Below, in pieces: positions 1-64,000 of a stretch of DNA of 64,000 nt. Source of the DNA: Nitratireductor mangrovi (GTDB lineage: Bacteria > Pseudomonadota > Alphaproteobacteria > Rhizobiales > Rhizobiaceae). The notes under the pieces are model-generated. The model saw only the letters and a program-made list of their open reading frames with translations. It did no database searches and had not been told where the DNA came from. Each line of letters begins with the position of its first letter. Position 1 is the stretch's first letter. The DNA lies in NCBI RefSeq assembly GCF_007922615.2, contig NZ_CP042301.2, positions 3,766,001 through 3,830,000 of the forward strand, written 5' to 3'. A program made the translations under genes and the position numbers.

Positions 1-873
1 CTCTCCCGTCGACACGCGCTCCCGTACCTTCGACGCCAGGCTCCCGTCAGCCAGATCCTTGACCAGATGGGCGGCGCGCGGGCCGGCGCCGCCGTGCTTC
101 GGGCCTTTCAGCGCGGCCAGCCCGGCGATTGCCGCGTCGTAGATGTTGAGCCCGGTCGAGATCGCGCACCGTAGCGTATAGGTCGAGGCATTGAGTTCGT
201 GGTCCGCGAGAAGCACCAGTGCGCGCCGGATAAGGTCGGTCGCAGCCGCATTGCCGGGCGCCCATCCCTGCGCGATCTGGCGATGCAGCGGCAAGGATGA
301 AGGTTGCGTCTTGAGGATCGTTGCAGCGACCAGACGCATCAGCCGCGCTCCAGTCCGCGCGCGCCCGTCGGCGGAACGGTTGAAAGCGGTCGGATCGGCG
401 TCGCCGGCCAGTGCCAGGACGGCGATCGCCCGCTCGATCGCCGCCGCCTCCGCTGTCGCGGAGACGATCGCGCACATGGCCGCGTTCATCACCGGAAGGT
501 TGCCGGCGGCGAACGCATCGGGACCGCTTGTGTCCCAGAGCAGCGTGGCCGCCTGTTCGAGCGTCGCGTGATCCGCCAGCGCCACCGCGTGCACGCCGCG
601 ATAAAGCGGGCCGGCCTCGGTGATGGTCGAGATGGCGGTATCGAGCACCGGCATATCCGCCTCGCCCGCCCGCGCGACGCCGGCGGGCGGCGCGCGCCGG
701 TTCTTGAGGGCCCGCACGTCTTCCGCGCGGTAGCGCTTGCCGCGCGACTGCGGCTCCGGTTCGGACCGGATCATGCCGCGGCTGACATAGGCATAAAGCG
801 ACGCCGGCGAGATCGCCAGTTCGGCCGCCGCCTCGCGCGCCGAGAGGTAAAGAGGTTCCGGCAAGTTTTTCAT
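1..873 (-). CDS. Citrate synthase family protein with N-terminal helix-turn-helix domain (3' end outside window)
   Basis: The 291 visible residues begin at ATG 873 and run off the left edge without a stop. Residues about 7-60 form a MerR/excisionase-like DNA-binding domain (LSAREAAAELAISPASLYAYVSRG, then a basic RGKRYRAEDV stretch); the rest is citrate synthase fold, with the two histidine motifs DHELNAST and GPKHGGA. The gene is divergent from a normal citrate synthase at 954. No Shine-Dalgarno precedes ATG 873, which lies inside one arm of a palindrome at 867-909, so the transcript may be leaderless or the start autoregulated. The family is known only as citrate synthase with an added HTH; enzyme activity and DNA binding are inferred. 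The active-site region near the C-terminus cannot be seen. Confidence 0.85.
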   Translation of the reverse strand, partial: MKNLPEPLYLSAREAAAELAISPASLYAYVSRGMIRSEPEPQSRGKRYRAEDVRALKNRRAPPAGVARAGEADMPVLDTAISTITEAGPLYRGVHAVALADHATLEQAATLLWDTSGPDAFAAGNLPVMNAAMCAIVSATAEAAAIERAIAVLALAGDADPTAFNRSADGRARTGARLMRLVAATILKTQPSSLPLHRQIAQGWAPGNAAATDLIRRALVLLADHELNASTYTLRCAISTGLNIYDAAIAGLAALKGPKHGGAGPRAAHLVKDLADGSLASKVRERVSTGE

Positions 874-909
874 ATTGATTAGCTTAATCAAGATTGATCA
901 ATATGAAAA
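867..909. promoter_or_regulatory. Nested palindromic operator between divergent citrate synthases
   Basis: A perfect 13-bp inverted repeat (TTTTCATATTGAT at 867-879 and its complement at 897-909) encloses two further palindromes: TTGATTA-GCT-TAATCAA (875-891) and ATTGATCAAT (893-902). The TTGAT/ATCAA half-site therefore recurs several times within 43 bp. It covers the ATG of the leftward gene and the upstream region of the rightward gene. It is probably bound by the HTH domain of the leftward product; that link is inferred. Confidence 0.7.
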
Positions 910-953
910 GTCTCCTCATCTTCGCGCGACGAGCGAAACGAAGGAGCACGGCC

Positions 954-2042
954 ATGACGGTTCATCCCAAACATCCCGAGGGACTTGATGGCGTCGTTGC
1001 CGCCGCCACTGCGCTGTCGCATGTGGATGGCGAGCGCGGCGAGTTGCTGATCGCGGGAACATCTGTCGGCGACCTCGTTCCTTGCACGAGCTTCGAGACC
1101 ATCACGGCCCGGCTCTGGTCGCTTGCGAGCGGCGAGGCGATTTCCGGCGAAACCGTCCGCGCAAAGCTTGGTGCAGCTCGCCTGGCCGCCCACGAGCGGC
1201 TTCCCTCCATTCTCGCGGTCACGCGCGGCGCTGAGGTCGCCAGCGGCTTCCGCGCAGCGCTGGCGGCGATGCGGTCACAGCAGGATTCGTCAGACGCCGC
1301 AATGCTCGCGGGCGCCATGCCGGTCATCACCGCCGCGCTCGTCCGCCAGGCGGCCGGCAAGGCGCCCGTCGCGCCCGATCCCCAGGCCGGACACGCTGCC
1401 GACCTCCTGCACATGCTGCGCGGCGAACCGGCGACAACCGCGGAAGCGGCCGCCCTGGATGCCTATCTGGTTACCGCCTCCGACCACGGCATGAACGCGT
1501 CGACCTTTGCCGGCCGTGTCGTCGCCTCCACCGGGGCCGATCTCTTCATGGCCGTTACCGCCTCCTATTGCGCCCTGACCGGTCCGCTCCACGGCGGCGC
1601 GCCGGGGCCGGTGCTGGCTATGCTGGACGAGATTCGCACGCCGGACCGCATCGCGCCCTGGATCGACGCGGCGCTTGCCCGCGGCGACCGGCTGATGGGT
1701 TTCGGCCACCGCATCTATCGGGTGCGCGATCCGCGTGCCGATGTGCTGCGCCGCGCCGTCGCCACGCTGAAGGCCGGCGCGGTCGATCTGGGCTTTGCCG
1801 CCGAAGTCGAGGCGTATGCGCGTGCCGCCCTGGCAAGGGCCAAGCCCGACCGTCCGCTCGACACCAATGTCGAGTTTTACACCGCGATCATGCTCGATGC
1901 GCTCGCGATCCCCCGCGACGCCTTCACGCCTGTCTTTGCCACGGCTCGGGTTGCCGGCTGGGTCGGGCATGCCATCGAACAGCAGCGCACCGGCCGGCTG
2001 TTGCGGCCGGCCTCCTCCTACACGGGACCTGTCCCGGTCTGA
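954..2042 (+). CDS. Citrate synthase / 2-methylcitrate synthase family protein
   Basis: This 362-residue protein carries the complete catalytic signature of type II citrate synthases: SDHGMNAST (first His), GPLHGGAPG (second His), MGFGHRIYRVRDPRA and the C-terminal HAIEQQRTGRLLRP arginine motif. It would condense oxaloacetate with acetyl-CoA or propionyl-CoA. ATG 954 is preceded by AAGGAG at 941-946; an in-frame ATG at 903 mirrors the start of the divergent gene but lacks a ribosome site. At about 362 residues it is shorter than the housekeeping GltA (about 430), so it is probably a paralogue working with the HTH-citrate synthase opposite, perhaps as a heteromer. Substrate cannot be told from sequence. 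Confidence 0.88.
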   Translation: MTVHPKHPEGLDGVVAAATALSHVDGERGELLIAGTSVGDLVPCTSFETITARLWSLASGEAISGETVRAKLGAARLAAHERLPSILAVTRGAEVASGFRAALAAMRSQQDSSDAAMLAGAMPVITAALVRQAAGKAPVAPDPQAGHAADLLHMLRGEPATTAEAAALDAYLVTASDHGMNASTFAGRVVASTGADLFMAVTASYCALTGPLHGGAPGPVLAMLDEIRTPDRIAPWIDAALARGDRLMGFGHRIYRVRDPRADVLRRAVATLKAGAVDLGFAAEVEAYARAALARAKPDRPLDTNVEFYTAIMLDALAIPRDAFTPVFATARVAGWVGHAIEQQRTGRLLRPASSYTGPVPV

Positions 2043-2057
2043 AGGCGCGACAGGGGC

Positions 2058-3479
2058 TCAGCCGTTCCAGAGACCTTCCTGCCGCAGGTCGTCCATCGTG
2101 CGCGAAATACCCTCGTGCAGGATGGCGACCATGCGGTCGATCTGCTCGCGCGTGATGATCAGCGGCGGCGACATCACGCACATATGGATCAGCGGCCGCA
2201 CCAGGAGCCCGAGCTCATGGCAGTGGGCGTCGATGCGCTTGCCCACTTCCTTGTCGAGGGTGAGGGGGTTGCGGCTTTCGCGGTCGGCCACGCATTCCAC
2301 ACAGGCCATCAGGCCGGCGCCGCGCACCTCGCCGACCAGCGGCAACTCCTCCAGGCTCTTCAGCCGGTCCTGGAAATAGGGCGCGATCTCGCGCGCATGC
2401 TCCAGGATGCCGCCTTCGAGCAGATCGAGATTCTTGAGCGCGACGGCGCAGCCGACCGGATGGCTCGAATAGGTGAGGCCATGCGCATACATCGCCTCGG
2501 AGCGGTTCGAGCGTCTTATCTCGTCGAACAGCCGTGCCGACACCACCATGCCGCCAAGCGGGAAATAGCCGGAGGTCACGCCCTTGGCGAATGTGATTAT
2601 GTCGGGCTCGATGCCGAACACCGATTGCGAGGCAAAGACCTCGCCCAGCCGCCCGAAAGCCGTGACCACCTCGTCGGACACGAACAGGATGTCGTTGTCG
2701 CGGCAGATCGCGGCAATGCGTTTCAGATAGTCCGGCGGCGGCACGATGACGCCGCCCGAGGCCATGATCGGTTCGCCGACGAAGGCGCCGATCCGCTCCG
2801 CGGCGATGCGCTCGACCGTTTCGGCAAACTCCGCGACGAGCTTGTCCGAGAAACTCTCGACGCTCATGCCGGCCGGGCGCCGGAACGGGTCGGGACAGGA
2901 GAGCTTCACGACAAGATCGTCGACGCCGTCCATCCAGTCGCGGTCGCGCGGCCTGCCGTTGAGGGAAGCCGAAAGGAAGGTGGAGCCGTGATAGGCACCG
3001 CCACGGCTCAGGATCACCTTCTTTTCCGGCCGGCCGCGAACATTGTTGTAGAACTGCATGAAGCGCAGTGCGCTTTCGACCGCCGTCGACCCGCCCGTGG
3101 TGAAGAAGACATGGTCGAGATCGCCCGGCGCATGCGCCGCGATCCTTTCCGCCAGCCGGGCCGAGGGCTCGTTCATCGTGTACCAGGGCGAGTTGTAGGA
3201 AAGCGCCATCGCCTGGTCGTGGAGCACTTCGGCGAGTTCGCGCCGGCGGTGCCCGACATTGACGCACCACATGCCGGCCGGGCCGTCGATCAGCCAGTTG
3301 CCTTCGCCGTCGCTGACGTGGACGCCGTCGCCTTCGCCGATCAGCCCCCGCGCCTCGTCGCCGATCTCGCCCGCCACCGGCCACGGCTGCACCAGATGGC
3401 GCCGGGCCGCCCTGGTCGGTTCAAACGCCGCCTCACCACTGCTTGCCGGGGACGACGATGCCCTCTTGGAGACTGCCAT
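2058..3479 (-). CDS. Class III (omega) PLP-dependent aminotransferase
   Basis: This 473-residue protein belongs to the beta-alanine/taurine/putrescine:pyruvate aminotransferase group. Visible features are the substrate-side YNSPWYTMNEP region, the phosphate-binding TTGGSTAVESAL, the SRGGAYHGST motif, the cofactor aspartate in FVSDEVVTAFGRLG and the Schiff-base lysine in TFAKGVTSGYFPLGG. It would move an amine from a polyamine or omega-amino acid to pyruvate. ATG 3479 was chosen because homologues start near here; a GTG at 3548 would abut the operator at 3556-3573. That operator, and the TetR gene immediately upstream on the same strand, suggest repression by a BetI-like protein. The substrate is not determined; betaine- or methylamine-related amines are one guess from context. 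Confidence 0.88.
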   Translation of the reverse strand: MAVSKRASSSPASSGEAAFEPTRAARRHLVQPWPVAGEIGDEARGLIGEGDGVHVSDGEGNWLIDGPAGMWCVNVGHRRRELAEVLHDQAMALSYNSPWYTMNEPSARLAERIAAHAPGDLDHVFFTTGGSTAVESALRFMQFYNNVRGRPEKKVILSRGGAYHGSTFLSASLNGRPRDRDWMDGVDDLVVKLSCPDPFRRPAGMSVESFSDKLVAEFAETVERIAAERIGAFVGEPIMASGGVIVPPPDYLKRIAAICRDNDILFVSDEVVTAFGRLGEVFASQSVFGIEPDIITFAKGVTSGYFPLGGMVVSARLFDEIRRSNRSEAMYAHGLTYSSHPVGCAVALKNLDLLEGGILEHAREIAPYFQDRLKSLEELPLVGEVRGAGLMACVECVADRESRNPLTLDKEVGKRIDAHCHELGLLVRPLIHMCVMSPPLIITREQIDRMVAILHEGISRTMDDLRQEGLWNG

Positions 3480-3555
3480 GCACTTGCTCTGCCCGCCCGT
3501 GACCTCGTTGCCGTCGATCGCCAAGTCCCCGGAATCGAACGCTGCCACGGTCTAT

Positions 3556-3573
3556 ATTGAATGTCCGTTCAAT
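3556..3573. promoter_or_regulatory. TetR/BetI-type operator upstream of the aminotransferase
   Basis: ATTGAA-TGTCCG-TTCAAT is a perfect 6-bp inverted repeat with a 6-bp spacer, lying 77 bp upstream of the aminotransferase ATG. It shares the core TGAA-N6-TTCA with the site at 5241-5256 in front of the methyltransferase, and resembles what I recall of BetI sites. The TetR gene at 3678-4346 is the obvious candidate binder. Confidence 0.6.
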
Positions 3574-3677
3574 CAATATCGCAGAGAAGGGCCGTGATTT
3601 CAACGCTGGCCTGACGTGTCACCGGGCGAACCGGGGAAGCCTCTTTCCCTGTCGCTCCGCCGTCCTTGCGGCAGCGT

Positions 3678-4346
3678 CTAGGCAGCTGCCGTATGGGATC
3701 CGTAATGTTTCGGAAACATCGTCGCCAGCACCGTCTTCGCCGCGTCCAGTGCCGTCTGGCGGGCCATGCCGCTGCTGGCCATCATCAGCCTGAGCCACAA
3801 CCCCTCGAGCAGCGCGTCGAGGGCGATGGCCGCGTTGCGGGCGTCCAGCCGATAGCCGCCCTCCTCGATCAGCGCGCCGCACAGTGAGGCGAGCACGTCC
3901 TGATAGGCCTCGTCTCGCGACCCGCACAGCGCCTGGTAGGTCGGGCGCGACTTCGCCTCGCCCCAGAAGGCGCACCACGCCGCCAGCTTGCGCTTGTTGC
4001 AGATCGAACGGTCGAAATCCGCCGACACCAGCGCCAGGAGGCGTTCGGCCGGGTCGGTACCGGCCTTACTGAGGGCGCTGCGCCAGTGGCCGGCATATTC
4101 TTCCGACATGTGCTGCAGCGTGGCGACGAGCAGCTTCTCCTTGCTCTCGAAATGAAAGTTAACGATGCCGCGCGACAGGCCGGCGCCATCCGCGACGTCG
4201 GCCATGGTGGTTTCGGAGTAGCCGCGCCTTGCCAGCGAATCGATCGTCGCTTCGATGAGCTGCAGCCGGCGCGTTTCCTTGGACGCCTTGCGCCCCTTGC
4301 GTTCGCCCTCTGCGGCTGCGTCTGGCGATGGGTTTTTCATGGGCAC
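3678..4346 (-). CDS. TetR family repressor, BetI-like
   Basis: This 222-residue regulator has a TetR HTH at about residues 24-70 (RRLQLIEATIDSLARRGYSETTMADVA, then GLSRGIVNFHFESKEKLL). Its ligand domain has the BetI-like traits AWCAFWGEAKSRPTYQAL and ALLEGLWLRLMMASSG. BetI proteins sense choline or related quaternary amines. The gene follows the methyltransferase gene on the same strand with a 39-bp gap, probably as one transcript, and precedes the aminotransferase. Two matching palindromes (3556-3573, 5241-5256) are likely targets. No betA/betB genes are nearby, so a regulator of a different amine pathway is as likely as true BetI. Confidence 0.85.
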   Translation of the reverse strand: MPMKNPSPDAAAEGERKGRKASKETRRLQLIEATIDSLARRGYSETTMADVADGAGLSRGIVNFHFESKEKLLVATLQHMSEEYAGHWRSALSKAGTDPAERLLALVSADFDRSICNKRKLAAWCAFWGEAKSRPTYQALCGSRDEAYQDVLASLCGALIEEGGYRLDARNAAIALDALLEGLWLRLMMASSGMARQTALDAAKTVLATMFPKHYGSHTAAA

Positions 4347-4385
4347 TCCGCTGTCACCGATCCCGGGCGTCGCCGTCGCGTTGTG

Positions 4386-5213
4386 TCACGCCGGCTTTGT
4401 CGCCCGCAGATGCGTAGGCCGGTGTTCCCCGCTGTCAAGCACCTTGAGCATCGCCGTCCAGGTGCGGATGTTCTTGTCGACATAATCGGCCCCGGCGGCC
4501 CGGCTTGCCGCCTCGTAAAGCGGGCCCTGCAGCCGCGCCAGTTCTTCGCGGGCCACCTCGCGATACCAGATATTGCGGTCGACGGTGACGATATCGGTGA
4601 AGCCCGCATGCTCCATAGCCCGGCGATAACGGTCGGGCGAGGCCATGCCAAAGCTCAGGCCCTCGGCGGCGAGGTAGCCCTTCATGTCGGGCGAGGGCTC
4701 ACCGTCATGCGAGGTCAGCCAGTCGCTCGCGGCAAAGGTGCCGCCCGATTTAAGCACCCGGAATATCTCGGCGAAGATCGCCTCCTTGTCCGGCACGTGC
4801 ACCAGCGCGTCCTTGGAAAAGACGACGTCGAACTCGGCATCTGCGAAAGGAAGACGGCCCGCCGGCGCCTGGACGAAGCGGACGCGGTCGGAGTGCCCCC
4901 TCTCCGACGCGCGCCGCCTCGCCGCCTCGATCACCGGCAGCTCGACATCGAACCCGGTGATCTGCCCCGCCCTGTGCTGTTCGGCCAGATGGATGGTGAT
5001 GCCGCCGGACCCGCAGCCGACATCGAGCACCGAGAGACCGTCAAGCGTCAGTCCGGCCAGAACGCGGTCGACTTCCTCCGGACCGCCGGGTGACAAAAAT
5101 CCGTCCCCCCACAGGGTCTCGAGGAACCGGATGGCATCGCCATCATATTCCGGGTCAAGTTCGGTCATTTCCCGCGCGCTTCGGACCGTCCAGTACTGCT
5201 CAAAGCCTAGCAT
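4386..5213 (-). CDS. Class I SAM-dependent methyltransferase, phosphoethanolamine/glycine methyltransferase-like
   Basis: This 275-residue protein has a Rossmann methyltransferase core: motif [17 protein letters not shown] at about residues 63-78, the acidic ribose-binding end of strand 2 in [18 protein letters not shown], and the [33 protein letters not shown] segment typical of small-molecule N-methyltransferases. The opening [17 protein letters not shown] resembles phosphoethanolamine N-methyltransferases and sarcosine/dimethylglycine methyltransferases, so an amine acceptor is likely but unproven. ATG 5213 was kept; ATG 5168 ([10 protein letters not shown]) is a plausible alternative. The gene heads the methyltransferase-tetR transcript, with an operator 28 bp upstream. 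Confidence 0.82.
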
Positions 5214-5240
5214 CTGTTACCGAAAATACAATATCGCTTG

Positions 5241-5256
5241 CTGAACATTCATTCAG
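5241..5256. promoter_or_regulatory. TetR/BetI-type operator in the methyltransferase promoter region
   Basis: CTGAA-CATTCA-TTCAG is an inverted repeat with a 6-bp spacer, located 28 bp upstream of the methyltransferase start and between it and the divergent small gene at 5382. It repeats the core TGAA-N6-TTCA seen at 3556-3573, so one regulator may control both transcripts and possibly the divergent gene. Confidence 0.55.
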
Positions 5257-5381
5257 GATGTGGACGATATCCTTGCATCGTGGCAGAAAGTCCGAGCCAA
5301 GTGGCGGACGAGAATCTTCGGCACGGATTGGATAGTTCTTTTCGGACGCTCACTCGCAACGGTGCCAAGGAACCTGCGCTC

Positions 5382-5627
5382 ATGGACGAAAACGACGAGA
5401 CCGCACGCAACTGGACGCTGATCGCAACGCCCCCCGGCGAAGAGTGGTCCGGCCGCGCGCGCTACGCGGCGGCGATGTTTTTCTATCAGCGCAGCGAGAT
5501 GAGCGCCGAGGTTCTGGAAGTCTACCGCATCTGCTCACGCCTGGACGCGGAGGATCCGCTCGCCGTCATCCGCGACCGCGGGATCGGTCGCGACTGGCTG
5601 GCGAAGCTCGGCAAGGCGGGCCGCTAG
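5382..5627 (+). CDS. Small hypothetical protein, divergent from the methyltransferase
   Basis: This 81-residue protein is acidic at the N-terminus (MDENDETARNW) and helical in character (RARYAAAMFFYQR, EVLEVYRICSRLDAEDPLAVIRDRG). I do not recognise a family. ATG 5382 was chosen because AAGGA lies at 5368-5372; the same frame is open from ATG 5238, which would place the start inside the operator at 5241-5256. Codon use is like the neighbours, which supports a real gene. Its divergent position across the operator suggests co-regulation with the methyltransferase, but its role is unknown. Confidence 0.55.
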   Translation: MDENDETARNWTLIATPPGEEWSGRARYAAAMFFYQRSEMSAEVLEVYRICSRLDAEDPLAVIRDRGIGRDWLAKLGKAGR

Positions 5628-5703
5628 CACGGCGCCGATCGTGAGATCGCACGCGACCGCGAGGGTTCAACCGGGCGCCAGGAACATGGGAAAAGACCGC
5701 CGT

Positions 5704-5779
<76 letters not shown>

Positions 5780-5942
5780 GTCCGACGGTGGCGGCATTTA
5801 CGTTTGCGCGCCCTTTTCTGTCAAGCGCCGGTTGACGGCATCTCGCGATGCCGCCGAACGCCCGCTGGCCGGCGATTTGCGCGCGCGACTTGCCGCGTCG
5901 GCCCTCAATGGCTACATCTCGCGAAACCGAACGGAGACGCTG

Positions 5943-6233
5943 ATGCTCGCCCTGATCCAGACCATCCTTCTGGCGATCGACATCTACTGGTGGCTGATCA
6001 TCGCCTCGGCGATCTTTTCGTGGCTGTTCGCCTTCAACGTCATCAATGGCCGCAACCAGTTCGTCGCCACGATCGGCGATTTCCTCTACCGGGTGACCGA
6101 GCCGGCATTGCGGCCGATCCGCCGCTTCACGCCCGATCTCGGCGGCATCGACATTTCGCCGATCATCCTGCTCCTGATCCTGTTTTTCCTGCGCGAGTTC
6201 ATCCGCACCACGATCGCCCCGGCGCTGCTCTGA
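5943..6233 (+). CDS. YggT family membrane protein
   Basis: This 96-residue protein has two hydrophobic segments (about 3-27 and 72-92) separated by a loop with [22 protein letters not shown], the hallmark of YggT/CCB3-like proteins. The family is inner-membrane and is linked to cofactor assembly, cell division or osmotic tolerance in different organisms; the role here is unknown. ATG 5943 has GGAG upstream. It is followed after 6 bp by the DUF167 gene, a conserved pairing in proteobacteria. Confidence 0.88.
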
Positions 6234-6239
6234 TCCGCC

Positions 6240-6554
6240 TTGGCCGACGGCTTCCTGCGCCAGCGCGAGGACTGCGTGGAAATAGCCGTCCGCCTGACGC
6301 CGCGCGGTGGCACCGACGCCATTGAAGGCGTGGCCGAGGATTCCTCCGGGAGGCAATATCTCAAGGCACGTGTGCGCGCCGTTCCCGAAAAGGGCGCGGC
6401 CAACGCGGCGTTGGCGCGATTGCTGGCCAGTCGGCTCGGCATCGGCATCAGCCGGGTCGAGATCATTTCCGGAGCGACGGCGAGGCTGAAGACCGTCCGC
6501 ATCAGCGGCGACGCGCGGGACCTTTCGCAAGCGCTTGCCGAACTGGCCCGGTAA
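6240..6554 (+). CDS. DUF167 family protein (YggU-like)
   Basis: This 104-residue protein has the DUF167 core: [18 protein letters not shown], then [19 protein letters not shown] and [18 protein letters not shown]. The family adopts a small alpha/beta fold without a settled biochemical function. The start appears to be TTG 6240, 6 bp after the YggT stop, which suggests translational coupling; there is no clear Shine-Dalgarno and no in-frame ATG near the family's usual start. Confidence 0.88.
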
Positions 6555-6675
6555 GGCTGCAACCATCGCGCGATCCCGCGCCTCGACAGGCGAACCACCA
6601 GGACAATGACGCAATTCGCGGTGACCTTGTCCCCGTTCGGCGCTACTGTCGGATTGAGCTGATGGAGGGCCGGAG

Positions 6676-7293
6676 ATGCTGCCGAAACCGAACATCTTGC
6701 TGCTTGCAGCCGTCGGCGCGATGCTTTGGACCGCCGCGGCCGCCGGCGAGGTCTCCAGTGCCTATACCGACCTTGTCGCCGACCGTGACTGCACCACCTT
6801 CGCCGCCGCCGACCGGGACGAGGGCGGCGACTGGGCCAATCTGGTCTGCAACGGTTATCGCGGTTATCCGGTCTTCATCTATTACGGCGACGCGCGCGAA
6901 TCGCTGTTTTACGGCTTTCCGCCGGCCGGCAACCTCGCCCCGGTGTGGGAAAGCTTCGACGCCTTCAACTCCACCGGCCCGAAGATCGAGTGGCGCCTGG
7001 AGACCGACGGCAATGGCGCCGTCCCCTTCGCCACCATCCATCGCTGGTTCGTCAGCGATCCGGACGATGCCAGCGAAAACATCGAGGTGCTGGTCGTGGA
7101 AAAGGTCGGCCAGCCTCACGAGCGCGACGGCTGCGCGGTCGGATATGTCGTGGCGACGGGAAATCCGGATGCCAATGAAAAGGCGCGCAGGATCGCCGAC
7201 CTTCAGGCGCGCGAATTTGCCTGCGGCGCCGACCAGCCGGTGATCGACCAGGGCAGCCTGCCGCTGCCGCCCTTCAACCGAGCCGAGAACTGA
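6676..7293 (+). CDS. Secreted hypothetical protein
   Basis: This 205-residue protein begins with a clear signal peptide (MLPKPNILLLAAVGAMLWTAAAAGE, cleavage likely after AAA-G). The mature part is acidic and has cysteines at DRDCTTF, NLVCNGY, RDGCAVGY and EFACGAD that could form two disulfides. It contains no catalytic motif I recognise. The start has GGAG in front (TGATGGAGGGCCGG). It is probably a periplasmic conserved protein of Rhizobiales. It converges with ppa, the two coding ends abutting with no intergenic space. Confidence 0.8.
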   Translation: MLPKPNILLLAAVGAMLWTAAAAGEVSSAYTDLVADRDCTTFAAADRDEGGDWANLVCNGYRGYPVFIYYGDARESLFYGFPPAGNLAPVWESFDAFNSTGPKIEWRLETDGNGAVPFATIHRWFVSDPDDASENIEVLVVEKVGQPHERDGCAVGYVVATGNPDANEKARRIADLQAREFACGADQPVIDQGSLPLPPFNRAEN

Positions 7294-7821
7294 TCAGCGG
7301 CGGGCCCGCTCGATCGCCTCGACGATCATCGTGCGGGCGACGCTGGCATCGTGCCAGCCGCCGATCTTGACCCACTTGCCGGCTTCCAGATCCTTGTAGT
7401 GCTCGAAGAAATGCTCGACCTGCTTGAGCGTGATCTCGGGCAGGTCGGTGAAGTTGTCGACGTCCTCGTAGCGCCGCGTCAGGTGTGGCGACGGCACCGC
7501 GATGACCTTCTCGTCCTGGCCGGCATTGTCTTCCATGATCAGCACGCCGATCGGGCGAACATTGATCACGCAGCCCGGGATGAGCTGGCGCGTGTTGCAG
7601 ACCAGCACGTCGATCGGGTCGCCGTCTCCGGAAAGCGTGTGCGGCACGAAGCCGTAGTTTCCGGGATAGGTCATCGGCGTATAGAGGAAGCGGTCGACCA
7701 CCAGCGTGCCGGCTTCCTTGTCCATCTCGTATTTGATCGGCTGGCCGCCGACCGGCACCTCCACGATGACGTTGACGTCCTCGGGCGGATTGCTGCCGAT
7801 GGCAATGGCATCGATACGCAT
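7294..7821 (-). CDS. ppa: Inorganic pyrophosphatase (family I)
   Basis: This 175-residue cytoplasmic enzyme hydrolyses pyrophosphate to phosphate and so drives biosynthetic reactions. Family I motifs are all visible: [41 protein letters not shown] (metal-binding aspartates in the DGDPIDVLV signature) and [14 protein letters not shown]. The length equals the bacterial norm (about 175). It is transcribed alone, tail to tail with the secreted protein gene. Confidence 0.97.
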
Positions 7822-7919
7822 GGGCGCGGCTCCTTCAGGTCAGCCCTGCGCATAGCGATTTGTGCACTGCAACACAAGCGGCGCGGTCGCTTTCCCCGAC
7901 CGGCGGCAACGCCGGCCGT

Positions 7920-8429
7920 TCAGTCCCAGACGAAGGCGATCTTGCGGATTGCTTTCTGGTCGAAGACCTCGACGCCTTCGGCGACATCGCGGCCGCCGGC
8001 GCCCTGATAGAAGGAAACGGCGTTGCCGTTTTCCTCCAGCGCCCACACGACGAGGCCCTTCAGCCCATGCGCGGCGAGCTTGTCGCGCGCCTCGGCGAAA
8101 AGCCGCGTCCCGAGACCGACGCCCTGATATTGCGGGCGCAGATAGAGCTCGTAGATCTCGCCCTGCTGCGGCAGTTCGCGGGCCCGGTTGCGGCCGAGCG
8201 TGGCATAGCCGGCGATCTCGCCGCCGCATTCGACCACCAGCACCGAGGCGGCACGCCGTATGGCGCTCGCCCACCAGGCGGCGCCGCGCCGGTTGATCAT
8301 CTTCGCCAGCGCCCGGTAGGGAATGATGCCCGCATAGGCACCGCGCCAGGCTTCCATATGCACGTCCGCGATCGCCGAGGCGTCACTTTCCTCGGCGCGG
8401 CGGATGTCTATGGTCAGCGCGGTCTTCAT
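7920..8429 (-). CDS. GNAT family N-acetyltransferase
   Basis: This 169-residue protein has a GNAT fold: N-terminal IRRAEESDASAIADVHMEAW, the acceptor-side VVECGGEIAGYATLGRN and the acetyl-CoA pyrophosphate loop LYLRPQYQGVGLGTRLF (R/Q-x-x-G-x-G/A). The C-terminal WALEENGNAVSFYQGAGG is typical of RimI/YhhY-like acetyltransferases. The acceptor substrate cannot be predicted. It lies 98 bp upstream of ppa on the same strand. Confidence 0.88.
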   Translation of the reverse strand: MKTALTIDIRRAEESDASAIADVHMEAWRGAYAGIIPYRALAKMINRRGAAWWASAIRRAASVLVVECGGEIAGYATLGRNRARELPQQGEIYELYLRPQYQGVGLGTRLFAEARDKLAAHGLKGLVVWALEENGNAVSFYQGAGGRDVAEGVEVFDQKAIRKIAFVWD

Positions 8430-8508
8430 GATTTGTTAACCATAACGCCGCGACGCGTCCTCCGGCAAGCCGCCTTGCAGCCTGTCCGGCAATCTTTGGA
8501 GGAAAGCC

Positions 8509-9147
8509 TCAGATCACGACGAGGTGGTCGGGGAGTTCGTTCGGCTCGGGCTCGCGCGCCGGAAAATGCGCGGCGAGCAGCGCGCCGGCCTTGCCGACGG
8601 CTTCGCTGAAGCCCTGCGCGATCCGGTCGCCGCGCGCTTGGGCGGTCAGCCCGGCGACCATCTCGTTCCAGGTCTCCTGCGGAACGACCGCGTTGATTCC
8701 CTCATCCGCGACGATCTCTGCATATCGTTCGGCCAGCGACAGGAACACCAGCACCCCGGTCCGCTCGCGCGTGACATGGACGTTGTGGGCCAGAAACTGG
8801 CGCGCGGCGTTTTCGTGCGCGCGGCGGTAGCGCATGCGGCGCGGGACAAGATGGATGCGCACGGCCGGCAGGCACCAGATCACGACGAGCCCGAGCCCCA
8901 GCGCAGCGCATTGCGCCAGGACGAAGTGCGGCAGCCTGACGCCGAGCCAGAGCATTTCCACCGCCAACGCTGCGACAAGGCTGGCGACCAGCGTGCCGAC
9001 TGCCAGCATGAAGGCCGCCGCGAGAAAATAATCGTCGCTCTGCCTTGCGAGCACGCAGTAAATCTCGCCGGAGGTCCGTGTTTCCGCGTCGCGGATCGCC
9101 CGTGTGATCTGTTCCCGGTCTTCCGGGGAAAGAACGTCGCTGCCCAT
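8509..9147 (-). CDS. TPM domain membrane protein (second of pair)
   Basis: This 212-residue protein starts at ATG 9147 (MGSDVLSPEDREQITRAIRDAE). An N-terminal SGEIYCVLARQSDDY segment is followed by two membrane helices (about 42-65 and 74-96) and a TPM (TLP18.3/Psb32/MOLO-1) domain with TGVLVFLSLAERYAEIVADEGI. It has no signal peptide, unlike the neighbouring TPM protein, whose gene ends 2 bp upstream. The lemA-TPM-TPM order is widespread in bacteria and is tied to the cell envelope; the molecular role is unsettled. Confidence 0.87.
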   Translation of the reverse strand: MGSDVLSPEDREQITRAIRDAETRTSGEIYCVLARQSDDYFLAAAFMLAVGTLVASLVAALAVEMLWLGVRLPHFVLAQCAALGLGLVVIWCLPAVRIHLVPRRMRYRRAHENAARQFLAHNVHVTRERTGVLVFLSLAERYAEIVADEGINAVVPQETWNEMVAGLTAQARGDRIAQGFSEAVGKAGALLAAHFPAREPEPNELPDHLVVI

Positions 9148-9149
9148 GG

Positions 9150-9971
9150 CTACCAGCTCCCCGATGCGCCGCCGCCGCCGGACGAGCCGCCCCCGCCCGA
9201 AAAGCCGCCGCTGCTTCCCGACGACCAGCTCGACCCGCCCGAGGAGTAGCTGCCGGAGGACGAGCCGCCCGAGGAGCCGTAGGTCACCTCGATGCCCAGC
9301 CATCGATAGCGGCCCGGGCCGATCTTCTTTCCGAAGATGCGCGCGAACAGCGCGAAGCCGAAGGCGCCGAAAAACAGCCCGAACCAGAGAATGATGAAGA
9401 TGATTTCCGGCTCGAAATTCCAGCCCGAGGGCTGGTTGCGTTCGGCGCGTTCCTCAAGCTCGGCGGCATTGCCTTCCAAAACGGTGATGATGTCGTCGAC
9501 GGCACGCGAGATGCCGCCGGCAAAGTCGCCGGCGCGGAAGGCGGGCACCATCGTGTTTTCGATGATCAGCTTGGCATGCAGGTCGGTCAGCGTGCCTTCC
9601 AGCCCGTAGCCAACCTCGATGCGCATACGGCGATCGTTCTTGGCCACCAGCAGCAGCACGCCATTGTCCTCGCCCGCCTGCCCGAGCCCCCAGGCACGGA
9701 AAAGCCGGTTCGCAAACGGCTCGATCGCCTCGCCGTCGAGGCTCTCGATGGTGGCGACCACGATCTGGTCGGAGGATTTTTGCTCGAAGGCGGCCAGCGT
9801 CGCGATAAGGTCGGTTTCGGTCGCGGCGTCGATCAGTCCGGCATTGTCGACGACACGGCCGGTGAGGGCTGGAAGTTCGCCCGCTTTCACGCCCGTCATG
9901 AGCGGGCAGAGCAACGCCATGGCCAGGAGCAGGACCGGCCATGCGCCGCCGTGGGGAAGCCAGGGTCTCAC
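9150..9971 (-). CDS. TPM domain protein with Gly/Ser-rich tail (YgcG-like)
   Basis: This 273-residue exported protein has a signal sequence (about 1-30, ending GVKAGELPALTG), a TPM domain at about 35-160 (VVDNAGLIDAATETDL, SSDQIVVATIESLDG, NGVLLLVAKNDRRMRIEVGYGLEG), one transmembrane helix (about 193-215) and a low-complexity Gly/Ser tail ending SGGGGASGSW. The tail is a common end in this family and of unknown purpose. It is the middle gene of the lemA-TPM-TPM operon, so its likely site is the inner membrane with the TPM domain in the periplasm. Confidence 0.9.
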   Translation of the reverse strand: MRPWLPHGGAWPVLLLAMALLCPLMTGVKAGELPALTGRVVDNAGLIDAATETDLIATLAAFEQKSSDQIVVATIESLDGEAIEPFANRLFRAWGLGQAGEDNGVLLLVAKNDRRMRIEVGYGLEGTLTDLHAKLIIENTMVPAFRAGDFAGGISRAVDDIITVLEGNAAELEERAERNQPSGWNFEPEIIFIILWFGLFFGAFGFALFARIFGKKIGPGRYRWLGIEVTYGSSGGSSSGSYSSGGSSWSSGSSGGFSGGGGSSGGGGASGSW

Positions 9972-9994
9972 GATCCGCCCCCGCCAGGCCGTTC

Positions 9995-10624
9995 CTAGCC
10001 GCCCTGCTTGGTGCCGAAATCGACCTTCGGCGCCTCGATCTTGTCGTCGGCCACCGTGAAATTCTGATAGGGCGCGTTGTCGGTGAACCAGAGCCAGGCC
10101 CAGATCATCGACGGGAACGTCTTCAGCGAGGTGTTGTAGACGCGCACAGCCTCGATGTAGTCGCGCCGCGCCACCGCGATGCGGTTTTCGGTACCCTCGA
10201 TCTGCGCCTGCAGCGCCAGGAAGTTCTGGTTGGCCTTGAGATCGGGATAGTTCTCGACCACCGCCAGAAGCCGCGACAGCGCGCCGGTCAGCGCCGACTG
10301 GCTTTCCTGAAACGCCTTGAAGGCTTCAGGATCGGCCAGCATCTCGGGCGAAATGGTCACGTCGGTCGCCTTGGCGCGCGCTTCCACCACCGCCTCCAGG
10401 ACCTCGCGCTCATGCGCGGCATAGGCCTTGACCGTCTCCACCAGGTTGGGAATGAGGTCGGCGCGCCGCTGATACTGGTTGAGCACCTCGCTCCACGCCG
10501 CCTTGGCCCGCTCCTCCGCCGTCGGGATGGTGTTGAAACCGCAGGCTGCCAACAGCGGCGCCAGCAACAGGATCGCCAGCAGGTTGCGGGCCTGTCGTGA
10601 CGGCACGGCGAATGCGGTGGACAT
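9995..10624 (-). CDS. lemA: LemA family lipoprotein
   Basis: This 209-residue protein starts at ATG 10624, which has a strong GGAGGAA upstream. An N-terminal lipoprotein signal ends in LLAPLLAAC-GF (lipobox). The LemA core is complete: YQRRADLIPNLVETVKAYAAHE, SQSALTGALSRLLAVVENYPDLKANQNF and TENRIAVARRDYIEAVRVYN. LemA proteins are helical bundles on the outer face of the membrane, usually encoded with TPM proteins or a metallopeptidase. It is the first gene of the operon running down to 8509. Confidence 0.93.
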   Translation of the reverse strand: MSTAFAVPSRQARNLLAILLLAPLLAACGFNTIPTAEERAKAAWSEVLNQYQRRADLIPNLVETVKAYAAHEREVLEAVVEARAKATDVTISPEMLADPEAFKAFQESQSALTGALSRLLAVVENYPDLKANQNFLALQAQIEGTENRIAVARRDYIEAVRVYNTSLKTFPSMIWAWLWFTDNAPYQNFTVADDKIEAPKVDFGTKQGG

Positions 10625-10781
10625 GCGGTGGTTCCTCCGGTGGCACGTCGGCAGAGTATCGCGGCGCCGGACGGTTGCAAGCGGCTTCGGCGCCGGCACG
10701 ACGACGAGGCGGCCATGGGCAAAACCTCTGTGCCTGTCGGCACGAATTCGCTAGAAGCGATCGAAACCCCGGTGACGAGCG

Positions 10782-11030
10782 ATGGCCAGCAAAGACAATC
10801 GCGACGACGAGGAAGCCCGGCGCATCCTGAACCGTATCGGCCAGGAGTCGGATCCGTCCGGCTCGCTGATGACGCGCGCGACGCGCAAGGTGCGCGATCA
10901 TGTCGAGGCAAGCGATGCCGATCAGGAGGACTGGATCGAGCTCTGGGGAACGCGCATCGGCCGCATCCTCGGGCTGATCCTGCTTGTTGTGCTCGTCGGC
11001 TGGCTGTCCTCGATGTTTTTCGGCGGCTGA
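10782..11030 (+). CDS. Small single-pass membrane protein
   Basis: This 82-residue protein has a charged N-terminal half (MASKDNRDDEEARRILNRIG and a later DADQEDWIELWG) and one C-terminal membrane helix (GRILGLILLVVLVGWLSSMFF). It looks like a conserved Rhizobiales hypothetical; I cannot assign a function. It lies only 3 bp upstream of the pyridoxal kinase gene and is probably co-transcribed with it. Confidence 0.8.
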   Translation: MASKDNRDDEEARRILNRIGQESDPSGSLMTRATRKVRDHVEASDADQEDWIELWGTRIGRILGLILLVVLVGWLSSMFFGG

Positions 11031-11033
11031 GCC

Positions 11034-11912
11034 ATGGCGCAGAACGGCGGCCGCGACGCAGTCATCGTGATCTCGAGCCATGTCGCGCGCGGCTCGGTCG
11101 GCAACCGCGCCGCCGTCTTCGCGCTCGAAACGCTCGGCCACCCGGTCTGGGCCGTGCCGACCGTGACCTTGCCCTGGCACCCGGGCCACGGCCCTGCGAC
11201 CCGCATCGTCCCCGAGGACGATGCCTTTGCCTCTCTCCTGAAGGACCTCGAAAACGCACCATGGATCGGCGAGGTCGGGGCGGTGCTTTCCGGATATCTC
11301 GGCAGCCCCGCGCAGGCCGCGGCGGTGCGCTCCCTGGTCGCGGCGGTGAAGGCGCGTCGCCCGGCGGCGCGCTTCGTCTGCGACCCGGTGATCGGCGATA
11401 CCGGCGGCCTTTATGTCGCCGAAAGTCTTGCCGAGGCGATCCGCGATCAGTTGCTGCCGGTCGCCGACATCGCGACCCCCAACCGGTATGAGCTCGAATG
11501 GCTGCTCGGCCGCAGCCTCGACAGCCGCGACGCCGTGATCGACGCGGCGCGCGATGCCGCACCGAACACCATGCTGGTGACCTCGGCGCCGGCGATGATG
11601 GCCGGCGGCACCGCCAATCTGCTGGTGACGGCTGACAATGCCTGGCTCGCCGAACACCGGGTGATCGAGCGGCCGCCCAACGGACTTGGCGACCTCACCG
11701 CGGCGCTGCTCTTGGCCCGGCTTCTGGCCGGCGACAAGGAAGACAAGGCGCTGAAGTCGACGACGGCCTCGGTGTTCGAGATCCTGGCGCGCACCGTCGG
11801 CCGTGGCGGTGACGAGCTGCAGATCGAAACCGACGCTGCGAGCCTCTCGCATCCGATGGCGATGGTGCAGCTCCGCCACCTTCGCGAGCCGGAGCGGGAC
11901 CGGCCGGCATGA
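11034..11912 (+). CDS. pdxY: Pyridoxal kinase
   Basis: This 292-residue enzyme of the ribokinase superfamily phosphorylates pyridoxal in vitamin B6 salvage. Visible are the N-terminal VIVISSHVARGSVGNRAAVFALETLGH (substrate side), VCDPVIGDTGGLYV, TPNRYELEWLLG and the anion-hole/catalytic region PPNGLGDLTAALLLARLL, where the usual GTGD motif reads GLGD as in PdxY/PdxK. Its stop overlaps the next start by ATGA, indicating translational coupling with the DUF429 gene. Confidence 0.92.
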   Translation: MAQNGGRDAVIVISSHVARGSVGNRAAVFALETLGHPVWAVPTVTLPWHPGHGPATRIVPEDDAFASLLKDLENAPWIGEVGAVLSGYLGSPAQAAAVRSLVAAVKARRPAARFVCDPVIGDTGGLYVAESLAEAIRDQLLPVADIATPNRYELEWLLGRSLDSRDAVIDAARDAAPNTMLVTSAPAMMAGGTANLLVTADNAWLAEHRVIERPPNGLGDLTAALLLARLLAGDKEDKALKSTTASVFEILARTVGRGGDELQIETDAASLSHPMAMVQLRHLREPERDRPA

Positions 11913-12685
11913 GCCTCGCCGCGGCGGATCGCACGATCGCCGGGGTCGACGGCTGCAAGGCAGGCTGGGTTGCGGTCGTGCTCGCTCCCGGTTCCGGGCC
12001 GCACGCAGCAATATTTGCCGACTTCGCCGGCCTGATCGATGCGCTGCCGGCTGATGCCGTCGTCGCCGTCGACATGCCGATCGGGCTGCCGGAGCGTTGC
12101 GGCGACGGCGGCCGCGGTCCGGAACGGCTGGTCCGCGCCCGGCTCGGCCAGCGCCAGTCGAGCGTCTTTTCGATCCCCTCGCGCGCCGCGGTCTACGCCG
12201 AACCTGCCGGCTTCACGACCATCGAGGCATGGTATGCCGCCCACCGCCGGGCGAACGCCGTCGCGCGAGAGACGTCGGACCCGCCGCGCGCGGTCTCCAT
12301 CCAGGCCTTCGGCATCTTCCCGAAAATCCGCGAGCTCGATGGCCTGTTGCGCGAGCGACCCGGGCTCGCCGACCGCGTCATCGAGGCCCATCCCGAGATC
12401 GCCTTCTGGCGGCTGGCCGGCAGCCAGCCGATGGCTTTGCCCAAGAAGATCAAGGGCCGCGTGAACCCGGCCGGCATGCAGGAACGCAAGGCGCTGCTCG
12501 CCGCCAGCGGGCTGCCGCGCGCCTTTCTCGACAGCCCGCCGCCGCGCGGCGCGGCAGAGGACGACCTCCTCGACGCGGCCGCCGTGCTATTCACGGCGCA
12601 TCGGTTCGCACGGGGTGAGGCGATTTCGTTTCCCGACCCGCCGGGCCGCGATGCCCACGGCCTGCCCATCGCCATTCACGCCTGA
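11909..12685 (+). CDS. DUF429 domain protein
   Basis: This 258-residue protein has an RNase H-like start (IAGVDGCKAGWVAVVL) and the conserved AVDMPIGLP, SSVFSIPSRAAVY, EAHPEIAFW and DDLLDAAAVLFTAHRFARGE motifs. The pattern of acidic residues suggests a metal-dependent nuclease-like fold, but function is unknown. It is coupled to pdxY by a 4-bp overlap. A possible involvement in nucleotide or DNA metabolism is only an inference from the fold. Confidence 0.85.
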   Translation: MSLAAADRTIAGVDGCKAGWVAVVLAPGSGPHAAIFADFAGLIDALPADAVVAVDMPIGLPERCGDGGRGPERLVRARLGQRQSSVFSIPSRAAVYAEPAGFTTIEAWYAAHRRANAVARETSDPPRAVSIQAFGIFPKIRELDGLLRERPGLADRVIEAHPEIAFWRLAGSQPMALPKKIKGRVNPAGMQERKALLAASGLPRAFLDSPPPRGAAEDDLLDAAAVLFTAHRFARGEAISFPDPPGRDAHGLPIAIHA

Positions 12686-12735
12686 GCCTTGCCTTTCCGA
12701 TTGACCCGAAGCGAAATCTCCCGATAACGGACGCC

Positions 12736-13380
12736 ATGGACCATCTGCCCAAGAGACTTCTTTCCGGATACCGGCAATTCATGTCCGGCCGCTACGCGGC
12801 CGAGACGGCGCGCTACCGCGAACTGGCCGCCAAGGGCCAGTCGCCGGAAACCATGGTGATCGCCTGCTGTGATTCACGCGCCGCGCCGGAGACCATCTTC
12901 GACACCGGCCCCGGTGAGCTCTTCGTCGTGCGCAACGTCGCCAACCTGGTGCCGCCCTACGAGCCGGACGACCGCCACCATTCGACATCGGCCGCGCTCG
13001 AATTCGCGGTCCAGAGCCTGAAGGTCAAGCATATCGTCATCCTTGGCCATGGCCGCTGCGGCGGCATCCGGGCAGCACTCGACCCGACCGCCGAGCCGCT
13101 GTCGCCGGGCGATTTCATCGGCCGCTGGATGGGCCTCGTGGCACCCGCCGCAGAGGCCGTCGCCGGCAACAGCCTGATGACCTCGGGCGAACGCCAGACG
13201 GCGCTCGAACGCATCTCGATCCGCTACTCGATCGCCAATCTGCGCAGCTTTCCCTGCGTCAAGATCCTCGAGGACAAGGGAAGGCTCACCTTGCACGGCG
13301 CCTGGTTCGACATCTCGTCCGGCGAACTCTGGGTGATGAACCGCGAGACCGGCGACTTCCAGCGTCCCGAGCTGGACTGA
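12736..13380 (+). CDS. Beta-class carbonic anhydrase
   Basis: This 214-residue zinc enzyme interconverts CO2 and bicarbonate. The zinc ligands and dyad are clear: CCDSRAAPE (Cys plus Asp-Arg dyad) and HIVILGHGRCGGI (His and Cys), with FVVRNVANLVPPYEPD between them. Length is normal for the clade. It could supply bicarbonate to the carboxylases in this window (pyc, the biotinyl-carboxyltransferase), though that is inference. It lies 50 bp after the DUF429 gene on the same strand. Confidence 0.95.
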   Translation: MDHLPKRLLSGYRQFMSGRYAAETARYRELAAKGQSPETMVIACCDSRAAPETIFDTGPGELFVVRNVANLVPPYEPDDRHHSTSAALEFAVQSLKVKHIVILGHGRCGGIRAALDPTAEPLSPGDFIGRWMGLVAPAAEAVAGNSLMTSGERQTALERISIRYSIANLRSFPCVKILEDKGRLTLHGAWFDISSGELWVMNRETGDFQRPELD

Positions 13381-13391
13381 CCCGCAGCTCG

Positions 13392-14645
13392 TCAGGCGAC
13401 CGGCCCGCTGTGCCGCGGCGGTGTCACCGTCATCGGCGCCGGCTCCGGCAGCAGCCGCCAGACGATCCAGCACAGGATCGCGGTGGCGCCCATGGCCGGG
13501 ATCACGATCGCCATCGCCAGCACCGGCTCGCCGATCAGCGCCGTGAGCGTGCCCCCCAAGAGCCCGGCTCCCATCTGGAAAAAGCCCGTCACGGAGGAGG
13601 CCGACCCGGCTATGCGCGGAAACGGCGCCATGGCGGCAACGGACATGGCCGGCATGACGAAGGCGATGCCGAAGGCATAGACGCCGACCGGCCCCATCAC
13701 CGTCAGGAAGGTGGGCTCGAAGGTTCTGAGCAGGATGGCGATCGCCACGCTGCTTGAACCGACGCAGGCAAGCCCGATCGGCACCAGCCGCGCTGCCGGC
13801 ATCAATCGCATCAGTTGGCGCACCGCCAGCGAGCCGGCGAAGAACATCCCGGACTGCATCAGCATGCCCATGCCGAACTCCGTCGGCGTCAGCCCGACCC
13901 GGTCCATGAGAATGAACGGCAGTACGGTTGCCTGTGTGTAGAGCGCGCCGATGGTGCCGGCGATCACCAGCGTCGACAGCATGAAATAGGCATTGCCGAG
14001 CAGCGAGGCGTAGGAGCGCAGCAGCGCCGCCGGCCGTATACGGGAAGGGTCTCGAACGACCGTTTCGCGCAGGCTCACCTGGGTCACGATGACCACCGTT
14101 AGCCCCATCAGCACCATCAGCACGAAGATGGCGTGCCAGCCGGCCAGCTGCAGCGTCACGCCGCCGATCGTCGGCGCCAGCGCCGGTCCGATGGCGAGGA
14201 TGATGCCGATCAGGTTCATGATCCGGGCCGCGCGCTCGTCGACGAACAGGTCGCGCACCACGGCGCGTGCAATCGCGACCCCCACGGCCGCGCCGATGCC
14301 TTGCAGGAAGCGCGCCGCGATCAGCACCTCGATCGTCGGCGCTGCGAGTGCCAGCAGGCTGGCGGCGAGGTAGATGCCCATGAACGCAACCGTCACCGGC
14401 TTGCGGCCGTAGCCATCCGACAGCGGGCCGCAGGCCAGTTGCGCAAAAGCAAAGCCGGCAAAATAAAGCGACAACGTCATCTTCACTGCCGCCTCGGTGG
14501 TCCCGAAGGCGCGTACGATCTCGGGCATTGCCGGCGTGAACAGCGCCATCGATACCGGACCGATGGCGACAAGCAGCGCACCGATCAGTCCGACACGCCG
14601 TTCCGACATCAGTGGTCGGGCCGGCTCCCCGGCCATGACGTTCAT
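13392..14645 (-). CDS. MFS multidrug transporter, Bcr/CflA type
   Basis: This 417-residue protein has about 12 transmembrane helices. It has the MFS motif A after TM2 (LACGPLSDGYGRKPV), the motif C-like GIGAAVGVAIARAVVRD and ALAPTIGGVTLQLAGWHAIF, typical of the drug:H+ antiporter DHA1 group including Bcr. The start is ATG 14645, which overlaps the MarR stop by 4 bp (ATGA), so the two are translationally coupled. A drug or metabolite exporter under MarR control is the most likely role. Confidence 0.9.
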   Translation of the reverse strand: MNVMAGEPARPLMSERRVGLIGALLVAIGPVSMALFTPAMPEIVRAFGTTEAAVKMTLSLYFAGFAFAQLACGPLSDGYGRKPVTVAFMGIYLAASLLALAAPTIEVLIAARFLQGIGAAVGVAIARAVVRDLFVDERAARIMNLIGIILAIGPALAPTIGGVTLQLAGWHAIFVLMVLMGLTVVIVTQVSLRETVVRDPSRIRPAALLRSYASLLGNAYFMLSTLVIAGTIGALYTQATVLPFILMDRVGLTPTEFGMGMLMQSGMFFAGSLAVRQLMRLMPAARLVPIGLACVGSSSVAIAILLRTFEPTFLTVMGPVGVYAFGIAFVMPAMSVAAMAPFPRIAGSASSVTGFFQMGAGLLGGTLTALIGEPVLAMAIVIPAMGATAILCWIVWRLLPEPAPMTVTPPRHSGPVA

Positions 14646-15115
14646 GCCGCCCGCCCCTCGTCGCTGGCGCCGCTGCGTAACTCGACGAGGCCGTTGCGGA
14701 TGCGCTTCAGCGTCTCCACCAGCGCGTTCCACTCGTCCGGCGTCGCACCCCGCGAAAGATCGGCGCGGATGTCCTCGCCGATCTCGCGGATCTGCAGCAG
14801 CACGTCGTCGGCCGAGGCCGTCAGGCTGACGAGCTTCGCACGCCGGTCGGCGGGATCGGGCTCGCGCCCGACGAGGCCGCGCGCCTCCAGCCGGTCGAGA
14901 TAGGATGACAGCGTCATCGCCTCGACGCCCATCCGCTCGGCCAGCACGTTCTGGCGCACGGTGCCCATGCGGGCAATATTGGCAAGGGTCCGTCCCTCGC
15001 CGGGCGTGACCGCGAGGCCCGCATCGGCGATCCGGCGTTCCATCTCCGAGCGGATCAGGCGGGAAATGTCCCCGACGACGAAACCGAAGGTGTCGGGGTC
15101 GATGTTGTGCGGCAC
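14642..15115 (-). CDS. MarR family transcriptional regulator
   Basis: This 157-residue protein has a winged-helix MarR core: LTLAN-type helix (GEGRTLANIARMGTVRQNVLAERMGVEAMTLSSYLDRLEARG), then the wing GLVGREPDPADRRAKLVSLTASA with the conserved DxRxK. It is the first gene of a two-gene operon with the MFS exporter, and a perfect palindrome lies 17 bp upstream of the start (15132-15154). Autorepression relieved by an exported phenolic or drug is the usual MarR arrangement. Confidence 0.93.
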   Translation of the reverse strand: MPHNIDPDTFGFVVGDISRLIRSEMERRIADAGLAVTPGEGRTLANIARMGTVRQNVLAERMGVEAMTLSSYLDRLEARGLVGREPDPADRRAKLVSLTASADDVLLQIREIGEDIRADLSRGATPDEWNALVETLKRIRNGLVELRSGASDEGRAA

Positions 15116-15131
15116 GATACTAAGCCTTCCT

Positions 15132-15154
15132 GATAATAAGGTTTACTTATTATC
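15132..15154. promoter_or_regulatory. Probable MarR operator
   Basis: GATAATAAG-GTTTA-CTTATTATC is a perfect 9-bp inverted repeat with a 5-bp spacer, 17 bp upstream of marR. It is AT-rich in a GC-rich region and the right size for a MarR dimer. It probably overlaps the marR-MFS promoter and lies 91 bp upstream of the divergent peptidase gene. Confidence 0.75.
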
Positions 15155-15244
15155 CCGCCCGGCCGTCGTCAAGCCATTGCGCCCGACATCGCCGGGGCCT
15201 ACATCGGTGCCGCCGGACGACATACCACAGGAACAGCCAGGCCG

Positions 15245-17293
15245 ATGACGCACGCGATCGATCTCGATACCCATCCGCTCTCCGCGTGGACCGGCCCGCT
15301 CGGCCTTCCGGACTTTTCCGCCTTCACCGACGCTGATTTCGCGCCCGCCTTCGCAGCCGCCTTCGCCGCCCACGACCGCGAGATCGAGCAGATTGCGTCG
15401 AACGCGGCGCCGCCCACGATCGAAAACACGCTCGCCGCCCTCGAACTCGCCGGCCTGCCGCTGTCGCGCATATCGGCGATCTTCTGGTGCAAGGCCGGCG
15501 CCCACACCAACGAGGCCATCCAGGAACTGGAGCGCGACATATCGCCGAAGATGGCGCGGCATTTCTCAGCCATCGCGATGAACGAGCGCCTGTTTGCGCG
15601 CATCGACGGGCTTTATGCCCGCCGCGCCGAACTCGGGCTCGACCCCGAGACCGCGCGCGTTCTCGAACTGACCTGGAAAGGTTTCGTCCGCTCGGGTGCT
15701 CAACTTGGTGATGCCGACAAGAAGCGCCTGGCGGCCATCAACGAGGAGCTCGCCGGTCTCGGCGCCCGCTTTGGCCAGAACGTGCTCGCCGACGAACGCG
15801 ACTGGGCGCTGTTCCTCGACGCCGGCGACGTCGAGGACCTGCCGGAGTTCCTGCGCGATGCCATGGCCGCGGCGGCGCAAGCCCGAGACCAGTCCGGATG
15901 CTTCGCCGTGACGCTTTCGCGGTCGATCATGGAGCCGTTTCTCAAGCTTTCGCAACGACGCGACCTGCGCGAGAAGGCGTTCACGGGCTTCGTGTCGCGT
16001 GGCGCCATGGGCGGCGAAAGCGATAATGGCGAGGTCGTGCGCAGGACGCTCGAATTGCGGGCCGAAAAAGCGAGGCTGCTCGGCTATGACAGCTACGCCG
16101 CGTTGAAGCTCGACGACACCATGGCCAAATCGCCGGACGCCGTCTTCGGTCTGCTCGACCCGGTCTGGGAGAAGGCCCGGTTGAAGGCCGCCGCCGATCA
16201 GGCCGAACTGCAGCGCCTTGCCGCGGAGGACGGGCTCAACGAGCGGATCGCGGCCTGGGACTGGCGTTATTACCAGGAGAAGCTGCGCATCGAGCGCTTC
16301 GCCTTCGATGACAGCGCCCTCAAACCCTATTTCCAGCTCGAAAACGTCATCGCAGCCTGTTTCGACGTCGCCACGCGCCTGTTCGGCATCGCCTTCGAGG
16401 AACGCCACGGCGTCACGGCCTGGCATGAGGATGTCCGCGTCTTCGAGGTGTTCAACGCCGACGGTTCGCACCGCGCCGTCTTTCTCGCCGACTATTTCAA
16501 TCGCCCCTCGAAGCGGTCCGGGGCCTGGATGAGCCGGCTCGCTTCCGCCTGGACGCTCGGCGAGGGCTCGAAGCCGATCATCTTCAATGTCATGAATTTC
16601 GCGAAACCGCCCGAGGGGCAGCCAGCCCTGCTGTCGCTCGACGAGGCGCGCACACTGTTCCACGAGTTCGGCCACGCCCTTCACGGCATGCTGAGCGATG
16701 TCACCTGGCCGTCGGTCTCCGGCACGTCGGTGTCGCGCGATTTCGTCGAACTGCCCTCGCAGCTATACGAGCACTGGCTGACGGTGCCGCACGTGCTCGA
16801 CCGGCATGCGCGTCATTACCGCACCGGCGAGCCGATGCCGGCAGAACTCGCCGAGCGCATGCAGGCGGCGCGCAACTACGACGCTGCCTTCGCCACGATC
16901 GAGTTCACCGCCTCCGCCCTGGTCGACATGACCTATCATGCCCGCGAGGATGCACCGGCCGACCCGCTTCGTTTCGAAGCCGAAACACTTCAGCGGCTCG
17001 GCATGCCGGAAGCGATCGCCATGCGCCATCGCACGCCGCACTTCCTGCATGTCTTCTCAGGCGACGGCTATTCCGCCGGCTACTACTCTTACATGTGGTC
17101 GGAAGTCCTCGACGCTGACGCCTTCCGCGCCTTCGAGGAAACGGGAGACCCGTTCGACCCCGAACGCGCCGCCAAGCTGCGTGAGCACATCTACGCCGCA
17201 GGCGGCAGCCGCGACCCCGAGGAGCTCTACCTCGCTTTTCGCGGCCGCATGCCATCGCCCGAGGCGATGATGGAGAAGCGCGGGCTGGCCTGA
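15245..17293 (+). CDS. M3 family zinc oligopeptidase (OpdA/Dcp-like)
   Basis: This 682-residue cytoplasmic peptidase degrades short peptides. The thimet oligopeptidase zinc motif HEFGHALHG is at residues 473-481, followed by the third ligand region around SRDFVELPSQLYEHW and the C-terminal HVFSGDGYSAGYYSYMWSEVLDADAF substrate-binding loop. Length matches oligopeptidase A/peptidyl-dipeptidase Dcp (about 680). There is no signal peptide. It is divergent from marR and stands alone. Confidence 0.95.
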   Translation: MTHAIDLDTHPLSAWTGPLGLPDFSAFTDADFAPAFAAAFAAHDREIEQIASNAAPPTIENTLAALELAGLPLSRISAIFWCKAGAHTNEAIQELERDISPKMARHFSAIAMNERLFARIDGLYARRAELGLDPETARVLELTWKGFVRSGAQLGDADKKRLAAINEELAGLGARFGQNVLADERDWALFLDAGDVEDLPEFLRDAMAAAAQARDQSGCFAVTLSRSIMEPFLKLSQRRDLREKAFTGFVSRGAMGGESDNGEVVRRTLELRAEKARLLGYDSYAALKLDDTMAKSPDAVFGLLDPVWEKARLKAAADQAELQRLAAEDGLNERIAAWDWRYYQEKLRIERFAFDDSALKPYFQLENVIAACFDVATRLFGIAFEERHGVTAWHEDVRVFEVFNADGSHRAVFLADYFNRPSKRSGAWMSRLASAWTLGEGSKPIIFNVMNFAKPPEGQPALLSLDEARTLFHEFGHALHGMLSDVTWPSVSGTSVSRDFVELPSQLYEHWLTVPHVLDRHARHYRTGEPMPAELAERMQAARNYDAAFATIEFTASALVDMTYHAREDAPADPLRFEAETLQRLGMPEAIAMRHRTPHFLHVFSGDGYSAGYYSYMWSEVLDADAFRAFEETGDPFDPERAAKLREHIYAAGGSRDPEELYLAFRGRMPSPEAMMEKRGLA

Positions 17294-17302
17294 GCCTGGC
17301 CT

Positions 17303-17328
17303 AGCCACCGGCCGACAAAGCGGTGGCT
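17303..17328. terminator. Hairpin between convergent genes
   Basis: AGCCACCG and CGGTGGCT form an 8-bp stem with a 10-base loop, between the M3 peptidase and the convergent GST gene. There is no T tract on either side, so intrinsic termination is possible but weak. Confidence 0.35.
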
Positions 17329-17347
17329 GTTGAATGCCCTTGCTGCC

Positions 17348-18040
17348 TCAGGCCTTCTGCGACTTCACATAGGCGATGTAGCCGCGAACGTCGGCTGCCG
17401 GCTCGGCATAGGCGTCGCCCAGTGTCGCTTCCATGCGCTTGACATAGTCCGACGCCCAGCCCGGCAGCGCGTAGTCGATCGCCGCCAGAAATTCGAGCGT
17501 GGAGGCAAGCCGGATGTCGGCGATCGAAGGAGCGTCGCCACCGATGAACGGTTTCCCGTCGAGATAGAACCGCTCGAAGACCGAGAGCGGCTCCGCCAGC
17601 GCATCGGCGGCCGCCTTGCGCGCCGTCTCCTTTTCAGCCGCACCGGCCTCGCTGGCACCAACTTCGCCGGCATATTGCGGAAACCCCAGCGCCGGGTAGG
17701 TAGCCCGCGCCAGGTGCGGATAGAGCGTGCCGATCAGATAGAACATGGCGCTGTCGATCATCGCGCGCCGCTCCGGATCTGTCGGGTAGAATTGCTCTAG
17801 CCCGTGCTTGTTGCACAGATACTGCATGATCGCGCAGCTTTCCCACAAGGCGCCCTTCGGAAGGGCCTTCGCCTCGATCATCGGCGTCAGATGCGCCGGG
17901 TTGCGGGCAAGGAAGTCGTCGGAGCGCGTCTGCCCGTAGACGTCGTTCTCATCGAAAGTCAGGCCGGCGGCGCGGACAAAGACACGCGCCGCCATGTTGT
18001 TCACGCTTGGCTTGATGACGTTGAGCTTGATATCGGCCAT
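17348..18040 (-). CDS. Glutathione S-transferase family protein
   Basis: This 230-residue protein has a thioredoxin-like N-terminal domain (LNVIKPSVNNMAARVFVRAAG, the cis-Pro region LTPMIEAKALPKGALWESCAIMQYLCNKHG) and an all-helical C-terminal domain (DGKPFIGGDAPSIADIRLASTLEFLA, the N-capping box). The N-terminal SVNNMAARVF is where theta-type enzymes place their catalytic Ser. AGGGAGG precedes the start. It is 23 bp downstream of the VOC gene on the same strand, suggesting a joint detoxification or dehalogenation role. Confidence 0.9.
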   Translation of the reverse strand: MADIKLNVIKPSVNNMAARVFVRAAGLTFDENDVYGQTRSDDFLARNPAHLTPMIEAKALPKGALWESCAIMQYLCNKHGLEQFYPTDPERRAMIDSAMFYLIGTLYPHLARATYPALGFPQYAGEVGASEAGAAEKETARKAAADALAEPLSVFERFYLDGKPFIGGDAPSIADIRLASTLEFLAAIDYALPGWASDYVKRMEATLGDAYAEPAADVRGYIAYVKSQKA

Positions 18041-18063
18041 TTCCGTCCTCCCTCTGGTTTGGC

Positions 18064-18645
18064 TCAGTACGGGTCTTTCGCCGACCGGTCGTCCGAGAGC
18101 GACGCGCGCGAACGTTTGATCATTGCCTCGATCGCGTCGGCCAGGTGAATTTCGGCGATATTGTAGTCGCCACGCGCGACGCGGACACCATGCGCCTCCA
18201 TCAGGACGTCGGCATGCGTGAAGCCGTGCGGCGGCTCGAACCGGTAGGAAGCGAGCTCGATCAGCAGCCCGAGCGGGTCCTGGAAGTAGATCGAGTCCAT
18301 GAAGCCGCGATCCTTCACCCCGCTGTGATTGATCTTCCTTTCATCGAGCCGCTCTACCGCCTGCAGGAAGGTGACACGCGCCACGTTGAAGGCGATGTGG
18401 TGGACGCAGCCGATCCCCGTGGAAGTTCGCTCCGGATCGGGTCGGCGCTCCTCGTCGGTGAAGATCGTGATCAGCCGCCCGTCGCCCGGATCGAAGTAGA
18501 GGTGACTTTCGCTCGCCTTGTCGAGATTGGGCTGCTCGAAGATGAACGGCATGCCGAGGACGCCTTCCCAGAAATCGATCGAGGTCTGGCGATCCGCGCC
18601 GACCAGCGTGATGTGGTGCACGCCCTGTGACTGGAGTTTCTGCAT
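18064..18645 (-). CDS. VOC family protein (glyoxalase/dioxygenase fold)
   Basis: This 193-residue protein has two beta-alpha-beta-beta-beta modules with the metal ligands expected of the vicinal oxygen chelate family: VHHITLVGADRQ (His), CVHHIAFNVAR (His) and DPLGLLIELASY (Glu). ATG 18645 was chosen because a strong AAGGAGG precedes it. It resembles ring-cleaving dioxygenase-like or glyoxalase-like VOC proteins; the substrate is unknown. It is probably co-transcribed with the downstream GST. Confidence 0.87.
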   Translation of the reverse strand: MQKLQSQGVHHITLVGADRQTSIDFWEGVLGMPFIFEQPNLDKASESHLYFDPGDGRLITIFTDEERRPDPERTSTGIGCVHHIAFNVARVTFLQAVERLDERKINHSGVKDRGFMDSIYFQDPLGLLIELASYRFEPPHGFTHADVLMEAHGVRVARGDYNIAEIHLADAIEAMIKRSRASLSDDRSAKDPY

Positions 18646-18857
18646 GCGGGCCTCCTTCCTGCGTTTCGGCACTTGTCCGGTTTCGGCTGCTGTGCGCAGC
18701 GGCGATGTTCCTCGGCGGCAACGACATCATGGCGCGAAGGCCACCGGCGACGCCACGGATTTTTCGTGCAACGTCAGAAATATTTCATGCAGCCGACAAA
18801 GACCTGCAACGTAAGGCTCCGATCGTGCGCGCTGTCCAGCCATCGAGGAAGACAGCC

Positions 18858-20435
18858 ATGACCCAACTGACAAGAATGTCCCGTCGCAGCCTGCTCGCGG
18901 GTGCCGGTGCCGCCGGCATCGTCGCCGGCTCGGGGCTCGCCCTCCCACACTATTCCCGTGCCAATGCGCGCCCGGTCTTCACCCACGGCGTCCAGTCAGG
19001 CGACGTCGACATGAGCTCCGGCGTCATCTGGGCCCGGGTCGACCGCCCGGCGAAGGTTGCCTTCGAAGTGGCGTCGACCGAGAGTTTTGCCGATGCCGCG
19101 CGGCTCGCGCCGCTCGACGCGCTTCCCGAGAGCGATTTCGCCGTCAAGCGGCTGCTGGAAAACTTGCCCGCCGATCAGGAGGTCTTTTACCGCATGGTCG
19201 CCACCGACCTGTCCGACGCCAACGCGGCATCCGAGCCGATCGTCGGCCGGTTCAGGACCGCGCCCGCCTCGCGGCGCAATATCCGCTTTGCATGGTCGGG
19301 CGACACCGCCGGTCAGGGCTGGGGCATCGACGACAAGGGCATGTACACCTACGCGACGATGGCCAGGCACCAGCCGAACTTCTTCCTGCATTCCGGCGAC
19401 ACGATCTATGCCGACGGGCCGATGAAGGACGAGGTGGAGCTGAAGGACGGCTCCAAATGGCTCAACAAGGTCCTCCCGGACGAAAAGCGCAAGGTCGCCG
19501 AGACGCTCGACGAATATCGCGGCCAGTGGAAATACAATCTTCTCGACGAGCATTGCCGCGCGCTCAACGCGGCCTGCCCGACCTTCTTCCAGTGGGACGA
19601 CCACGAGGTCGTGAACAACTGGTCGGCATCCAAGGATCTTGCCGGCGACGATCGCTACACCGAGAAGTCGGTCGCGCTGCTCGCGGCCCGTGCCGCACGC
19701 GCCTTCCACGAGATGACGCCGATCCGATACCAGCCGGCCGAGCCTGGCCGCGTCTATCGCAAGATCGCCTACGGGCCGCTGCTCGACATCTTCTTCGTCG
19801 ACCTGCGCTCCTATCGCGGCCCGAACGGCCCGTCGATGGAAGACGAGATGACGGACGCGTCGCGTGTCTTCGGGGCCGAGCAGATCAAATGGCTCAAGCG
19901 CGAGCTTGCCGCCTCCAAGGCGACCTGGAAGGTGATTGCCTCCGACATGCCGATCGGCCTCATCATCTGGGACAATTTCTCCGAGCGGGCAGGCACCGAG
20001 GCGATCGCCAATGGCGACCACGGCCCGGCCAAGGGGCGCGAGCTCGAGGTCGCCGACCTGCTGCGCTTCATCAGGAATGCCGGCATCGAGAACACGGTCT
20101 GGCTCACGGCCGATGTCCACTACACGGCCGCGCACCATTACGACCCCTCGCGGGCACAGTTTCAGGACTTCACGCCCTTCTGGGAATTCGTCTCCGGCCC
20201 CATCCATGCCGGCACCTTCGGCCCCAACGACCTCGACATGACCTTCGGGCCCGAAGTGCGTTTCGTGAAGGCGCCGGCGCCGGACCAGGGCGTCAACCTG
20301 CCGCCATCCGCCGGGCTGCAGTTCTTCGGCCTCGTCGACATCGACGGGCAGACCGAACAGTTGACCGTTCGGTTGATGGACCGCGACGACAACGAGCTAT
20401 GGAAGACGACGCTCGACCCGGTCCGCCCGGCCTGA
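18858..20435 (+). CDS. phoD: Alkaline phosphatase D family phosphoesterase, Tat-exported
   Basis: This 525-residue protein starts with a twin-arginine signal (MSRRSLLAGAGAAGIVAGSG) and has an N-terminal PhoD_N domain (FTHGVQSGDVDMSSGVIWARV). The metallophosphatase core includes WSGDTAGQGWG, FFLHSGDTIYADGP, FFQWDDHEVVNNW and the C-terminal LTADVHYTAAHHYD. PhoD enzymes use Ca/Fe to hydrolyse phosphate mono- and diesters in the periplasm. ATG 18858 has GAGGAA upstream. I found no convincing Pho box in front of it. Confidence 0.93.
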   Translation: MTQLTRMSRRSLLAGAGAAGIVAGSGLALPHYSRANARPVFTHGVQSGDVDMSSGVIWARVDRPAKVAFEVASTESFADAARLAPLDALPESDFAVKRLLENLPADQEVFYRMVATDLSDANAASEPIVGRFRTAPASRRNIRFAWSGDTAGQGWGIDDKGMYTYATMARHQPNFFLHSGDTIYADGPMKDEVELKDGSKWLNKVLPDEKRKVAETLDEYRGQWKYNLLDEHCRALNAACPTFFQWDDHEVVNNWSASKDLAGDDRYTEKSVALLAARAARAFHEMTPIRYQPAEPGRVYRKIAYGPLLDIFFVDLRSYRGPNGPSMEDEMTDASRVFGAEQIKWLKRELAASKATWKVIASDMPIGLIIWDNFSERAGTEAIANGDHGPAKGRELEVADLLRFIRNAGIENTVWLTADVHYTAAHHYDPSRAQFQDFTPFWEFVSGPIHAGTFGPNDLDMTFGPEVRFVKAPAPDQGVNLPPSAGLQFFGLVDIDGQTEQLTVRLMDRDDNELWKTTLDPVRPA

Positions 20436-20472
20436 GTCGGTCGGCCCGGGCCGCCCGGCGACGAAACATGGA

Positions 20473-20500
20473 GGCCCGCCCTCAGGGCGGGCCGCTTTTT
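20473..20500 (+). terminator. Intrinsic terminator after phoD
   Basis: GGCCCGCCC-TCA-GGGCGGGCC forms a perfect 9-bp stem followed by GCTTTTT. It lies 37 bp after the phoD stop. Confidence 0.85.
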
Positions 20501-20549
20501 GCCGATTCGCGCCGGTGGCGATCGAACCGTGCCGTGCTAGAACGGTGGC

Positions 20550-21962
20550 ATGACCCTGCATGCCGATCCGCAACACGCGAGCACGCTCCGCGCCGCCGAG
20601 ACGGCAGGCGAGGAAAGCGCGACCCTGGCCTGCTTCGCGGCCGGGATGCGCTTCGAGGACATTCCCGCCAGCGTGATTGCCCGCGCCGTCGAGCTTTTTG
20701 TCGACTGGGGCGGTTCGGCGCTTTCGGGCAAGGGAAAACCGGCCATCGTCGCGATCGAGCGCCTTGCCGAAACCATGGGCCCCTCGGACGGGCCGGCCGA
20801 GATTCTGGTCTCGCGCAGGTCGACCTCGCCGCTTTTCGCCGCCATGGTCAATGCGGCGGCCTCGCACATTTCCGAACAGGACGACGTGCATAATGGTTCG
20901 GTCTTCCACCCCGGCGCCGTTGTCTTCCCGGCAGTCCTCGCGGTGGCGCAGGCGACCGGCGCCAGCGGTCGCGAGGTTCTGACGGCGGCGGTGGCCGGCT
21001 ACGAAGTCGGGATCCGCGTCGGCGAGTTTCTCGGGCGCAGCCATTACAAGGTCTTCCACACAACCGGGACGGCGGGAACGGTCGCTGCCGCCGCGGCCGT
21101 CGGGCGGCTCTTGAGCCTCGACCCGGAGCGGATGCTGAACGCCTTCGGCTCGGCCGGCACCCAGGCCGCGGGCCTGTGGGAATTTCTGCGCGACGCGGCC
21201 GATTCCAAGCAGTTGCATACCGCCAAGGCTGCCGGCGACGGGCTTATCTCCGCCTGGCTCGCCCGCGACGGCTTCACCGGTGCCCGCCGCATCCTCGAAG
21301 GCCCGCAAGGCATGGCCGCCGGCATGTCGCAGGACGCCGACCCGTCAAGGCTCGTCGACCGGCTCGGTACCCGCTGGGCGCTGGCCGAGACCTCCTTCAA
21401 GTACCACGCCTCCTGCCGCCATACCCATCCGGCGGCCGACGCCCTGCTTTCCGTCATGCACGCGCATGGCCTGTCGAGCGAAGACATCGCCAGGATCACG
21501 GCTCACGTCCATCAGGGCGCCATCGACGTGCTGGGTCCGGTCACCGACCCGCGAAGCGTACACCAGGCGAAATTCTCCATGCCGGCGACGCTCGGCCTGA
21601 TCGCCGTGCACGGCCGGGCGGGCATGGCCGAGTTCGACGCCTTCCCGTCGGATGCGGCCACACGTTCGTTCAATGACCGGGTGACGATGCGGCTCGATCC
21701 GGAAGTGGATGCGGCCTACCCGCGGCAATGGATCGGAAAGATCAGCGTCGAAACGCGCGACGGCCACGTCCTCGAGGGGCGCGTCGACGAACCGAAGGGT
21801 GATCCCGGAAATACGCTCTCGCGCCACGAGATCGAGGCCAAGGCCCGCGCGCTGGCGCTTTACGGCAGTGCTGCCTCGCCGCAAGAACTCGACGTTCTGC
21901 TGCCGAGGCTCTGGTCGGTCGCGGACTGGCCGAAGGTGGAACGCCTCCTGGCCGCGCGGTAA
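20550..21962 (+). CDS. MmgE/PrpD family protein
   Basis: This 470-residue protein has the MmgE/PrpD dehydratase pattern: VELFVDWGGSALSGKGKP, NAAASHISEQDDVHNGSVFHPGAVVFPAVLAVAQ, VFHTTGTAGTVAAAAAVGRLL and SFKYHASCRHTHPAADALL. The family includes 2-methylcitrate dehydratase (PrpD) and cis-aconitate decarboxylase. It could act on the product of the citrate/methylcitrate synthase at 954, but it lies 18 kb away with no other prp genes, so that is speculative. Confidence 0.9.
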   Translation: MTLHADPQHASTLRAAETAGEESATLACFAAGMRFEDIPASVIARAVELFVDWGGSALSGKGKPAIVAIERLAETMGPSDGPAEILVSRRSTSPLFAAMVNAAASHISEQDDVHNGSVFHPGAVVFPAVLAVAQATGASGREVLTAAVAGYEVGIRVGEFLGRSHYKVFHTTGTAGTVAAAAAVGRLLSLDPERMLNAFGSAGTQAAGLWEFLRDAADSKQLHTAKAAGDGLISAWLARDGFTGARRILEGPQGMAAGMSQDADPSRLVDRLGTRWALAETSFKYHASCRHTHPAADALLSVMHAHGLSSEDIARITAHVHQGAIDVLGPVTDPRSVHQAKFSMPATLGLIAVHGRAGMAEFDAFPSDAATRSFNDRVTMRLDPEVDAAYPRQWIGKISVETRDGHVLEGRVDEPKGDPGNTLSRHEIEAKARALALYGSAASPQELDVLLPRLWSVADWPKVERLLAAR

Positions 21963-22063
21963 CGGCGGCGGTTCGGAGGCGCCAGCGACACGGCGCCTGT
22001 CGATCGGGCCTCTCGCGCGCCTATATTATGCGTGACTCGATCGGATATGCTGGAGAAATCGCC

Positions 22064-23149
22064 ATGCAATGGTCCTTTCCGATTGCCCGCGTCGCCGGCA
22101 GTGAGATCAGGATTCACCTGACCTTCTTCCTGCTTCTGGCCTGGATCGGCATTGTCCATTTCCGCGGCGGCGGTTCGGCCCAGGCAATGGAAGGCATCGC
22201 CTTCGTCATCGCCATCTTTGCCTGCGTGGTTTTGCACGAGCTCGGCCACGCTCTCGCCGCCAAACGCTACGGCATTGCAACGCCGCGCATCACGCTCTTG
22301 CCGATCGGAGGCGTAGCCGAACTTGAAAAGATGCCGGAAAAGCCGTCCGAGGAGATCATCGTCGCCTTGGCTGGGCCGCTCGTCAACGTCGTTATTGCGG
22401 GGGCGCTGATGCTCGTGCTCGGCGCGCGTTTCGACGCCGACACTCTCGCGGCGCTGGAAGATCCAGCCGGCGGCTTCCTGGCGCGGCTCGCCGCCGTCAA
22501 CATCGTGCTGGTGCTGTTTAACCTGATCCCTGCCTTTCCGATGGACGGCGGCCGTGTCTTGCGCGCGCTCCTGTCGATACGCTACCCGCGGATCCAGGCA
22601 ACCCGGATCGCAGGCACTGTCGGCCAGATCGCCGCCTTCGTCTTCGGATTTCTCGGGCTGGTCGGCGGCAACCCGCTGCTGATCTTCGTGGCCATCTTCG
22701 TCTATCTCGCGGCCACCGCCGAAACCCAGGTAATCGGGCTGCAGGACGCGGTCCGTTCCGTAGCGCTTCGTGACGCCATGATCACATCCTTCGAAAGCCT
22801 AGCCGCCAACGCCACGCTGGCAAACGCTGCCGATCTGCTTCTCGCCACCACGCAGCACGAATTTCCGGTCGTCGACGAAGCCGGCAGGCTGCGCGGATTT
22901 CTTACCCGCGCCGGGCTGGTGGAAGGCATGCGCGAGAGCGGACCCGATACCCCGGTCCTGCACGTCATGACGACGGACATTCCACTGATTGCAGAGACAG
23001 GCTCGCTCCCCGATACTCTGGAAGCGCTACAACAAGACCGCGCGCCCGCCGTCGGCATTGTCGGCGCCGACCAAAAACTGGTCGGCTATGTCACGATCGA
23101 GAATCTTGGCGAACTGGTGATGCTGCGTGCCGCGCAAATGGGCACGTAA
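22064..23149 (+). CDS. Site-2 protease family (M50) with CBS domains
   Basis: This 361-residue membrane protein starts at ATG 22064 with TGGAGAAA upstream. The zinc motif HELGHALAAKRYG is at residues 58-62 within a membrane helix, and the third ligand is in NLIPAFPMDGGRVLRALL. About six hydrophobic segments occupy residues 15-230, followed by a paired CBS module (about 240-355). It is an SpoIVFB/Rip3-like intramembrane protease, presumably gated by a nucleotide bound to the CBS pair. No anti-sigma factor or other obvious substrate gene is adjacent. Confidence 0.93.
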   Translation: MQWSFPIARVAGSEIRIHLTFFLLLAWIGIVHFRGGGSAQAMEGIAFVIAIFACVVLHELGHALAAKRYGIATPRITLLPIGGVAELEKMPEKPSEEIIVALAGPLVNVVIAGALMLVLGARFDADTLAALEDPAGGFLARLAAVNIVLVLFNLIPAFPMDGGRVLRALLSIRYPRIQATRIAGTVGQIAAFVFGFLGLVGGNPLLIFVAIFVYLAATAETQVIGLQDAVRSVALRDAMITSFESLAANATLANAADLLLATTQHEFPVVDEAGRLRGFLTRAGLVEGMRESGPDTPVLHVMTTDIPLIAETGSLPDTLEALQQDRAPAVGIVGADQKLVGYVTIENLGELVMLRAAQMGT

Positions 23150-23162
23150 TCAGCTGGATGGC

Positions 23163-23438
23163 TCAGTCCGGGAAGCAACCGCGGGGGATATGAGGCCAGT
23201 CGGCCTCCGCGCAGCCGAGTTCCTTCTGCCGGCGCTTGAACTCCGGCGAGACCGGCCCCGTCACCACGGGATCGACCCAGGCGAGTGTTGCGTCACCCTT
23301 GCCGGCGCTGGCGGCGAGATCGTCGGTCATGGCGACCGGCGACTGCTTCGGCGGCGCCTCGCCATGCGCGGACCCGGACATGCCGGCGGCGACAGCGGTC
23401 GAAACGATCAGACTGAGGGCGAGAAGGCGCATCATCAT
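23163..23438 (-). CDS. Small secreted hypothetical protein
   Basis: This 91-residue protein has a signal peptide (MMMRLLALSLIVSTAVAAGMSGSAHGE). The mature part ends in two cysteines (ELGCAEADWPHIPRGCFPD) that could pair, and a basic VSPEFKRRQKELGC stretch. I do not recognise a family. It lies between the site-2 protease gene (convergent) and typA (divergent). Confidence 0.65.
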   Translation of the reverse strand: MMMRLLALSLIVSTAVAAGMSGSAHGEAPPKQSPVAMTDDLAASAGKGDATLAWVDPVVTGPVSPEFKRRQKELGCAEADWPHIPRGCFPD

Positions 23439-23638
23439 TCGCCTAGAACGCGGGAAATTGGTGAACGTTCCGTAAATTTCGGTGATTTTTCAGCGGAAAA
23501 TCCCGAGGTTCCGGCGACACGCGGCCGCGCGCCGGCTTAGCGCCAAGCCTCTTTCGCAGATGCGAAAAACGCTGTATGAGCGCGGCAACGAAACGGGCGC
23601 CGCCGCGATTGCCGCGCCTTTCAGCCCCCGAGAGACAG

Positions 23639-25459
23639 ATGAACCTCCGCAATATCGCGATCATCGCGCATGTCGACCATGGCAAGACCACGCTCGTCGA
23701 CGCGCTCCTGAAACAGTCCGGCGCCGTGCGCGACAACCAGCGCGTGGCCGAACGCGCCATGGATTCCAATGACTTGGAGAAGGAACGCGGCATCACCATC
23801 CTCGCCAAGGCGACTTCGGTCGAATGGAAGGACACCCGCATCAACATCGTCGATACCCCCGGCCACGCCGATTTCGGCGGCGAGGTCGAGCGCATCCTGT
23901 CGATGGTCGACGGCGCCATTGTTCTGGTCGACGCCGCCGAAGGCCCGATGCCGCAGACCAAGTTCGTCGTCGGCAAGGCGCTCAAGGTCGGCCTGAGGCC
24001 GATCGTCGCCGTCAACAAGATCGACCGGCCCGACGCACGCGCCGACGAGGTCATCAACGAGGTGTTCGACCTTTTTGCTGCGCTCGACGCGACCGACGAA
24101 CAGCTTGATTTCCCGATCCTTTATGGATCGGGCCGCGACGGCTGGATGGCCGAAAACCCGGAGGGGCCCAGGGATGAAGGCCTGGCGCCGCTGTTCGACC
24201 TTGTCCTGAAGCATGTACCGGCGCCGAATGTCGCCGACGGCCCGTTCCGCATGATCGGCACCATCCTGGAGGCCAACCCCTTCCTCGGCCGCATCATCAC
24301 CGGCCGCATCGAGGCCGGCTCGCTGAAGCCCAACCAGGCCGTGAAGGTTCTTCATCACGACGGCACGTTGTTGGAGAGCGGCCGTGTGTCGAAGATCCTT
24401 GCTTTCCGCGGGCTGGAGCGGCAGCCGATCGAGTCTGCCCAGGCCGGCGACATCGTCGCCATTGCCGGACTTTCCAAGGGAACCGTCGCCGACACCTTCT
24501 GCGATCCCGCCGTGAGCGCGGCGATGCCGGCCCAGCCGATCGACCCACCAACCGTGACCATGTCCTTCATCGTCAACGATTCGCCGCTTGCCGGCACCGA
24601 GGGCGACAAGGTGACGAGCCGCGTCATCCGTGACCGTCTGCTGCGCGAAGCCGAAGGCAACGTCGCCCTGAAAATCGAGGAATCGGCCGACAAGGACTCC
24701 TTCTACGTGTCCGGCCGCGGCGAGTTGCAGCTTGCCGTGCTGATCGAGACCATGCGCCGCGAAGGTTTCGAACTCGCGGTCTCGCGCCCGCGCGTCGTGA
24801 TGCAGAAGGACGACTCGGGCCAGCTTCTGGAGCCGGTCGAGGAGGTCGTCATCGACGTCGACGAGGAGCATTCCGGCATCGTCGTCCAGAAGATGAGCGA
24901 GCGCAAGGCGGAGATGGTCGAACTGAAGCCGTCCGGCGGCGACCGCCAGCGGCTGGTCTTCCATGCGCCGACGCGCGGCCTGATCGGCTACCAGTCGGAA
25001 CTGTTGACCGACACTCGCGGCACCGCGGTGATGAACCGGCTTTTCCATGAATACCAGCCCTACAAGGGCGAACTGCCCGGCCGCGTCAACGGCGTGCTGA
25101 TCGCCAATGAACCCGGCGAGGCCGTCGCCTATGCGCTGTGGAATCTGGAGGATCGCGGTCCGATGGTCATCGATCCCGGCGTCAAGGTTTATCAGGGCAT
25201 GATCGTCGGCATCCACAGCCGCGACAACGACCTTGAGGTCAACGTGCTCAAGGGCAAGAAGCTCACCAACGTGCGCGCCGCCGGCAAGGATGACGCCGTC
25301 AAGCTGACGCCACCGGTGCGCATGACGCTGGAGCGCGCGCTGGCCTGGATCGAGAACGACGAACTGGTCGAGGTGACGCCGAAGTCGATCCGGCTGCGCA
25401 AGCTTTATCTCGACCCGCACGAGCGCAAGCGCTTCGAGAAGCAGAAGGCCACCGCCTGA
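23639..25459 (+). CDS. typA: Translational GTPase TypA/BipA
   Basis: This 606-residue ribosome-binding GTPase acts in ribosome assembly and stress adaptation. G-domain motifs are [46 protein letters not shown] and [14 protein letters not shown], followed by EF-Tu-like domain II, the EF-G-like [28 protein letters not shown] and the BipA-specific C-terminal domain ending [14 protein letters not shown] 23639 gives the normal family length; upstream in-frame starts would add an unrelated extension. Confidence 0.96.
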
Positions 25460-25475
25460 CGCAGTGCACGGCCGC

Positions 25476-26357
25476 TCACACGAACAGCGCCTTTGCCTTT
25501 TCGACTTCGGCCCCGATGAACGACGTCACCGCCTGCACGCGCTGCAGCGGCCGCACGGTTTCGTGGTAGACGATCCAGTAGGCACGGCGGATCGGCGGTA
25601 CGGCCTTGACCGGGATCAGGTCCGGATGGCTGCGCGCGATGAAAGTGTGCAGGATGCCGATTCCGGCGCCGGCGCGTACGGCCTCGGTCTGGCCGAGCGC
25701 TGAAGATATCTGGAAACGCGCGTTCCAGGCCGGCGCGAATTCGGCCGCATAGTCAAGGCTGGCGCTGATGGCGAGGTCCGCGACATAGCCGACGAGGCGG
25801 TGCGCCGTCAGGTCGCGCGGCGTTGCCGGCAGGCCGTTCTGTTCGGCATATTCACGCGAGGCGTAGAGGCCCAGCGTGTAGTCGACCAGCTTCGCCGCCA
25901 CCAGCCGCCCCTCGGTCGGCCGTTCGACGGTGATCGCGATATCGGCCTCGCGGCGCGACAGCGAGAAGGAGCGCGGCACGGGGACGAGTTGCACGGCGAG
26001 ATCGGGATGCCGTGCCGTGAGCGCGCCCAGACGGGGCGCGAGGAAAGCAACGCCGAAGCCGTCCGGCGCTCCAATCCTGACCGTTCCGGAAATCTCGTCG
26101 CCGTCGCCGGCGATCTCGGCCCGCGCCGCGATCATGTCGGCTTCGATGCGCTCGGCAACACCCAGGAAGCGTTCGCCGGCCTCGGTCAGTTCGCTGCCGG
26201 AGGTCGTGCGGCGAAAAAGGCGCGTCTTCAGACTGGTCTCGAGCGCGGCGATGCGGCGCGAGACCGTCGCATGATTGATCCCGAGCCGGCGCGCCGCGCC
26301 CAGAATCTGGCCCGCGCGCGCCACCGCGAGGAAAATGCGGACATCGTCCCAATTCAT
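25476..26357 (-). CDS. LysR family transcriptional regulator
   Basis: This 293-residue protein has an N-terminal LysR HTH (MNWDDVRIFLAVARAGQILGAARRLGINHATVSRRIAALETSL) and a periplasmic-binding-like effector domain (VRIGAPDGFGVAFLAPRLGALTARHPDLAVQLV). It is divergent from mmsA across a 159-bp gap, so control of mmsA is likely. The 3' end converges with typA, 16 bp away. The effector is unknown; a valine/propionate-related metabolite would fit. Confidence 0.93.
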   Translation of the reverse strand: MNWDDVRIFLAVARAGQILGAARRLGINHATVSRRIAALETSLKTRLFRRTTSGSELTEAGERFLGVAERIEADMIAARAEIAGDGDEISGTVRIGAPDGFGVAFLAPRLGALTARHPDLAVQLVPVPRSFSLSRREADIAITVERPTEGRLVAAKLVDYTLGLYASREYAEQNGLPATPRDLTAHRLVGYVADLAISASLDYAAEFAPAWNARFQISSALGQTEAVRAGAGIGILHTFIARSHPDLIPVKAVPPIRRAYWIVYHETVRPLQRVQAVTSFIGAEVEKAKALFV

Positions 26358-26516
26358 CCCGCCTCCTCCCGATGCCGCGAGATTGCCTTTTGCGAATAAT
26401 AATGAACAAGCCAGTCTCGTTAGTCAATTCTTGCACAACGGTTGCGAGACGCGTCGCGTTGCATTCGCCCAGGCTAAGCGTGACAATGCAGTCAAAGCAA
26501 TTCAGGGAGCGAGACG

Positions 26517-28013
26517 ATGCAGGAACTCGGTCATTTCATCGGCGGCAAGCATGTTGCAGCCACCGGCGGGCGCAGCCAGGACGTGATGCAGCCCATGGAC
26601 GGCACCGTGCGCGGCAAGGTCGCGCTCGGATCGGCAGCGGATTTGCGCAAGGCGGTCGAAGACGCCAAGGCGGCACAGCCGGCCTGGGGCGCGACCAACC
26701 CGCAGCGCCGCGTGCGCGTCCTGATGAAGTTCCTCGATCTGGTCCAGCAGGAGTATGACAGCCTCGCCGAACTGCTCGCCCGCGAGCACGGCAAGACGAT
26801 CGCCGACGCCAAGGGCGACATCCAGCGCGGCCTCGAGGTAATCGAGGTCTGCATCGGCGCCCCGCATCTGATGAAGGGCGAATACACCGAAGGCGCCGGC
26901 CCGGGCATCGACATCTATTCCATGCGGCAGCCGCTCGGCGTCGTGGCCGGTATCACGCCGTTCAATTTCCCGGCGATGATCCCGCTCTGGAAAATCGGCC
27001 CGGCGATCGCTTCCGGCAACGCCTTCATCCTGAAGCCGTCCGAGCGCGATCCCGGCGTGCCGATGCGCATTGCCGAACTCTTCATCGAGGCGGGGCTGCC
27101 GGCCGGCATCCTCAATGTCGTCAACGGCGACAAGGAGGTGGTCGACGCCATTCTCGACGATCCGGACATCAAGGCGGTCGGCTTCGTCGGCTCGACCCCC
27201 ATCGCGCAGTACATCTATTCGCGCGCCACGGCCAACGGCAAGCGCGCCCAGTGCTTCGGCGGCGCCAAGAACCACATGATCGTCATGCCCGATGCCGACA
27301 TGGACCAGACCGTCGACGCGCTGATCGGCGCCGGCTACGGCTCGGCCGGCGAGCGCTGCATGGCGATTTCGGTCGCCGTACCGGTCGGCAAGGAGACCGC
27401 TGACCGGCTGGTCGAGCGCCTGATCCCCCGCGTCGAAAGCCTCAAGGTCGGTCCCTCGACCGATTCGTCCGCCGATTTCGGGCCGCTGGTCACGAAGCAG
27501 GCGCTGGAGCGCGTCAAGGGCTATGTCGATCTCGGCGTCAAGGAAGGTGCCAAGCTGGTGGTCGACGGCCGCGACTTCTCCATGCAGGGCTACGAAGGCG
27601 GCTATTACATGGGCGGCTGCCTTTTCGACGAGGTGAAGCCGGACATGCGCATCTACAAGGAAGAGATCTTCGGCCCCGTGCTGTCGGTCGTGCGCGCCGC
27701 CAACTATGAAGACGCGCTGAAGCTCCCGGATGAACACGAATATGGTAACGGCGTCGCCATCTTCACCCGCGACGGTGACGCCGCGCGCGATTTTGCCGCC
27801 CGCGTCAATGTCGGCATGGTCGGCGTCAATGTGCCGATTCCGGTGCCGATCGCCTATTACACCTTTGGCGGCTGGAAGGGCTCGGCCTTCGGCGATCTGA
27901 ACCAGCACGGCCCCGACGCCTTCCGCTTCTACACCAAGACCAAGACGGTGACGTCGCGCTGGCCGTCCGGCATCAAGGACGGAGCGGAATTCGTGATACC
28001 GACGATGAACTGA
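26517..28013 (+). CDS. mmsA: Methylmalonate-semialdehyde dehydrogenase (CoA-acylating)
   Basis: This 498-residue enzyme of valine, inositol and pyrimidine catabolism converts (methyl)malonate semialdehyde to propionyl- or acetyl-CoA. Family features are FIGGKHVAATGGR, the MMSDH-type GVVAGITPFNFPAMIPLWKIGPAIA, VGFVGSTPIAQYIY, the catalytic Cys281 in GSAGERCMAIS and EIFGPVLSVVRA. A ribosome site (GGGAGCGAG) precedes ATG 26517. Its last 14 codons are duplicated just downstream as a relic (28069-28167). Confidence 0.96.
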   Translation: MQELGHFIGGKHVAATGGRSQDVMQPMDGTVRGKVALGSAADLRKAVEDAKAAQPAWGATNPQRRVRVLMKFLDLVQQEYDSLAELLAREHGKTIADAKGDIQRGLEVIEVCIGAPHLMKGEYTEGAGPGIDIYSMRQPLGVVAGITPFNFPAMIPLWKIGPAIASGNAFILKPSERDPGVPMRIAELFIEAGLPAGILNVVNGDKEVVDAILDDPDIKAVGFVGSTPIAQYIYSRATANGKRAQCFGGAKNHMIVMPDADMDQTVDALIGAGYGSAGERCMAISVAVPVGKETADRLVERLIPRVESLKVGPSTDSSADFGPLVTKQALERVKGYVDLGVKEGAKLVVDGRDFSMQGYEGGYYMGGCLFDEVKPDMRIYKEEIFGPVLSVVRAANYEDALKLPDEHEYGNGVAIFTRDGDAARDFAARVNVGMVGVNVPIPVPIAYYTFGGWKGSAFGDLNQHGPDAFRFYTKTKTVTSRWPSGIKDGAEFVIPTMN

Positions 28014-28167
28014 CCGGACGGTCTTTCCGCCTGCGCGTCCTCGCCTTTCGGCTGCGGTCGCGGGGGCAGGCATCAAGGACGGGGCCAAGTTCGTCATTCC
28101 GACCATGAACTGACCGGGCCGTTTTCCTCGAGCGCGCTCTCGCCTTTCGGCTGTGGGCGCGCGGGCA
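27969..28167 (+). repeat. Imperfect 100-bp tandem duplication of the mmsA 3' end
   Basis: Positions 27969-28068 (last 14 mmsA codons, stop and downstream) are repeated at 28069-28167. Both copies encode GIKDGA-E/K-FVIPTMN-stop, but with synonymous third-base changes (gtg/gtc, ata/att, acg/acc), and both continue into the same non-coding TCGCCTTTCGGCTG motif. Synonymous divergence suggests the second copy is the tail of a former mmsA paralogue, left after recombination, not a recent slippage product. Confidence 0.8.
28069..28113 (+). pseudogene. Remnant of a second mmsA (last 14 codons and stop)
   Basis: The frame reads GIKDGAKFVIPTMN then TGA, matching the C-terminus of intact mmsA just upstream but with different codons. 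No start or upstream coding sequence is left, so it cannot be expressed as an independent protein. Confidence 0.7.
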
Positions 28168-28196
28168 GCCACGAAGCTCCCGAAAGACAGTTCAAG

Positions 28197-28218
28197 GGCG
28201 CGGCTTTTCGGCCGCGCC
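28197..28218 (+). terminator. Possible terminator downstream of mmsA
   Basis: GGCGCGGC-TTTTCG-GCCGCGCC is an 8-bp perfect stem, followed by TTCGCTGCTT, which is only a weak T tract. It is the strongest hairpin before the next gene on this strand. Confidence 0.4.
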
Positions 28219-28307
28219 TTCGCTGCTTCATCGGGCGGACACATCTGCGTGCTTAGCAGCACTGTATCTTGCCCCCGGCAACGCCCGTCACCATATTCCT
28301 GAACAGA

Positions 28308-28329
28308 GCGGGAACAAATGTGTTCCCGC
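28308..28329. repeat. Inverted repeat GCGGGAACA/TGTTCCCGC
   Basis: A perfect 9-bp inverted repeat with the 4-base centre AATG lies 123 bp upstream of the small secreted protein gene at 28452. It could be an operator or a hairpin; nothing in the sequence decides between these. Confidence 0.4.
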
Positions 28330-28391
28330 CAAGGGCAAACCGGAACAGAACAAGGGGTGACGCAATGGAGACGTCAATTCCGGCAACAACC

Positions 28392-28433
28392 GTTCCGGCG
28401 TAGCGAGACGCCTTTCATCTCCTTCGCCGGAAC
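28392..28433. repeat. Inverted repeat flanking the leader of the 28452 gene
   Basis: GTTCCGGCG (28392-28400) and CGCCGGAAC (28425-28433) are perfect complements around a 24-base loop, ending 2-3 bases before AAGGAG of the next gene. As RNA it would form a stem next to the ribosome site, so a translational control role is possible. Confidence 0.4.
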
Positions 28434-28451
28434 CAGGCAAGGAGATGTGTG

Positions 28452-28787
28452 ATGTTGACGAAGGCGATACGCGGGGCCGCGGCGCTCCTGATCTCATCCG
28501 TCGCTCTCATGCCGGCCCAGGGCTGGACGCAGATATTGCCGCGCGGGCCCTGTGGCGACCGCGACAGCATCGTCGAATGGCTCGATGAACGTCACGGCGA
28601 AAGCCAGAGCGGCTTCGGACTTGCCGGCGACAGGGCGCTGCTGGAACTTTTCACCTCTGTAGAGGGAACCTGGACGATCCTCTTGTCAGGGACGACCGGA
28701 CGCTCCTGCCTGATGGCCGCTGGTACCTCCTGGACGGACGTCGAGCCTCCGATTGAGGACACGGCCCAGCCTGCGGGTGATCGTTAG
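28452..28787 (+). CDS. Small secreted two-cysteine protein (first of tandem paralogues)
   Basis: This 111-residue protein starts at ATG 28452 behind AAGGAGATGTGTG. A signal peptide (about 1-26, MLTKAIRGAAALLISSVALM) precedes a mature domain with GPCGDRDSIVEWLDERHGES, ALLELFTSVEGTWTILLSGT and GRSCLMAAG. The two cysteines probably form a disulfide. The next gene encodes a clear paralogue with the same CG-(D/E)-R, GTWTIL and SC-xx-AAG motifs. The family is unknown to me; a periplasmic location is predicted. Confidence 0.75.
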   Translation: MLTKAIRGAAALLISSVALMPAQGWTQILPRGPCGDRDSIVEWLDERHGESQSGFGLAGDRALLELFTSVEGTWTILLSGTTGRSCLMAAGTSWTDVEPPIEDTAQPAGDR

Positions 28788-28922
28788 ATTCAGCAACGGC
28801 GCGCCGCGTTTCTTTCGACACCTTTTATTCCGTGATGGAACCGCGTGGCCGTCCCGCGCTTTCTGCTCCCAGCGAGGCCGCCGCGCCTTGATGGCCGGGC
28901 GGGTGCCGCTCTGGAGGCAGAC

Positions 28923-29282
28923 ATGAAACGTATTCTGGTATCGGCAGTTGCGGCCGCGATCGTGGTTCCCGCCTTTGCATCGCAACTCATGCCCTCAAGC
29001 CGCGATCGAGCGGAACAACCCGGAGCCGAGACGACGGCGAGGCTGGCGCCCGGCCGGATGTGTGGCGAACGGGCCATGCTGGCCGCGGAACTCGAGCGCC
29101 AGTTCGGCGAGTTGCAGGTGGCGACCGGCCTCGTCGACCGAAGCGCCATCATGGAGATTTTTGTCTCGCACTCCGGCACCTGGACTATCCTCGCCACCGG
29201 CACCGACGGCGCCAGTTGCGTCGTCGCCGCGGGCGACGGTTTCGACACCGGCAAGCCGGTTCAGCAGGCCGCCGACAGCTAG
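28923..29282 (+). CDS. Small secreted two-cysteine protein (second of tandem paralogues)
   Basis: This 119-residue protein starts at ATG 28923, preceded by GGAGG. A signal peptide (MKRILVSAVAAAIVVPAFAS) is followed by RMCGERAMLAAELERQFGEL, IMEIFVSHSGTWTILATGT and GASCVVAAGDGF. It shares the spacing of both cysteines and the GTWTIL core with the product of the gene at 28452 and is best seen as an ancient duplicate. No enzyme motif is visible. Confidence 0.78.
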   Translation: MKRILVSAVAAAIVVPAFASQLMPSSRDRAEQPGAETTARLAPGRMCGERAMLAAELERQFGELQVATGLVDRSAIMEIFVSHSGTWTILATGTDGASCVVAAGDGFDTGKPVQQAADS

Positions 29283-29288
29283 GCGCTA

Positions 29289-29336
29289 GCGCAATTCCAA
29301 GAGAAGTGGAAATCGGTATTCCGACCGGAATTGCGC
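29289..29336. repeat. Palindromic intergenic repeat of rhizobial type
   Basis: GCGCAATTCC (29289-29298) and GGAATTGCGC (29327-29336) enclose a body containing AAGTGGAAATCGGTATTCCG. This closely resembles a short palindromic element I recall as dispersed between genes in many Rhizobiales genomes. Only one copy occurs in this window, so the assignment rests on recall of the motif. Confidence 0.55.
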
Positions 29337-29386
29337 AGAAACAAGCAGTTGGGGCCGTTCGACGATCCTGTGAACGATGAACGGCT

Positions 29387-30040
29387 CTACCGGCGGACGG
29401 CGGCTTCCGCGTGTGAGCGCAACAGCGCCATGAGCCGTTTCGCTTCCTTGCCGGCGGCTTCCTCGTCGCGATCGAGGATCGCCTTGATGATGCCGACATG
29501 ATGCTCGGCCGCTTCCGTGAGCCCCGTATCGCTTTTGTAGCGGAACCAGAAGCGGCGGCTATGGGTCTGCAGGGGTGCGGCGAGGCGTGATGCGTAGGGG
29601 TTTTCCGCCGCGAGCGCCATGGCCTCATCGAGCGCCTTGTCGGCCTCGAGGAAAAAGATGACGTTGCCGTTGATCACCGCGCGCTGCATCGCGAGTGCCG
29701 CCTCGCGGAATTGCTCTGCCGCCTCGTTGGCGACATTGCGTGCCGCCTGGCGGGCCAGCAGGATCTCCACGCCACGACGCGCGTCGATGACCTTGCGCCA
29801 GTCGCCGACATGAAGTGCCGCGACCGCAATGCCGGCCCGTGGGCGGATTTCCATCAGGCCTTCCCACGACAGGCGTTGTATCGCCTCCCGTACCGGCGTC
29901 CGGCCGAGCCCGATCCGCTCGACCAGCGCCGTCTCCGTGGTCACGCTGCCGGGCGCCAGATCGAGTGTCACGATCAGCCTTTCCAGCGCTCGGTAGGCGC
30001 GCGCCGCCGCGGGTTCGCTCGGTATTTGCTCTGAAGGCAC
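29387..30040 (-). CDS. GntR family (FCD) regulator of the hydroxyproline operon
   Basis: This 217-residue repressor has a winged-helix GntR domain (PAAARAYRALERLIVTLDLAPGS, ALVERIGLGRTPVREAIQRLSWEGLMEIRPRAG) and an FCD effector domain (VIDARRGVEILLARQAARNV, FLEADKALDEAMALAA, EHHVGIIKAILDRDEEAA). GTG 30040 was chosen because AAGGAGCAGCC precedes it; a longer frame to 30106 would run through the operators. It is divergent from the three hydroxyproline genes and flanks two 21-bp operators, so it is probably the equivalent of rhizobial HypR, responsive to hydroxyproline or a catabolite. Confidence 0.88.
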   Translation of the reverse strand: MPSEQIPSEPAAARAYRALERLIVTLDLAPGSVTTETALVERIGLGRTPVREAIQRLSWEGLMEIRPRAGIAVAALHVGDWRKVIDARRGVEILLARQAARNVANEAAEQFREAALAMQRAVINGNVIFFLEADKALDEAMALAAENPYASRLAAPLQTHSRRFWFRYKSDTGLTEAAEHHVGIIKAILDRDEEAAGKEAKRLMALLRSHAEAAVRR

Positions 30041-30050
30041 GGCTGCTCCT

Positions 30051-30071
30051 TGATATATTTTTGATATATCA
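30051..30071. promoter_or_regulatory. GntR operator copy 1 (regulator side)
   Basis: This 21-bp site (TGATATATTT then TTGATATATCA) contains the palindrome TGATATATCA at 30062-30071. It lies 11 bp upstream of the regulator's GTG and matches the second copy at 19 of 21 positions, suggesting autoregulation. Confidence 0.75.
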
Positions 30072-30085
30072 CTGACCGGCGGCGC

Positions 30086-30115
30086 TTGACAACGCTTGAC
30101 GGTCACAGATATATC
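30086..30115 (+). promoter_or_regulatory. Probable promoter of the hydroxyproline operon
   Basis: TTGACA (30086-30091) is followed after 18 bp by TATATC (30110-30115); a second TTGACG at 30096 offers an alternative. The -10 lies inside operator copy 2, as expected for repression by the GntR protein. Confidence 0.5.
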
Positions 30116-30127
30116 TTTGATATATCA
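30107..30127. promoter_or_regulatory. GntR operator copy 2 (enzyme side)
   Basis: This 21-bp site (AGATATATCT then TTGATATATCA) contains the palindromes AGATATATCT (30107-30116) and TGATATATCA (30118-30127). It is in the same orientation as copy 1, 56 bp away, and 14 bp before the deaminase start. Confidence 0.75.
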
Positions 30128-30141
30128 GATGGAGCGGAACA

Positions 30142-31035
30142 ATGTGGACAGGTGTTTTCCCTGCCGTCACGACCAAATTCACCAAGGACGACGGCCTCGA
30201 CCACCACGAGATGGAGCGCTGCTTCGGCCTGCAGATCGACGCCGGCTGTGACGGGCTCATCGTCGCCGGCTCGCTCGGCGAAGGGCCGATGCTGTCCCAA
30301 GACGAAAAGCTCGATGTCCTCGCCACGGCAAGAAAGGCGGCGGGCGGCAGGCCGGTCCTGTTGACGGTCAACGAGGCCGGGACGCGCGAAGCCTGCGCGA
30401 TGGCGAAGAAGGCGGCCGCGGCCGGTGCCGACGGGCTGATGGTCGTGCCGAGCCCGATCTATCACACCGACCCCGACGAAACCGTCGCTACGCTTTCGGC
30501 CGTCGCCGCGGCCGGCGACCTGCCGGTGATGATCTATTCCAACCGCATCGCCTACCGGGTCGACGTGACCATCCCGGTCATGGAGCGGCTGGCCGGCGAC
30601 TCGCGTTTCGTGGCGATCAAGGAATCCTCCGACGACATCCGCCGCTCCATCGACATCATCAACGCTTTCGGCGACCGCTTCGACCTCTTCACGGGTGTCG
30701 ACAACCTCGCTTTCGAAGCGCTTTCGGTCGGCGCGGTCGGCTGGGTGGCCGGGCTTGTCACCGCTTTCCCGCACGAGACGGTCGCAATCTATCGCCTGAT
30801 GAAGGCCGGTCGCCGCGACGAGGCGCTCGCGATCTATCGCTGGTTCCGGCCGCTGCTCGACCTCGATGTCTCGACCTACCTCGTTCAGAACATCAAGCTG
30901 GCGGAGGTGCTCGAAATCGGCACCAACGACCGGGTGCGCATGCCGCGCCAGCCGCTCTCGGGCGAAAGGCGAGCCGCGGTCGAGCAGATCGTCCGGGCGG
31001 CCATCGCCAGCCGTCCGCAACTGCCCGGCTTCTGA
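30142..31035 (+). CDS. DapA-like 1-pyrroline-4-hydroxy-2-carboxylate deaminase
   Basis: This 297-residue member of the dihydrodipicolinate synthase family has the Schiff-base Lys160 in FVAIKESSDD, the catalytic tyrosine region PVMIYSNRIAYR and the entry motif CDGLIVAGSLGEGPMLSQDEK, where DapA itself has GTTGE. With the neighbouring FAD dehydrogenase and proline racemase-like epimerase it fits the deaminase that turns 1-pyrroline-4-hydroxy-2-carboxylate into 2-oxoglutarate semialdehyde. It is first in the operon, behind two operators. Other DapA-like aldolase activities cannot be excluded from sequence alone. Confidence 0.85.
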   Translation: MWTGVFPAVTTKFTKDDGLDHHEMERCFGLQIDAGCDGLIVAGSLGEGPMLSQDEKLDVLATARKAAGGRPVLLTVNEAGTREACAMAKKAAAAGADGLMVVPSPIYHTDPDETVATLSAVAAAGDLPVMIYSNRIAYRVDVTIPVMERLAGDSRFVAIKESSDDIRRSIDIINAFGDRFDLFTGVDNLAFEALSVGAVGWVAGLVTAFPHETVAIYRLMKAGRRDEALAIYRWFRPLLDLDVSTYLVQNIKLAEVLEIGTNDRVRMPRQPLSGERRAAVEQIVRAAIASRPQLPGF

Positions 31036-31053
31036 GCGGACGGGGCCGGGCGC

Positions 31054-32313
31054 GTGGCCGATGTCACCAGCTCCCCGGAGATCGATGTCGCCATCATCGG
31101 AGGCGGCATTGTAGGTATTTGCGCGGCTAACTATCTTTGCCACGCGGGTCGGGATGTGCTGGTCATCGACCGCAGCGGTATCTGCGAGGAAACCAGTTCG
31201 GGCAACGCCGCCGCACTGGCCTTTTCCGACGTGCTGCCGCTTGCCCAGAAGGGCATGATCCGCAACCTGCCCCGATGGCTGCGCGATCCGCTCGGCCCGC
31301 TCTCGATTCCGCCTTCCTATTTCCCGACACTGCTCCCATGGCTTCTCCGCTTTGCCTCAGCGTCGCGCCCGTCGCGCTACGACGCGGCCCTCGCCGCACA
31401 GGCCTCGCTGATGAAGCTGGCGGAAGCGGAGTGGTCAAGCCTTATGGATCGGACCGGCACCGGAACGATGCTGCGCGCGGACGGTTCGCTGGAGCTTTAC
31501 GAGAGCGATGCGGAGTTCCAATCCTCCTTGCCCGGCTGGTCGGCCCGCGAGCGTTTCGGCATCGACTTTCGCCATCTCGACAGCGAAGGCATTGCCGAGC
31601 TGCAGCCCGGCCTGTCGCGCCAGTTCGTGCGCGGGACCTTCGTGCCGGGCTGGAAGACGGTGGCCGACCCGAAACGCCTCGGCGAGGCGATCTGGACCGC
31701 CACGGAAGCTCGCGGTGCCGGGTTCCGGAAGGGCGACGTCGCGCTCATCGTTCCGACCGGCGACCGTATCGCCATTCAGTTGCGTGAAGGCCGGACGCTG
31801 CTGGCCAGGAACCTTGTCATCGCCGCCGGCGCATGGTCGCATCTCCTGGCGCGGTCGACGGGCGACAAGATCCCGCTCGAGACGGAGCGCGGATACAACA
31901 CGACCTTGTCGGCCGGCGCCTTCGACCTCAGGCGCCAGCTCATCTTTTCCGCGCACGGCTTCGTCGTCACACCGCTCGCAACCGGCATACGGGTCGGCGG
32001 CGCGGTCGAGTTTGCCGGGCTGCGCCGGCCGCCTGATTTCCGGCGCGCGAAGGCGATGCTGGCCAAGGCCGCGCGCTTCATGCCGGGACTGGAGACGCAA
32101 GGCGGCCGCGAATGGATGGGCTTCAGGCCGTCCCTGCCTGACTCCCTGCCCGTGATCGGCCGCGCGCGCAAGGCCGGCAATATCGTCTATGCCTTTGGCC
32201 ATGGCCATCTCGGCCTGACCCAGGCCGCCGCTACCGGCCGCTTGATTTGCGATCTCGTTTCGGGCGAATCTCCGCCGATCGAGCTTTCCCCGTTCAGCCC
32301 GCAGCGTTTCTGA
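31054..32313 (+). CDS. FAD-dependent D-amino acid (D-hydroxyproline) dehydrogenase
   Basis: This 419-residue DadA-like protein has an N-terminal dinucleotide-binding fold (IDVAIIGGGIVGICAANYLCHAG, then VLVIDRSGICEETSSGNAAA), the substrate domain GYNTTLSAG and the C-terminal FAD motif AFGHGHLGLTQAAATGRLI. The GTG start at 31054 is 18 bp after the deaminase stop with a poor ribosome site. By position it should oxidise cis-4-hydroxy-D-proline to the pyrroline, passing electrons to the respiratory chain. D-proline or other D-amino acids are alternatives. Confidence 0.85.
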   Translation: MADVTSSPEIDVAIIGGGIVGICAANYLCHAGRDVLVIDRSGICEETSSGNAAALAFSDVLPLAQKGMIRNLPRWLRDPLGPLSIPPSYFPTLLPWLLRFASASRPSRYDAALAAQASLMKLAEAEWSSLMDRTGTGTMLRADGSLELYESDAEFQSSLPGWSARERFGIDFRHLDSEGIAELQPGLSRQFVRGTFVPGWKTVADPKRLGEAIWTATEARGAGFRKGDVALIVPTGDRIAIQLREGRTLLARNLVIAAGAWSHLLARSTGDKIPLETERGYNTTLSAGAFDLRRQLIFSAHGFVVTPLATGIRVGGAVEFAGLRRPPDFRRAKAMLAKAARFMPGLETQGGREWMGFRPSLPDSLPVIGRARKAGNIVYAFGHGHLGLTQAAATGRLICDLVSGESPPIELSPFSPQRF

Positions 32314-32325
32314 TCCGGTTTCCCT

Positions 32326-33327
32326 ATGGCGCGTCACTCCTTCCACTGCATCGACGGCCACACCTGCGGCAATCCGGTGCGTCTCGTCGCTGGTGGCGGG
32401 CCGTTGCTGCAAGGCCGCACGATGATGGAGCGGCGGGCGCATTTCCTGGCCGAGTTCGACTGGATCCGTACCGGGCTCATGTTCGAGCCGCGCGGCCACG
32501 ACATGATGTCCGGCTCGATCCTTTATCCGCCGACCCGCGAGGATTGCGACATCGGCATCCTGTTCATCGAGACCTCCGGCTGCCTGCCGATGTGCGGCCA
32601 TGGGACGATCGGGACGGTCACCTTCGCCCTCGAACACGGCCTGGTGCGGCCGAAAACGCCGGGCGAACTCCGCCTCGACACGCCGGCCGGCCTCGTCGTC
32701 GCGCGCTACCGGCAGGAAGGGGACCATGTCGAGGAGGTCCGCATCACCAACGTGCCGTCCTTTCTCCATGCCGAAGCTCTTGCCGTGGAATGCCCCGACC
32801 TCGGCACGCTCACCGTCGACGTCGCTTATGGCGGCAATTTTTACGCCATCGTCGAACCGCAGGCGAACTATCGCGACATGGCGGATTATTCGGCCGGCGA
32901 GCTCGTGGCATGGAGCCCGATCCTGCGCGAGCGCCTCAACGCGGCTCATACTTTCGTCCACCCGGAAAACGCCTCGATCCGCGGCCTCTCCCACATTCTG
33001 TGGACCGGCGCGCCGACCGTCGACGGCGCCAGCGCCCGCAATGCCGTCTTTTACGGCGACAAGGCGATCGACCGCTCGCCCTGTGGCACCGGAACTTCGG
33101 CGCGCATGGCCCAGCTTCACGCCAGGGGCGCCTTGCGCGCCGGCGACAGCTTCGTGCATGAATCGATCATAGGCTCGCTGTTTCATGGCCGCGTCGAAGA
33201 AGAGGCGGCCGTTGAAGGTCGCCCAGCCATCATTCCGTCGATCGGCGGCTGGGCACGCGTCACCGGCTACAACACCATCTTCATCGACGACCGCGACCCG
33301 TTCGCGCATGGTTTTGTGGTTCGATGA
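32326..33327 (+). CDS. 4-hydroxyproline 2-epimerase (proline racemase family)
   Basis: This 333-residue enzyme has both catalytic cysteines of the proline racemase fold: Cys90 in GCLPMCGHGTIG and Cys253 in RSPCGTGTSA. The Cys/Cys pair marks an epimerase or racemase and not a trans-3-hydroxyproline dehydratase. The opening FHCIDGHTCGNPVRLVAGGGP is typical of 4-hydroxyproline epimerases. In context it converts trans-4-hydroxy-L-proline to the cis-D form, the first step of the pathway. It starts 12 bp after the dehydrogenase stop and closes the operon. Confidence 0.92.
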   Translation: MARHSFHCIDGHTCGNPVRLVAGGGPLLQGRTMMERRAHFLAEFDWIRTGLMFEPRGHDMMSGSILYPPTREDCDIGILFIETSGCLPMCGHGTIGTVTFALEHGLVRPKTPGELRLDTPAGLVVARYRQEGDHVEEVRITNVPSFLHAEALAVECPDLGTLTVDVAYGGNFYAIVEPQANYRDMADYSAGELVAWSPILRERLNAAHTFVHPENASIRGLSHILWTGAPTVDGASARNAVFYGDKAIDRSPCGTGTSARMAQLHARGALRAGDSFVHESIIGSLFHGRVEEEAAVEGRPAIIPSIGGWARVTGYNTIFIDDRDPFAHGFVVR

Positions 33328-33652
33328 GCGATCGCCGAAACAGCCCTGCGCTGGCAACGAAGTGGCTCGACACCATGCACGTTTCGTGCGCCTTGCGGAC
33401 CATTTGCGCAACGAAACACGGCGAAGAGGCAAGCGTCGCGCAGATTTGGCAAGGACATTGCGTTATGCCAATGCTAGCTTCCGCGCTGGTCCAAACGCTC
33501 GCCGGCCTCGAATGCGGCGCTGAGAGCGAGGTCGGCGGTGCGGCTGCGACCGGGAACTTTCCCGTTGCAATCCCGCTTCGAAGGTCTACGACTAGGGGAA
33601 ATACAATAAGGAATGCGCCCGTCCGGGCGACATTCGGCGGGGAGCCGCATAC
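33328..33652. other. 325-bp upstream region of the liv operon, no gene
   Basis: No coding sequence is supported. The region contains a near-palindrome TGCAC-GTTTC-GTGCG (33376-33390), a sigma-54-type element at 33447-33462, and an inverted repeat TTGGCA/TGCCAA (33446-33451 and 33466-33471). It should be the control region of livHMGF. Confidence 0.6.
33447..33462 (+). promoter_or_regulatory. Candidate sigma-54 (-24/-12) promoter of the liv operon
   Basis: TGGCAAG-GACA-TTGCG has GG and GC exactly 10 bp apart and differs from the TGGCACG-N4-TTGC consensus at one fixed position. It lies about 190 bp before livH. A match this good is expected only about 0.1 times in the whole window by chance. 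Nitrogen (NtrC) control is inferred; the nearby TGCAC-N5-GTGCG is only NtrC-like. Confidence 0.55.
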
Positions 33653-34585
33653 ATGTTCGAATATTTCGTCCAGCAGCTTATCAACGGGCTGACACTGGGG
33701 TCGATCTACGGCCTCATCGCGATCGGTTACACGATGGTCTACGGGATCATCGGCATGATCAACTTCGCCCATGGCGACATCTTCATGGTCGGCTCGTTCA
33801 TCGCGCTGGCGACCTTCCTGATCCTGACCACGGTATTCGGTTTTGCCTTCCTGCCGGTGGTGCTGTTGATCGTGCTGATCATCGCCATGCTCTTCACGTC
33901 GGCCTGGGGCTGGACCGTCGAGCGCTTTGCCTACCGTCCCCTGCGCGGATCGTTCCGGCTGGCGCCGCTGATCACCGCGATCGGCATGTCGATCGTCCTG
34001 CAGAACTTCGTCCAGGTGACCCAGGGCGCCCGCGTCAAGCCTCTGCCGCCGCAGATCCAGGGCGGGATCACGCTCATGGAAGGCAACACAGAGACCGGCG
34101 CGATCCTGGTCCAGCTTTCCTACATGCAGATCATCATCATCCTCACCACGCTGGTGCTGATGGTCGGCTTCACCCTGCTGATCGCCAAGACCCCGCTCGG
34201 CCGCGCCCAGCGAGCCTGCGAGCAGGACCGCAAGATGGCCGCCCTCCTGGGCGTCAATGTCGACCGCACCATCTCGCTGACCTTCGTCATGGGCGCCGCA
34301 CTGGCTGCCGTCGCAGGCCTGATGTTCCTGCTGCTCTACGGCGTGATCGACTTCTATATCGGCTTTCTGGCCGGCGTTAAGGCGTTCACGGCCGCCGTCC
34401 TCGGCGGCATCGGATCGCTGCCGGGCGCCATGCTCGGCGGCCTGCTGATCGGCCTCATCGAGGTGTTCTGGTCCGGCTACTTCACGGTCGAGTACAAGGA
34501 CGTTGCCGCCTTCTCGATCCTCGCCATCGTGCTGATCTTCCTGCCCTCGGGCCTGCTCGGCAAACCGGAAGTGGAGAAGGTCTGA
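33653..34585 (+). CDS. livH: Branched-chain amino acid ABC transporter permease LivH
   Basis: This 310-residue inner-membrane permease has about 8 helices and the LivH start QQLINGLTLGSIYGLIAIGYTMVYGIIGMINFAHGDIFMVG, nearly diagnostic for the family. The cytoplasmic coupling loop is RACEQDRKMAALLGVNVDR. Its stop overlaps the livM start (TGATG). It pairs with LivM as the channel of a HAAT-type importer. Amides, urea or hydroxyproline are also possible substrates for such systems. Confidence 0.95.
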   Translation: MFEYFVQQLINGLTLGSIYGLIAIGYTMVYGIIGMINFAHGDIFMVGSFIALATFLILTTVFGFAFLPVVLLIVLIIAMLFTSAWGWTVERFAYRPLRGSFRLAPLITAIGMSIVLQNFVQVTQGARVKPLPPQIQGGITLMEGNTETGAILVQLSYMQIIIILTTLVLMVGFTLLIAKTPLGRAQRACEQDRKMAALLGVNVDRTISLTFVMGAALAAVAGLMFLLLYGVIDFYIGFLAGVKAFTAAVLGGIGSLPGAMLGGLLIGLIEVFWSGYFTVEYKDVAAFSILAIVLIFLPSGLLGKPEVEKV

Positions 34586-35967
34586 TGGCAACCGGAACCA
34601 CGACGACGGCGTCTAGGGACGCCAACCGCCTCAACGATTCCTTGCGCGACGCCTTCATCGCCGCATTGCTCGTCTTCACGCTCGGCTTCTTCTTCCTCGG
34701 TGTGCGCAGCGATATCGCACCGGGCGGCCTCGCGCTCACCTATCGCTGGGGCTTGCTTTTCACCGCCGTGGCGATCGTCTTTGGCGGCCGGCTGCTGCTC
34801 AACCTGTTCGTCTTCAAGACCGCGACGCCCGTCACCGGCAAGCTGGGGGACTTGGCGGCCAATGCCGGCGACAGCATGGCTGGCGTCGGCAAGTGGCTGA
34901 CGCGGGCGCTTTTCGCCTTCGCAATCGTGCTGCCGTTCTTCTTCACCTATTTCTTCCCCGGCAAGGACCGCCAGTATATCGACCTGGCGATCCTGATCAT
35001 GACCTACATCATGCTCGGCTGGGGCCTGAACATCGTCGTCGGGCTCGCCGGCCTGCTCGATCTCGGCTACGTCGCCTTCTATGCCGTCGGCGCCTATTCC
35101 TTCGCCCTGCTGGCCCAGAACTTCGGCTTCGGTTTCTGGATGGCGCTGCCGCTGGCCGGCATCCTTGCCGCTTTCTGGGGCGTTATCCTCGGCTTTCCGG
35201 TGCTGCGCCTGCGCGGCGACTATCTCGCCATCGTCACGCTCGCCTTCGGCGAGATCATACGCGTGGTGCTGCTCAACTGGTACGAGTTCACCAACGGCCC
35301 GGACGGCATCTCGGGTATTCCGCGCCCGACCTTCTTCGGTCTAGAGTTCTCGCGCGGCGAGGGTGGATTCGCCGACTTCTTCGGCATCCCCTACGACAGC
35401 ATCCACCGCTTCATCTACCTCTACTACATCATCTTCATTCTCGCGATCATCACCAACATCGTGACGATGCGCTTGCGCAGGCTGCCGGTGGGTCGCGCCT
35501 GGGAGGCGCTGCGCGAAGACGAAATCGCCTGCCGCTCCCTCGGCATCAACACGACCAACACGAAGCTCACCGCCTTTTCGATCGGCGCCATGTTCGGCGG
35601 TTTCGCCGGCTCCTTCTTTGCGACCCGCCAGGGTTTCATCTCGCCGGAGAGCTTCACATTCCTGGAATCGGCGATCATCCTCGCAATCGTCGTTCTGGGC
35701 GGTCTCGGCTCCCAGATCGGTGTCGTCATCGCCTCCATCGTGATGATCGGCGGCATCGAGATGCTGCGCAATCTGGGCTTCCTGCAGGAGATTTTCGGGC
35801 CGACCTTCGATCCGACCCAGTACCGCATGCTGATTTTCGGCCTCGCTATGGTCCTCATCATGGTCTGGCGCCCGCGCGGCCTGATCACGACGCGCGAGCC
35901 CACCGCGGTTCTCAAGCAGAAGAAGCGTATCGGGGCCGACATGGTCGCACAGGGTGAAGGTCACTGA
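34585..35967 (+). CDS. livM: Branched-chain amino acid ABC transporter permease LivM
   Basis: This 460-residue permease has an N-terminal extension with two or three additional helices before the core (LAILIMTYIMLGWGLNIVVGLAGLLDLGYVAFYAVGAYSFALLAQ). It has the coupling motif RAWEALREDEIACRSLGINTTNTKL and FIAARQ-like FFATRQGFISPESFTFLESAIILAIVVLGG. The length exceeds the roughly 330 of simple LivM but is common in Rhizobiales. Start and stop overlap livH and livG by one base each. Confidence 0.95.
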   Translation: MATGTTTTASRDANRLNDSLRDAFIAALLVFTLGFFFLGVRSDIAPGGLALTYRWGLLFTAVAIVFGGRLLLNLFVFKTATPVTGKLGDLAANAGDSMAGVGKWLTRALFAFAIVLPFFFTYFFPGKDRQYIDLAILIMTYIMLGWGLNIVVGLAGLLDLGYVAFYAVGAYSFALLAQNFGFGFWMALPLAGILAAFWGVILGFPVLRLRGDYLAIVTLAFGEIIRVVLLNWYEFTNGPDGISGIPRPTFFGLEFSRGEGGFADFFGIPYDSIHRFIYLYYIIFILAIITNIVTMRLRRLPVGRAWEALREDEIACRSLGINTTNTKLTAFSIGAMFGGFAGSFFATRQGFISPESFTFLESAIILAIVVLGGLGSQIGVVIASIVMIGGIEMLRNLGFLQEIFGPTFDPTQYRMLIFGLAMVLIMVWRPRGLITTREPTAVLKQKKRIGADMVAQGEGH

Positions 35968-37496
35968 TGGCTACGGCGTTGCAGGAAAATCCGCGGATCG
36001 CAGGCCACGGGCCGGCACGTTGGGACGAAAGCCCGATTCTGACCGTCGAGCATCTGACGATGCGCTTCGGCGGTCTGGTCGCCGTCAGCGACCTGTCGTT
36101 CAATGTGGGTCGCGGCGACATCACGGCGCTCATCGGGCCGAACGGGGCCGGCAAGACGACGGTCTTCAACTGCGTCACCGGCTTCTACAAGCCCACCGAG
36201 GGCCGCACGGTCATGCGCCATGGCGATGGCCTGCAGGCCGCCGCCATCGAGGACGTCACGCGTTCCGGCCTGCGGTTTTCGGAATCCGGCAGCGGCGGGG
36301 TCTTCCTGCTCGAGCGCATGCCGGATTTCGAGATCGCGCACCGTGCCAGGGTGGCCCGCACGTTCCAGAACATCCGCCTGTTCGGTGGCATGACCGCGCT
36401 CGAGAACCTGCTGGTCGCGCAACACAATCCACTGATGTCCGCATCGCTGTTCACGATCGGCGGCATCCTCGCCGTGCCCGGGTACAAGCAGGCCGAGAAG
36501 AAGGCCATCGAACGGGCGACATACTGGCTCGAACAGGTTCGCCTGACCGAGCGTGCCGACGATCCGGCCGCCGACCTGCCCTACGGCGCTCAGCGGCGCC
36601 TGGAGATTGCGCGTGCCATGTGCACGGATCCGCTGCTTCTGTGCCTCGACGAGCCTGCGGCCGGACTCAATCCGCGCGAGTCGCACGAACTCAATGAACT
36701 CCTGAAGTTCATCCGCGACGAACACGGCACGTCGATCCTGCTCATCGAGCACGACATGGGAGTGGTGATGGAAATCTCCGACCATGTCATCGTGCTCGAC
36801 TACGGCGTGAAGATCTCGGACGGCGACGCCAAGCATGTGAAGAGCGACCCGCGCGTCATCGCCGCCTATCTCGGCGTCGACGATGAAGCCGAGATCGACG
36901 TGCCCGAGATCAAGCACGACGTCGAGGAAGTCATCGAGGAAGCCGAGGAACTGGCCGAGGCCGACAAGGCGGCGGCGCAGCGGAAGGCCGCAAGGGCGAA
37001 ACCGGCCAGCAAGTCCGCGCGCGCCAAGGCCGCCGGCAGAACCGGTGGCGCCAAGGCCGGTGGCGCCAAGACCTTGGAGAAGCCTGCCACGACCCGCACC
37101 GCGAAAAAGGCGGCGGAACCCGTCAAGAGCGAGGTCGTCGTCAAGAACGCCGCCGATTATCCCGGCCGCCAGCCACATGGCACCAGGAAGCCGGCGGCCG
37201 GCGCTCCCGACAATCTGACCCGCATCAAGGGCATCGGGCCCGCCAACGAGAAAAAGCTCAACGCGCTCGGCATCTGGCATTTCTCACAGATCGCCACCTG
37301 GAAGGCGCGTGAGGTCGACTGGGTCGGCGCGTGGCTGTCCTTCCCCGGACGTATCGAGCGCGAGGAATGGGTGAAACAGGCAAAGACGCTCGCCAAGGGC
37401 GGTGCGACGGCGTTCTCCAAGCGCGTCGACAAGGGCGAGGTTCCGACCAGCAAGGCGACGCCTAAACGGAACCGCGGCAAGGGAGGCAAGGCATGA
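35967..37496 (+). CDS. livG: LivG ATPase fused to a C-terminal helix-hairpin-helix domain
   Basis: This 509-residue protein is about 250 longer than ordinary LivG. Residues about 18-300 form the ATPase: Walker A GPNGAGKTT, ARTFQNIRLFGGMTALENLLVAQ, the signature region LPYGAQRRLEIARAM (in place of LSGGQ), Walker B LLLCLDEPAAGLN and the H-loop LIEHDMGVVMEI. An acidic then Lys/Ala-rich linker (about 305-410) leads to a helix-hairpin-helix-like module at about 415-475 (LTRIKGIGPANEKKLNALG, IWHFSQIATWKAREVDWV), like the C-terminal tail of rhizobial NuoE. The role of this tail is unknown. Confidence 0.93.
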   Translation: MATALQENPRIAGHGPARWDESPILTVEHLTMRFGGLVAVSDLSFNVGRGDITALIGPNGAGKTTVFNCVTGFYKPTEGRTVMRHGDGLQAAAIEDVTRSGLRFSESGSGGVFLLERMPDFEIAHRARVARTFQNIRLFGGMTALENLLVAQHNPLMSASLFTIGGILAVPGYKQAEKKAIERATYWLEQVRLTERADDPAADLPYGAQRRLEIARAMCTDPLLLCLDEPAAGLNPRESHELNELLKFIRDEHGTSILLIEHDMGVVMEISDHVIVLDYGVKISDGDAKHVKSDPRVIAAYLGVDDEAEIDVPEIKHDVEEVIEEAEELAEADKAAAQRKAARAKPASKSARAKAAGRTGGAKAGGAKTLEKPATTRTAKKAAEPVKSEVVVKNAADYPGRQPHGTRKPAAGAPDNLTRIKGIGPANEKKLNALGIWHFSQIATWKAREVDWVGAWLSFPGRIEREEWVKQAKTLAKGGATAFSKRVDKGEVPTSKATPKRNRGKGGKA

Positions 37497-38227
37497 GCGA
37501 GGCCGGCCAGCCTTTGTTGAGGGTCCGCAATGTCGAGACCTATTACGGCAAGATCATCGCCTTGCGCGGCGTCGACGTCGACGTGTTCCGCGGCGAGATC
37601 GTCACCCTGATCGGCGCAAATGGCGCCGGCAAGTCGACGCTGATGATGACGATCTGTGGCAGCCCGCAGGCGCGCACCGGCGAAATCGTCTATGACGGAC
37701 ACGACATCACCACTGCGCCAACGCACGAGATCATCCGTCTCGGCATCGCCCAATCGCCGGAAGGGCGGCGCATCTTTCCGCGCATGACGGTGCTGGAAAA
37801 CCTGCAGATGGGCGCCTCGCTGGTCGACGAGGAGCATTTCGACGGCGATCTGGCGCGTATCTTCGACCTGTTCCCGCGGCTCAAGGAGCGCGCCTCCCAG
37901 CGCGGCGGCACGCTTTCGGGCGGCGAGCAGCAGATGCTGGCGATTGCCCGCGCGCTGATGGGGCGCCCGAAGCTGCTGCTTCTCGACGAGCCCTCGCTCG
38001 GTCTCGCGCCGCTGATCGTCAAGCAGATCTTCGAGGTGATCGGCGAGTTGAACAGGCGCGACGGGTTGACGGTCTTTCTTGTCGAGCAAAACGCCTTCCA
38101 TGCCCTCAAGCTCGCCCACCGGGGCTATGTCATGGTCAACGGCAAGATCACCATGAGCGGCACCGGCGCCGAGCTGCTCAAGCGCGAGGAGGTCCGTGCG
38201 GCCTATCTCGAGGGCGGCAGGCACTAG
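37493..38227 (+). CDS. livF: Branched-chain amino acid ABC transporter ATPase LivF
   Basis: This 244-residue ATPase has Walker A GANGAGKSTLM, the LivF-type IAQSPEGRRIFPRMTVLENLQMGA, the signature LSGGEQQMLAIARALM, Walker B LLLLDEPSLGLAP and VFLVEQNAFHALKLAHRGYVM. It overlaps livG by 4 bp (ATGA), so the two ATPases are translationally coupled. With LivG it powers the transporter at the cytoplasmic face. Length is normal. Confidence 0.96.
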   Translation: MSEAGQPLLRVRNVETYYGKIIALRGVDVDVFRGEIVTLIGANGAGKSTLMMTICGSPQARTGEIVYDGHDITTAPTHEIIRLGIAQSPEGRRIFPRMTVLENLQMGASLVDEEHFDGDLARIFDLFPRLKERASQRGGTLSGGEQQMLAIARALMGRPKLLLLDEPSLGLAPLIVKQIFEVIGELNRRDGLTVFLVEQNAFHALKLAHRGYVMVNGKITMSGTGAELLKREEVRAAYLEGGRH

Positions 38228-38238
38228 GAGTCGCGGCA

Positions 38239-38601
38239 ATGGAGAATCAGAACACGCTCGTGTGGGAAGTGACGGTCTGGGAGTTCCTGTTCGTCACCGT
38301 GATCCTGGCCGGCGCGGCCGCCTACATGACCGGACGCGCCGCCGCGCGCACCTGGCTGCCGAACTGGCAGCTGGTGCTTTATGTGCTGCTGCTCACCGCG
38401 GCGACACGCTTCATCCATTTCGCGCTGTTCGAGGGCACGCTGCTTACGCTCTATTATTTCGTCGTGGACCTGATCGTCCTCCTCGTGATCGCCTTCACCG
38501 GCAAGCGCATCACCCGCGCCTACCAGATGGCGACGCAATATGGCTTCGCTTTCGAGCGGACCGGCCCGCTGGGCTGGAAACCGCGCGAAACCGGGTCGTA
38601 G
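38239..38601 (+). CDS. Small membrane protein of the liv operon (DUF6867-like)
   Basis: This 120-residue protein has three membrane helices: about 10-32 (EFLFVTVILAGAAAYMTG), 42-62 (LVLYVLLLTAATRFIHFALF) and 66-88 (LLTLYYFVVDLIVLLVIAF). A basic tail contains ITRAYQMATQYGFAFERTG. It begins 11 bp after livF and precedes livJ, a position I recall for DUF6867 proteins in other Rhizobiales liv operons. It may be an accessory subunit of the transporter, but nothing in the sequence proves it. Confidence 0.8.
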   Translation: MENQNTLVWEVTVWEFLFVTVILAGAAAYMTGRAAARTWLPNWQLVLYVLLLTAATRFIHFALFEGTLLTLYYFVVDLIVLLVIAFTGKRITRAYQMATQYGFAFERTGPLGWKPRETGS

Positions 38602-38768
38602 GCGGCCTGTCGGCCGTTTACGAAGATCGACTTGAAGCCCTTTATTTCCCTGCGGAATTGGGCTTCTATGTCGACAAGCGGGAAGGGAACCCCGCATGCG
38701 ACCGGACCGGAGACTGACACCATCGCCGCCGGTTTCATCCATCTGTCAGGTGTTTTAAGGGAGTCACC

Positions 38769-39863
38769 ATGAAAAAGGCACTTTTGGCAGGCGTTGCGCT
38801 GACCTTTGCAATGTCGACCGCCGCGTATGCGGACATTGTTATCGCCACGGCCGGTCCGATGACGGGGCAGTACGCCTCCTTCGGCGCCCAGATGAAGGCC
38901 GGCGCGGAGCAGGCGGTGGAGGACATCAACGCCGCCGGCGGCGTCAATGGCGAAATGCTCAAGCTCGAGATCGGCGACGACGCATGCGATCCCAAGCAGG
39001 CTGTGGCCGTTGCCAACCAGTTTGCCGGCTCGGGCGTCGTGTTCGTGGCCGGGCATTTCTGCTCTGGCTCCTCGATCCCCGCTTCTTCGGTTTACGCCGA
39101 TGAGGGCATCGTCCAGATTTCGCCGGCTTCGACGAACCCCAAGTTCACCGACGAACGCCCCGGCGACGGCGTGTTCCGCGTCTGCGGCCGCGACGACCAG
39201 CAGGGTGACGTGGCGGGCAACTATCTCGCCAAAAACTTCGCCGACAAGAAGATCGCCTTCGTCCACGACAAGACCGCCTACGGCAAGGGTCTTGCCGACG
39301 CCACCATGGCGGCCTTCGAGGCTGCGGGCGGCAAGCCGGCTCTCTACGAAGCCTACACCGCCGGCGAGAAGGACTACACCGCACTGGTCTCGAAGCTGAA
39401 GGCCGAAGGTATCGGCGTGCTTTATGTCGGCGGCTATCACACCGAAGCCGGCCTCATGGTCCGCCAGATGCGCGAACAGGGCATGGACACGATCCTCGTC
39501 TCGGGTGACGCGCTGGTTACCGACGAGTATTGGGCCATCACCGGCGATGCCGGCGAAGGCACGCTGATGACCTTCTCGCCCGATCCGCGCAAGAATCCCG
39601 ACGCAGCGCCGCTGGTCGAGAAGTTCCGCGCCAAGAACATCGAGCCGGAAGGTTACGTGCTCTACACCTACGCCGCGATCCAGGCCTGGGCCGATGCCGC
39701 CAAGGCGGCCGGCTCGACCGATTTCGACCCGGTGGTGAGCGCGCTTAACGACGGCAAGTTCAAGACCGTGCTTGGCGAGCTCGAGTTCAACGAAACCGGC
39801 GACGTCACGCTGCCCGGCTACGTCTTCTACGAGTGGAAGAGCGGCAAGTACGACTATCTGTGA
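38769..39863 (+). CDS. livJ: Periplasmic branched-chain amino acid-type binding protein
   Basis: This 364-residue receptor has a signal peptide (MKKALLAGVALTFAMSTAAYA-D) and the type I periplasmic-binding fold: ADIVIATAGPMTGQYASFGAQMKAGAEQAVEDINAAGGVNG, DDACDPKQAVAVANQFAGSGV and GHFCSGSSIPASSVYADEGI, where leucine-binding proteins contact ligand. Two cysteines (ACDP and HFCSG) resemble the LivJ disulfide. It is last in the operon and ends at a strong terminator. Substrate may be Leu/Ile/Val or another amino acid. Confidence 0.94.
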   Translation: MKKALLAGVALTFAMSTAAYADIVIATAGPMTGQYASFGAQMKAGAEQAVEDINAAGGVNGEMLKLEIGDDACDPKQAVAVANQFAGSGVVFVAGHFCSGSSIPASSVYADEGIVQISPASTNPKFTDERPGDGVFRVCGRDDQQGDVAGNYLAKNFADKKIAFVHDKTAYGKGLADATMAAFEAAGGKPALYEAYTAGEKDYTALVSKLKAEGIGVLYVGGYHTEAGLMVRQMREQGMDTILVSGDALVTDEYWAITGDAGEGTLMTFSPDPRKNPDAAPLVEKFRAKNIEPEGYVLYTYAAIQAWADAAKAAGSTDFDPVVSALNDGKFKTVLGELEFNETGDVTLPGYVFYEWKSGKYDYL

Positions 39864-39899
39864 TCGTCGCATCTCGCGACTGATCCGATCACGACAGGA

Positions 39900-39932
39900 G
39901 GCCCGGCGCAGCGATGCGCCGGGCCTTTTCTT
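39900..39932 (+). terminator. Intrinsic terminator of the liv operon
   Basis: GGCCCGGCGCA-GCGA-TGCGCCGGGCC is a perfect 11-bp stem with a 4-base loop followed by TTTTCTT. It lies 37 bp after the livJ stop. Confidence 0.92.
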
Positions 39933-40017
39933 GTTGCGCCGGCACGGATAGTTTGCGGTGCAGCATTTTCCGTCTATTGATGACGTCCGACCGTGAAACC
40001 CGAGCGGAGCCCGCCTA

Positions 40018-43483
<3,466 letters not shown>

Positions 43484-43485
<2 letters not shown>

Positions 43486-43506
43486 CGACGGCGCTCAGCC
43501 GTCGTC
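43484..43506. terminator. Shared hairpin at the convergent pyc/transglycosylase ends
   Basis: GACGACGGC-GCTCA-GCCGTCGTC is a perfect 9-bp stem with a 5-base loop. It overlaps the pyc stop and the last codons of the opposing gene. There is no T tract, so it may act as a bidirectional pause or RNA-end structure and not as a classical terminator. Confidence 0.4.
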
Positions 43507-44313
43507 GATCTGCTTGGCGATAATGGCGATCGCCTGCTGGTAGACGCTCGCCGCGTTCCAGCCCTTGATGGCTCCAAAATTGGCCTGCCCCGGCTGGTAG
43601 CCGGCACCACGGCGCCAGCCATGCGCGCGCAGGAAGTTTGCTGTCGACGCCAGAGCGTCGGCGCGCGAACGCACCAGATCGAGGCGGCCATTGCCGTCCC
43701 CGTCGGCGCCGTAGCGAAGCACGCTGCCGGGCAGGAACTGCGTCTGGCCGAGTTCGCCGTGCTTGGCGCCGGTCGTGCTCGCCGAGATCACCCCGCGATC
43801 CACAAGCGTCAACGCCGCCATCAGGTGGCCGGTGAAGAAGTCCGAACGTCGGCAATCATAGGCAAGCGTCGCGGTTGCCGAGAGCAGGTTGGAGTTGCCG
43901 AGGAACTTGCCGAAGGCGGTCTCCATGCCCCAGATCGCGATCAGCGGCCCGGCCGGCACGCCGTAGCGCTGCTCGAGATTCGCGAACAGCTTGGCATGCT
44001 GCTTCTTGAGGCGCTTGCCCTGGCTCGCGATCGTCGACGCGCCGCGCACCTGCATGAACTTCTTCAGCGAATATTTGAAGCTTTTCTGACCGCGGTCGGC
44101 GCGGATCGTCGCCGTCGCGTAGCGCGTGCCCTGCAGCGCCGACAGGCCGCGCTGGCCGATTCCGCGGGAGCGCGCTTCCGCCGTCATCTGCTGCTTCCAG
44201 GCTTCGAACCCGCCGGCATTGTTGCCGCATTGCGCGGCCCAGGCCGCCCCGCTTCCGAAGGTGCTCGCGGCCACGACCGCCGCCAGCAGCAAGCCTTTCG
44301 ACCTCAACGCCAT
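43495..44313 (-). CDS. Lytic murein transglycosylase (MltB/SLT_2 family)
   Basis: This 272-residue periplasmic enzyme cleaves peptidoglycan glycan strands. A signal peptide (MALRSKGLLLAAVVAASTFGSGAAWA-A) is followed by the SLT_2 domain: GGFEAWKQQMTAEARSRGIGQRGL, the catalytic Glu in PLIAIWGMETAFGKFLGNSNLL and HGELGQTQFLPGSVLRYGADGDGNGRLDLVRSRADALASTANFL. No lipobox is present, so it should be soluble. Length fits rhizobial MltB-like proteins. Confidence 0.94.
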   Translation of the reverse strand: MALRSKGLLLAAVVAASTFGSGAAWAAQCGNNAGGFEAWKQQMTAEARSRGIGQRGLSALQGTRYATATIRADRGQKSFKYSLKKFMQVRGASTIASQGKRLKKQHAKLFANLEQRYGVPAGPLIAIWGMETAFGKFLGNSNLLSATATLAYDCRRSDFFTGHLMAALTLVDRGVISASTTGAKHGELGQTQFLPGSVLRYGADGDGNGRLDLVRSRADALASTANFLRAHGWRRGAGYQPGQANFGAIKGWNAASVYQQAIAIIAKQIDDG

Positions 44314-44462
44314 GAGATTCTCCCGTTGCCTGTTTCGACCAGCGTTTGGCCGCCCCGCATCGTTCGGATTTCAGGTGCGAGGCGACGTGCAAGTCAAATG
44401 AAAGTATGGAGCTAGTTTCAAAACAAGTCTATTCTTGGGCCGGTTAACGGGGGGTTGCACGA

Positions 44463-45701
44463 ATGCCGGACGTCGATGTGGTGATCGTCGGCGCCGGATC
44501 GGCTGGTCTTGCGGCTGCCAGGGCACTCCAGGCGCGGGGGGTGTCATTCCGCGTCCTCGAGGCGATGGACCGCATCGGCGGCCGCGCCTGGACCTCGAAC
44601 GAAGATTTCGGCATCCCTTTCGACATAGGTTGCGCCTGGCTGCATGCTGCCGACCGCAATCCCTACTACGACGATGCGCGCGCTGCCGGCTGGACGCTGT
44701 TCCACCACGACATGAACATTGACCACCTCTACTACGGCAAGCGCAAGGCGAGCGAGGAAGAGGAAGCCCAGATGAAGGCGGCCGAGGCGTCGCTGTCGGC
44801 GCTGCTCGAAAGCCACAGCTCGGACGATGACCGGCTTTCATCGCTGCTGGCCAAGGGCCATGCCGTGCGCGCGGCCGCCACCTTTTCGGGGCCGATGGAT
44901 TTCGGCAAGGATGATGACGAGATCTCGATTGCCGATTTCCGCGCCGCCGCCGACCTCGATCCGAACTATTTCACCAGGGAGGGCTTTGGCGCACTCGTGG
45001 CCCGTTTCGGCACCGCCGTCCCGGTCGAACTTTCGACCCCCGTGCGGCGCATCGGCTGGCACGGTCCGGGCGTGGCGGTGGAGACCGATCGCGGCACAAT
45101 CCGCGCCGCCGCGGCCATCCTGACCTGCTCGCCGGCGGTGCTGGCCTATGGCGAGATCGCGTTCACGCCCGACCTCCCGGCCGAGTACGAGGAAGCCGTC
45201 TTCGACCTTCCGATGGGCATGCTCACCAAGATTCCGGTCGAGATCAAAGGAGAGCGCTTTGGCCTGTCGCCATTCGATGATCTGCTGATCGAGCGCCATG
45301 CCCGCCATGACCTTTACTTCCTGTGTTTCCCGTTCGATAGCGACCTGCTCGTCGGCTTCATCGGCGGCGACTTCGCCTGGGAAATGTCGGTTGCCGGCGA
45401 GGCGGCCGGCATCGACTTCGTCGCCGACCGGTTGTGCGACATTTTCGGCAATGACGTCCGCAAGCGCATCGGCCGCGCCATGATGACCGATTGGGGCGCC
45501 GAACGTTTCGTGCGCGGCGCCTACGCCGCGGCCCGACCCGGCAAGGCGAAAGCCCGTGCGACCCTGGGGCAGCCGATCGCAGAACGGCTCTATTTCGCCG
45601 GCGAGCATCTGGCCGGGCCACTGATCCAGACCTGCGGCGGCGCGCGGCTCTCCGGTGAAGCCGTGGCGCAAGACGTGGTGGCGGCGCTCAAGCGAACGTG
45701 A
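44463..45701 (+). CDS. FAD-dependent amine oxidase family protein
   Basis: This 412-residue flavoprotein has the N-terminal FAD motif VDVVIVGAGSAGLAAARALQARG followed by VLEAMDRIGGRAWTS, the central QLSTPVRR-like VELSTPVRRIGWHGPGVAVET, and the C-terminal RLYFAGEHLAGPLIQTCGGARLSGEAVAQDV. It belongs with flavin monoamine oxidase/polyamine oxidase proteins and has no export signal. The substrate is unknown, though a polyamine or aromatic amine is likely. It lies 73 bp before an AraC regulator gene on the same strand. Confidence 0.9.
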   Translation: MPDVDVVIVGAGSAGLAAARALQARGVSFRVLEAMDRIGGRAWTSNEDFGIPFDIGCAWLHAADRNPYYDDARAAGWTLFHHDMNIDHLYYGKRKASEEEEAQMKAAEASLSALLESHSSDDDRLSSLLAKGHAVRAAATFSGPMDFGKDDDEISIADFRAAADLDPNYFTREGFGALVARFGTAVPVELSTPVRRIGWHGPGVAVETDRGTIRAAAAILTCSPAVLAYGEIAFTPDLPAEYEEAVFDLPMGMLTKIPVEIKGERFGLSPFDDLLIERHARHDLYFLCFPFDSDLLVGFIGGDFAWEMSVAGEAAGIDFVADRLCDIFGNDVRKRIGRAMMTDWGAERFVRGAYAAARPGKAKARATLGQPIAERLYFAGEHLAGPLIQTCGGARLSGEAVAQDVVAALKRT

Positions 45702-45774
45702 TCGGCTGGAGGCGGCGTCATCTGCAATCTCTATGCTACTTGTCCGATGAAACCGGACGATTGGCATCGATGAT

Positions 45775-46719
45775 ATGGACCCGTTGAGTGACCTCCTCGA
45801 CCTGATCGAACTGCGCGGTGCGCTTTATTTCCGCACCTCGTTCACGCCCCCCTGGTCGGTGGCTGTCCCGCCCCTGCGCCGGGCGGCCCGATTTCACCTC
45901 GCCGTCCAGGGCCGGTGCTGGGTCGCCGTCGGCGACAAGGCGACGGCACAGCTTGACCCCGGCGATCTCGTCATCATTCCCAACGGCGCCGGCCATGTCC
46001 TGAGCGACCGCGAGGGCGCTGAACCAGTCGCACTGGACAGCGTCGTGAAGAAGTCCGGCTTTTCTGGCGACGGCGTGCTGGTGTTCGGTGGCGACGATCC
46101 GGTGGCCCGGCCGACACAACTCGTCTGCGGCCATTTCACTTTCGCCGAGGAAACCCGTCATCCGCTGTTCGAAGCCCTGCCGGACATGCTGGTCGTCACG
46201 GCCGAGATGCGGGCTCAGAACAGCTGGCTCGACGACATCATGCGGCTGATTGCGCGGCGCATGTTCTCTGGCGCGCCCGGCAGCGCCGCCTCGGTCAAGC
46301 GCCTGTCCGAAGCGATGTTCGTCGAGGCGCTGAAAGCATGCGCGGGCCAGGCCGTCGCGCTCGAGGGTGTCGTCGGAGCGCTGACCGATCCGCGCATCTC
46401 GCGTTCGCTGGCGCTGATGCACCGTGCACCGGAGGCCGAATGGACCATCGAAAAGATCGCCGGCGAAATCGGCATGTCGCGCAGCCGCTTCGCCGAGCTC
46501 TTCAACGCCATGATGGGCTGCGCGCCGATGTCCTATCTCGCCGAACTGCGCCTGCAGAAAGCAATGTCGCTGCTGAAGCGCTCGCCCGAGCCGGTACAGC
46601 GCGTGGCTGCGATCGTCGGTTACCGTTCGCCGGCTGCCTTCGCGCGCGCCTTTGCCGAGCGTTACGGGCTGACGCCGAGCCAGGTCAGGCGCGACGGCGC
46701 CGCTATGCAGATCGTCTGA
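45775..46719 (+). CDS. AraC family regulator with cupin domain
   Basis: This 314-residue protein has an N-terminal cupin_6-type sensor (PLSDLLDLIELRGALYFRTSFTPPWSVAVP, GDLVIIPNGAGHVLSD) and a C-terminal pair of AraC HTH motifs (WTIEKIAGEIGMSRSRFAELFNAMMGCAPMSYLAELRLQKA and VQRVAAIVGYRSPAAFARAFAERYGLTPSQVRR). Such regulators often control a neighbouring oxidoreductase, here probably the amine oxidase upstream or the YHS protein downstream. The effector is unknown. Confidence 0.92.
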   Translation: MDPLSDLLDLIELRGALYFRTSFTPPWSVAVPPLRRAARFHLAVQGRCWVAVGDKATAQLDPGDLVIIPNGAGHVLSDREGAEPVALDSVVKKSGFSGDGVLVFGGDDPVARPTQLVCGHFTFAEETRHPLFEALPDMLVVTAEMRAQNSWLDDIMRLIARRMFSGAPGSAASVKRLSEAMFVEALKACAGQAVALEGVVGALTDPRISRSLALMHRAPEAEWTIEKIAGEIGMSRSRFAELFNAMMGCAPMSYLAELRLQKAMSLLKRSPEPVQRVAAIVGYRSPAAFARAFAERYGLTPSQVRRDGAAMQIV

Positions 46720-46830
46720 AAGATCGTGCGCGGATGCCGGATATCGGGCATAGAGATTGCTTGTCGTCCGTTCTTTGCTGGAAGTTGCGGTCGCGGCCTC
46801 GCCGCGTCCCAACAACCAAGGAGTATTCGC

Positions 46831-47313
46831 ATGTCCCTCAAGATTCTCGCCGGAGCGCTGGCGCTGTCGGCCCTCCTCGGCGCCGCGCCGGCTTTTGCCG
46901 CCGACGAACTCAATGTCGTGCCCGGCCTTTCGATCGCCGGTGCGCCGCTTGCCGTCCATGGCTACGATCCCGTCGCCTATTTCACCGAAGGCAAGCCCAT
47001 GCGCGGGTCCGACAGTCTCGTGCATGTCCATGACGGCGCGGCCTACCGCTTCGCCAATGCCGAGCATCTGGCAATGTTTGAGGCCGACCCGGCGAAATAC
47101 CTGCCGCAATATGGCGGTTTCTGCGCCTATGGCGTCTCGGTCGGCAAGAAATTCGACGGCGATCCCAACTTCTGGAAGGTCGCCGACGGCAGGCTCTACC
47201 TGAACCTCAACGAGGAGATCAGCGACACCTTCAACAAGGACGTCGCCGGCGCTATCGAAAAGGCCGACCGCAACTGGACCGACATTCGCGGCAAGGCGGC
47301 CGGGGAACTCTGA
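46831..47313 (+). CDS. Exported YHS domain protein
   Basis: This 160-residue protein starts at ATG 46831 behind AAGGAG. A signal peptide (MSLKILAGALALSALLGAAPAFA-A) leads to the YHS-like sequence VHGYDPVAYFTEGKPMRGSD, YRFANAEHLAMFEADPAKYLPQYGGFCAYGVSVGKKFDGDPNFWKV. The single cysteine and the Tyr/His pattern suggest metal or haem association, as in YHS proteins near copper or amine-oxidising systems, but the role is unproven. Confidence 0.88.
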   Translation: MSLKILAGALALSALLGAAPAFAADELNVVPGLSIAGAPLAVHGYDPVAYFTEGKPMRGSDSLVHVHDGAAYRFANAEHLAMFEADPAKYLPQYGGFCAYGVSVGKKFDGDPNFWKVADGRLYLNLNEEISDTFNKDVAGAIEKADRNWTDIRGKAAGEL

Positions 47314-47318
47314 CGCCA

Positions 47319-47351
47319 GGGCCGGCAGCCGTGCCACACGGCGGCCGGCCC
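47319..47351. terminator. Hairpin after the YHS gene
   Basis: A 14-bp stem with one mismatch (GGGCCGGCAGCCGT against ACGGCGGCCGGCCC) and a 5-base loop starts 5 bp after the YHS stop. No T tract follows (TCCC), so termination is plausible but not certain. Confidence 0.45.
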
Positions 47352-47378
47352 TCCCATCGCGTCCTCCAGCGCTTTTGC

Positions 47379-47407
47379 TTGACTCTTCTGCCGCTTTCCT
47401 GTCTATC
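47379..47407 (+). promoter_or_regulatory. Possible sigma-70 promoter of the ffh operon
   Basis: TTGACT (47379-47384) and TCTATC (47402-47407) are 17 bp apart, close to the alphaproteobacterial CTTGAC-N17-CTATAT pattern. If used, the ffh leader would be roughly 190 nt. The rest of this gap (47314-47608) shows no gene. Confidence 0.4.
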
Positions 47408-47608
47408 CGGCGCAAATTCCGCGACGAGTGACAACTCCGAGCAGCCGACCGGGACGAACGCCCACAAAGGGCGAACAGCGATCCCGGAGGTCAACACCCG
47501 GCAGCGCGATGCGCCCCCGGGTGCTTTTGGCTTTGGGCTCCGGTTTCACAACAGCCGCGGACGCATTACCTCTCTGGGCGGTAACGACCGGAGAAAGAAG
47601 GACGGACG

Positions 47609-49183
47609 ATGTTTGAATCGCTGCAGGAACGCCTTGGCTCGATCCTGAACGGCCTCACCGGCCGCGGCGCGCTGTCGGAGGCCGACGTCTCGGCTGCGCT
47701 GCGCGAGGTGCGCCGCGCGCTGATCGAGGCCGACGTGGCGCTCGAGGTCGTGCGCTCCTTCACCGACCGCGTGCGCGAGAAAGCCGTCGGCGCCGAGGTC
47801 CTGAAGTCGATCAAGCCCGGACAGATGGTGGTCAAGATCGTCCATGACGAGCTCGTCGCCACGCTCGGCTCCGAAGGCGAAACCATCGACCTCAACGCGC
47901 CGGCTCCCGTGGTCGTCATGATGGTCGGCCTGCAGGGCTCGGGCAAGACCACCACCACCGGCAAGATCGCCAAACGGCTCACCGAGCGCCAGGGCAAGAA
48001 GGTGCTGATGGCGTCGCTCGATACGCGCCGCCCGGCCGCGCAGGAGCAGTTGCGCCAGATCGGCGAGCAGGTGAGCGTCGCCACCCTGCCGGTCATCGCC
48101 GGCCAGTCGCCGGTCGACATCGCCAGGCGCGCCGTCCAGGCCGGCAAGCTCGGTGGCCACGACGTCGTCATCCTCGATACCGCCGGCCGCACCCATATCG
48201 ACGAGCCGCTGATGATCGAGATGGCCGACATCCGCAAGGTGTCGGACCCGCACGAGATCCTGCTGGTCGCCGATTCTCTCACCGGCCAGGACGCCGTCAA
48301 CCTCGCCCGCTCCTTCGACGAGCGCGTCGGGCTCACCGGGCTGGTGCTCACCCGCATGGATGGCGACGGCCGTGGCGGCGCGGCGCTTTCCATGCGCGCC
48401 GTCACCGGCAAGCCGGTCAAGCTGATCGGCACCGGCGAGAAGATGGACGCGCTGGAGGAGTTTCATCCCAAGCGCATCGCCGACCGCATCCTCGGCATGG
48501 GCGACATCGTCAGCCTCGTCGAGAAGGCTGCCGAGACCATCGACGCGGAAAAGGCCGCGGCGATGGCGAAGAAGATGCAGTCGGGCAAGTTCGACCTGAA
48601 CGATCTCGCCGACCAGCTGCGCCAGATGCAGAAGATGGGCGGAATGGGCGGCATCATGGGTTTGATGCCCGGCATGGGCAAGATGAAGGACCAGCTCGCT
48701 GCCGCCGGGCTCGACGACAAGATGTTCGGACGCCAGCTCGCCATCATCTCGTCGATGACGAAGAAGGAGCGGGCCAATCCCGATATCCTGAAGCACAGCC
48801 GCAAGAAACGCATCGCCGCCGGCTCCGGCACCAGCGCGGCCGACATCAACAAGCTTCTGAAGATGCACCGCCAGATGGCCGACATGATGAAGGCCATGGG
48901 CGGCAAGGGCAAAGGCGCCGGCATGATGCAGAAGATGATGGGCGGCATGGCCTCGAAGATGGGGCTTGGTGGCCTCGGAGGCATGGGCGGCATGCCCGAC
49001 CTGTCCAAGATGGACCCCAAGCAGATCGAGCAGCTGAAGAAGCAGGCAGAAGCTGCAGGTCTTGGCCAGGGCGGCGGTCTTCCCGGCCTGCCCGGTGGCG
49101 GTGGATTGCCGGGCATGCCGGGCGGCCCGCGATTGCCCGGCATAGGTGGCGGCGGCCTTCCGGGCTTGCCGAAGAAGAAATGA
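47609..49183 (+). CDS. ffh: Signal recognition particle protein Ffh
   Basis: This 524-residue GTPase targets nascent membrane proteins with SRP RNA. N domain at about 1-90; G domain with GLQGSGKTTTTGKIAKRL, DTRRPAAQEQL, VILDTAGRTHIDEPLM and LTRMDGDGRGGAALS; and a methionine-rich M domain (MQKMGGMGGIMGLMPGMGKMKDQ, then SRKKRIAAGSGTSAADINKLLKMHRQM for RNA binding). The C-terminus is an extended Gly/Pro/Met-rich tail (LPGLPGGGGLPGMPGG). The stop overlaps the next start by ATGA. Confidence 0.97.
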   Translation: MFESLQERLGSILNGLTGRGALSEADVSAALREVRRALIEADVALEVVRSFTDRVREKAVGAEVLKSIKPGQMVVKIVHDELVATLGSEGETIDLNAPAPVVVMMVGLQGSGKTTTTGKIAKRLTERQGKKVLMASLDTRRPAAQEQLRQIGEQVSVATLPVIAGQSPVDIARRAVQAGKLGGHDVVILDTAGRTHIDEPLMIEMADIRKVSDPHEILLVADSLTGQDAVNLARSFDERVGLTGLVLTRMDGDGRGGAALSMRAVTGKPVKLIGTGEKMDALEEFHPKRIADRILGMGDIVSLVEKAAETIDAEKAAAMAKKMQSGKFDLNDLADQLRQMQKMGGMGGIMGLMPGMGKMKDQLAAAGLDDKMFGRQLAIISSMTKKERANPDILKHSRKKRIAAGSGTSAADINKLLKMHRQMADMMKAMGGKGKGAGMMQKMMGGMASKMGLGGLGGMGGMPDLSKMDPKQIEQLKKQAEAAGLGQGGGLPGLPGGGGLPGMPGGPRLPGIGGGGLPGLPKKK

Positions 49184-49542
49184 GCGGGGGAGCGCCAGTG
49201 ACCACGATGTCCGATGCCGAGAAGGCGCGCGCGATCCTCGCCGGCTATCGCGCCTCGATAGACAACATCGACGCCGCTCTGATCCACATGCTGGCCGAGC
49301 GGTTCCGCTGCACCAAGGCGGTCGGCGTGCTCAAGGCCGAGCACGGCCTGCCGCCCGCCGACGCGACGCGCGAGGCCGAGCAGATCGCCCGCCTGCGCCA
49401 GCTTGCCCGCGACGCCCAGCTCGACCCCGATTTCGCGGAGAAGTTTCTGAACTTCATCGTGCGCGAAGTGATCCGCCACCATGAAATGATTGCCCGGGAA
49501 GGCGGCACAAACGCCGCCCCCGGCATCGAGAATGCCGGCTGA
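49180..49542 (+). CDS. Chorismate mutase (AroQ class)
   Basis: This 120-residue enzyme rearranges chorismate to prephenate for Phe/Tyr synthesis. The AroQ helices are visible: LAGYRASIDNIDAALIHMLAERFRCTKAVGVLKAEHGLPPADATREAEQIARLRQLA, with the conserved Arg, Lys and Glu of the active site, and FAEKFLNFIVREVIRHHE. It is a monofunctional AroQ, coupled to ffh by ATGA overlap; the ffh-chorismate mutase-rpsP order is typical of Rhizobiales. Confidence 0.93.
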   Translation: MSGGAPVTTMSDAEKARAILAGYRASIDNIDAALIHMLAERFRCTKAVGVLKAEHGLPPADATREAEQIARLRQLARDAQLDPDFAEKFLNFIVREVIRHHEMIAREGGTNAAPGIENAG

Positions 49543-49582
49543 TGCCGGCCGCACCCATCAGTGAGACATCAGGAGAAATGAA

Positions 49583-50035
49583 ATGGCACTGAAGATCAGA
49601 CTGGCCCGCGCGGGCTCCAAGAAGCGCCCCTATTATCATGTCGTGATCGCCGACGTGCGCAGCCCGCGCGACGGCCGCTTCATCGAACAGGTCGGTTCGT
49701 GGAACCCGACCCTGCCCAGGGACGGCGACCGCGTGAAGCTCAACGAGGAGCGCATCAAGCACTGGCTCGACAACGGCGCCCAGCCGACCGACCGCGTGCT
49801 GCGTTTCCTCGACGCCGCCGGCCTCGCCAAGCGTCCCGCCCGCAACAACCCGCAAAAGGCCGAGCCGGGCAAGAAGGCGCAGGAGCGCCTGGCCCTGATC
49901 AAGCAGGCCGAGGAAGAACTGGCCGCCAAGCTGGCCGAGGAAAAGGCCGCGGTCGAGGAGGCTGCCGCTGCGCCGGCCGAGGAAGCGCCTGCCGAAGAGC
50001 CGGCAGCGGAAAACAAGGAAGAGACGACGTCCTGA
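49583..50035 (+). CDS. rpsP: 30S ribosomal protein S16
   Basis: This 150-residue protein starts with [41 protein letters not shown] and has [24 protein letters not shown], the S16 core in the first 85 or so residues. The C-terminal 60 residues are an Ala/Glu/Lys-rich extension, longer than in gamma-proteobacteria but usual in alphaproteobacteria. AGGAG precedes the start. A strong terminator follows, so the rimM-trmD-rplS genes that commonly come next are not here. Confidence 0.97.
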
Positions 50036-50060
50036 TCGTTTCGGACGTTTCCGGGCATCT

Positions 50061-50093
50061 CGAACGGCGGGCATGGGCCCGCCGTTCGCATTT
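50061..50093 (+). terminator. Intrinsic terminator after rpsP
   Basis: CGAACGGCGGGC-ATGG-GCCCGCCGTTCG is a perfect 12-bp stem followed by CATTTTG. It lies 25 bp after the rpsP stop and closes the ffh operon. Confidence 0.85.
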
Positions 50094-50199
50094 TGCGCCG
50101 TCCGGCTGAAGAATCCTCTGGACCCGCGCCGCATCGTTGAGGCAATCTGGTAGGACCAGATTGCCGGCACATGCGCCGGCCTTCCCGAGGGAGGAATTC

Positions 50200-51387
50200 A
50201 TGAACGTCCAGCCGGCCGCCGCGACGGGCGCCGTCACGCCATTCGATCAGGCGCGCCTTGATGCTCTGATGGAGGAAGCGGGCATCGACGTCTTGCTCGC
50301 GACATCGAAGCACAACGTCCAGTACCTGCTCGGCGGCTATCGCTACATCTTCTTCCACGCCATGGAGGCGATTGGCCACAGCCGCTACCTGCCGGTTGTC
50401 GTCTACCAAAAGGGCCGCCCCGGCAACGCCGCCTATGTCGGCAACCGCATGGAGGGCATGGAGCAGCAGGTCAACCCGTTCTGGACGCCGAAGGTGCGCA
50501 CGACCTGCTGGGGAACGGTCGACGCGGCGGCGGAAGCGATCGATCACGTTAAGGCGCTGGGCCAGGCCGGCGCCCGCATCGGCATCGAGCCGCCCTTCCT
50601 GCCGTCCGATGCCGCCGATGCATTGCGTTCTGGCCTCGAGGGCGCGCGTTTCGTCGACGCCACCTCGGTTCTGGAGCGCCTTCGTGCGATCAAGACCCCG
50701 GCCGAGCTCGACAGGCTGCGCAAGGCGTCGGAGCTCATCACCGATTCCATGCAGGCGGTTTTTGCCGGCCACGGCGAGGGGGCCAGCAAGGCCGAACTGG
50801 TCGACGCGCTGCGCCGCGAGGAGACCGAACGTGGCCTGCAGTTCGAATATTGCCTGATCACCGTCGGCGCGAGCCACAATCGCGCCGTCTCACCGCAAAC
50901 CTGGCGAAAGGGTGAAGTGCTCTCCCTCGATTCCGGCGGCAACTATCACGGCTATATCGGTGACCTGTGTCGCATGGGCGTGCTCGGCGAGCCCGATTCC
51001 GAACTTCGCGACCTGCTCGAAGAGGTCGAGACGGTGCAGCAGGCGGCGTTCTCGAAGATTCGCGCCGGCGCCACTGGCGCCGACATGATCGCGCACGCCG
51101 ACGGCGTTCTGAAATCCCTGCCCAACGCCGCCTGCAACGACTTCTTCGCTCATGGCATGGGGCTTATCAGCCACGAGGCGCCGTTCCTGATGACCAACCA
51201 TCCGGTGGCCTATGAAGGCGTGGACGCCGACAGGCCGCTTGAAGCCAACATGGTGATCTCGGTCGAGACGACCATGCTGCACCCGTCGCGCGGCTTCATC
51301 AAGCTGGAGGACACGGTGGCCGTGACCGAAGACGGTTTCGAACTGATCGGCGATCGCGGCCGCGGCTGGAACCGCGGCCGGGACTGA
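50200..51387 (+). CDS. M24 family Xaa-Pro peptidase-like protein
   Basis: This 395-residue protein has the creatinase-type N-terminal domain (DQARLDALMEEAGIDVLLATSKHNVQYLLGGYRY) and the pita-bread metallopeptidase domain with all five metal ligands: VLSLDSGGNYHGYIGDLCRMG (two Asp), FFAHGMGLISHEAPF (His), VISVETTML (Glu) and IKLEDTVAVTEDGFE (Glu). It starts at ATG 50200 behind GAGGGAGGAATTC. Aminopeptidase P-like or creatinase-like activity is possible; substrate is unknown. Confidence 0.92.
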   Translation: MNVQPAAATGAVTPFDQARLDALMEEAGIDVLLATSKHNVQYLLGGYRYIFFHAMEAIGHSRYLPVVVYQKGRPGNAAYVGNRMEGMEQQVNPFWTPKVRTTCWGTVDAAAEAIDHVKALGQAGARIGIEPPFLPSDAADALRSGLEGARFVDATSVLERLRAIKTPAELDRLRKASELITDSMQAVFAGHGEGASKAELVDALRREETERGLQFEYCLITVGASHNRAVSPQTWRKGEVLSLDSGGNYHGYIGDLCRMGVLGEPDSELRDLLEEVETVQQAAFSKIRAGATGADMIAHADGVLKSLPNAACNDFFAHGMGLISHEAPFLMTNHPVAYEGVDADRPLEANMVISVETTMLHPSRGFIKLEDTVAVTEDGFELIGDRGRGWNRGRD

Positions 51388-51422
51388 CCTTCTGGGAAAG
51401 GACCCGCCATCCGGAGGCCTGA

Positions 51423-52457
51423 TCAGGCCGCCTGCTTCTTGGGCGTGATCAGTCCGCGCGCGATCAGGAGTTCCGCGATCTGCACCGCGTTGAGAGCCGC
51501 GCCCTTGCGCAGATTGTCGGCAACGACCCACATGCTGAGGCCGTTTTCGATCGTCACATCCTCGCGGATGCGTGAAATGTAGGTCGCGTCCTCGCCCGCC
51601 GATTCCAGCGGGGTGACGTAGCCGCCATCCTCGTGCTTGTCGACGACCAGGCAGCCCGGCGCCTCGCGCAGGATCTCGCGCGCCTCTTCGGCCGTGATCG
51701 GCCTTTCGAACTCGACATTCACCGCCTCGGAATGGCCGATGAAGACCGGCACGCGCACGCAGGTTGCGGTCAGCTTGATCTTGGGATCGACCATCTTCTT
51801 GATCTCGGCCACCATCTTCCACTCTTCCTTGGTGGAGCCGTCCTCCATGAAGACGTCGCAGTGCGGGATGACGTTGAAGGCGATGCGCTTGGTAAACTTC
51901 TTCGCCTCGACCGGGTCGGCCACAAAGACCGCGCGCGTCTGCTCGAAAAGTTCGTCCATGCCTTCCTTGCCGGCGCCGGACACCGACTGGTAGGTGGCGA
52001 CGACGACGCGCTTGATCCCGGCCGCATCATGTAGCGGCTTCAGCGCCACCACGAGCTGGGCGGTCGAGCAATTGGGGTTGGCGATGATGTTCTTCTTCGT
52101 AAAGCCGTCGACCGCATTGGGATTCACTTCCGGCACGATCAGCGGCACCTCGGCGTCGTAGCGCCATGCCGAGGAATTGTCGATGACGACGCAGCCCTGC
52201 CTGCCGATGCGCGGCGAAAACTCCTTCGACACGTTGCCGCCAGCCGACATCAGGCAGATGTCGGTATCGGAGAAGTCGTAATTGTCGAGCGCCTTCACCT
52301 TCAGCGTCCGGTCGCCATAGGAAACCTCGGTACCCACCGAGCGCCGCGACGCCAGCGGCACGATCTCGTCGGCCGGAAAGCCGCGCTCCTCGAGAATGTT
52401 GAGCATTTCGCGGCCGACATTCCCGGTAGCGCCGGCGACTGCAATCTTGAAACCCAT
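51423..52457 (-). CDS. asd: Aspartate-semialdehyde dehydrogenase
   Basis: This 344-residue enzyme reduces aspartyl phosphate to the semialdehyde for Lys, Met, Thr and diaminopimelate synthesis. Features are FKIAVAGATGNVGREMLNILEERG (NADP fold), the catalytic Cys in NIIANPNCSTAQLVVALKPLHDAAG, VVATYQSVSGAGKEGMDEL and VRVPVFIGHSEAVNVEFE. ATG 52457 is preceded by GGAGACAATCGAA, which decides against a longer open frame reaching 52607. It lies in the same general neighbourhood as leuB and leuD, as in many Rhizobiales. Confidence 0.97.
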   Translation of the reverse strand: MGFKIAVAGATGNVGREMLNILEERGFPADEIVPLASRRSVGTEVSYGDRTLKVKALDNYDFSDTDICLMSAGGNVSKEFSPRIGRQGCVVIDNSSAWRYDAEVPLIVPEVNPNAVDGFTKKNIIANPNCSTAQLVVALKPLHDAAGIKRVVVATYQSVSGAGKEGMDELFEQTRAVFVADPVEAKKFTKRIAFNVIPHCDVFMEDGSTKEEWKMVAEIKKMVDPKIKLTATCVRVPVFIGHSEAVNVEFERPITAEEAREILREAPGCLVVDKHEDGGYVTPLESAGEDATYISRIREDVTIENGLSMWVVADNLRKGAALNAVQIAELLIARGLITPKKQAA

Positions 52458-52829
52458 TTCGATTGTCTCCTGTGCCTCCCCGTCCTTTTCAGGAACCCGC
52501 CGGCCACCGCGGGCGCTTCCCCGGCCAGACCCGGGGAGGGCGGAAAGGCCGAGAAAGGTCAGACCGTCGTCGCGGTCGTTTTGGCCCGGGTTTTCGAGGT
52601 GAAGCACAGAGCGCGCAAGGAGATGACGCCGGTGGCGACACCGGCCTCAGACATCTGTCGGGCTGCCGAAACAGGGCTGCTCATGACGTGCTCCGCAAAA
52701 CGCATCGCTTCTACCCGTTCTGCCCGCAGAGTCAATCGCACGTGCGGCGGCGATCACCCTCAATTCATTTGACGGTAGGCGGTGGCGGCCTAGGTTCCAC
52801 GCGGGCGGAACCTGAAAGGAGACAAGCAC
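52458..52829. other. 372-bp intergenic region upstream of asd
   Basis: This contains the promoter regions of asd (leftward) and of the DUF6152 gene (rightward). The only coding candidate is a 41-codon leftward frame at 52559-52684. No repeat or riboswitch-like structure was recognised. Confidence 0.5.
52559..52684 (-). CDS. Possible 41-residue small protein or leader upstream of asd
   Basis: The frame starts at ATG 52684, preceded six bases upstream by GGAG, and reads MSSPVSAARQMSEAGVATGV and onward to TGA at 52559, 102 bp before asd. Third-position GC is about 75 percent, lower than the neighbours but not random-looking. There is no known motif and no run of regulatory codons typical of an attenuator. 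It may be a small protein, a leader or chance. Confidence 0.3.
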   Translation of the reverse strand: MSSPVSAARQMSEAGVATGVISLRALCFTSKTRAKTTATTV

Positions 52830-53219
52830 ATGCGTTCCATCTCCCGCAGGCTGATCATCGCGGCTGGCGCTGCTGGCGCTTTCGCCCTGGCTGCCGGCTA
52901 TCCGGCGCTCGCCCATCATGGCTGGTCGTGGACCGAGGACGGCTTCTTCCAGCTCGAAGGCGTCATTGCCGGCGTCTATGTCGGCAATCCGCACGCCACG
53001 CTTGATGTCGATGTCGAAGGCGAGATCTGGCGGGTCGAACTGGCGCCGCCGTCGCGCACCATCGCGGCCGGCTTCACCGAGGATGTCGCCAGGGCGGGCG
53101 ACGAGGTGACCGCGATCGGCAACCGCTCGCTCGACTCCAACGAGAGGCGCATGAAGGCGGTCCGCATCATCGTCAACGGCCAGACCTACGACGTCTACCC
53201 GAACCGCGCGCCGTCCTGA
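52830..53219 (+). CDS. Exported DUF6152 family protein
   Basis: This 129-residue protein has a signal peptide with a Tat-like SRR (MRSISRRLIIAAGAAGAFALAAGYPALA) and a mature beta-rich domain beginning HHGWSWTEDGFFQLEG, then YVGNPHATLDVDVEGEIWRVELAPPSRT and MKAVRIIVNGQTYDVYP. The HHGW start and the OB-like pattern are typical of DUF6152. Function is unknown; the two N-terminal His could bind a metal. ATG follows AAAGGAGACAAGCAC. It is paired with a membrane protein gene 12 bp downstream. Confidence 0.85.
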   Translation: MRSISRRLIIAAGAAGAFALAAGYPALAHHGWSWTEDGFFQLEGVIAGVYVGNPHATLDVDVEGEIWRVELAPPSRTIAAGFTEDVARAGDEVTAIGNRSLDSNERRMKAVRIIVNGQTYDVYPNRAPS

Positions 53220-53231
53220 GCTGACGCCCCC

Positions 53232-53699
53232 TTGGATCTCCTGATCTGGATCGAGGGATTGCCGCCGGTGGCCGCGCTCAAGCGGTCTTTCGTCGCTTAT
53301 CCGCTGGTCAACGCAACGCACATCCTGTCGATAGGCGTCCTGATCACCACCGTGGCGCTGATGGACCTGCGCCTGCTCGGTTTCCTGCGCGAATTCGACA
53401 CGAAGGATTTCGTGCGCCGGCTGCACGGTTTCGCACTCGCCGGCTTTGCAGGCGCGGCGGCGACCGGCCTTGCCATGTTCACCATCCGCGCCAGCGAATA
53501 TGTGGCCAACCCCGCCTTTCTGCTCAAGCTGGTCGTGATCCTCGCCGCCGGGCTGAACATGCTGCTGCTCCGACGGCAGCTCGCCTCGTCCCGGTCGGCG
53601 TACAGCAACCCCGGCGCGACCGTCCGCGCACAGGCCGCACTGTCGCTCATGCTCTGGCTCGGCGTCCTGATTTGCGGCCGGTTCATCGGCTTTCTCTGA
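53232..53699 (+). CDS. Four-helix membrane protein (DUF6644-like)
   Basis: This 155-residue protein has about four hydrophobic segments (VNATHILSIGVLITTVALMDL, LAGFAGAAATGLAMFTI, AFLLKLVVILAAGLNML, LSLMLWLGVLICGRFIGFL) and conserved-looking His residues near helix ends (NATHILS, RLHGFAL). It resembles DUF6644 or cytochrome b561-like small membrane proteins. The start is TTG 53232, 12 bp after the DUF6152 stop, suggesting a two-gene unit; a partnership in an envelope redox or metal system is speculative. Confidence 0.78.
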   Translation: MDLLIWIEGLPPVAALKRSFVAYPLVNATHILSIGVLITTVALMDLRLLGFLREFDTKDFVRRLHGFALAGFAGAAATGLAMFTIRASEYVANPAFLLKLVVILAAGLNMLLLRRQLASSRSAYSNPGATVRAQAALSLMLWLGVLICGRFIGFL

Positions 53700-53774
53700 T
53701 CAGGCGGTCCAAAAACCGTTCAAACGTGCACGATCCCGGCTAAGGTGGCGTGGCAAGACAGACGGGAGGGACGC

Positions 53775-55616
53775 ATGACCGGCGACAGGCAGGACATGAT
53801 CGACATCAAGTCGGAAACGTCGGCCGTGGTGACCTCCATCCTCGTTGCTGCCGGCGACCGCGTCGGTAACGGGCAACTGCTCGCCACCACCGAACTCATG
53901 AAGATGCGGCAGGAGTTCCATGCGCCGGCTGGCGGCCTGATAGACGCTGTCAACGCGCGCGAAGGTGACATCCTCGAGCCGGGCACCATACTCGTTCGCC
54001 TGCGGCGGACCGAGGAGAACACGGACAGTCAGGGCGGGACGGCTTCGGCTGAAATCTCAACACCGCGCCTGCTCGAGGACATCGTCGACAAGCACGCGGC
54101 CCTGGAAGATAGCGCCCGGTCCGAGGCTGTCGCGCGCCGACAGGCCAAGGGCATGCGCACCGCCCGCGCCAATCTCGCCGATCTGGTCGACCCCGGCAGC
54201 TTCGTTGAATATGGCGCACTCGCAGTGGCGGCGCAGCGGCGCAAGTTCGCGATCGAGACGCTGCGCGAAAAATCGCCCGCCGACGGCATCATCACAGGCA
54301 TCGGCACGGTCAATGCGGGGCTCTTCGGCGAGGTGGCCTCTGCATGCGCCGTCATGGCGGTCGACTACACCGTCATGGCCGGCACACAGGGCTACTTCCA
54401 CCACAAGAAGATCGATCGCCTGCTCGGCGTCCTGCGTGACGACCCGATCCCGCTGGTGGTCTTCGCAGAAGGCGGTGGAGGCCGGCCCAACGATGTCGAT
54501 CTTTCCGACATCAGCTTTTCCGGCCTCGACGTGCCGAGTTTCTACCGTTTCGCCCAGCTTTCGGGTCGCGCACCACGGGTCGCGATCGTTGCCGGCCGCT
54601 GCTTTGCCGGCAACGCCGCCTTCGCCGGTTGCGCCGATCTCGTCATCATGACCCGCGACGCCAATCTCGGCATGGGCGGCCCGGCCATGATCGAAGGCGG
54701 CGGCCTGGGTCGTTTCGAGCCCGAATCGATCGGGGCGGCAGAAGCGCAATGGAAGAACGGCGTCGCCGATCTTCTGGTCGAGGACGAGGCGGCAGCCGTC
54801 GCGGTGGCCAAGAAATATCTCGGCTACTTCCAGGGCCAACTGGCCGAGTGGACGACGTCCGACCAAGACCATCTGCGCGTCGCCGTGCCGGAGGACCGCC
54901 AACTCGCCTACGACATCCGCAAGGTGATCGAAACGCTCGCCGACAGCGGTTCGGTGCTCGAAATGCGCGCCGGCTTCGGCCCCGGCATGGTGACGGCGCT
55001 GATCCGCATTGCCGGCAAGCCGCTCGGGCTGATCGCCAACAACCCGCTGCATCTCGGCGGGGCGATCGACCCCGAGGCCTGCGACAAGGCCGCCCGCTTC
55101 CTGCAGCTTTGCGACGCATTCGGTCTGCCGATGCTGTCACTGTGCGACACACCCGGCTTCATGGTCGGACCAGAGATCGAGGCCCAGGCCCAGGTCCGCC
55201 ACACCGGCCGGCTCTTCCTCGCCGGCGCGAATTTCCGCGGCGCTTTTTGCACGGTCATCCTGCGCAAGGGCTACGGCCTCGGCGCGCAGGCAATGGCCGG
55301 CGGCAGCTTCCATCGCTCGCGCTTCACGGTCTCATGGCCGACAGGCGAAGTCGGCGCCATGGGACTTGAGGGTGCGGTGCGGTTGGGCGCCCGCACCGAA
55401 CTGGCCGCAATCGAAGATGAAGACAAGCGCAAGGCGCTCTTCGACAAGCTGGTCGCCCGTGCCTATGAACGCGGCAAGGCGGCCAACGCCGCGAGCCTGG
55501 TCGAATTCGACGCGGTCATCGATCCCGCGGAGACCCGCCGCTGGGTACTCCGCGCCCTTTCTTCGCCAGGAAGGGCTGGTTCCGGGCCGGCTCCGCGCTT
55601 CATCGATGCCTGGTAA
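53775..55616 (+). CDS. Biotinyl domain-carboxyltransferase fusion (acyl-CoA carboxylase type)
   Basis: This 613-residue protein begins at ATG 53775 (GGGAGGGACGC upstream). Residues about 8-77 form a biotinyl domain with the acceptor Lys43 in ELMKMRQEF, and about 95-590 form a two-lobed carboxyltransferase (VDPGSFVEYGALAVAAQRRK, FAEGGGGRPNDVD, LCDTPGFMVGPEIE, GYGLGAQAMAGGS, WPTGEVGAMGLEGAVRLGAR) as in propionyl-/methylcrotonyl-CoA carboxylase beta subunits. No biotin carboxylase subunit is encoded nearby, so it must borrow one. The acyl-CoA substrate is unknown. Confidence 0.88.
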   Translation: MTGDRQDMIDIKSETSAVVTSILVAAGDRVGNGQLLATTELMKMRQEFHAPAGGLIDAVNAREGDILEPGTILVRLRRTEENTDSQGGTASAEISTPRLLEDIVDKHAALEDSARSEAVARRQAKGMRTARANLADLVDPGSFVEYGALAVAAQRRKFAIETLREKSPADGIITGIGTVNAGLFGEVASACAVMAVDYTVMAGTQGYFHHKKIDRLLGVLRDDPIPLVVFAEGGGGRPNDVDLSDISFSGLDVPSFYRFAQLSGRAPRVAIVAGRCFAGNAAFAGCADLVIMTRDANLGMGGPAMIEGGGLGRFEPESIGAAEAQWKNGVADLLVEDEAAAVAVAKKYLGYFQGQLAEWTTSDQDHLRVAVPEDRQLAYDIRKVIETLADSGSVLEMRAGFGPGMVTALIRIAGKPLGLIANNPLHLGGAIDPEACDKAARFLQLCDAFGLPMLSLCDTPGFMVGPEIEAQAQVRHTGRLFLAGANFRGAFCTVILRKGYGLGAQAMAGGSFHRSRFTVSWPTGEVGAMGLEGAVRLGARTELAAIEDEDKRKALFDKLVARAYERGKAANAASLVEFDAVIDPAETRRWVLRALSSPGRAGSGPAPRFIDAW

Positions 55617-55692
55617 CCGCGACCCGCGACGTTGACATCCCGCCTGCGGGGCGGAAACTGGCGCCCGACATTGGCGACCATGGGCAGCAGGC

Positions 55693-56346
55693 ATGCGTGG
55701 GGAAGTGCTCTATTTCGACGCCGAACGCGGCATCGGCTTCATCAACGGCGATGACGGCAACCGCTATCACTTCGCCAGCGCCGACCTTGCGACGCCCTCC
55801 CGCCCCGTCAAGGGCGTCGCCGTCGAATTCACCACCGAGGGCAACCGCGCGCACGAGGTGATCGTGACCGGGGGCGCGGGGGCGCCGGCCGCGCCGGCAC
55901 ATGTCGCCGCGCCGATCGATGGCGAGGTCGCAGCCGATGCACCCCAACAAGGCCGGCGCTCGCTGTTCGGTCACTTCCTTGCCTGCGTGACCGGCAACTA
56001 TCTGCGCTTTTCCGGCCGCGCGCCGCGCCGCGAGTATTGGGGTTTTGCCCTGTTCATGTTCCTGTTTCTGGTCGTCGCCATCTTCGGCGGGCTGATCGTC
56101 GACGCCATGGTCGGCAATCTCGACAGCGACGAACCCGTTCTCACCATCGGCCTGACGAGCGTCCTGCTTTTGGCGCTCATCCTGCCGTCGCTTTCAGTGA
56201 CGATCCGCCGGCTGCACGATATCGGCCTGTCGGGATGGTTCATCCTGCTCGGCTTCATCCCGACCGTCGGCAACCTCATCATCCTCGTCTTCTGCCTGAT
56301 CCCCTCGCAGAAGAACGACAACCGGTGGGGTCCGGTCCCGTCCTGA
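55693..56346 (+). CDS. Cold-shock-like domain fused to DUF805 membrane domain
   Basis: This 217-residue protein has an N-terminal cold-shock-like OB domain (MRGEVLYFDAERGIGFINGDDGNRYHF, residues 1-60), an Ala/Pro linker and a C-terminal DUF805 domain with four or so membrane helices (YLRFSGRAPRREYWGFALFMFLFLV, SVTIRRLHDIGLSGWFILLGFIPTVGNLIILVFCLIPSQKNDNRWG). The N-terminal domain lacks the full FVHF RNP2 motif. It would place a nucleic-acid-binding-like domain at the inner membrane; the role is unknown. It converges with leuB. Confidence 0.87.
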   Translation: MRGEVLYFDAERGIGFINGDDGNRYHFASADLATPSRPVKGVAVEFTTEGNRAHEVIVTGGAGAPAAPAHVAAPIDGEVAADAPQQGRRSLFGHFLACVTGNYLRFSGRAPRREYWGFALFMFLFLVVAIFGGLIVDAMVGNLDSDEPVLTIGLTSVLLLALILPSLSVTIRRLHDIGLSGWFILLGFIPTVGNLIILVFCLIPSQKNDNRWGPVPS

Positions 56347-56355
56347 GCGTCGGCC

Positions 56356-57465
56356 TCAGGCCGAAAGCGCCAGGAACTTCTCGAGGATCGCGTCGCCCAT
56401 CGCCCCGGTGCCAAGCTGCGTCTTGCCGTCCGACATGATGTCGGCGGTGCGTTGCCCGTCATCGAGCACGGCCGCGACCGCCGCCTCCAGCCGGTCAGCC
56501 TCGGCGATCATGCTGAAGGAGTAGCGCAGGCACATGGCGAAGGAGGCGATCATGGCGATCGGGTTTGCCAGTCCCTTGCCGGCAATGTCCGGTGCCGAGC
56601 CATGCACGGGCTCGTAAAGCGCCTTGCGGCTGCCCGTCTTGGCATCGGGCGCGCCCAGCGAGGCCGAAGGCAGCATGCCCAGCGAGCCGGTAAGCATCGC
56701 CGCCACGTCCGACAGCATGTCGCCGAACAGGTTGTCGGTGACGATGACGTCGAACTGTTTCGGCCAGCGCACCAGCTGCATGCCGCCGGCATCGGCCAGC
56801 ATGTGGGTAAGCTCCACATCGGAATATTTCGCCTTGTGCGTCGCTGCGACGACATCCTTCCACAACACGCCCGACTTCATCACATTGTGCTTTTCCATCG
56901 AGCACACCTTGTTCTGCCGCGTGCGGGCCAGCTCGAAGGCGACGCCCGAAATGCGCTCGATCTCGAAGGTGTCGTAGACCTGCGTGTCGATGCCGCGTTT
57001 CTGGCCGTTGCCGAGATCGATGATCTCCTTGGGCTCGCCGAAATAGACCCCGCCGGTGAGTTCGCGCACGATCAGGATGTCGAGGCCCTCGACGACCTCC
57101 TGCTTGAGCGAGGAGGATGCCGCGAGCGCCGGATAGCAGATGGCCGGGCGCAGATTGGCGAAAAGCTCCATTTCCTTGCGCAACCTCAGGAGGCCGGCTT
57201 CGGGACGCACCTCATAGGGTACGCCGTCCCATTTCGGCCCGCCGACCGCGCCGAACAGCACGGCGTCGGCGGCAAGCGCCTTGGCCATGTCCGCATCCGA
57301 GATCGCCTGGCCATGCGCGTCGTAGGCCGCCCCGCCAACCAGGCCCTCCTCGACCTCGAAGCCGGACGAGAACCGCTCGTTCATCGCGCTGATCAGCTTG
57401 CGCACCTCCGCCATCGCCTCGGGGCCGATGCCGTCGCCGGGAAGAAGCAGGAGTTTGCGCGTCAT
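56356..57465 (-). CDS. leuB: 3-isopropylmalate dehydrogenase
   Basis: This 369-residue enzyme does the third step of leucine synthesis. Markers are [80 protein letters not shown], the metal site [30 protein letters not shown] and [27 protein letters not shown] 57465 follows AGAAGG at a suitable distance and gives the normal length. leuD lies about 2.7 kb away on the same strand with unrelated genes between. Confidence 0.97.
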
Positions 57466-57591
57466 GGAGATAGCCTTCTGATTGCCACGGAGTGCGGCTT
57501 TGCTAACGGCAGCGGGAGGGGTTCGCAAGGCGAATCGCACTCGCCGCGGCCGAACGCGACGAACGGCGCCCGCAACTGATAGGCTCGATGC

Positions 57592-58569
57592 ATGCGACAA
57601 CTCCTGGCAGTTCTGATTTTCGCCAGCGCCACGTCGGCCGTGGCGCTCGAGCTTGACATGCCTGCCGACTGCGTGATCGGCGAAACCTGTTTTCTGCAGC
57701 AGTTCGCCGACATGGATCCCGGCCCCGGCACCGTCGACCCGCTCTGTGGCGCGGCGACCTATGACGGCCACAAGGGCACCGACATCCGCCTTCTCTCCAT
57801 GGAAGACATCGCAGCCGACGTCGCGGTCCTGGCGATGGCCCCCGGCCGCGTTCTGCGGGTGCGCGACGGCGTTACCGACCGCCTCGTGACCACCGACCGC
57901 GATCGCCAGGCGGCAGCCGGTCGCGAATGCGGCAACGGCATCGTCATGGCGCATGACGGCGGCTTCGAAACGCAATATTGCCACCTGCGCATGAACAGCG
58001 TCGCGGTGAAGCCGGGCGATCGGGTCGCAAGCGGCGACCGGCTCGGCGCGATCGGCGCCTCCGGCATGGCGCAGTTTCCGCACGTCCACGTCGCGGTGCG
58101 CAAGGACGGCGTCGAAATCGATCCGCTCACCGGCCGCGCACTCGGCGCCGGCTGCGGCGACGACCCATCCCTGGCGGCGTCACTTTTCAAGCCCGCCATC
58201 GCCCGCGCTCTTGCCGAGGGGGTGACGAGCGTGCTGGCGCTCGGCCTTGCCGGAGATGTCGTCGATCACGCGGCCCTGACCGCTCACGGCCCGCCGCCGT
58301 CAGCAACGCCGAGCTCGGGCGCAACGGTCGGCTGGGCGTGGTTTTCCAACCTGCGTCTCGGCGACCGGATCCGGCTGACGGTGATCACTCCCGATGGCAA
58401 CATTCTGGCCCGGCAGACCACCGAGCCGGCGGACCGCCACAAGGCTGATTATTCGGCCTATGCGGGGAAGCGCGGCAGGCCAGCACCGGGCGGTTACCGC
58501 GTTTCGGCCGAACTTATCCGCGATGGCGTGCCGATCTTCGAAAGGTCGGCGACGGTGACGATCGAATAG
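57592..58569 (+). CDS. M23 family (LytM) peptidase, exported
   Basis: This 325-residue protein has a signal peptide ([19 protein letters not shown]) and a LytM domain with the zinc ligands in [12 protein letters not shown] (His and Asp) and [10 protein letters not shown] (His), plus [40 protein letters not shown]-terminal beta domain (about 245-325) follows. It would cut peptidoglycan cross-links, or, if a residue is missing, activate amidases; all visible ligands are present. It is divergent from leuB. Confidence 0.92.
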
Positions 58570-58582
58570 GGCGGCGCTTTCG

Positions 58583-58975
58583 CTACCGGCCTTGGCCGTG
58601 CCCTTTGAGCCGGCTTCGCGCCTGCGCGATCGCGTTGCCGTGGGTGAGCACGACCTCGCGATCATTCTTGCCCCTCGGCTCCGAGCGGGTCAGCGGTTCG
58701 GCAACGACGCCCCCGAAACGGGCCTCGTGCACGAGGACGGGCCGCGTGTCGATGAGGCAGACCACGCCCAGCGCCTTGTCGTCGTAGCGTGCCGGTTCGT
58801 CGGCGTAGGCCCACATGAGCCCGCCGGAAAACGAGACGTTGCCGAAGACGAGCCGGCGCCCCTCGGCATCTTCGGCCCGCAGCAGGCACTCTTGGCAGAA
58901 ATACCACGGGTAGCGGTCGAAGCGATCCTGCGCCGCCCCGCATCCCGGGCAATGGTGTCGAGGTTCCTTGTCCAT
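58583..58975 (-). CDS. Zinc-ribbon hypothetical protein
   Basis: This 130-residue protein starts at ATG 58975 (MDKEPRHHCPGCGAAQDRFDRY) with a four-cysteine zinc ribbon: HCPGCG and FCQECLL. The remainder (GRRLVFGNVSFSGGLMWAYADEP, VCLIDTRPVLVHEARFGG) has no catalytic motif I recognise. It begins 13 bp after the stop of the secreted protein gene upstream (58989-59807), so the two are probably co-transcribed. Confidence 0.78.
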   Translation of the reverse strand: MDKEPRHHCPGCGAAQDRFDRYPWYFCQECLLRAEDAEGRRLVFGNVSFSGGLMWAYADEPARYDDKALGVVCLIDTRPVLVHEARFGGVVAEPLTRSEPRGKNDREVVLTHGNAIAQARSRLKGHGQGR

Positions 58976-58988
58976 GGGCTTTGTTTGC

Positions 58989-59807
58989 CTAGGGGCGAAA
59001 GTCGGCGGGCAGTTTGGCAAGAAGCGCGTCGGGCCAGCGCGCGGGCCACAGGCGCGGTTGGGGCTCCGGCTGCTTTTGCGCGAAATAGAGTTTTTCGTTG
59101 CGCGGATCGACGACGATGAAGGTATCCGCCGCGCCGCATGCATGCGGCACGCAGCCCTGAGCGGTCAGAAGGCCCTCCGCGTCGACCTCCGGCGCACCGG
59201 CAACCAGCAGCCCCGTTGCGACCGAGAACAGTTCCTCGCCAAGCAGGGCTTCCGCCGCCCGATAGATCGCGGCGTTGCGGAAGAGATCGATCGGGTGGCC
59301 GATCGCTTGTGCGTCGAATGTCGACCAGTCGGTTCCGGTCTGGGGGGCAAAGGCGATCGTGCCTGCCGTCTGGAAGCCGTCATCCGGCGTCCAGGCCTGC
59401 ATCGTGGTTTCCTCGCCGGGCCGCAGATAGGGCACGAAGTAGATGCGGTCATTGGCCACCGCCGGCGATGGCGCCCCGCAATCCTCGCCGGTGATCGCGG
59501 TTTCGATATCGCCGTCTTCCCGCTGCCAGACCATGATCGGATAGGCGCCGCAGGCATTGCCGCCATTGCCCGCCTCGAAGATCGCCACGTCGGTTTCCTG
59601 CACGGTGACGATGCGATCGACGCCGATGAAGTAGGCCCGATGAAGTTCGCGTCCGTCGAAGGAGAGCACACGCTCCCAGCCGTCCTTGGCAACACTCAGC
59701 GTGCCGCCGGCGAAATCGACCTCCTGGCGATCGTCCTGCGCGAAGGCCAGGGAACTCGCCATAACGGCTGCCAGTATTGCCGCAGCAAGACGATTGGAAA
59801 AAATCAT
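58989..59807 (-). CDS. Secreted hypothetical protein
   Basis: This 272-residue protein has a signal peptide (MIFSNRLAAAILAAVMASSLAFA-Q) and an acidic, beta-rich mature part with four cysteines (NACGAYPIM, EDCGAPS, QGCVPHACGAAD) likely forming disulfides. The sequence VDPRNEKLYFAQKQPE near the end is distinctive. I recognise no family function; a periplasmic location is predicted. GGAGG lies upstream of ATG 59807. It is followed by the zinc-ribbon gene. Confidence 0.78.
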   Translation of the reverse strand: MIFSNRLAAAILAAVMASSLAFAQDDRQEVDFAGGTLSVAKDGWERVLSFDGRELHRAYFIGVDRIVTVQETDVAIFEAGNGGNACGAYPIMVWQREDGDIETAITGEDCGAPSPAVANDRIYFVPYLRPGEETTMQAWTPDDGFQTAGTIAFAPQTGTDWSTFDAQAIGHPIDLFRNAAIYRAAEALLGEELFSVATGLLVAGAPEVDAEGLLTAQGCVPHACGAADTFIVVDPRNEKLYFAQKQPEPQPRLWPARWPDALLAKLPADFRP

Positions 59808-59879
59808 CGCAACCTCCGGATCGAAACGACCGGCAGCTTAGCGGCAAATCAATCCGCCATCACCCCGTCCGTTCGTCCT

Positions 59880-60125
59880 TCAGCCGGCCGCGTTTTCGAT
59901 GACAATCCGGCGGAGAATGCGCCGCACCAGCGGAGCGACGAACAGCACGGCCGGAAAGGCGATCGCCCAGGACGGCAGCCATGCCGCCAGCCAGTAGCCG
60001 GCGAAGGTGGCGGCGATTCCCCGCGCGATTGCGGTCGAAAGACCGGAGACGATGAACGACATCAGCCCCGACAGGAGCAGACCGAACGCGATCGGCTCCA
60101 GCCGCTTGGGCACAAACGGTTTCAT
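59880..60125 (-). CDS. DUF2798 family small membrane protein
   Basis: This 81-residue protein has two membrane helices (RLEPIAFGLLLSGLMSFIVSGLSTAIARG and WAIAFPAVLFVAPLVRRILRRI). The arrangement FGLLLSGLMSFIVSG and the C-terminal FVAPLVRRILRRIV are characteristic of DUF2798. Function is unknown. It lies just downstream of leuD on the same strand (26-bp gap), perhaps by read-through from the leuD promoter. Confidence 0.85.
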   Translation of the reverse strand: MKPFVPKRLEPIAFGLLLSGLMSFIVSGLSTAIARGIAATFAGYWLAAWLPSWAIAFPAVLFVAPLVRRILRRIVIENAAG

Positions 60126-60150
60126 CGAGATGCTCGACCTCCGCGGGGCC

Positions 60151-60756
60151 TCAGGTCCAGGGACGCGCGTCGGCGAGCTTTTCCTCGAAGGCCGCGATCG
60201 ACGGCGCCTTTTCCATGGTCAGACCGATATCGTCGAGACCGTTGAGGAGGCAATGGCGACGGAACTCGTCGAGGTCGAATGTCACAACGCCGCCGTCGGG
60301 GCCACGGATTTCCTTGGTTTCGAGGTCGACGGTGATGGTGGCGTTGGCGCCGCGCTCGGCGTCGTCGAGCAGCTTTTCGAGGTCCTCCGGGCTGACCTTG
60401 ATCGGCAGGATGCCGTTCTTGAAGCAGTTATTGTAGAAAATGTCGGCGAAGGACGTCGAGATCACGCAACGGATGCCGAAATCAAGCAAGGCCCATGGCG
60501 CATGTTCGCGACTCGACCCGCAGCCGAAATTGTCGCCGGCAACCAGAATCTTCGCGCCGCGATAGGCGGGTTTGTTGAGCACGAAATCGGGGTTTTCCGA
60601 ACCGTCCTCATTGTAGCGCATCTCGGCGAACAGACCCTTGCCGAGCCCGGTGCGCTTGATCGTCTTCAGGTAATCCTTGGGAATGATCATGTCGGTGTCG
60701 ACATTGACGATCGGCAATGGCGCGGCGACGCCGGTCAGGGTGGTGAATTTGTCCAT
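60151..60756 (-). CDS. leuD: 3-isopropylmalate dehydratase small subunit
   Basis: This 201-residue subunit works with LeuC to isomerise 2-isopropylmalate to 3-isopropylmalate. Typical features are [69 protein letters not shown] and [22 protein letters not shown]. LeuC is not in this window. A promoter candidate lies 42 bp upstream (60798-60825). Confidence 0.97.
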
Positions 60757-60797
60757 GTGCTCGCCCGTCTTTTCTCCCGGATTTCTTTGACGACCGC

Positions 60798-60825
60798 TTT
60801 ATACGCAACCGCGCGTCAAATCAAA
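60798..60825 (-). promoter_or_regulatory. Probable promoter of leuD
   Basis: On the minus strand TTTGAT and TATAAA are separated by 16 bp, 42 bp upstream of the leuD start. The -10 is close to consensus in an otherwise GC-rich region. Confidence 0.45.
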
Positions 60826-60862
60826 GGGCGGCGCTGTGCACGCCACGCCGCCCTTCAATGGC

Positions 60863-61321
60863 TCAGGAAACCCGCTGCAGCGCCATGACACCGGTTTCCG
60901 TTCCCGTCAGCCGCCGCGAGCGGCCGTCGGTGCCGACGATCATGGTGATGCGGCGGCGCTCGGACGAAAACAGCTCCGACGTCACGACGTCGACCGGCGG
61001 GTCAAACGCCACGGTGGCGCGCCACAGGTCGGGCTTGATCGTCTCCGAAAGTCCGATCACGCGGCCCTGCGCTGGCCGGCCGTTGAAGCGGCCCTCCACC
61101 CGCTCGCCAACCGCGAACGGAGCAGCGGGGCGGCTTTCAGGCTTGTCGGCGGGCGCTGACCCGTTCTCCTTGCGGGCGGCGGCCAGCGTGTTCCAGTCGC
61201 GCACGCCGTGCTGGCGGGCGACCAGTTCCAGTGCCTTGCCGTGCGAGATTGTCATGCCGTCGGCGGCAAGCGCCTCGCGCAGGCGCCGGGCATGCGTCTT
61301 GTAGTCGGTGGATGTCGCCAT
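60863..61321 (-). CDS. Protein with glyoxalase-related N-terminal domain
   Basis: This 152-residue protein starts at ATG 61321 (GGAGACAACG upstream). Residues about 6-50 (THARRLREALAADGMTISHGKALELVARQHGVRDWNTLAAA) match the small helical domain often found at the end of glyoxalase-superfamily proteins. The C-terminal half (FAVGERVEGRFNGRPAQGRVIGLSE, LWRATVAFDPPVDVVTSELFSSERRRITMIVG) is a beta-rich module unknown to me. No VOC domain is present, so the protein is a stand-alone version. Function is unknown. Confidence 0.78.
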   Translation of the reverse strand: MATSTDYKTHARRLREALAADGMTISHGKALELVARQHGVRDWNTLAAARKENGSAPADKPESRPAAPFAVGERVEGRFNGRPAQGRVIGLSETIKPDLWRATVAFDPPVDVVTSELFSSERRRITMIVGTDGRSRRLTGTETGVMALQRVS

Positions 61322-61528
61322 CACCGTTGTCTCCTATCGCTTGTCTGCGACCGGCTACTGGTCACGGGGGCCCGCCTTGCCGTTCCGGCCGTCGCATCGA
61401 CAGGGAAACGATGTCTGATCGGAAGCTTCACCATGGCTTTCGCCGCGGGCGGCAGGGGCTTCCGGCCCTTTCGAGCGGCTCAGATAGGCACTCGCCGGCA
61501 AAAGGTCAATCGGCGCCCGACCGCAGGA

Positions 61529-62698
61529 TCAGATCACGTTGAGTTCGCGGAACGGACGCCCGGCGGTGATGCGTCCATAGCCAAAGGCAGAGCAATCGAC
61601 CGTGCGGTAGCCGCCATGAACCACCAGTTCCGCCAGCGCCTTGCCGACGGCCGGCGCCTGTTGCAGGCCATGCCCGGAAAAGCCGTTGGCGAAAAGGAAG
61701 TTGCCGACATCCGGATGCGGACCGACGACCGCATTCTGGTCGAGCGTGTTGTAGTCGTAATGCCCTGCCCAGGCGCGCTGCAGCTTGATGGCTTCGAAAG
61801 CGGGAATGCGGGTTGCCAGCGTCGGCCAGATCACATCCTCGAACAGTGCCCAGTCGGGATCGAAGTCGCCCGGCTCGGCCGGCGCGTCGGTGGCCGCCGT
61901 CTCGGCTCCGCCGGTGATGTAGACCGAACCTTCCGGGCGGACATAGATACCGCTCGGATCGACGATCAGCGGCATGTCCTCGTAGCGTTCGCGCGCCTCG
62001 AAGACGAAGACAGTGCGTTTGCGTGGCTCGACCGGCAACGACAGGCCCGCCATCGTGGCAAGTCTGCCCGCCGCCGGCCCGGCGGCATTGACGACGGTCC
62101 CAGCGGTTACTCGTTCGCCGTTGTCGAGCACGACCCCCTCGATGCAGTCGCCGTTGCGCTCGATTCCGGTGACCGCCGCCTGGATGAAATCAACCGACTT
62201 GCCACGCAGTGCCTTTCTCAACAGCATCAGCAGTGCATGTGCGTCGAACCAGCCCTCGCCGCTTCTTCCGAAAGCGCCGGCGGCGACACCCTCGGGTGAA
62301 AGCCACGGAAAGCGGCGCGCCAGTGTCGCGGCATCCTCCAGCACGATGTCCGCGCCCTCGGCCTGTTGAACCTCGTGATTGGCTGCGAGGATCGGCAACC
62401 CGTCTTCCGAAGCGAGGATCAGGTATCCTTTTTCCTTGAACCCGATGTCGGCGTCCGGGCCGAACTCATCCTTCAGCCGGCGAAACAGATCGAGCGTGAA
62501 TTGCGACAGGCGGATGTTTTCCGGGATCGAGAACTGCTGCCGGATCGAGGCGCAGGAGAGTGTCGTCGCCGCCTGCGTGAATTGCGGATCGCGTTCGATC
62601 AGCGCGATCGTTCCGGCAAAGCCCTCCTCGCGCAGGTACCATGCGATGGAACTGCCGACGATGGCGCCGCCAACGATGACGATGTCATAGCGTTTCAC
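61529..62698 (-). CDS. FAD-dependent oxidoreductase (DAO family)
   Basis: This 389-residue flavoprotein has the N-terminal motif YDIVIVGGAIVGSSIAWYLREEGFAG, then IALIERDPQFTQAATTLSCASIRQQFS, and the C-terminal VGNFLFANGFSGHGLQQAPAVGKALAELVVHG. It resembles sarcosine oxidase-beta or FAD-binding glycine/D-amino acid oxidase-like proteins common in Rhizobiales. The GTG at 62698 is preceded by AAGGAGATTCGC and is preferred to a longer frame from 62776. The substrate (a secondary amine such as sarcosine or dimethylglycine) is a guess. Confidence 0.9.
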   Translation of the reverse strand: MKRYDIVIVGGAIVGSSIAWYLREEGFAGTIALIERDPQFTQAATTLSCASIRQQFSIPENIRLSQFTLDLFRRLKDEFGPDADIGFKEKGYLILASEDGLPILAANHEVQQAEGADIVLEDAATLARRFPWLSPEGVAAGAFGRSGEGWFDAHALLMLLRKALRGKSVDFIQAAVTGIERNGDCIEGVVLDNGERVTAGTVVNAAGPAAGRLATMAGLSLPVEPRKRTVFVFEARERYEDMPLIVDPSGIYVRPEGSVYITGGAETAATDAPAEPGDFDPDWALFEDVIWPTLATRIPAFEAIKLQRAWAGHYDYNTLDQNAVVGPHPDVGNFLFANGFSGHGLQQAPAVGKALAELVVHGGYRTVDCSAFGYGRITAGRPFRELNVI

Positions 62699-62805
62699 GC
62701 GAATCTCCTTGCGATCATCGCATCCGTGCAGGATCGGACGCCCGGCCGCAAGGGACAGGTGCGGTTCCGCTTGCAAGCATCCTGCCGGGACGTCATCTAG
62801 GAGCG

Positions 62806-63684
62806 ATGCAAACCGCTCCCCGCCCGCGCCGTTCCGTCCTTTATGTGCCCGCGACCAATGACAAGGCGCTCGCCAAGATCGCGAGCCTCGCCTGTGACGC
62901 CGTGATTTTCGACCTCGAGGACGCCGTCGCGCCGGAGGAGAAAGTGACCGCTCGGCGCTCGCTTGTCCGCTTCCTTTCCGAGGCCGGGCGCGCGGACAAG
63001 GAGTTCGTCATCCGCATCAACGCGCTTGCCGGCGAGTGGGGCCGGGACGATCTCGAGGCCGCCCGCGCCCTGAGGCCGGACGCGATCCTTCTGCCCAAGG
63101 TCGACACGCCTGGCGACATCCTGGAGGCCAACGACATTCTGGATGCCGCCGAGGTGCCTCCCGAGCTGGCGCTGTGGGCGATGGTGGAAACGCCGCGCGC
63201 CGTTCTGAACCTCGGCCCGATCGCCGAGCTTGGCCGCGACCGCGGCGCCAGGCTTGCCTGTCTGGTGGTCGGAACCAACGACCTCGTCAAGGAAACCGGG
63301 ATATCGCCTGCCGGCGGTCGGCAATGGCTGGTTCCGTGGCTGTTGCAGATCGTGCTCGCCGCCCGCGCCGGCGGCCTCGACGCTCTCGACGGGGTCAGCA
63401 ATGATTTCCGCGACCTCGACGCCTTCGCCCGCGAGTGCCTGCAAGGCGCGGCAATGGGCTTCGACGGCAAGACCCTGATCCACCCGGCGCAGATCGGGGC
63501 GGCCAATGCCGCCTTTTCACCTTCCGGTGACGCGGTCGCCGAGGCCGAACGGATCGTCGCGGCGTTTGCCACACCCGAAAACGCCGGCAAGGGCGTGATC
63601 CAGGCCGATGGCCGCATGATCGAGCGCCTGCATCTGGACCAGGCGAGGAAACTGCTGGCGCGCGCCGGCCGCGGTCAGGCGTGA
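62806..63684 (+). CDS. CoA ester lyase, HpcH/HpaI-CitE family
   Basis: This 292-residue TIM-barrel protein has RRSVLYVPATNDKALAKIASLACDAVIFDLEDAVAPEEK, INALAGEWGRDDLEAA, LLPKVDTPGDI, WAMVETPRAVLNLGPIAEL (metal Glu), GTNDLVKETG and GVSNDFRDLDAFARECLQGAAMGFDGKTLIHPAQI. These are shared by malyl-CoA and citramalyl-CoA lyases and CitE-like proteins. The exact acyl-CoA is not evident. An AGGAG lies close to ATG 62806. It is divergent from the FAD oxidoreductase. Confidence 0.92.
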   Translation: MQTAPRPRRSVLYVPATNDKALAKIASLACDAVIFDLEDAVAPEEKVTARRSLVRFLSEAGRADKEFVIRINALAGEWGRDDLEAARALRPDAILLPKVDTPGDILEANDILDAAEVPPELALWAMVETPRAVLNLGPIAELGRDRGARLACLVVGTNDLVKETGISPAGGRQWLVPWLLQIVLAARAGGLDALDGVSNDFRDLDAFARECLQGAAMGFDGKTLIHPAQIGAANAAFSPSGDAVAEAERIVAAFATPENAGKGVIQADGRMIERLHLDQARKLLARAGRGQA

Positions 63685-63729
63685 GCCGAATGGCATATCC
63701 TGCCCGCAAGGAAAGCTCGTGAGGACAAG

Positions 63730-63936
63730 ATGAAACTCTACCGTTTTCTCACCGGACCCGACGATTCTAGCTTCTGCCACAAGGTGTCCGCGGCCCTGGA
63801 CAAGGGCTGGCACCTGTTCGGCTCGCCGAGCTATGCCTTCGACCCGGAGACGAAGACCATGCGCTGCGGCCAGGCCGTGGTGAAGGATGTCGAGGGAAAG
63901 GACTACGATCCCGCGATGAAGCTCGGCGATTATTAG
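63730..63936 (+). CDS. DUF1737 family protein
   Basis: This 68-residue protein (MKLYRFLTGPDDSSFCHKVSAALDKGWHLFGSPSYAFDPETKTMRCGQAVVKDV and onward) matches DUF1737, a small family with the pattern YRxLTGPDDxxFCxRV and GWxLxGSPxxxF. Function is unknown. It follows the CoA ester lyase gene by 45 bp on the same strand and may be co-transcribed with it. Confidence 0.9.
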   Translation: MKLYRFLTGPDDSSFCHKVSAALDKGWHLFGSPSYAFDPETKTMRCGQAVVKDVEGKDYDPAMKLGDY

Positions 63937-63946
63937 GCCCGGTCGA

Positions 63947-64000
63947 TCATGCGCGCCGCGCAACGAGCCCCGGCATGAGTTCGGCAAGCTCTTCGGGGAA
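63947..64000 (-). CDS. C-terminal end of a gene running off the right edge
   Basis: The minus strand from position 64000 is open for 17 codons (FPEELAELMPGLVARRA) and stops at TGA 63947-63949, 11 bp from the convergent DUF1737 gene. The position and codon use fit the tail of a real protein, but so little is visible that no product can be named. Confidence 0.4.
   Translation of the reverse strand, partial: FPEELAELMPGLVARRA

Follow-up and report, generated by a model that had tools for sequence, protein, structure and literature searches.

Two genes whose products have a citrate synthase fold lie back to back within positions 1–2042 of the window, the 64,000-nucleotide stretch of Nitratireductor mangrovi DNA analysed here, and one of the products appears to begin with an HTH domain. 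What is a citrate synthase doing with a DNA-binding domain of its own? The initial annotation proposed that it binds an operator between the two genes, senses metabolites through its enzyme fold, and controls the catalytic partner encoded opposite.

The leftward gene (1–873, minus strand, ATG at 873) runs past the left edge of the window, and at full length encodes a protein of 402 amino acids (G000:C1:3765668-3766873), here called HTH-CS. Residues 73–389 match the Pfam profile Citrate_synt (PF00285) with an E-value of 9e-64 and 216.2 bits against a cut-off of 27. The protein also matched 21 NCBIfam citrate synthase models, all below cut-off, the best with 178.4 bits against 421.3. An HTH_17/MerR-like DNA-binding domain was matched at residues 9–60 (694–849, minus strand). 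The HTH_17 match of the window protein (E 2.7e-4, 21.6 bits) is below the Pfam cut-off of 27; three relatives that were scanned gave 32.9, 32.7 and 36.6 bits, above it. Comparison of the HTH alone with solved structures gave three weak matches, to 6amk, 6ama and 2dg6 (E 0.13, 0.23 and 0.34). In an AlphaFold2 model of a relative 67% identical to the window protein (locus L037; pLDDT 91.8), helices and short strands in residues 12–60 are ordered as in a winged HTH, and the citrate synthase fold follows. The two profile matches, that to HTH_17 being sub-cut-off, together with this model, bear out the description of the leftward protein as an HTH joined to a citrate synthase fold. The second helix of the HTH, LYAYVSRG, is almost invariant among relatives, and Y27, Y29, V30, S31 and R32, in this helix and at its end, were each found in 78 of 78 HTH-CS proteins.

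Matches to HTH-CS were present in 97 plasmid records; the names seen among the 30 matches listed were 'citrate synthase family protein', 'citrate/2-methylcitrate synthase', 'citrate synthase', or none. Two more Citrate_synt matches in the N. mangrovi genome, at G000:C1:2780219-2780830 and 4815670-4816260, lie in frames of 277 and 297 amino acids and are possibly citryl-CoA lyase-like. A further genome of the same genus (G003, locus L150) carries an HTH-CS only 39% identical to that of the window, with a CitA partner and the operator described below, and two other searched genomes of the genus gave no HTH-CS match; this suggests horizontal transfer or replacement at L150.

The rightward gene (954–2042, plus strand), preceded by a ribosome-binding site, AAGGAG, recognised by eye at 941–946, encodes a CitA-type citrate synthase of 362 amino acids. 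It matches Citrate_synt with an E-value of 4.7e-92 and scores above threshold with PRK12350, a citrate synthase model of NCBIfam (398.3 bits against 332), so that its earlier reading as a complete citrate synthase stands. Its best solved relative is 2c6x, a Bacillus subtilis citrate synthase which we take to be CitA. The position of the catalytic Asp is Glu (NVEF) in 29 of 29 aligned partner proteins, and Asp in HTH-CS and PrpC. No neighbour that would fix the pathway was found among the nine frames of a 15-kb stretch around the pair (L006).

The perfect 13-bp inverted repeat described between the genes is present, with arms at 867–879 and 897–909. With loops of up to 40 allowed, a perfect 13-bp repeat occurs once in the 64-kb window, at this site, and one was obtained in 1 of 20,000 shuffles of 840–960, which keep base composition only. 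An inner pair of arms, 872–881 and 885–894, forms a 90% palindrome. When 116 loci encoding HTH-CS were aligned, the outer arms matched at a mean of 5.6 of 13 positions, and at least 12 matched in two loci only, the window and L037. As the arms are not conserved, the outer repeat was rejected as the operator, and the initial annotation does not hold in this respect. The conserved element is instead the inner 23 bp and its close flanks, a candidate operator that the outer repeat (867–909) encloses. A looser search pattern, TTGATTN5AATCAA with one mismatch allowed, was uninformative, and the aligned motif was used in its place.

This candidate operator, TTGATTAGCTTAATCAAGATTGA (TTGA-N9-TCAA-N-ATTGA), lies at 875–897. 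The loci in which it was sought were gathered by the HTH-CS protein alone, and comprised 30 from the order (29 and the window), 80 named loci and 28 distinct loci from the class. Those fetched were the best-scoring (the best 80 of 596 named, and 30 of the matches in the class and order searches), and many are near relatives of one another. The class search matches, in 116 genomes, include ordinary citrate synthases; four of the 34 order matches (G162, G035, G105 and G088) lie outside the fetched loci, and L002, L003, L007, L117 and L119, being repeats of other loci, were excluded from the counts. The exact 23-bp site was found upstream of HTH-CS in 116 of the 138 loci: all 30 of the order, 66 of 80 named and 20 of 28 further class loci. 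The absence of a conserved palindrome beside homologous pairs, which the initial annotation had set as grounds for refutation, was thus not observed. At all these loci the exact site has one orientation; L091 (Nitrospirillum amazonense) has an additional match on the other strand, and its HTH-CS gene is preceded by two copies of the operator that overlap, at a distance of 19 bp.

Seven more loci carry a spacer of eight bases rather than nine, eleven only the core TCAA-N-[AG]TTGA, and four (L047, L127, L133 and L138) not even the core, L047 being one base off. The shorter spacer was found in Acidobacteriota, Chloroflexota, Deinococcota, Myxococcota and a proteobacterial assembly; metagenome assemblies account for most loci outside Pseudomonadota, Calidithermus and Deinococcus being isolates. 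The site was also found at three plasmid loci, on pAt of Agrobacterium fabrum and on plasmids of Chelatococcus and, with the shorter spacer, Deinococcus. In controls, the exact site was absent from 275 stretches inside genes and from 2760 composition shuffles; the looser core occurred in none of the former and three of the latter. The site consists of 13 fixed bases at fixed spacing, kept in loci whose proteins are about 40% identical. The profile of the 116 loci was made from exact matches, so that its fixed columns are circular and only the flanks and the −10 region (see below) are independent. Protein alignments covered 26 of the 30 order proteins (A1; L013, L015, L028 and L033, with uncertain starts, were omitted) and 44 of the 80 named loci (A3).

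The gene opposite HTH-CS varies. Of 143 loci, 97 have a CitA-type synthase as the partner, 26 a family III CoA-transferase, 12 prpB (followed by prpC in 11) and three an HMGL-like enzyme; the remaining five face something else or nothing recognised. The names PrpB and PrpC rest on curated cut-offs at two loci and on similarity to these two at the others. Among the partner groups, 82 of 97 CitA, 24 of 26 CoA-transferase and 12 of 12 prpB loci have the exact site, as do two of the five others; all three HMGL-like loci have the site that is one base shorter. The five loci with another or no recognised partner are L059, L074, L082, L127 and L139, two of which have the exact site and two the core, while L127 lacks both the site and a known partner. 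Elsewhere, the frame examined for the partner at L225 gave no match to Pfam, and the opposite frame at L221 is methyltransferase-like.

A quick tree of 110 of 142 HTH-CS proteins, with near-copies thinned and a long branch at L181, implied seven changes among the four enzyme partners, or 11 with the other loci included. Since the site is kept when the partner changes, it belongs to HTH-CS. CitA-type synthases with an E-value below 1e-150 were found in 31 genomes of the order, and adjoin HTH-CS in all 31. Three weaker CitA relatives (E 1e-73 to 1e-80) are located away from HTH-CS, and the 5-kb stretches around them contained no site.

The CoA-transferases opposite HTH-CS (L063:1412-2872, L066, L071 and others) have an unusual layout: no best stretch is reported for roughly their first 200 residues, and the main match to CoA_transf_3 begins at about residue 200–270, covering positions 1 to about 207 of the 366 in the profile. 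The HMGL-like partners at L105 (Calidithermus) and L148 (a Deinococcus plasmid) are distantly like homocitrate and citramalate synthases, and score below all NCBIfam cut-offs.

Whole genomes were also scanned for the site. Of 199 genomes of the order, 34 had an HTH-CS match, which included the HTH in 33; the other, in G088, covers residues 206–398 only and was counted as an ordinary citrate synthase. With the pattern TTGAY-N8-TCAAK-ATTGA, a site adjoining HTH-CS was found in all 33 genomes whose match includes the HTH, and was the sole site in each except for one extra in G093. Nine of the remaining 166 genomes had a site. Altogether 33 of 43 sites in the order are at HTH-CS and 10 are elsewhere; the reversed pattern was absent from all 199 genomes. 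A motif-first scan covered 398 genomes of the phylum, which partly overlap those searched earlier; its slightly stricter pattern (TTGAY-N7-ATCAAK-ATTGAY) gave 46 sites in 44 genomes, against one for the reversed pattern. For 39 of the sites the distance to the start of an HTH-CS match is 92 bp or less, and the other seven have no HTH-CS nearby. The site therefore appears to serve chiefly as an operator of its own locus and not as the motif of a regulon.

Might the motif nevertheless be bound by a third protein, such as a global regulator, HTH-CS being a mere enzyme with an idle HTH? The 10 of 43 and 7 of 46 sites away from HTH-CS would fit such a protein. Against it stand the 33 of 43 and 39 of 46 at HTH-CS, the way the site tracks HTH-CS through changes of partner, and the five HTH residues invariant in 78 of 78 proteins. 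With most sites at HTH-CS, we consider a third-party regulator very unlikely. Binding of the site by HTH-CS itself is strongly implied, as the site follows HTH-CS from partner to partner and is rare without it. The earlier proposal that the HTH protein binds an intergenic operator thus gains strong support from co-segregation, with the 23-bp site in place of the outer 13-bp repeat.

The position of the site relative to the promoters bears on what a bound protein would do. Across the 116 aligned loci the third half-site reads as a −35 hexamer, TTGAYN. In the window, a putative −35 of the citA-type gene (TTGATC, 894–899, plus strand) overlaps this half-site, and a putative −10 (CATCTT, 917–922, plus strand) follows at a distance of 17 bp. 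A −10 with A2 and T6 was found at a spacer of 17 in 75 of the 116 loci; the other spacers from 12 to 27 gave no more than 15 loci each. By partner, the 75 are divided into 12 of 12 prpB, 18 of 23 CoA-transferase and 45 of 79 CitA loci, and none of two others; 34 of the 41 loci lacking A2 and T6 at this spacer are CitA loci. The −10 sequence is mostly CAGATT at prpB loci, and TAGACT at the CoA-transferase loci of Paraburkholderia. On the other side, the start codon of HTH-CS (873) is two bases from the site, which lies within the divergent promoter region of HTH-CS itself. No clear ribosome-binding site is present around this start codon (871–875), and with the operator 2 bp away the HTH-CS mRNA may be leaderless.

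As the motif contains a −35-like element, it could in principle be an overlapping promoter pair kept for transcription, with no regulator involved. The chance of this seems to us negligible: 13 bases are fixed at fixed spacing, the upstream half-sites, such as TTGAT at 875–879, fall outside the −35/−10 pair, and the motif is kept at about 40% protein identity and, one base shorter, in other phyla.

A protein on the predicted operator would cover the −35 of the partner, which suggests repression as the simplest reading, and the proximity of the HTH-CS start makes autoregulation likely. The same geometry would also suit an activator. HTH-CS could, when liganded, activate the divergent gene by touching polymerase at the −35; the operator overlaps the −35 and sits just upstream of it, as in class II activation, and the HTH of HTH-CS gives MerR-like matches, sub-cut-off in the window protein, MerR proteins being often activators. 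MerR-type activation uses a stretched promoter spacer, however, and here a good −35 hexamer, TTGAYN, is followed by a spacer of 17 bp, which makes promoter twisting of that type less likely. Activation is in our judgement improbable, and we prefer repression. The claim that HTH-CS controls a catalytic partner is supported to the extent that the site overlaps the apparent −35 of the partner; the partner is a citrate synthase in only 97 of 143 loci.

What HTH-CS would sense is indicated by its active site. H225, H260, H298, R307, D343, R368 and R387, presumably the catalytic and oxaloacetate-binding positions of citrate synthase, are all kept in 77 of 78 proteins, the sole exception being L106, with N for H225. 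This count is based on 77 of the 80 named proteins and the window's own; L064 (truncated) and L094 and L107 (late match starts) were excluded. The proteins of A3 are 38–68% identical to the first of the set, and conservation of the active site at such distances suggests either catalysis or a ligand that makes use of the entire site. The fold of HTH-CS is some 30–40 residues shorter in its middle than the citrate synthase models. The best match of the modelled Aminobacter ciceronei relative (L037) is the 2-methylcitrate synthase PrpC, 3o8j, with a TM-score of 0.74–0.76 by target. The prpB-prpC loci point first to propionyl-CoA and 2-methylcitrate as candidate ligands.

The fusion, the conserved operator, its co-segregation with HTH-CS, the promoter overlap and the kept active-site residues were all computed directly. 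Taken together, these sequence features make it probable that HTH-CS is a local sensor-repressor of citrate or 2-methylcitrate metabolism built from a citrate synthase fold; binding, repression and the ligand are the parts that we infer. A dimer or larger oligomer of HTH-CS would use its N-terminal HTH domains to bind the 23-bp operator, and most likely repress both genes, the operator overlapping the −35 of the partner and abutting the start of HTH-CS. Citrate synthases close on oxaloacetate; the fold of HTH-CS would bind oxaloacetate with acetyl- or propionyl-CoA, or citrate or 2-methylcitrate. The ligand would alter the arrangement or conformation of the domains, so switching DNA binding and releasing both genes. 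The target would be the acyl-CoA or tricarboxylate enzyme opposite, which is of CitA type here and elsewhere a CoA-transferase III, prpB-prpC or an HMGL-like protein. As the DNA-binding domain and the site travel together across partners and several phyla, the enzyme fold seems to have been turned into a metabolite sensor. It is a more tentative idea, and on balance a doubtful one, that members of this cross-phylum family are catalytically competent transcription factors, which would condense acyl-CoA with oxaloacetate and read flux by producing, or retaining, their own effector (citrate or 2-methylcitrate) while on the operator.

Regulators encoded beside such enzymes are known. The B. subtilis citrate synthase gene citA is divergent to that of a dedicated LysR-type repressor, CitR, an arrangement like the one predicted here; unlike CitR, HTH-CS has a citrate synthase fold. 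The trigger enzymes PutA, BirA and NadR are single proteins that combine an enzyme fold with DNA binding, as predicted for HTH-CS, but their enzyme folds differ. That an enzyme can regulate transcription is thus a general idea already known.

The prp operon of Pseudomonas aeruginosa is described as controlled by a GntR-family repressor, PrpR, with a wHTH and an FCD domain (PMC9765439). HTH-CS would likewise be a local regulator of a methylcitrate operon in the 12 loci, mostly of Lysobacteraceae, where it lies opposite prpB at the place expected of the regulator. Its sensor would differ from that of PrpR in being the methylcitrate synthase fold itself, and the GntR-family origin of PrpR makes non-homologous replacement of such regulators plausible. 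In Caulobacter crescentus, the citrate synthase genes citB and citC have consecutive locus tags (CCNA_03757 and CCNA_03758); CitB, reported to be 37% identical to B. subtilis CitA, complements an E. coli gltA mutant and CitC does not (PMC7083601). CitB resembles the CitA-type partner, whose closest solved structure is likewise from B. subtilis, and the two genes are probably a CitA-type/HTH-CS pair, with CitC as HTH-CS. The text consulted gives no regulatory role for CitC, and its main text nowhere uses the word 'helix' (PMC7083601). A 'citrate synthase-like protein', SCO5831 of Streptomyces coelicolor, is mentioned beside a two-component system in another paper (PMC9739823). No description of an HTH-citrate synthase regulator was found in open-access PMC titles and abstracts, among the matches listed. 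The HTH-CS family, its operator and its changes of partner appear undescribed within the open-access literature searched.

If HTH-CS is a sensor-repressor, this would explain the extra 'citrate synthase' that lies beside a citrate or methylcitrate gene in many bacteria, and would correct the common annotation 'citrate synthase family protein'. HTH-CS would then also be a clean, testable example of a transcription factor that took over an enzyme fold as its sensor domain. For particular groups, HTH-CS is proposed as the regulator of prpB-prpC in Lysobacteraceae, and of a family III CoA-transferase in Paraburkholderia and its relatives.
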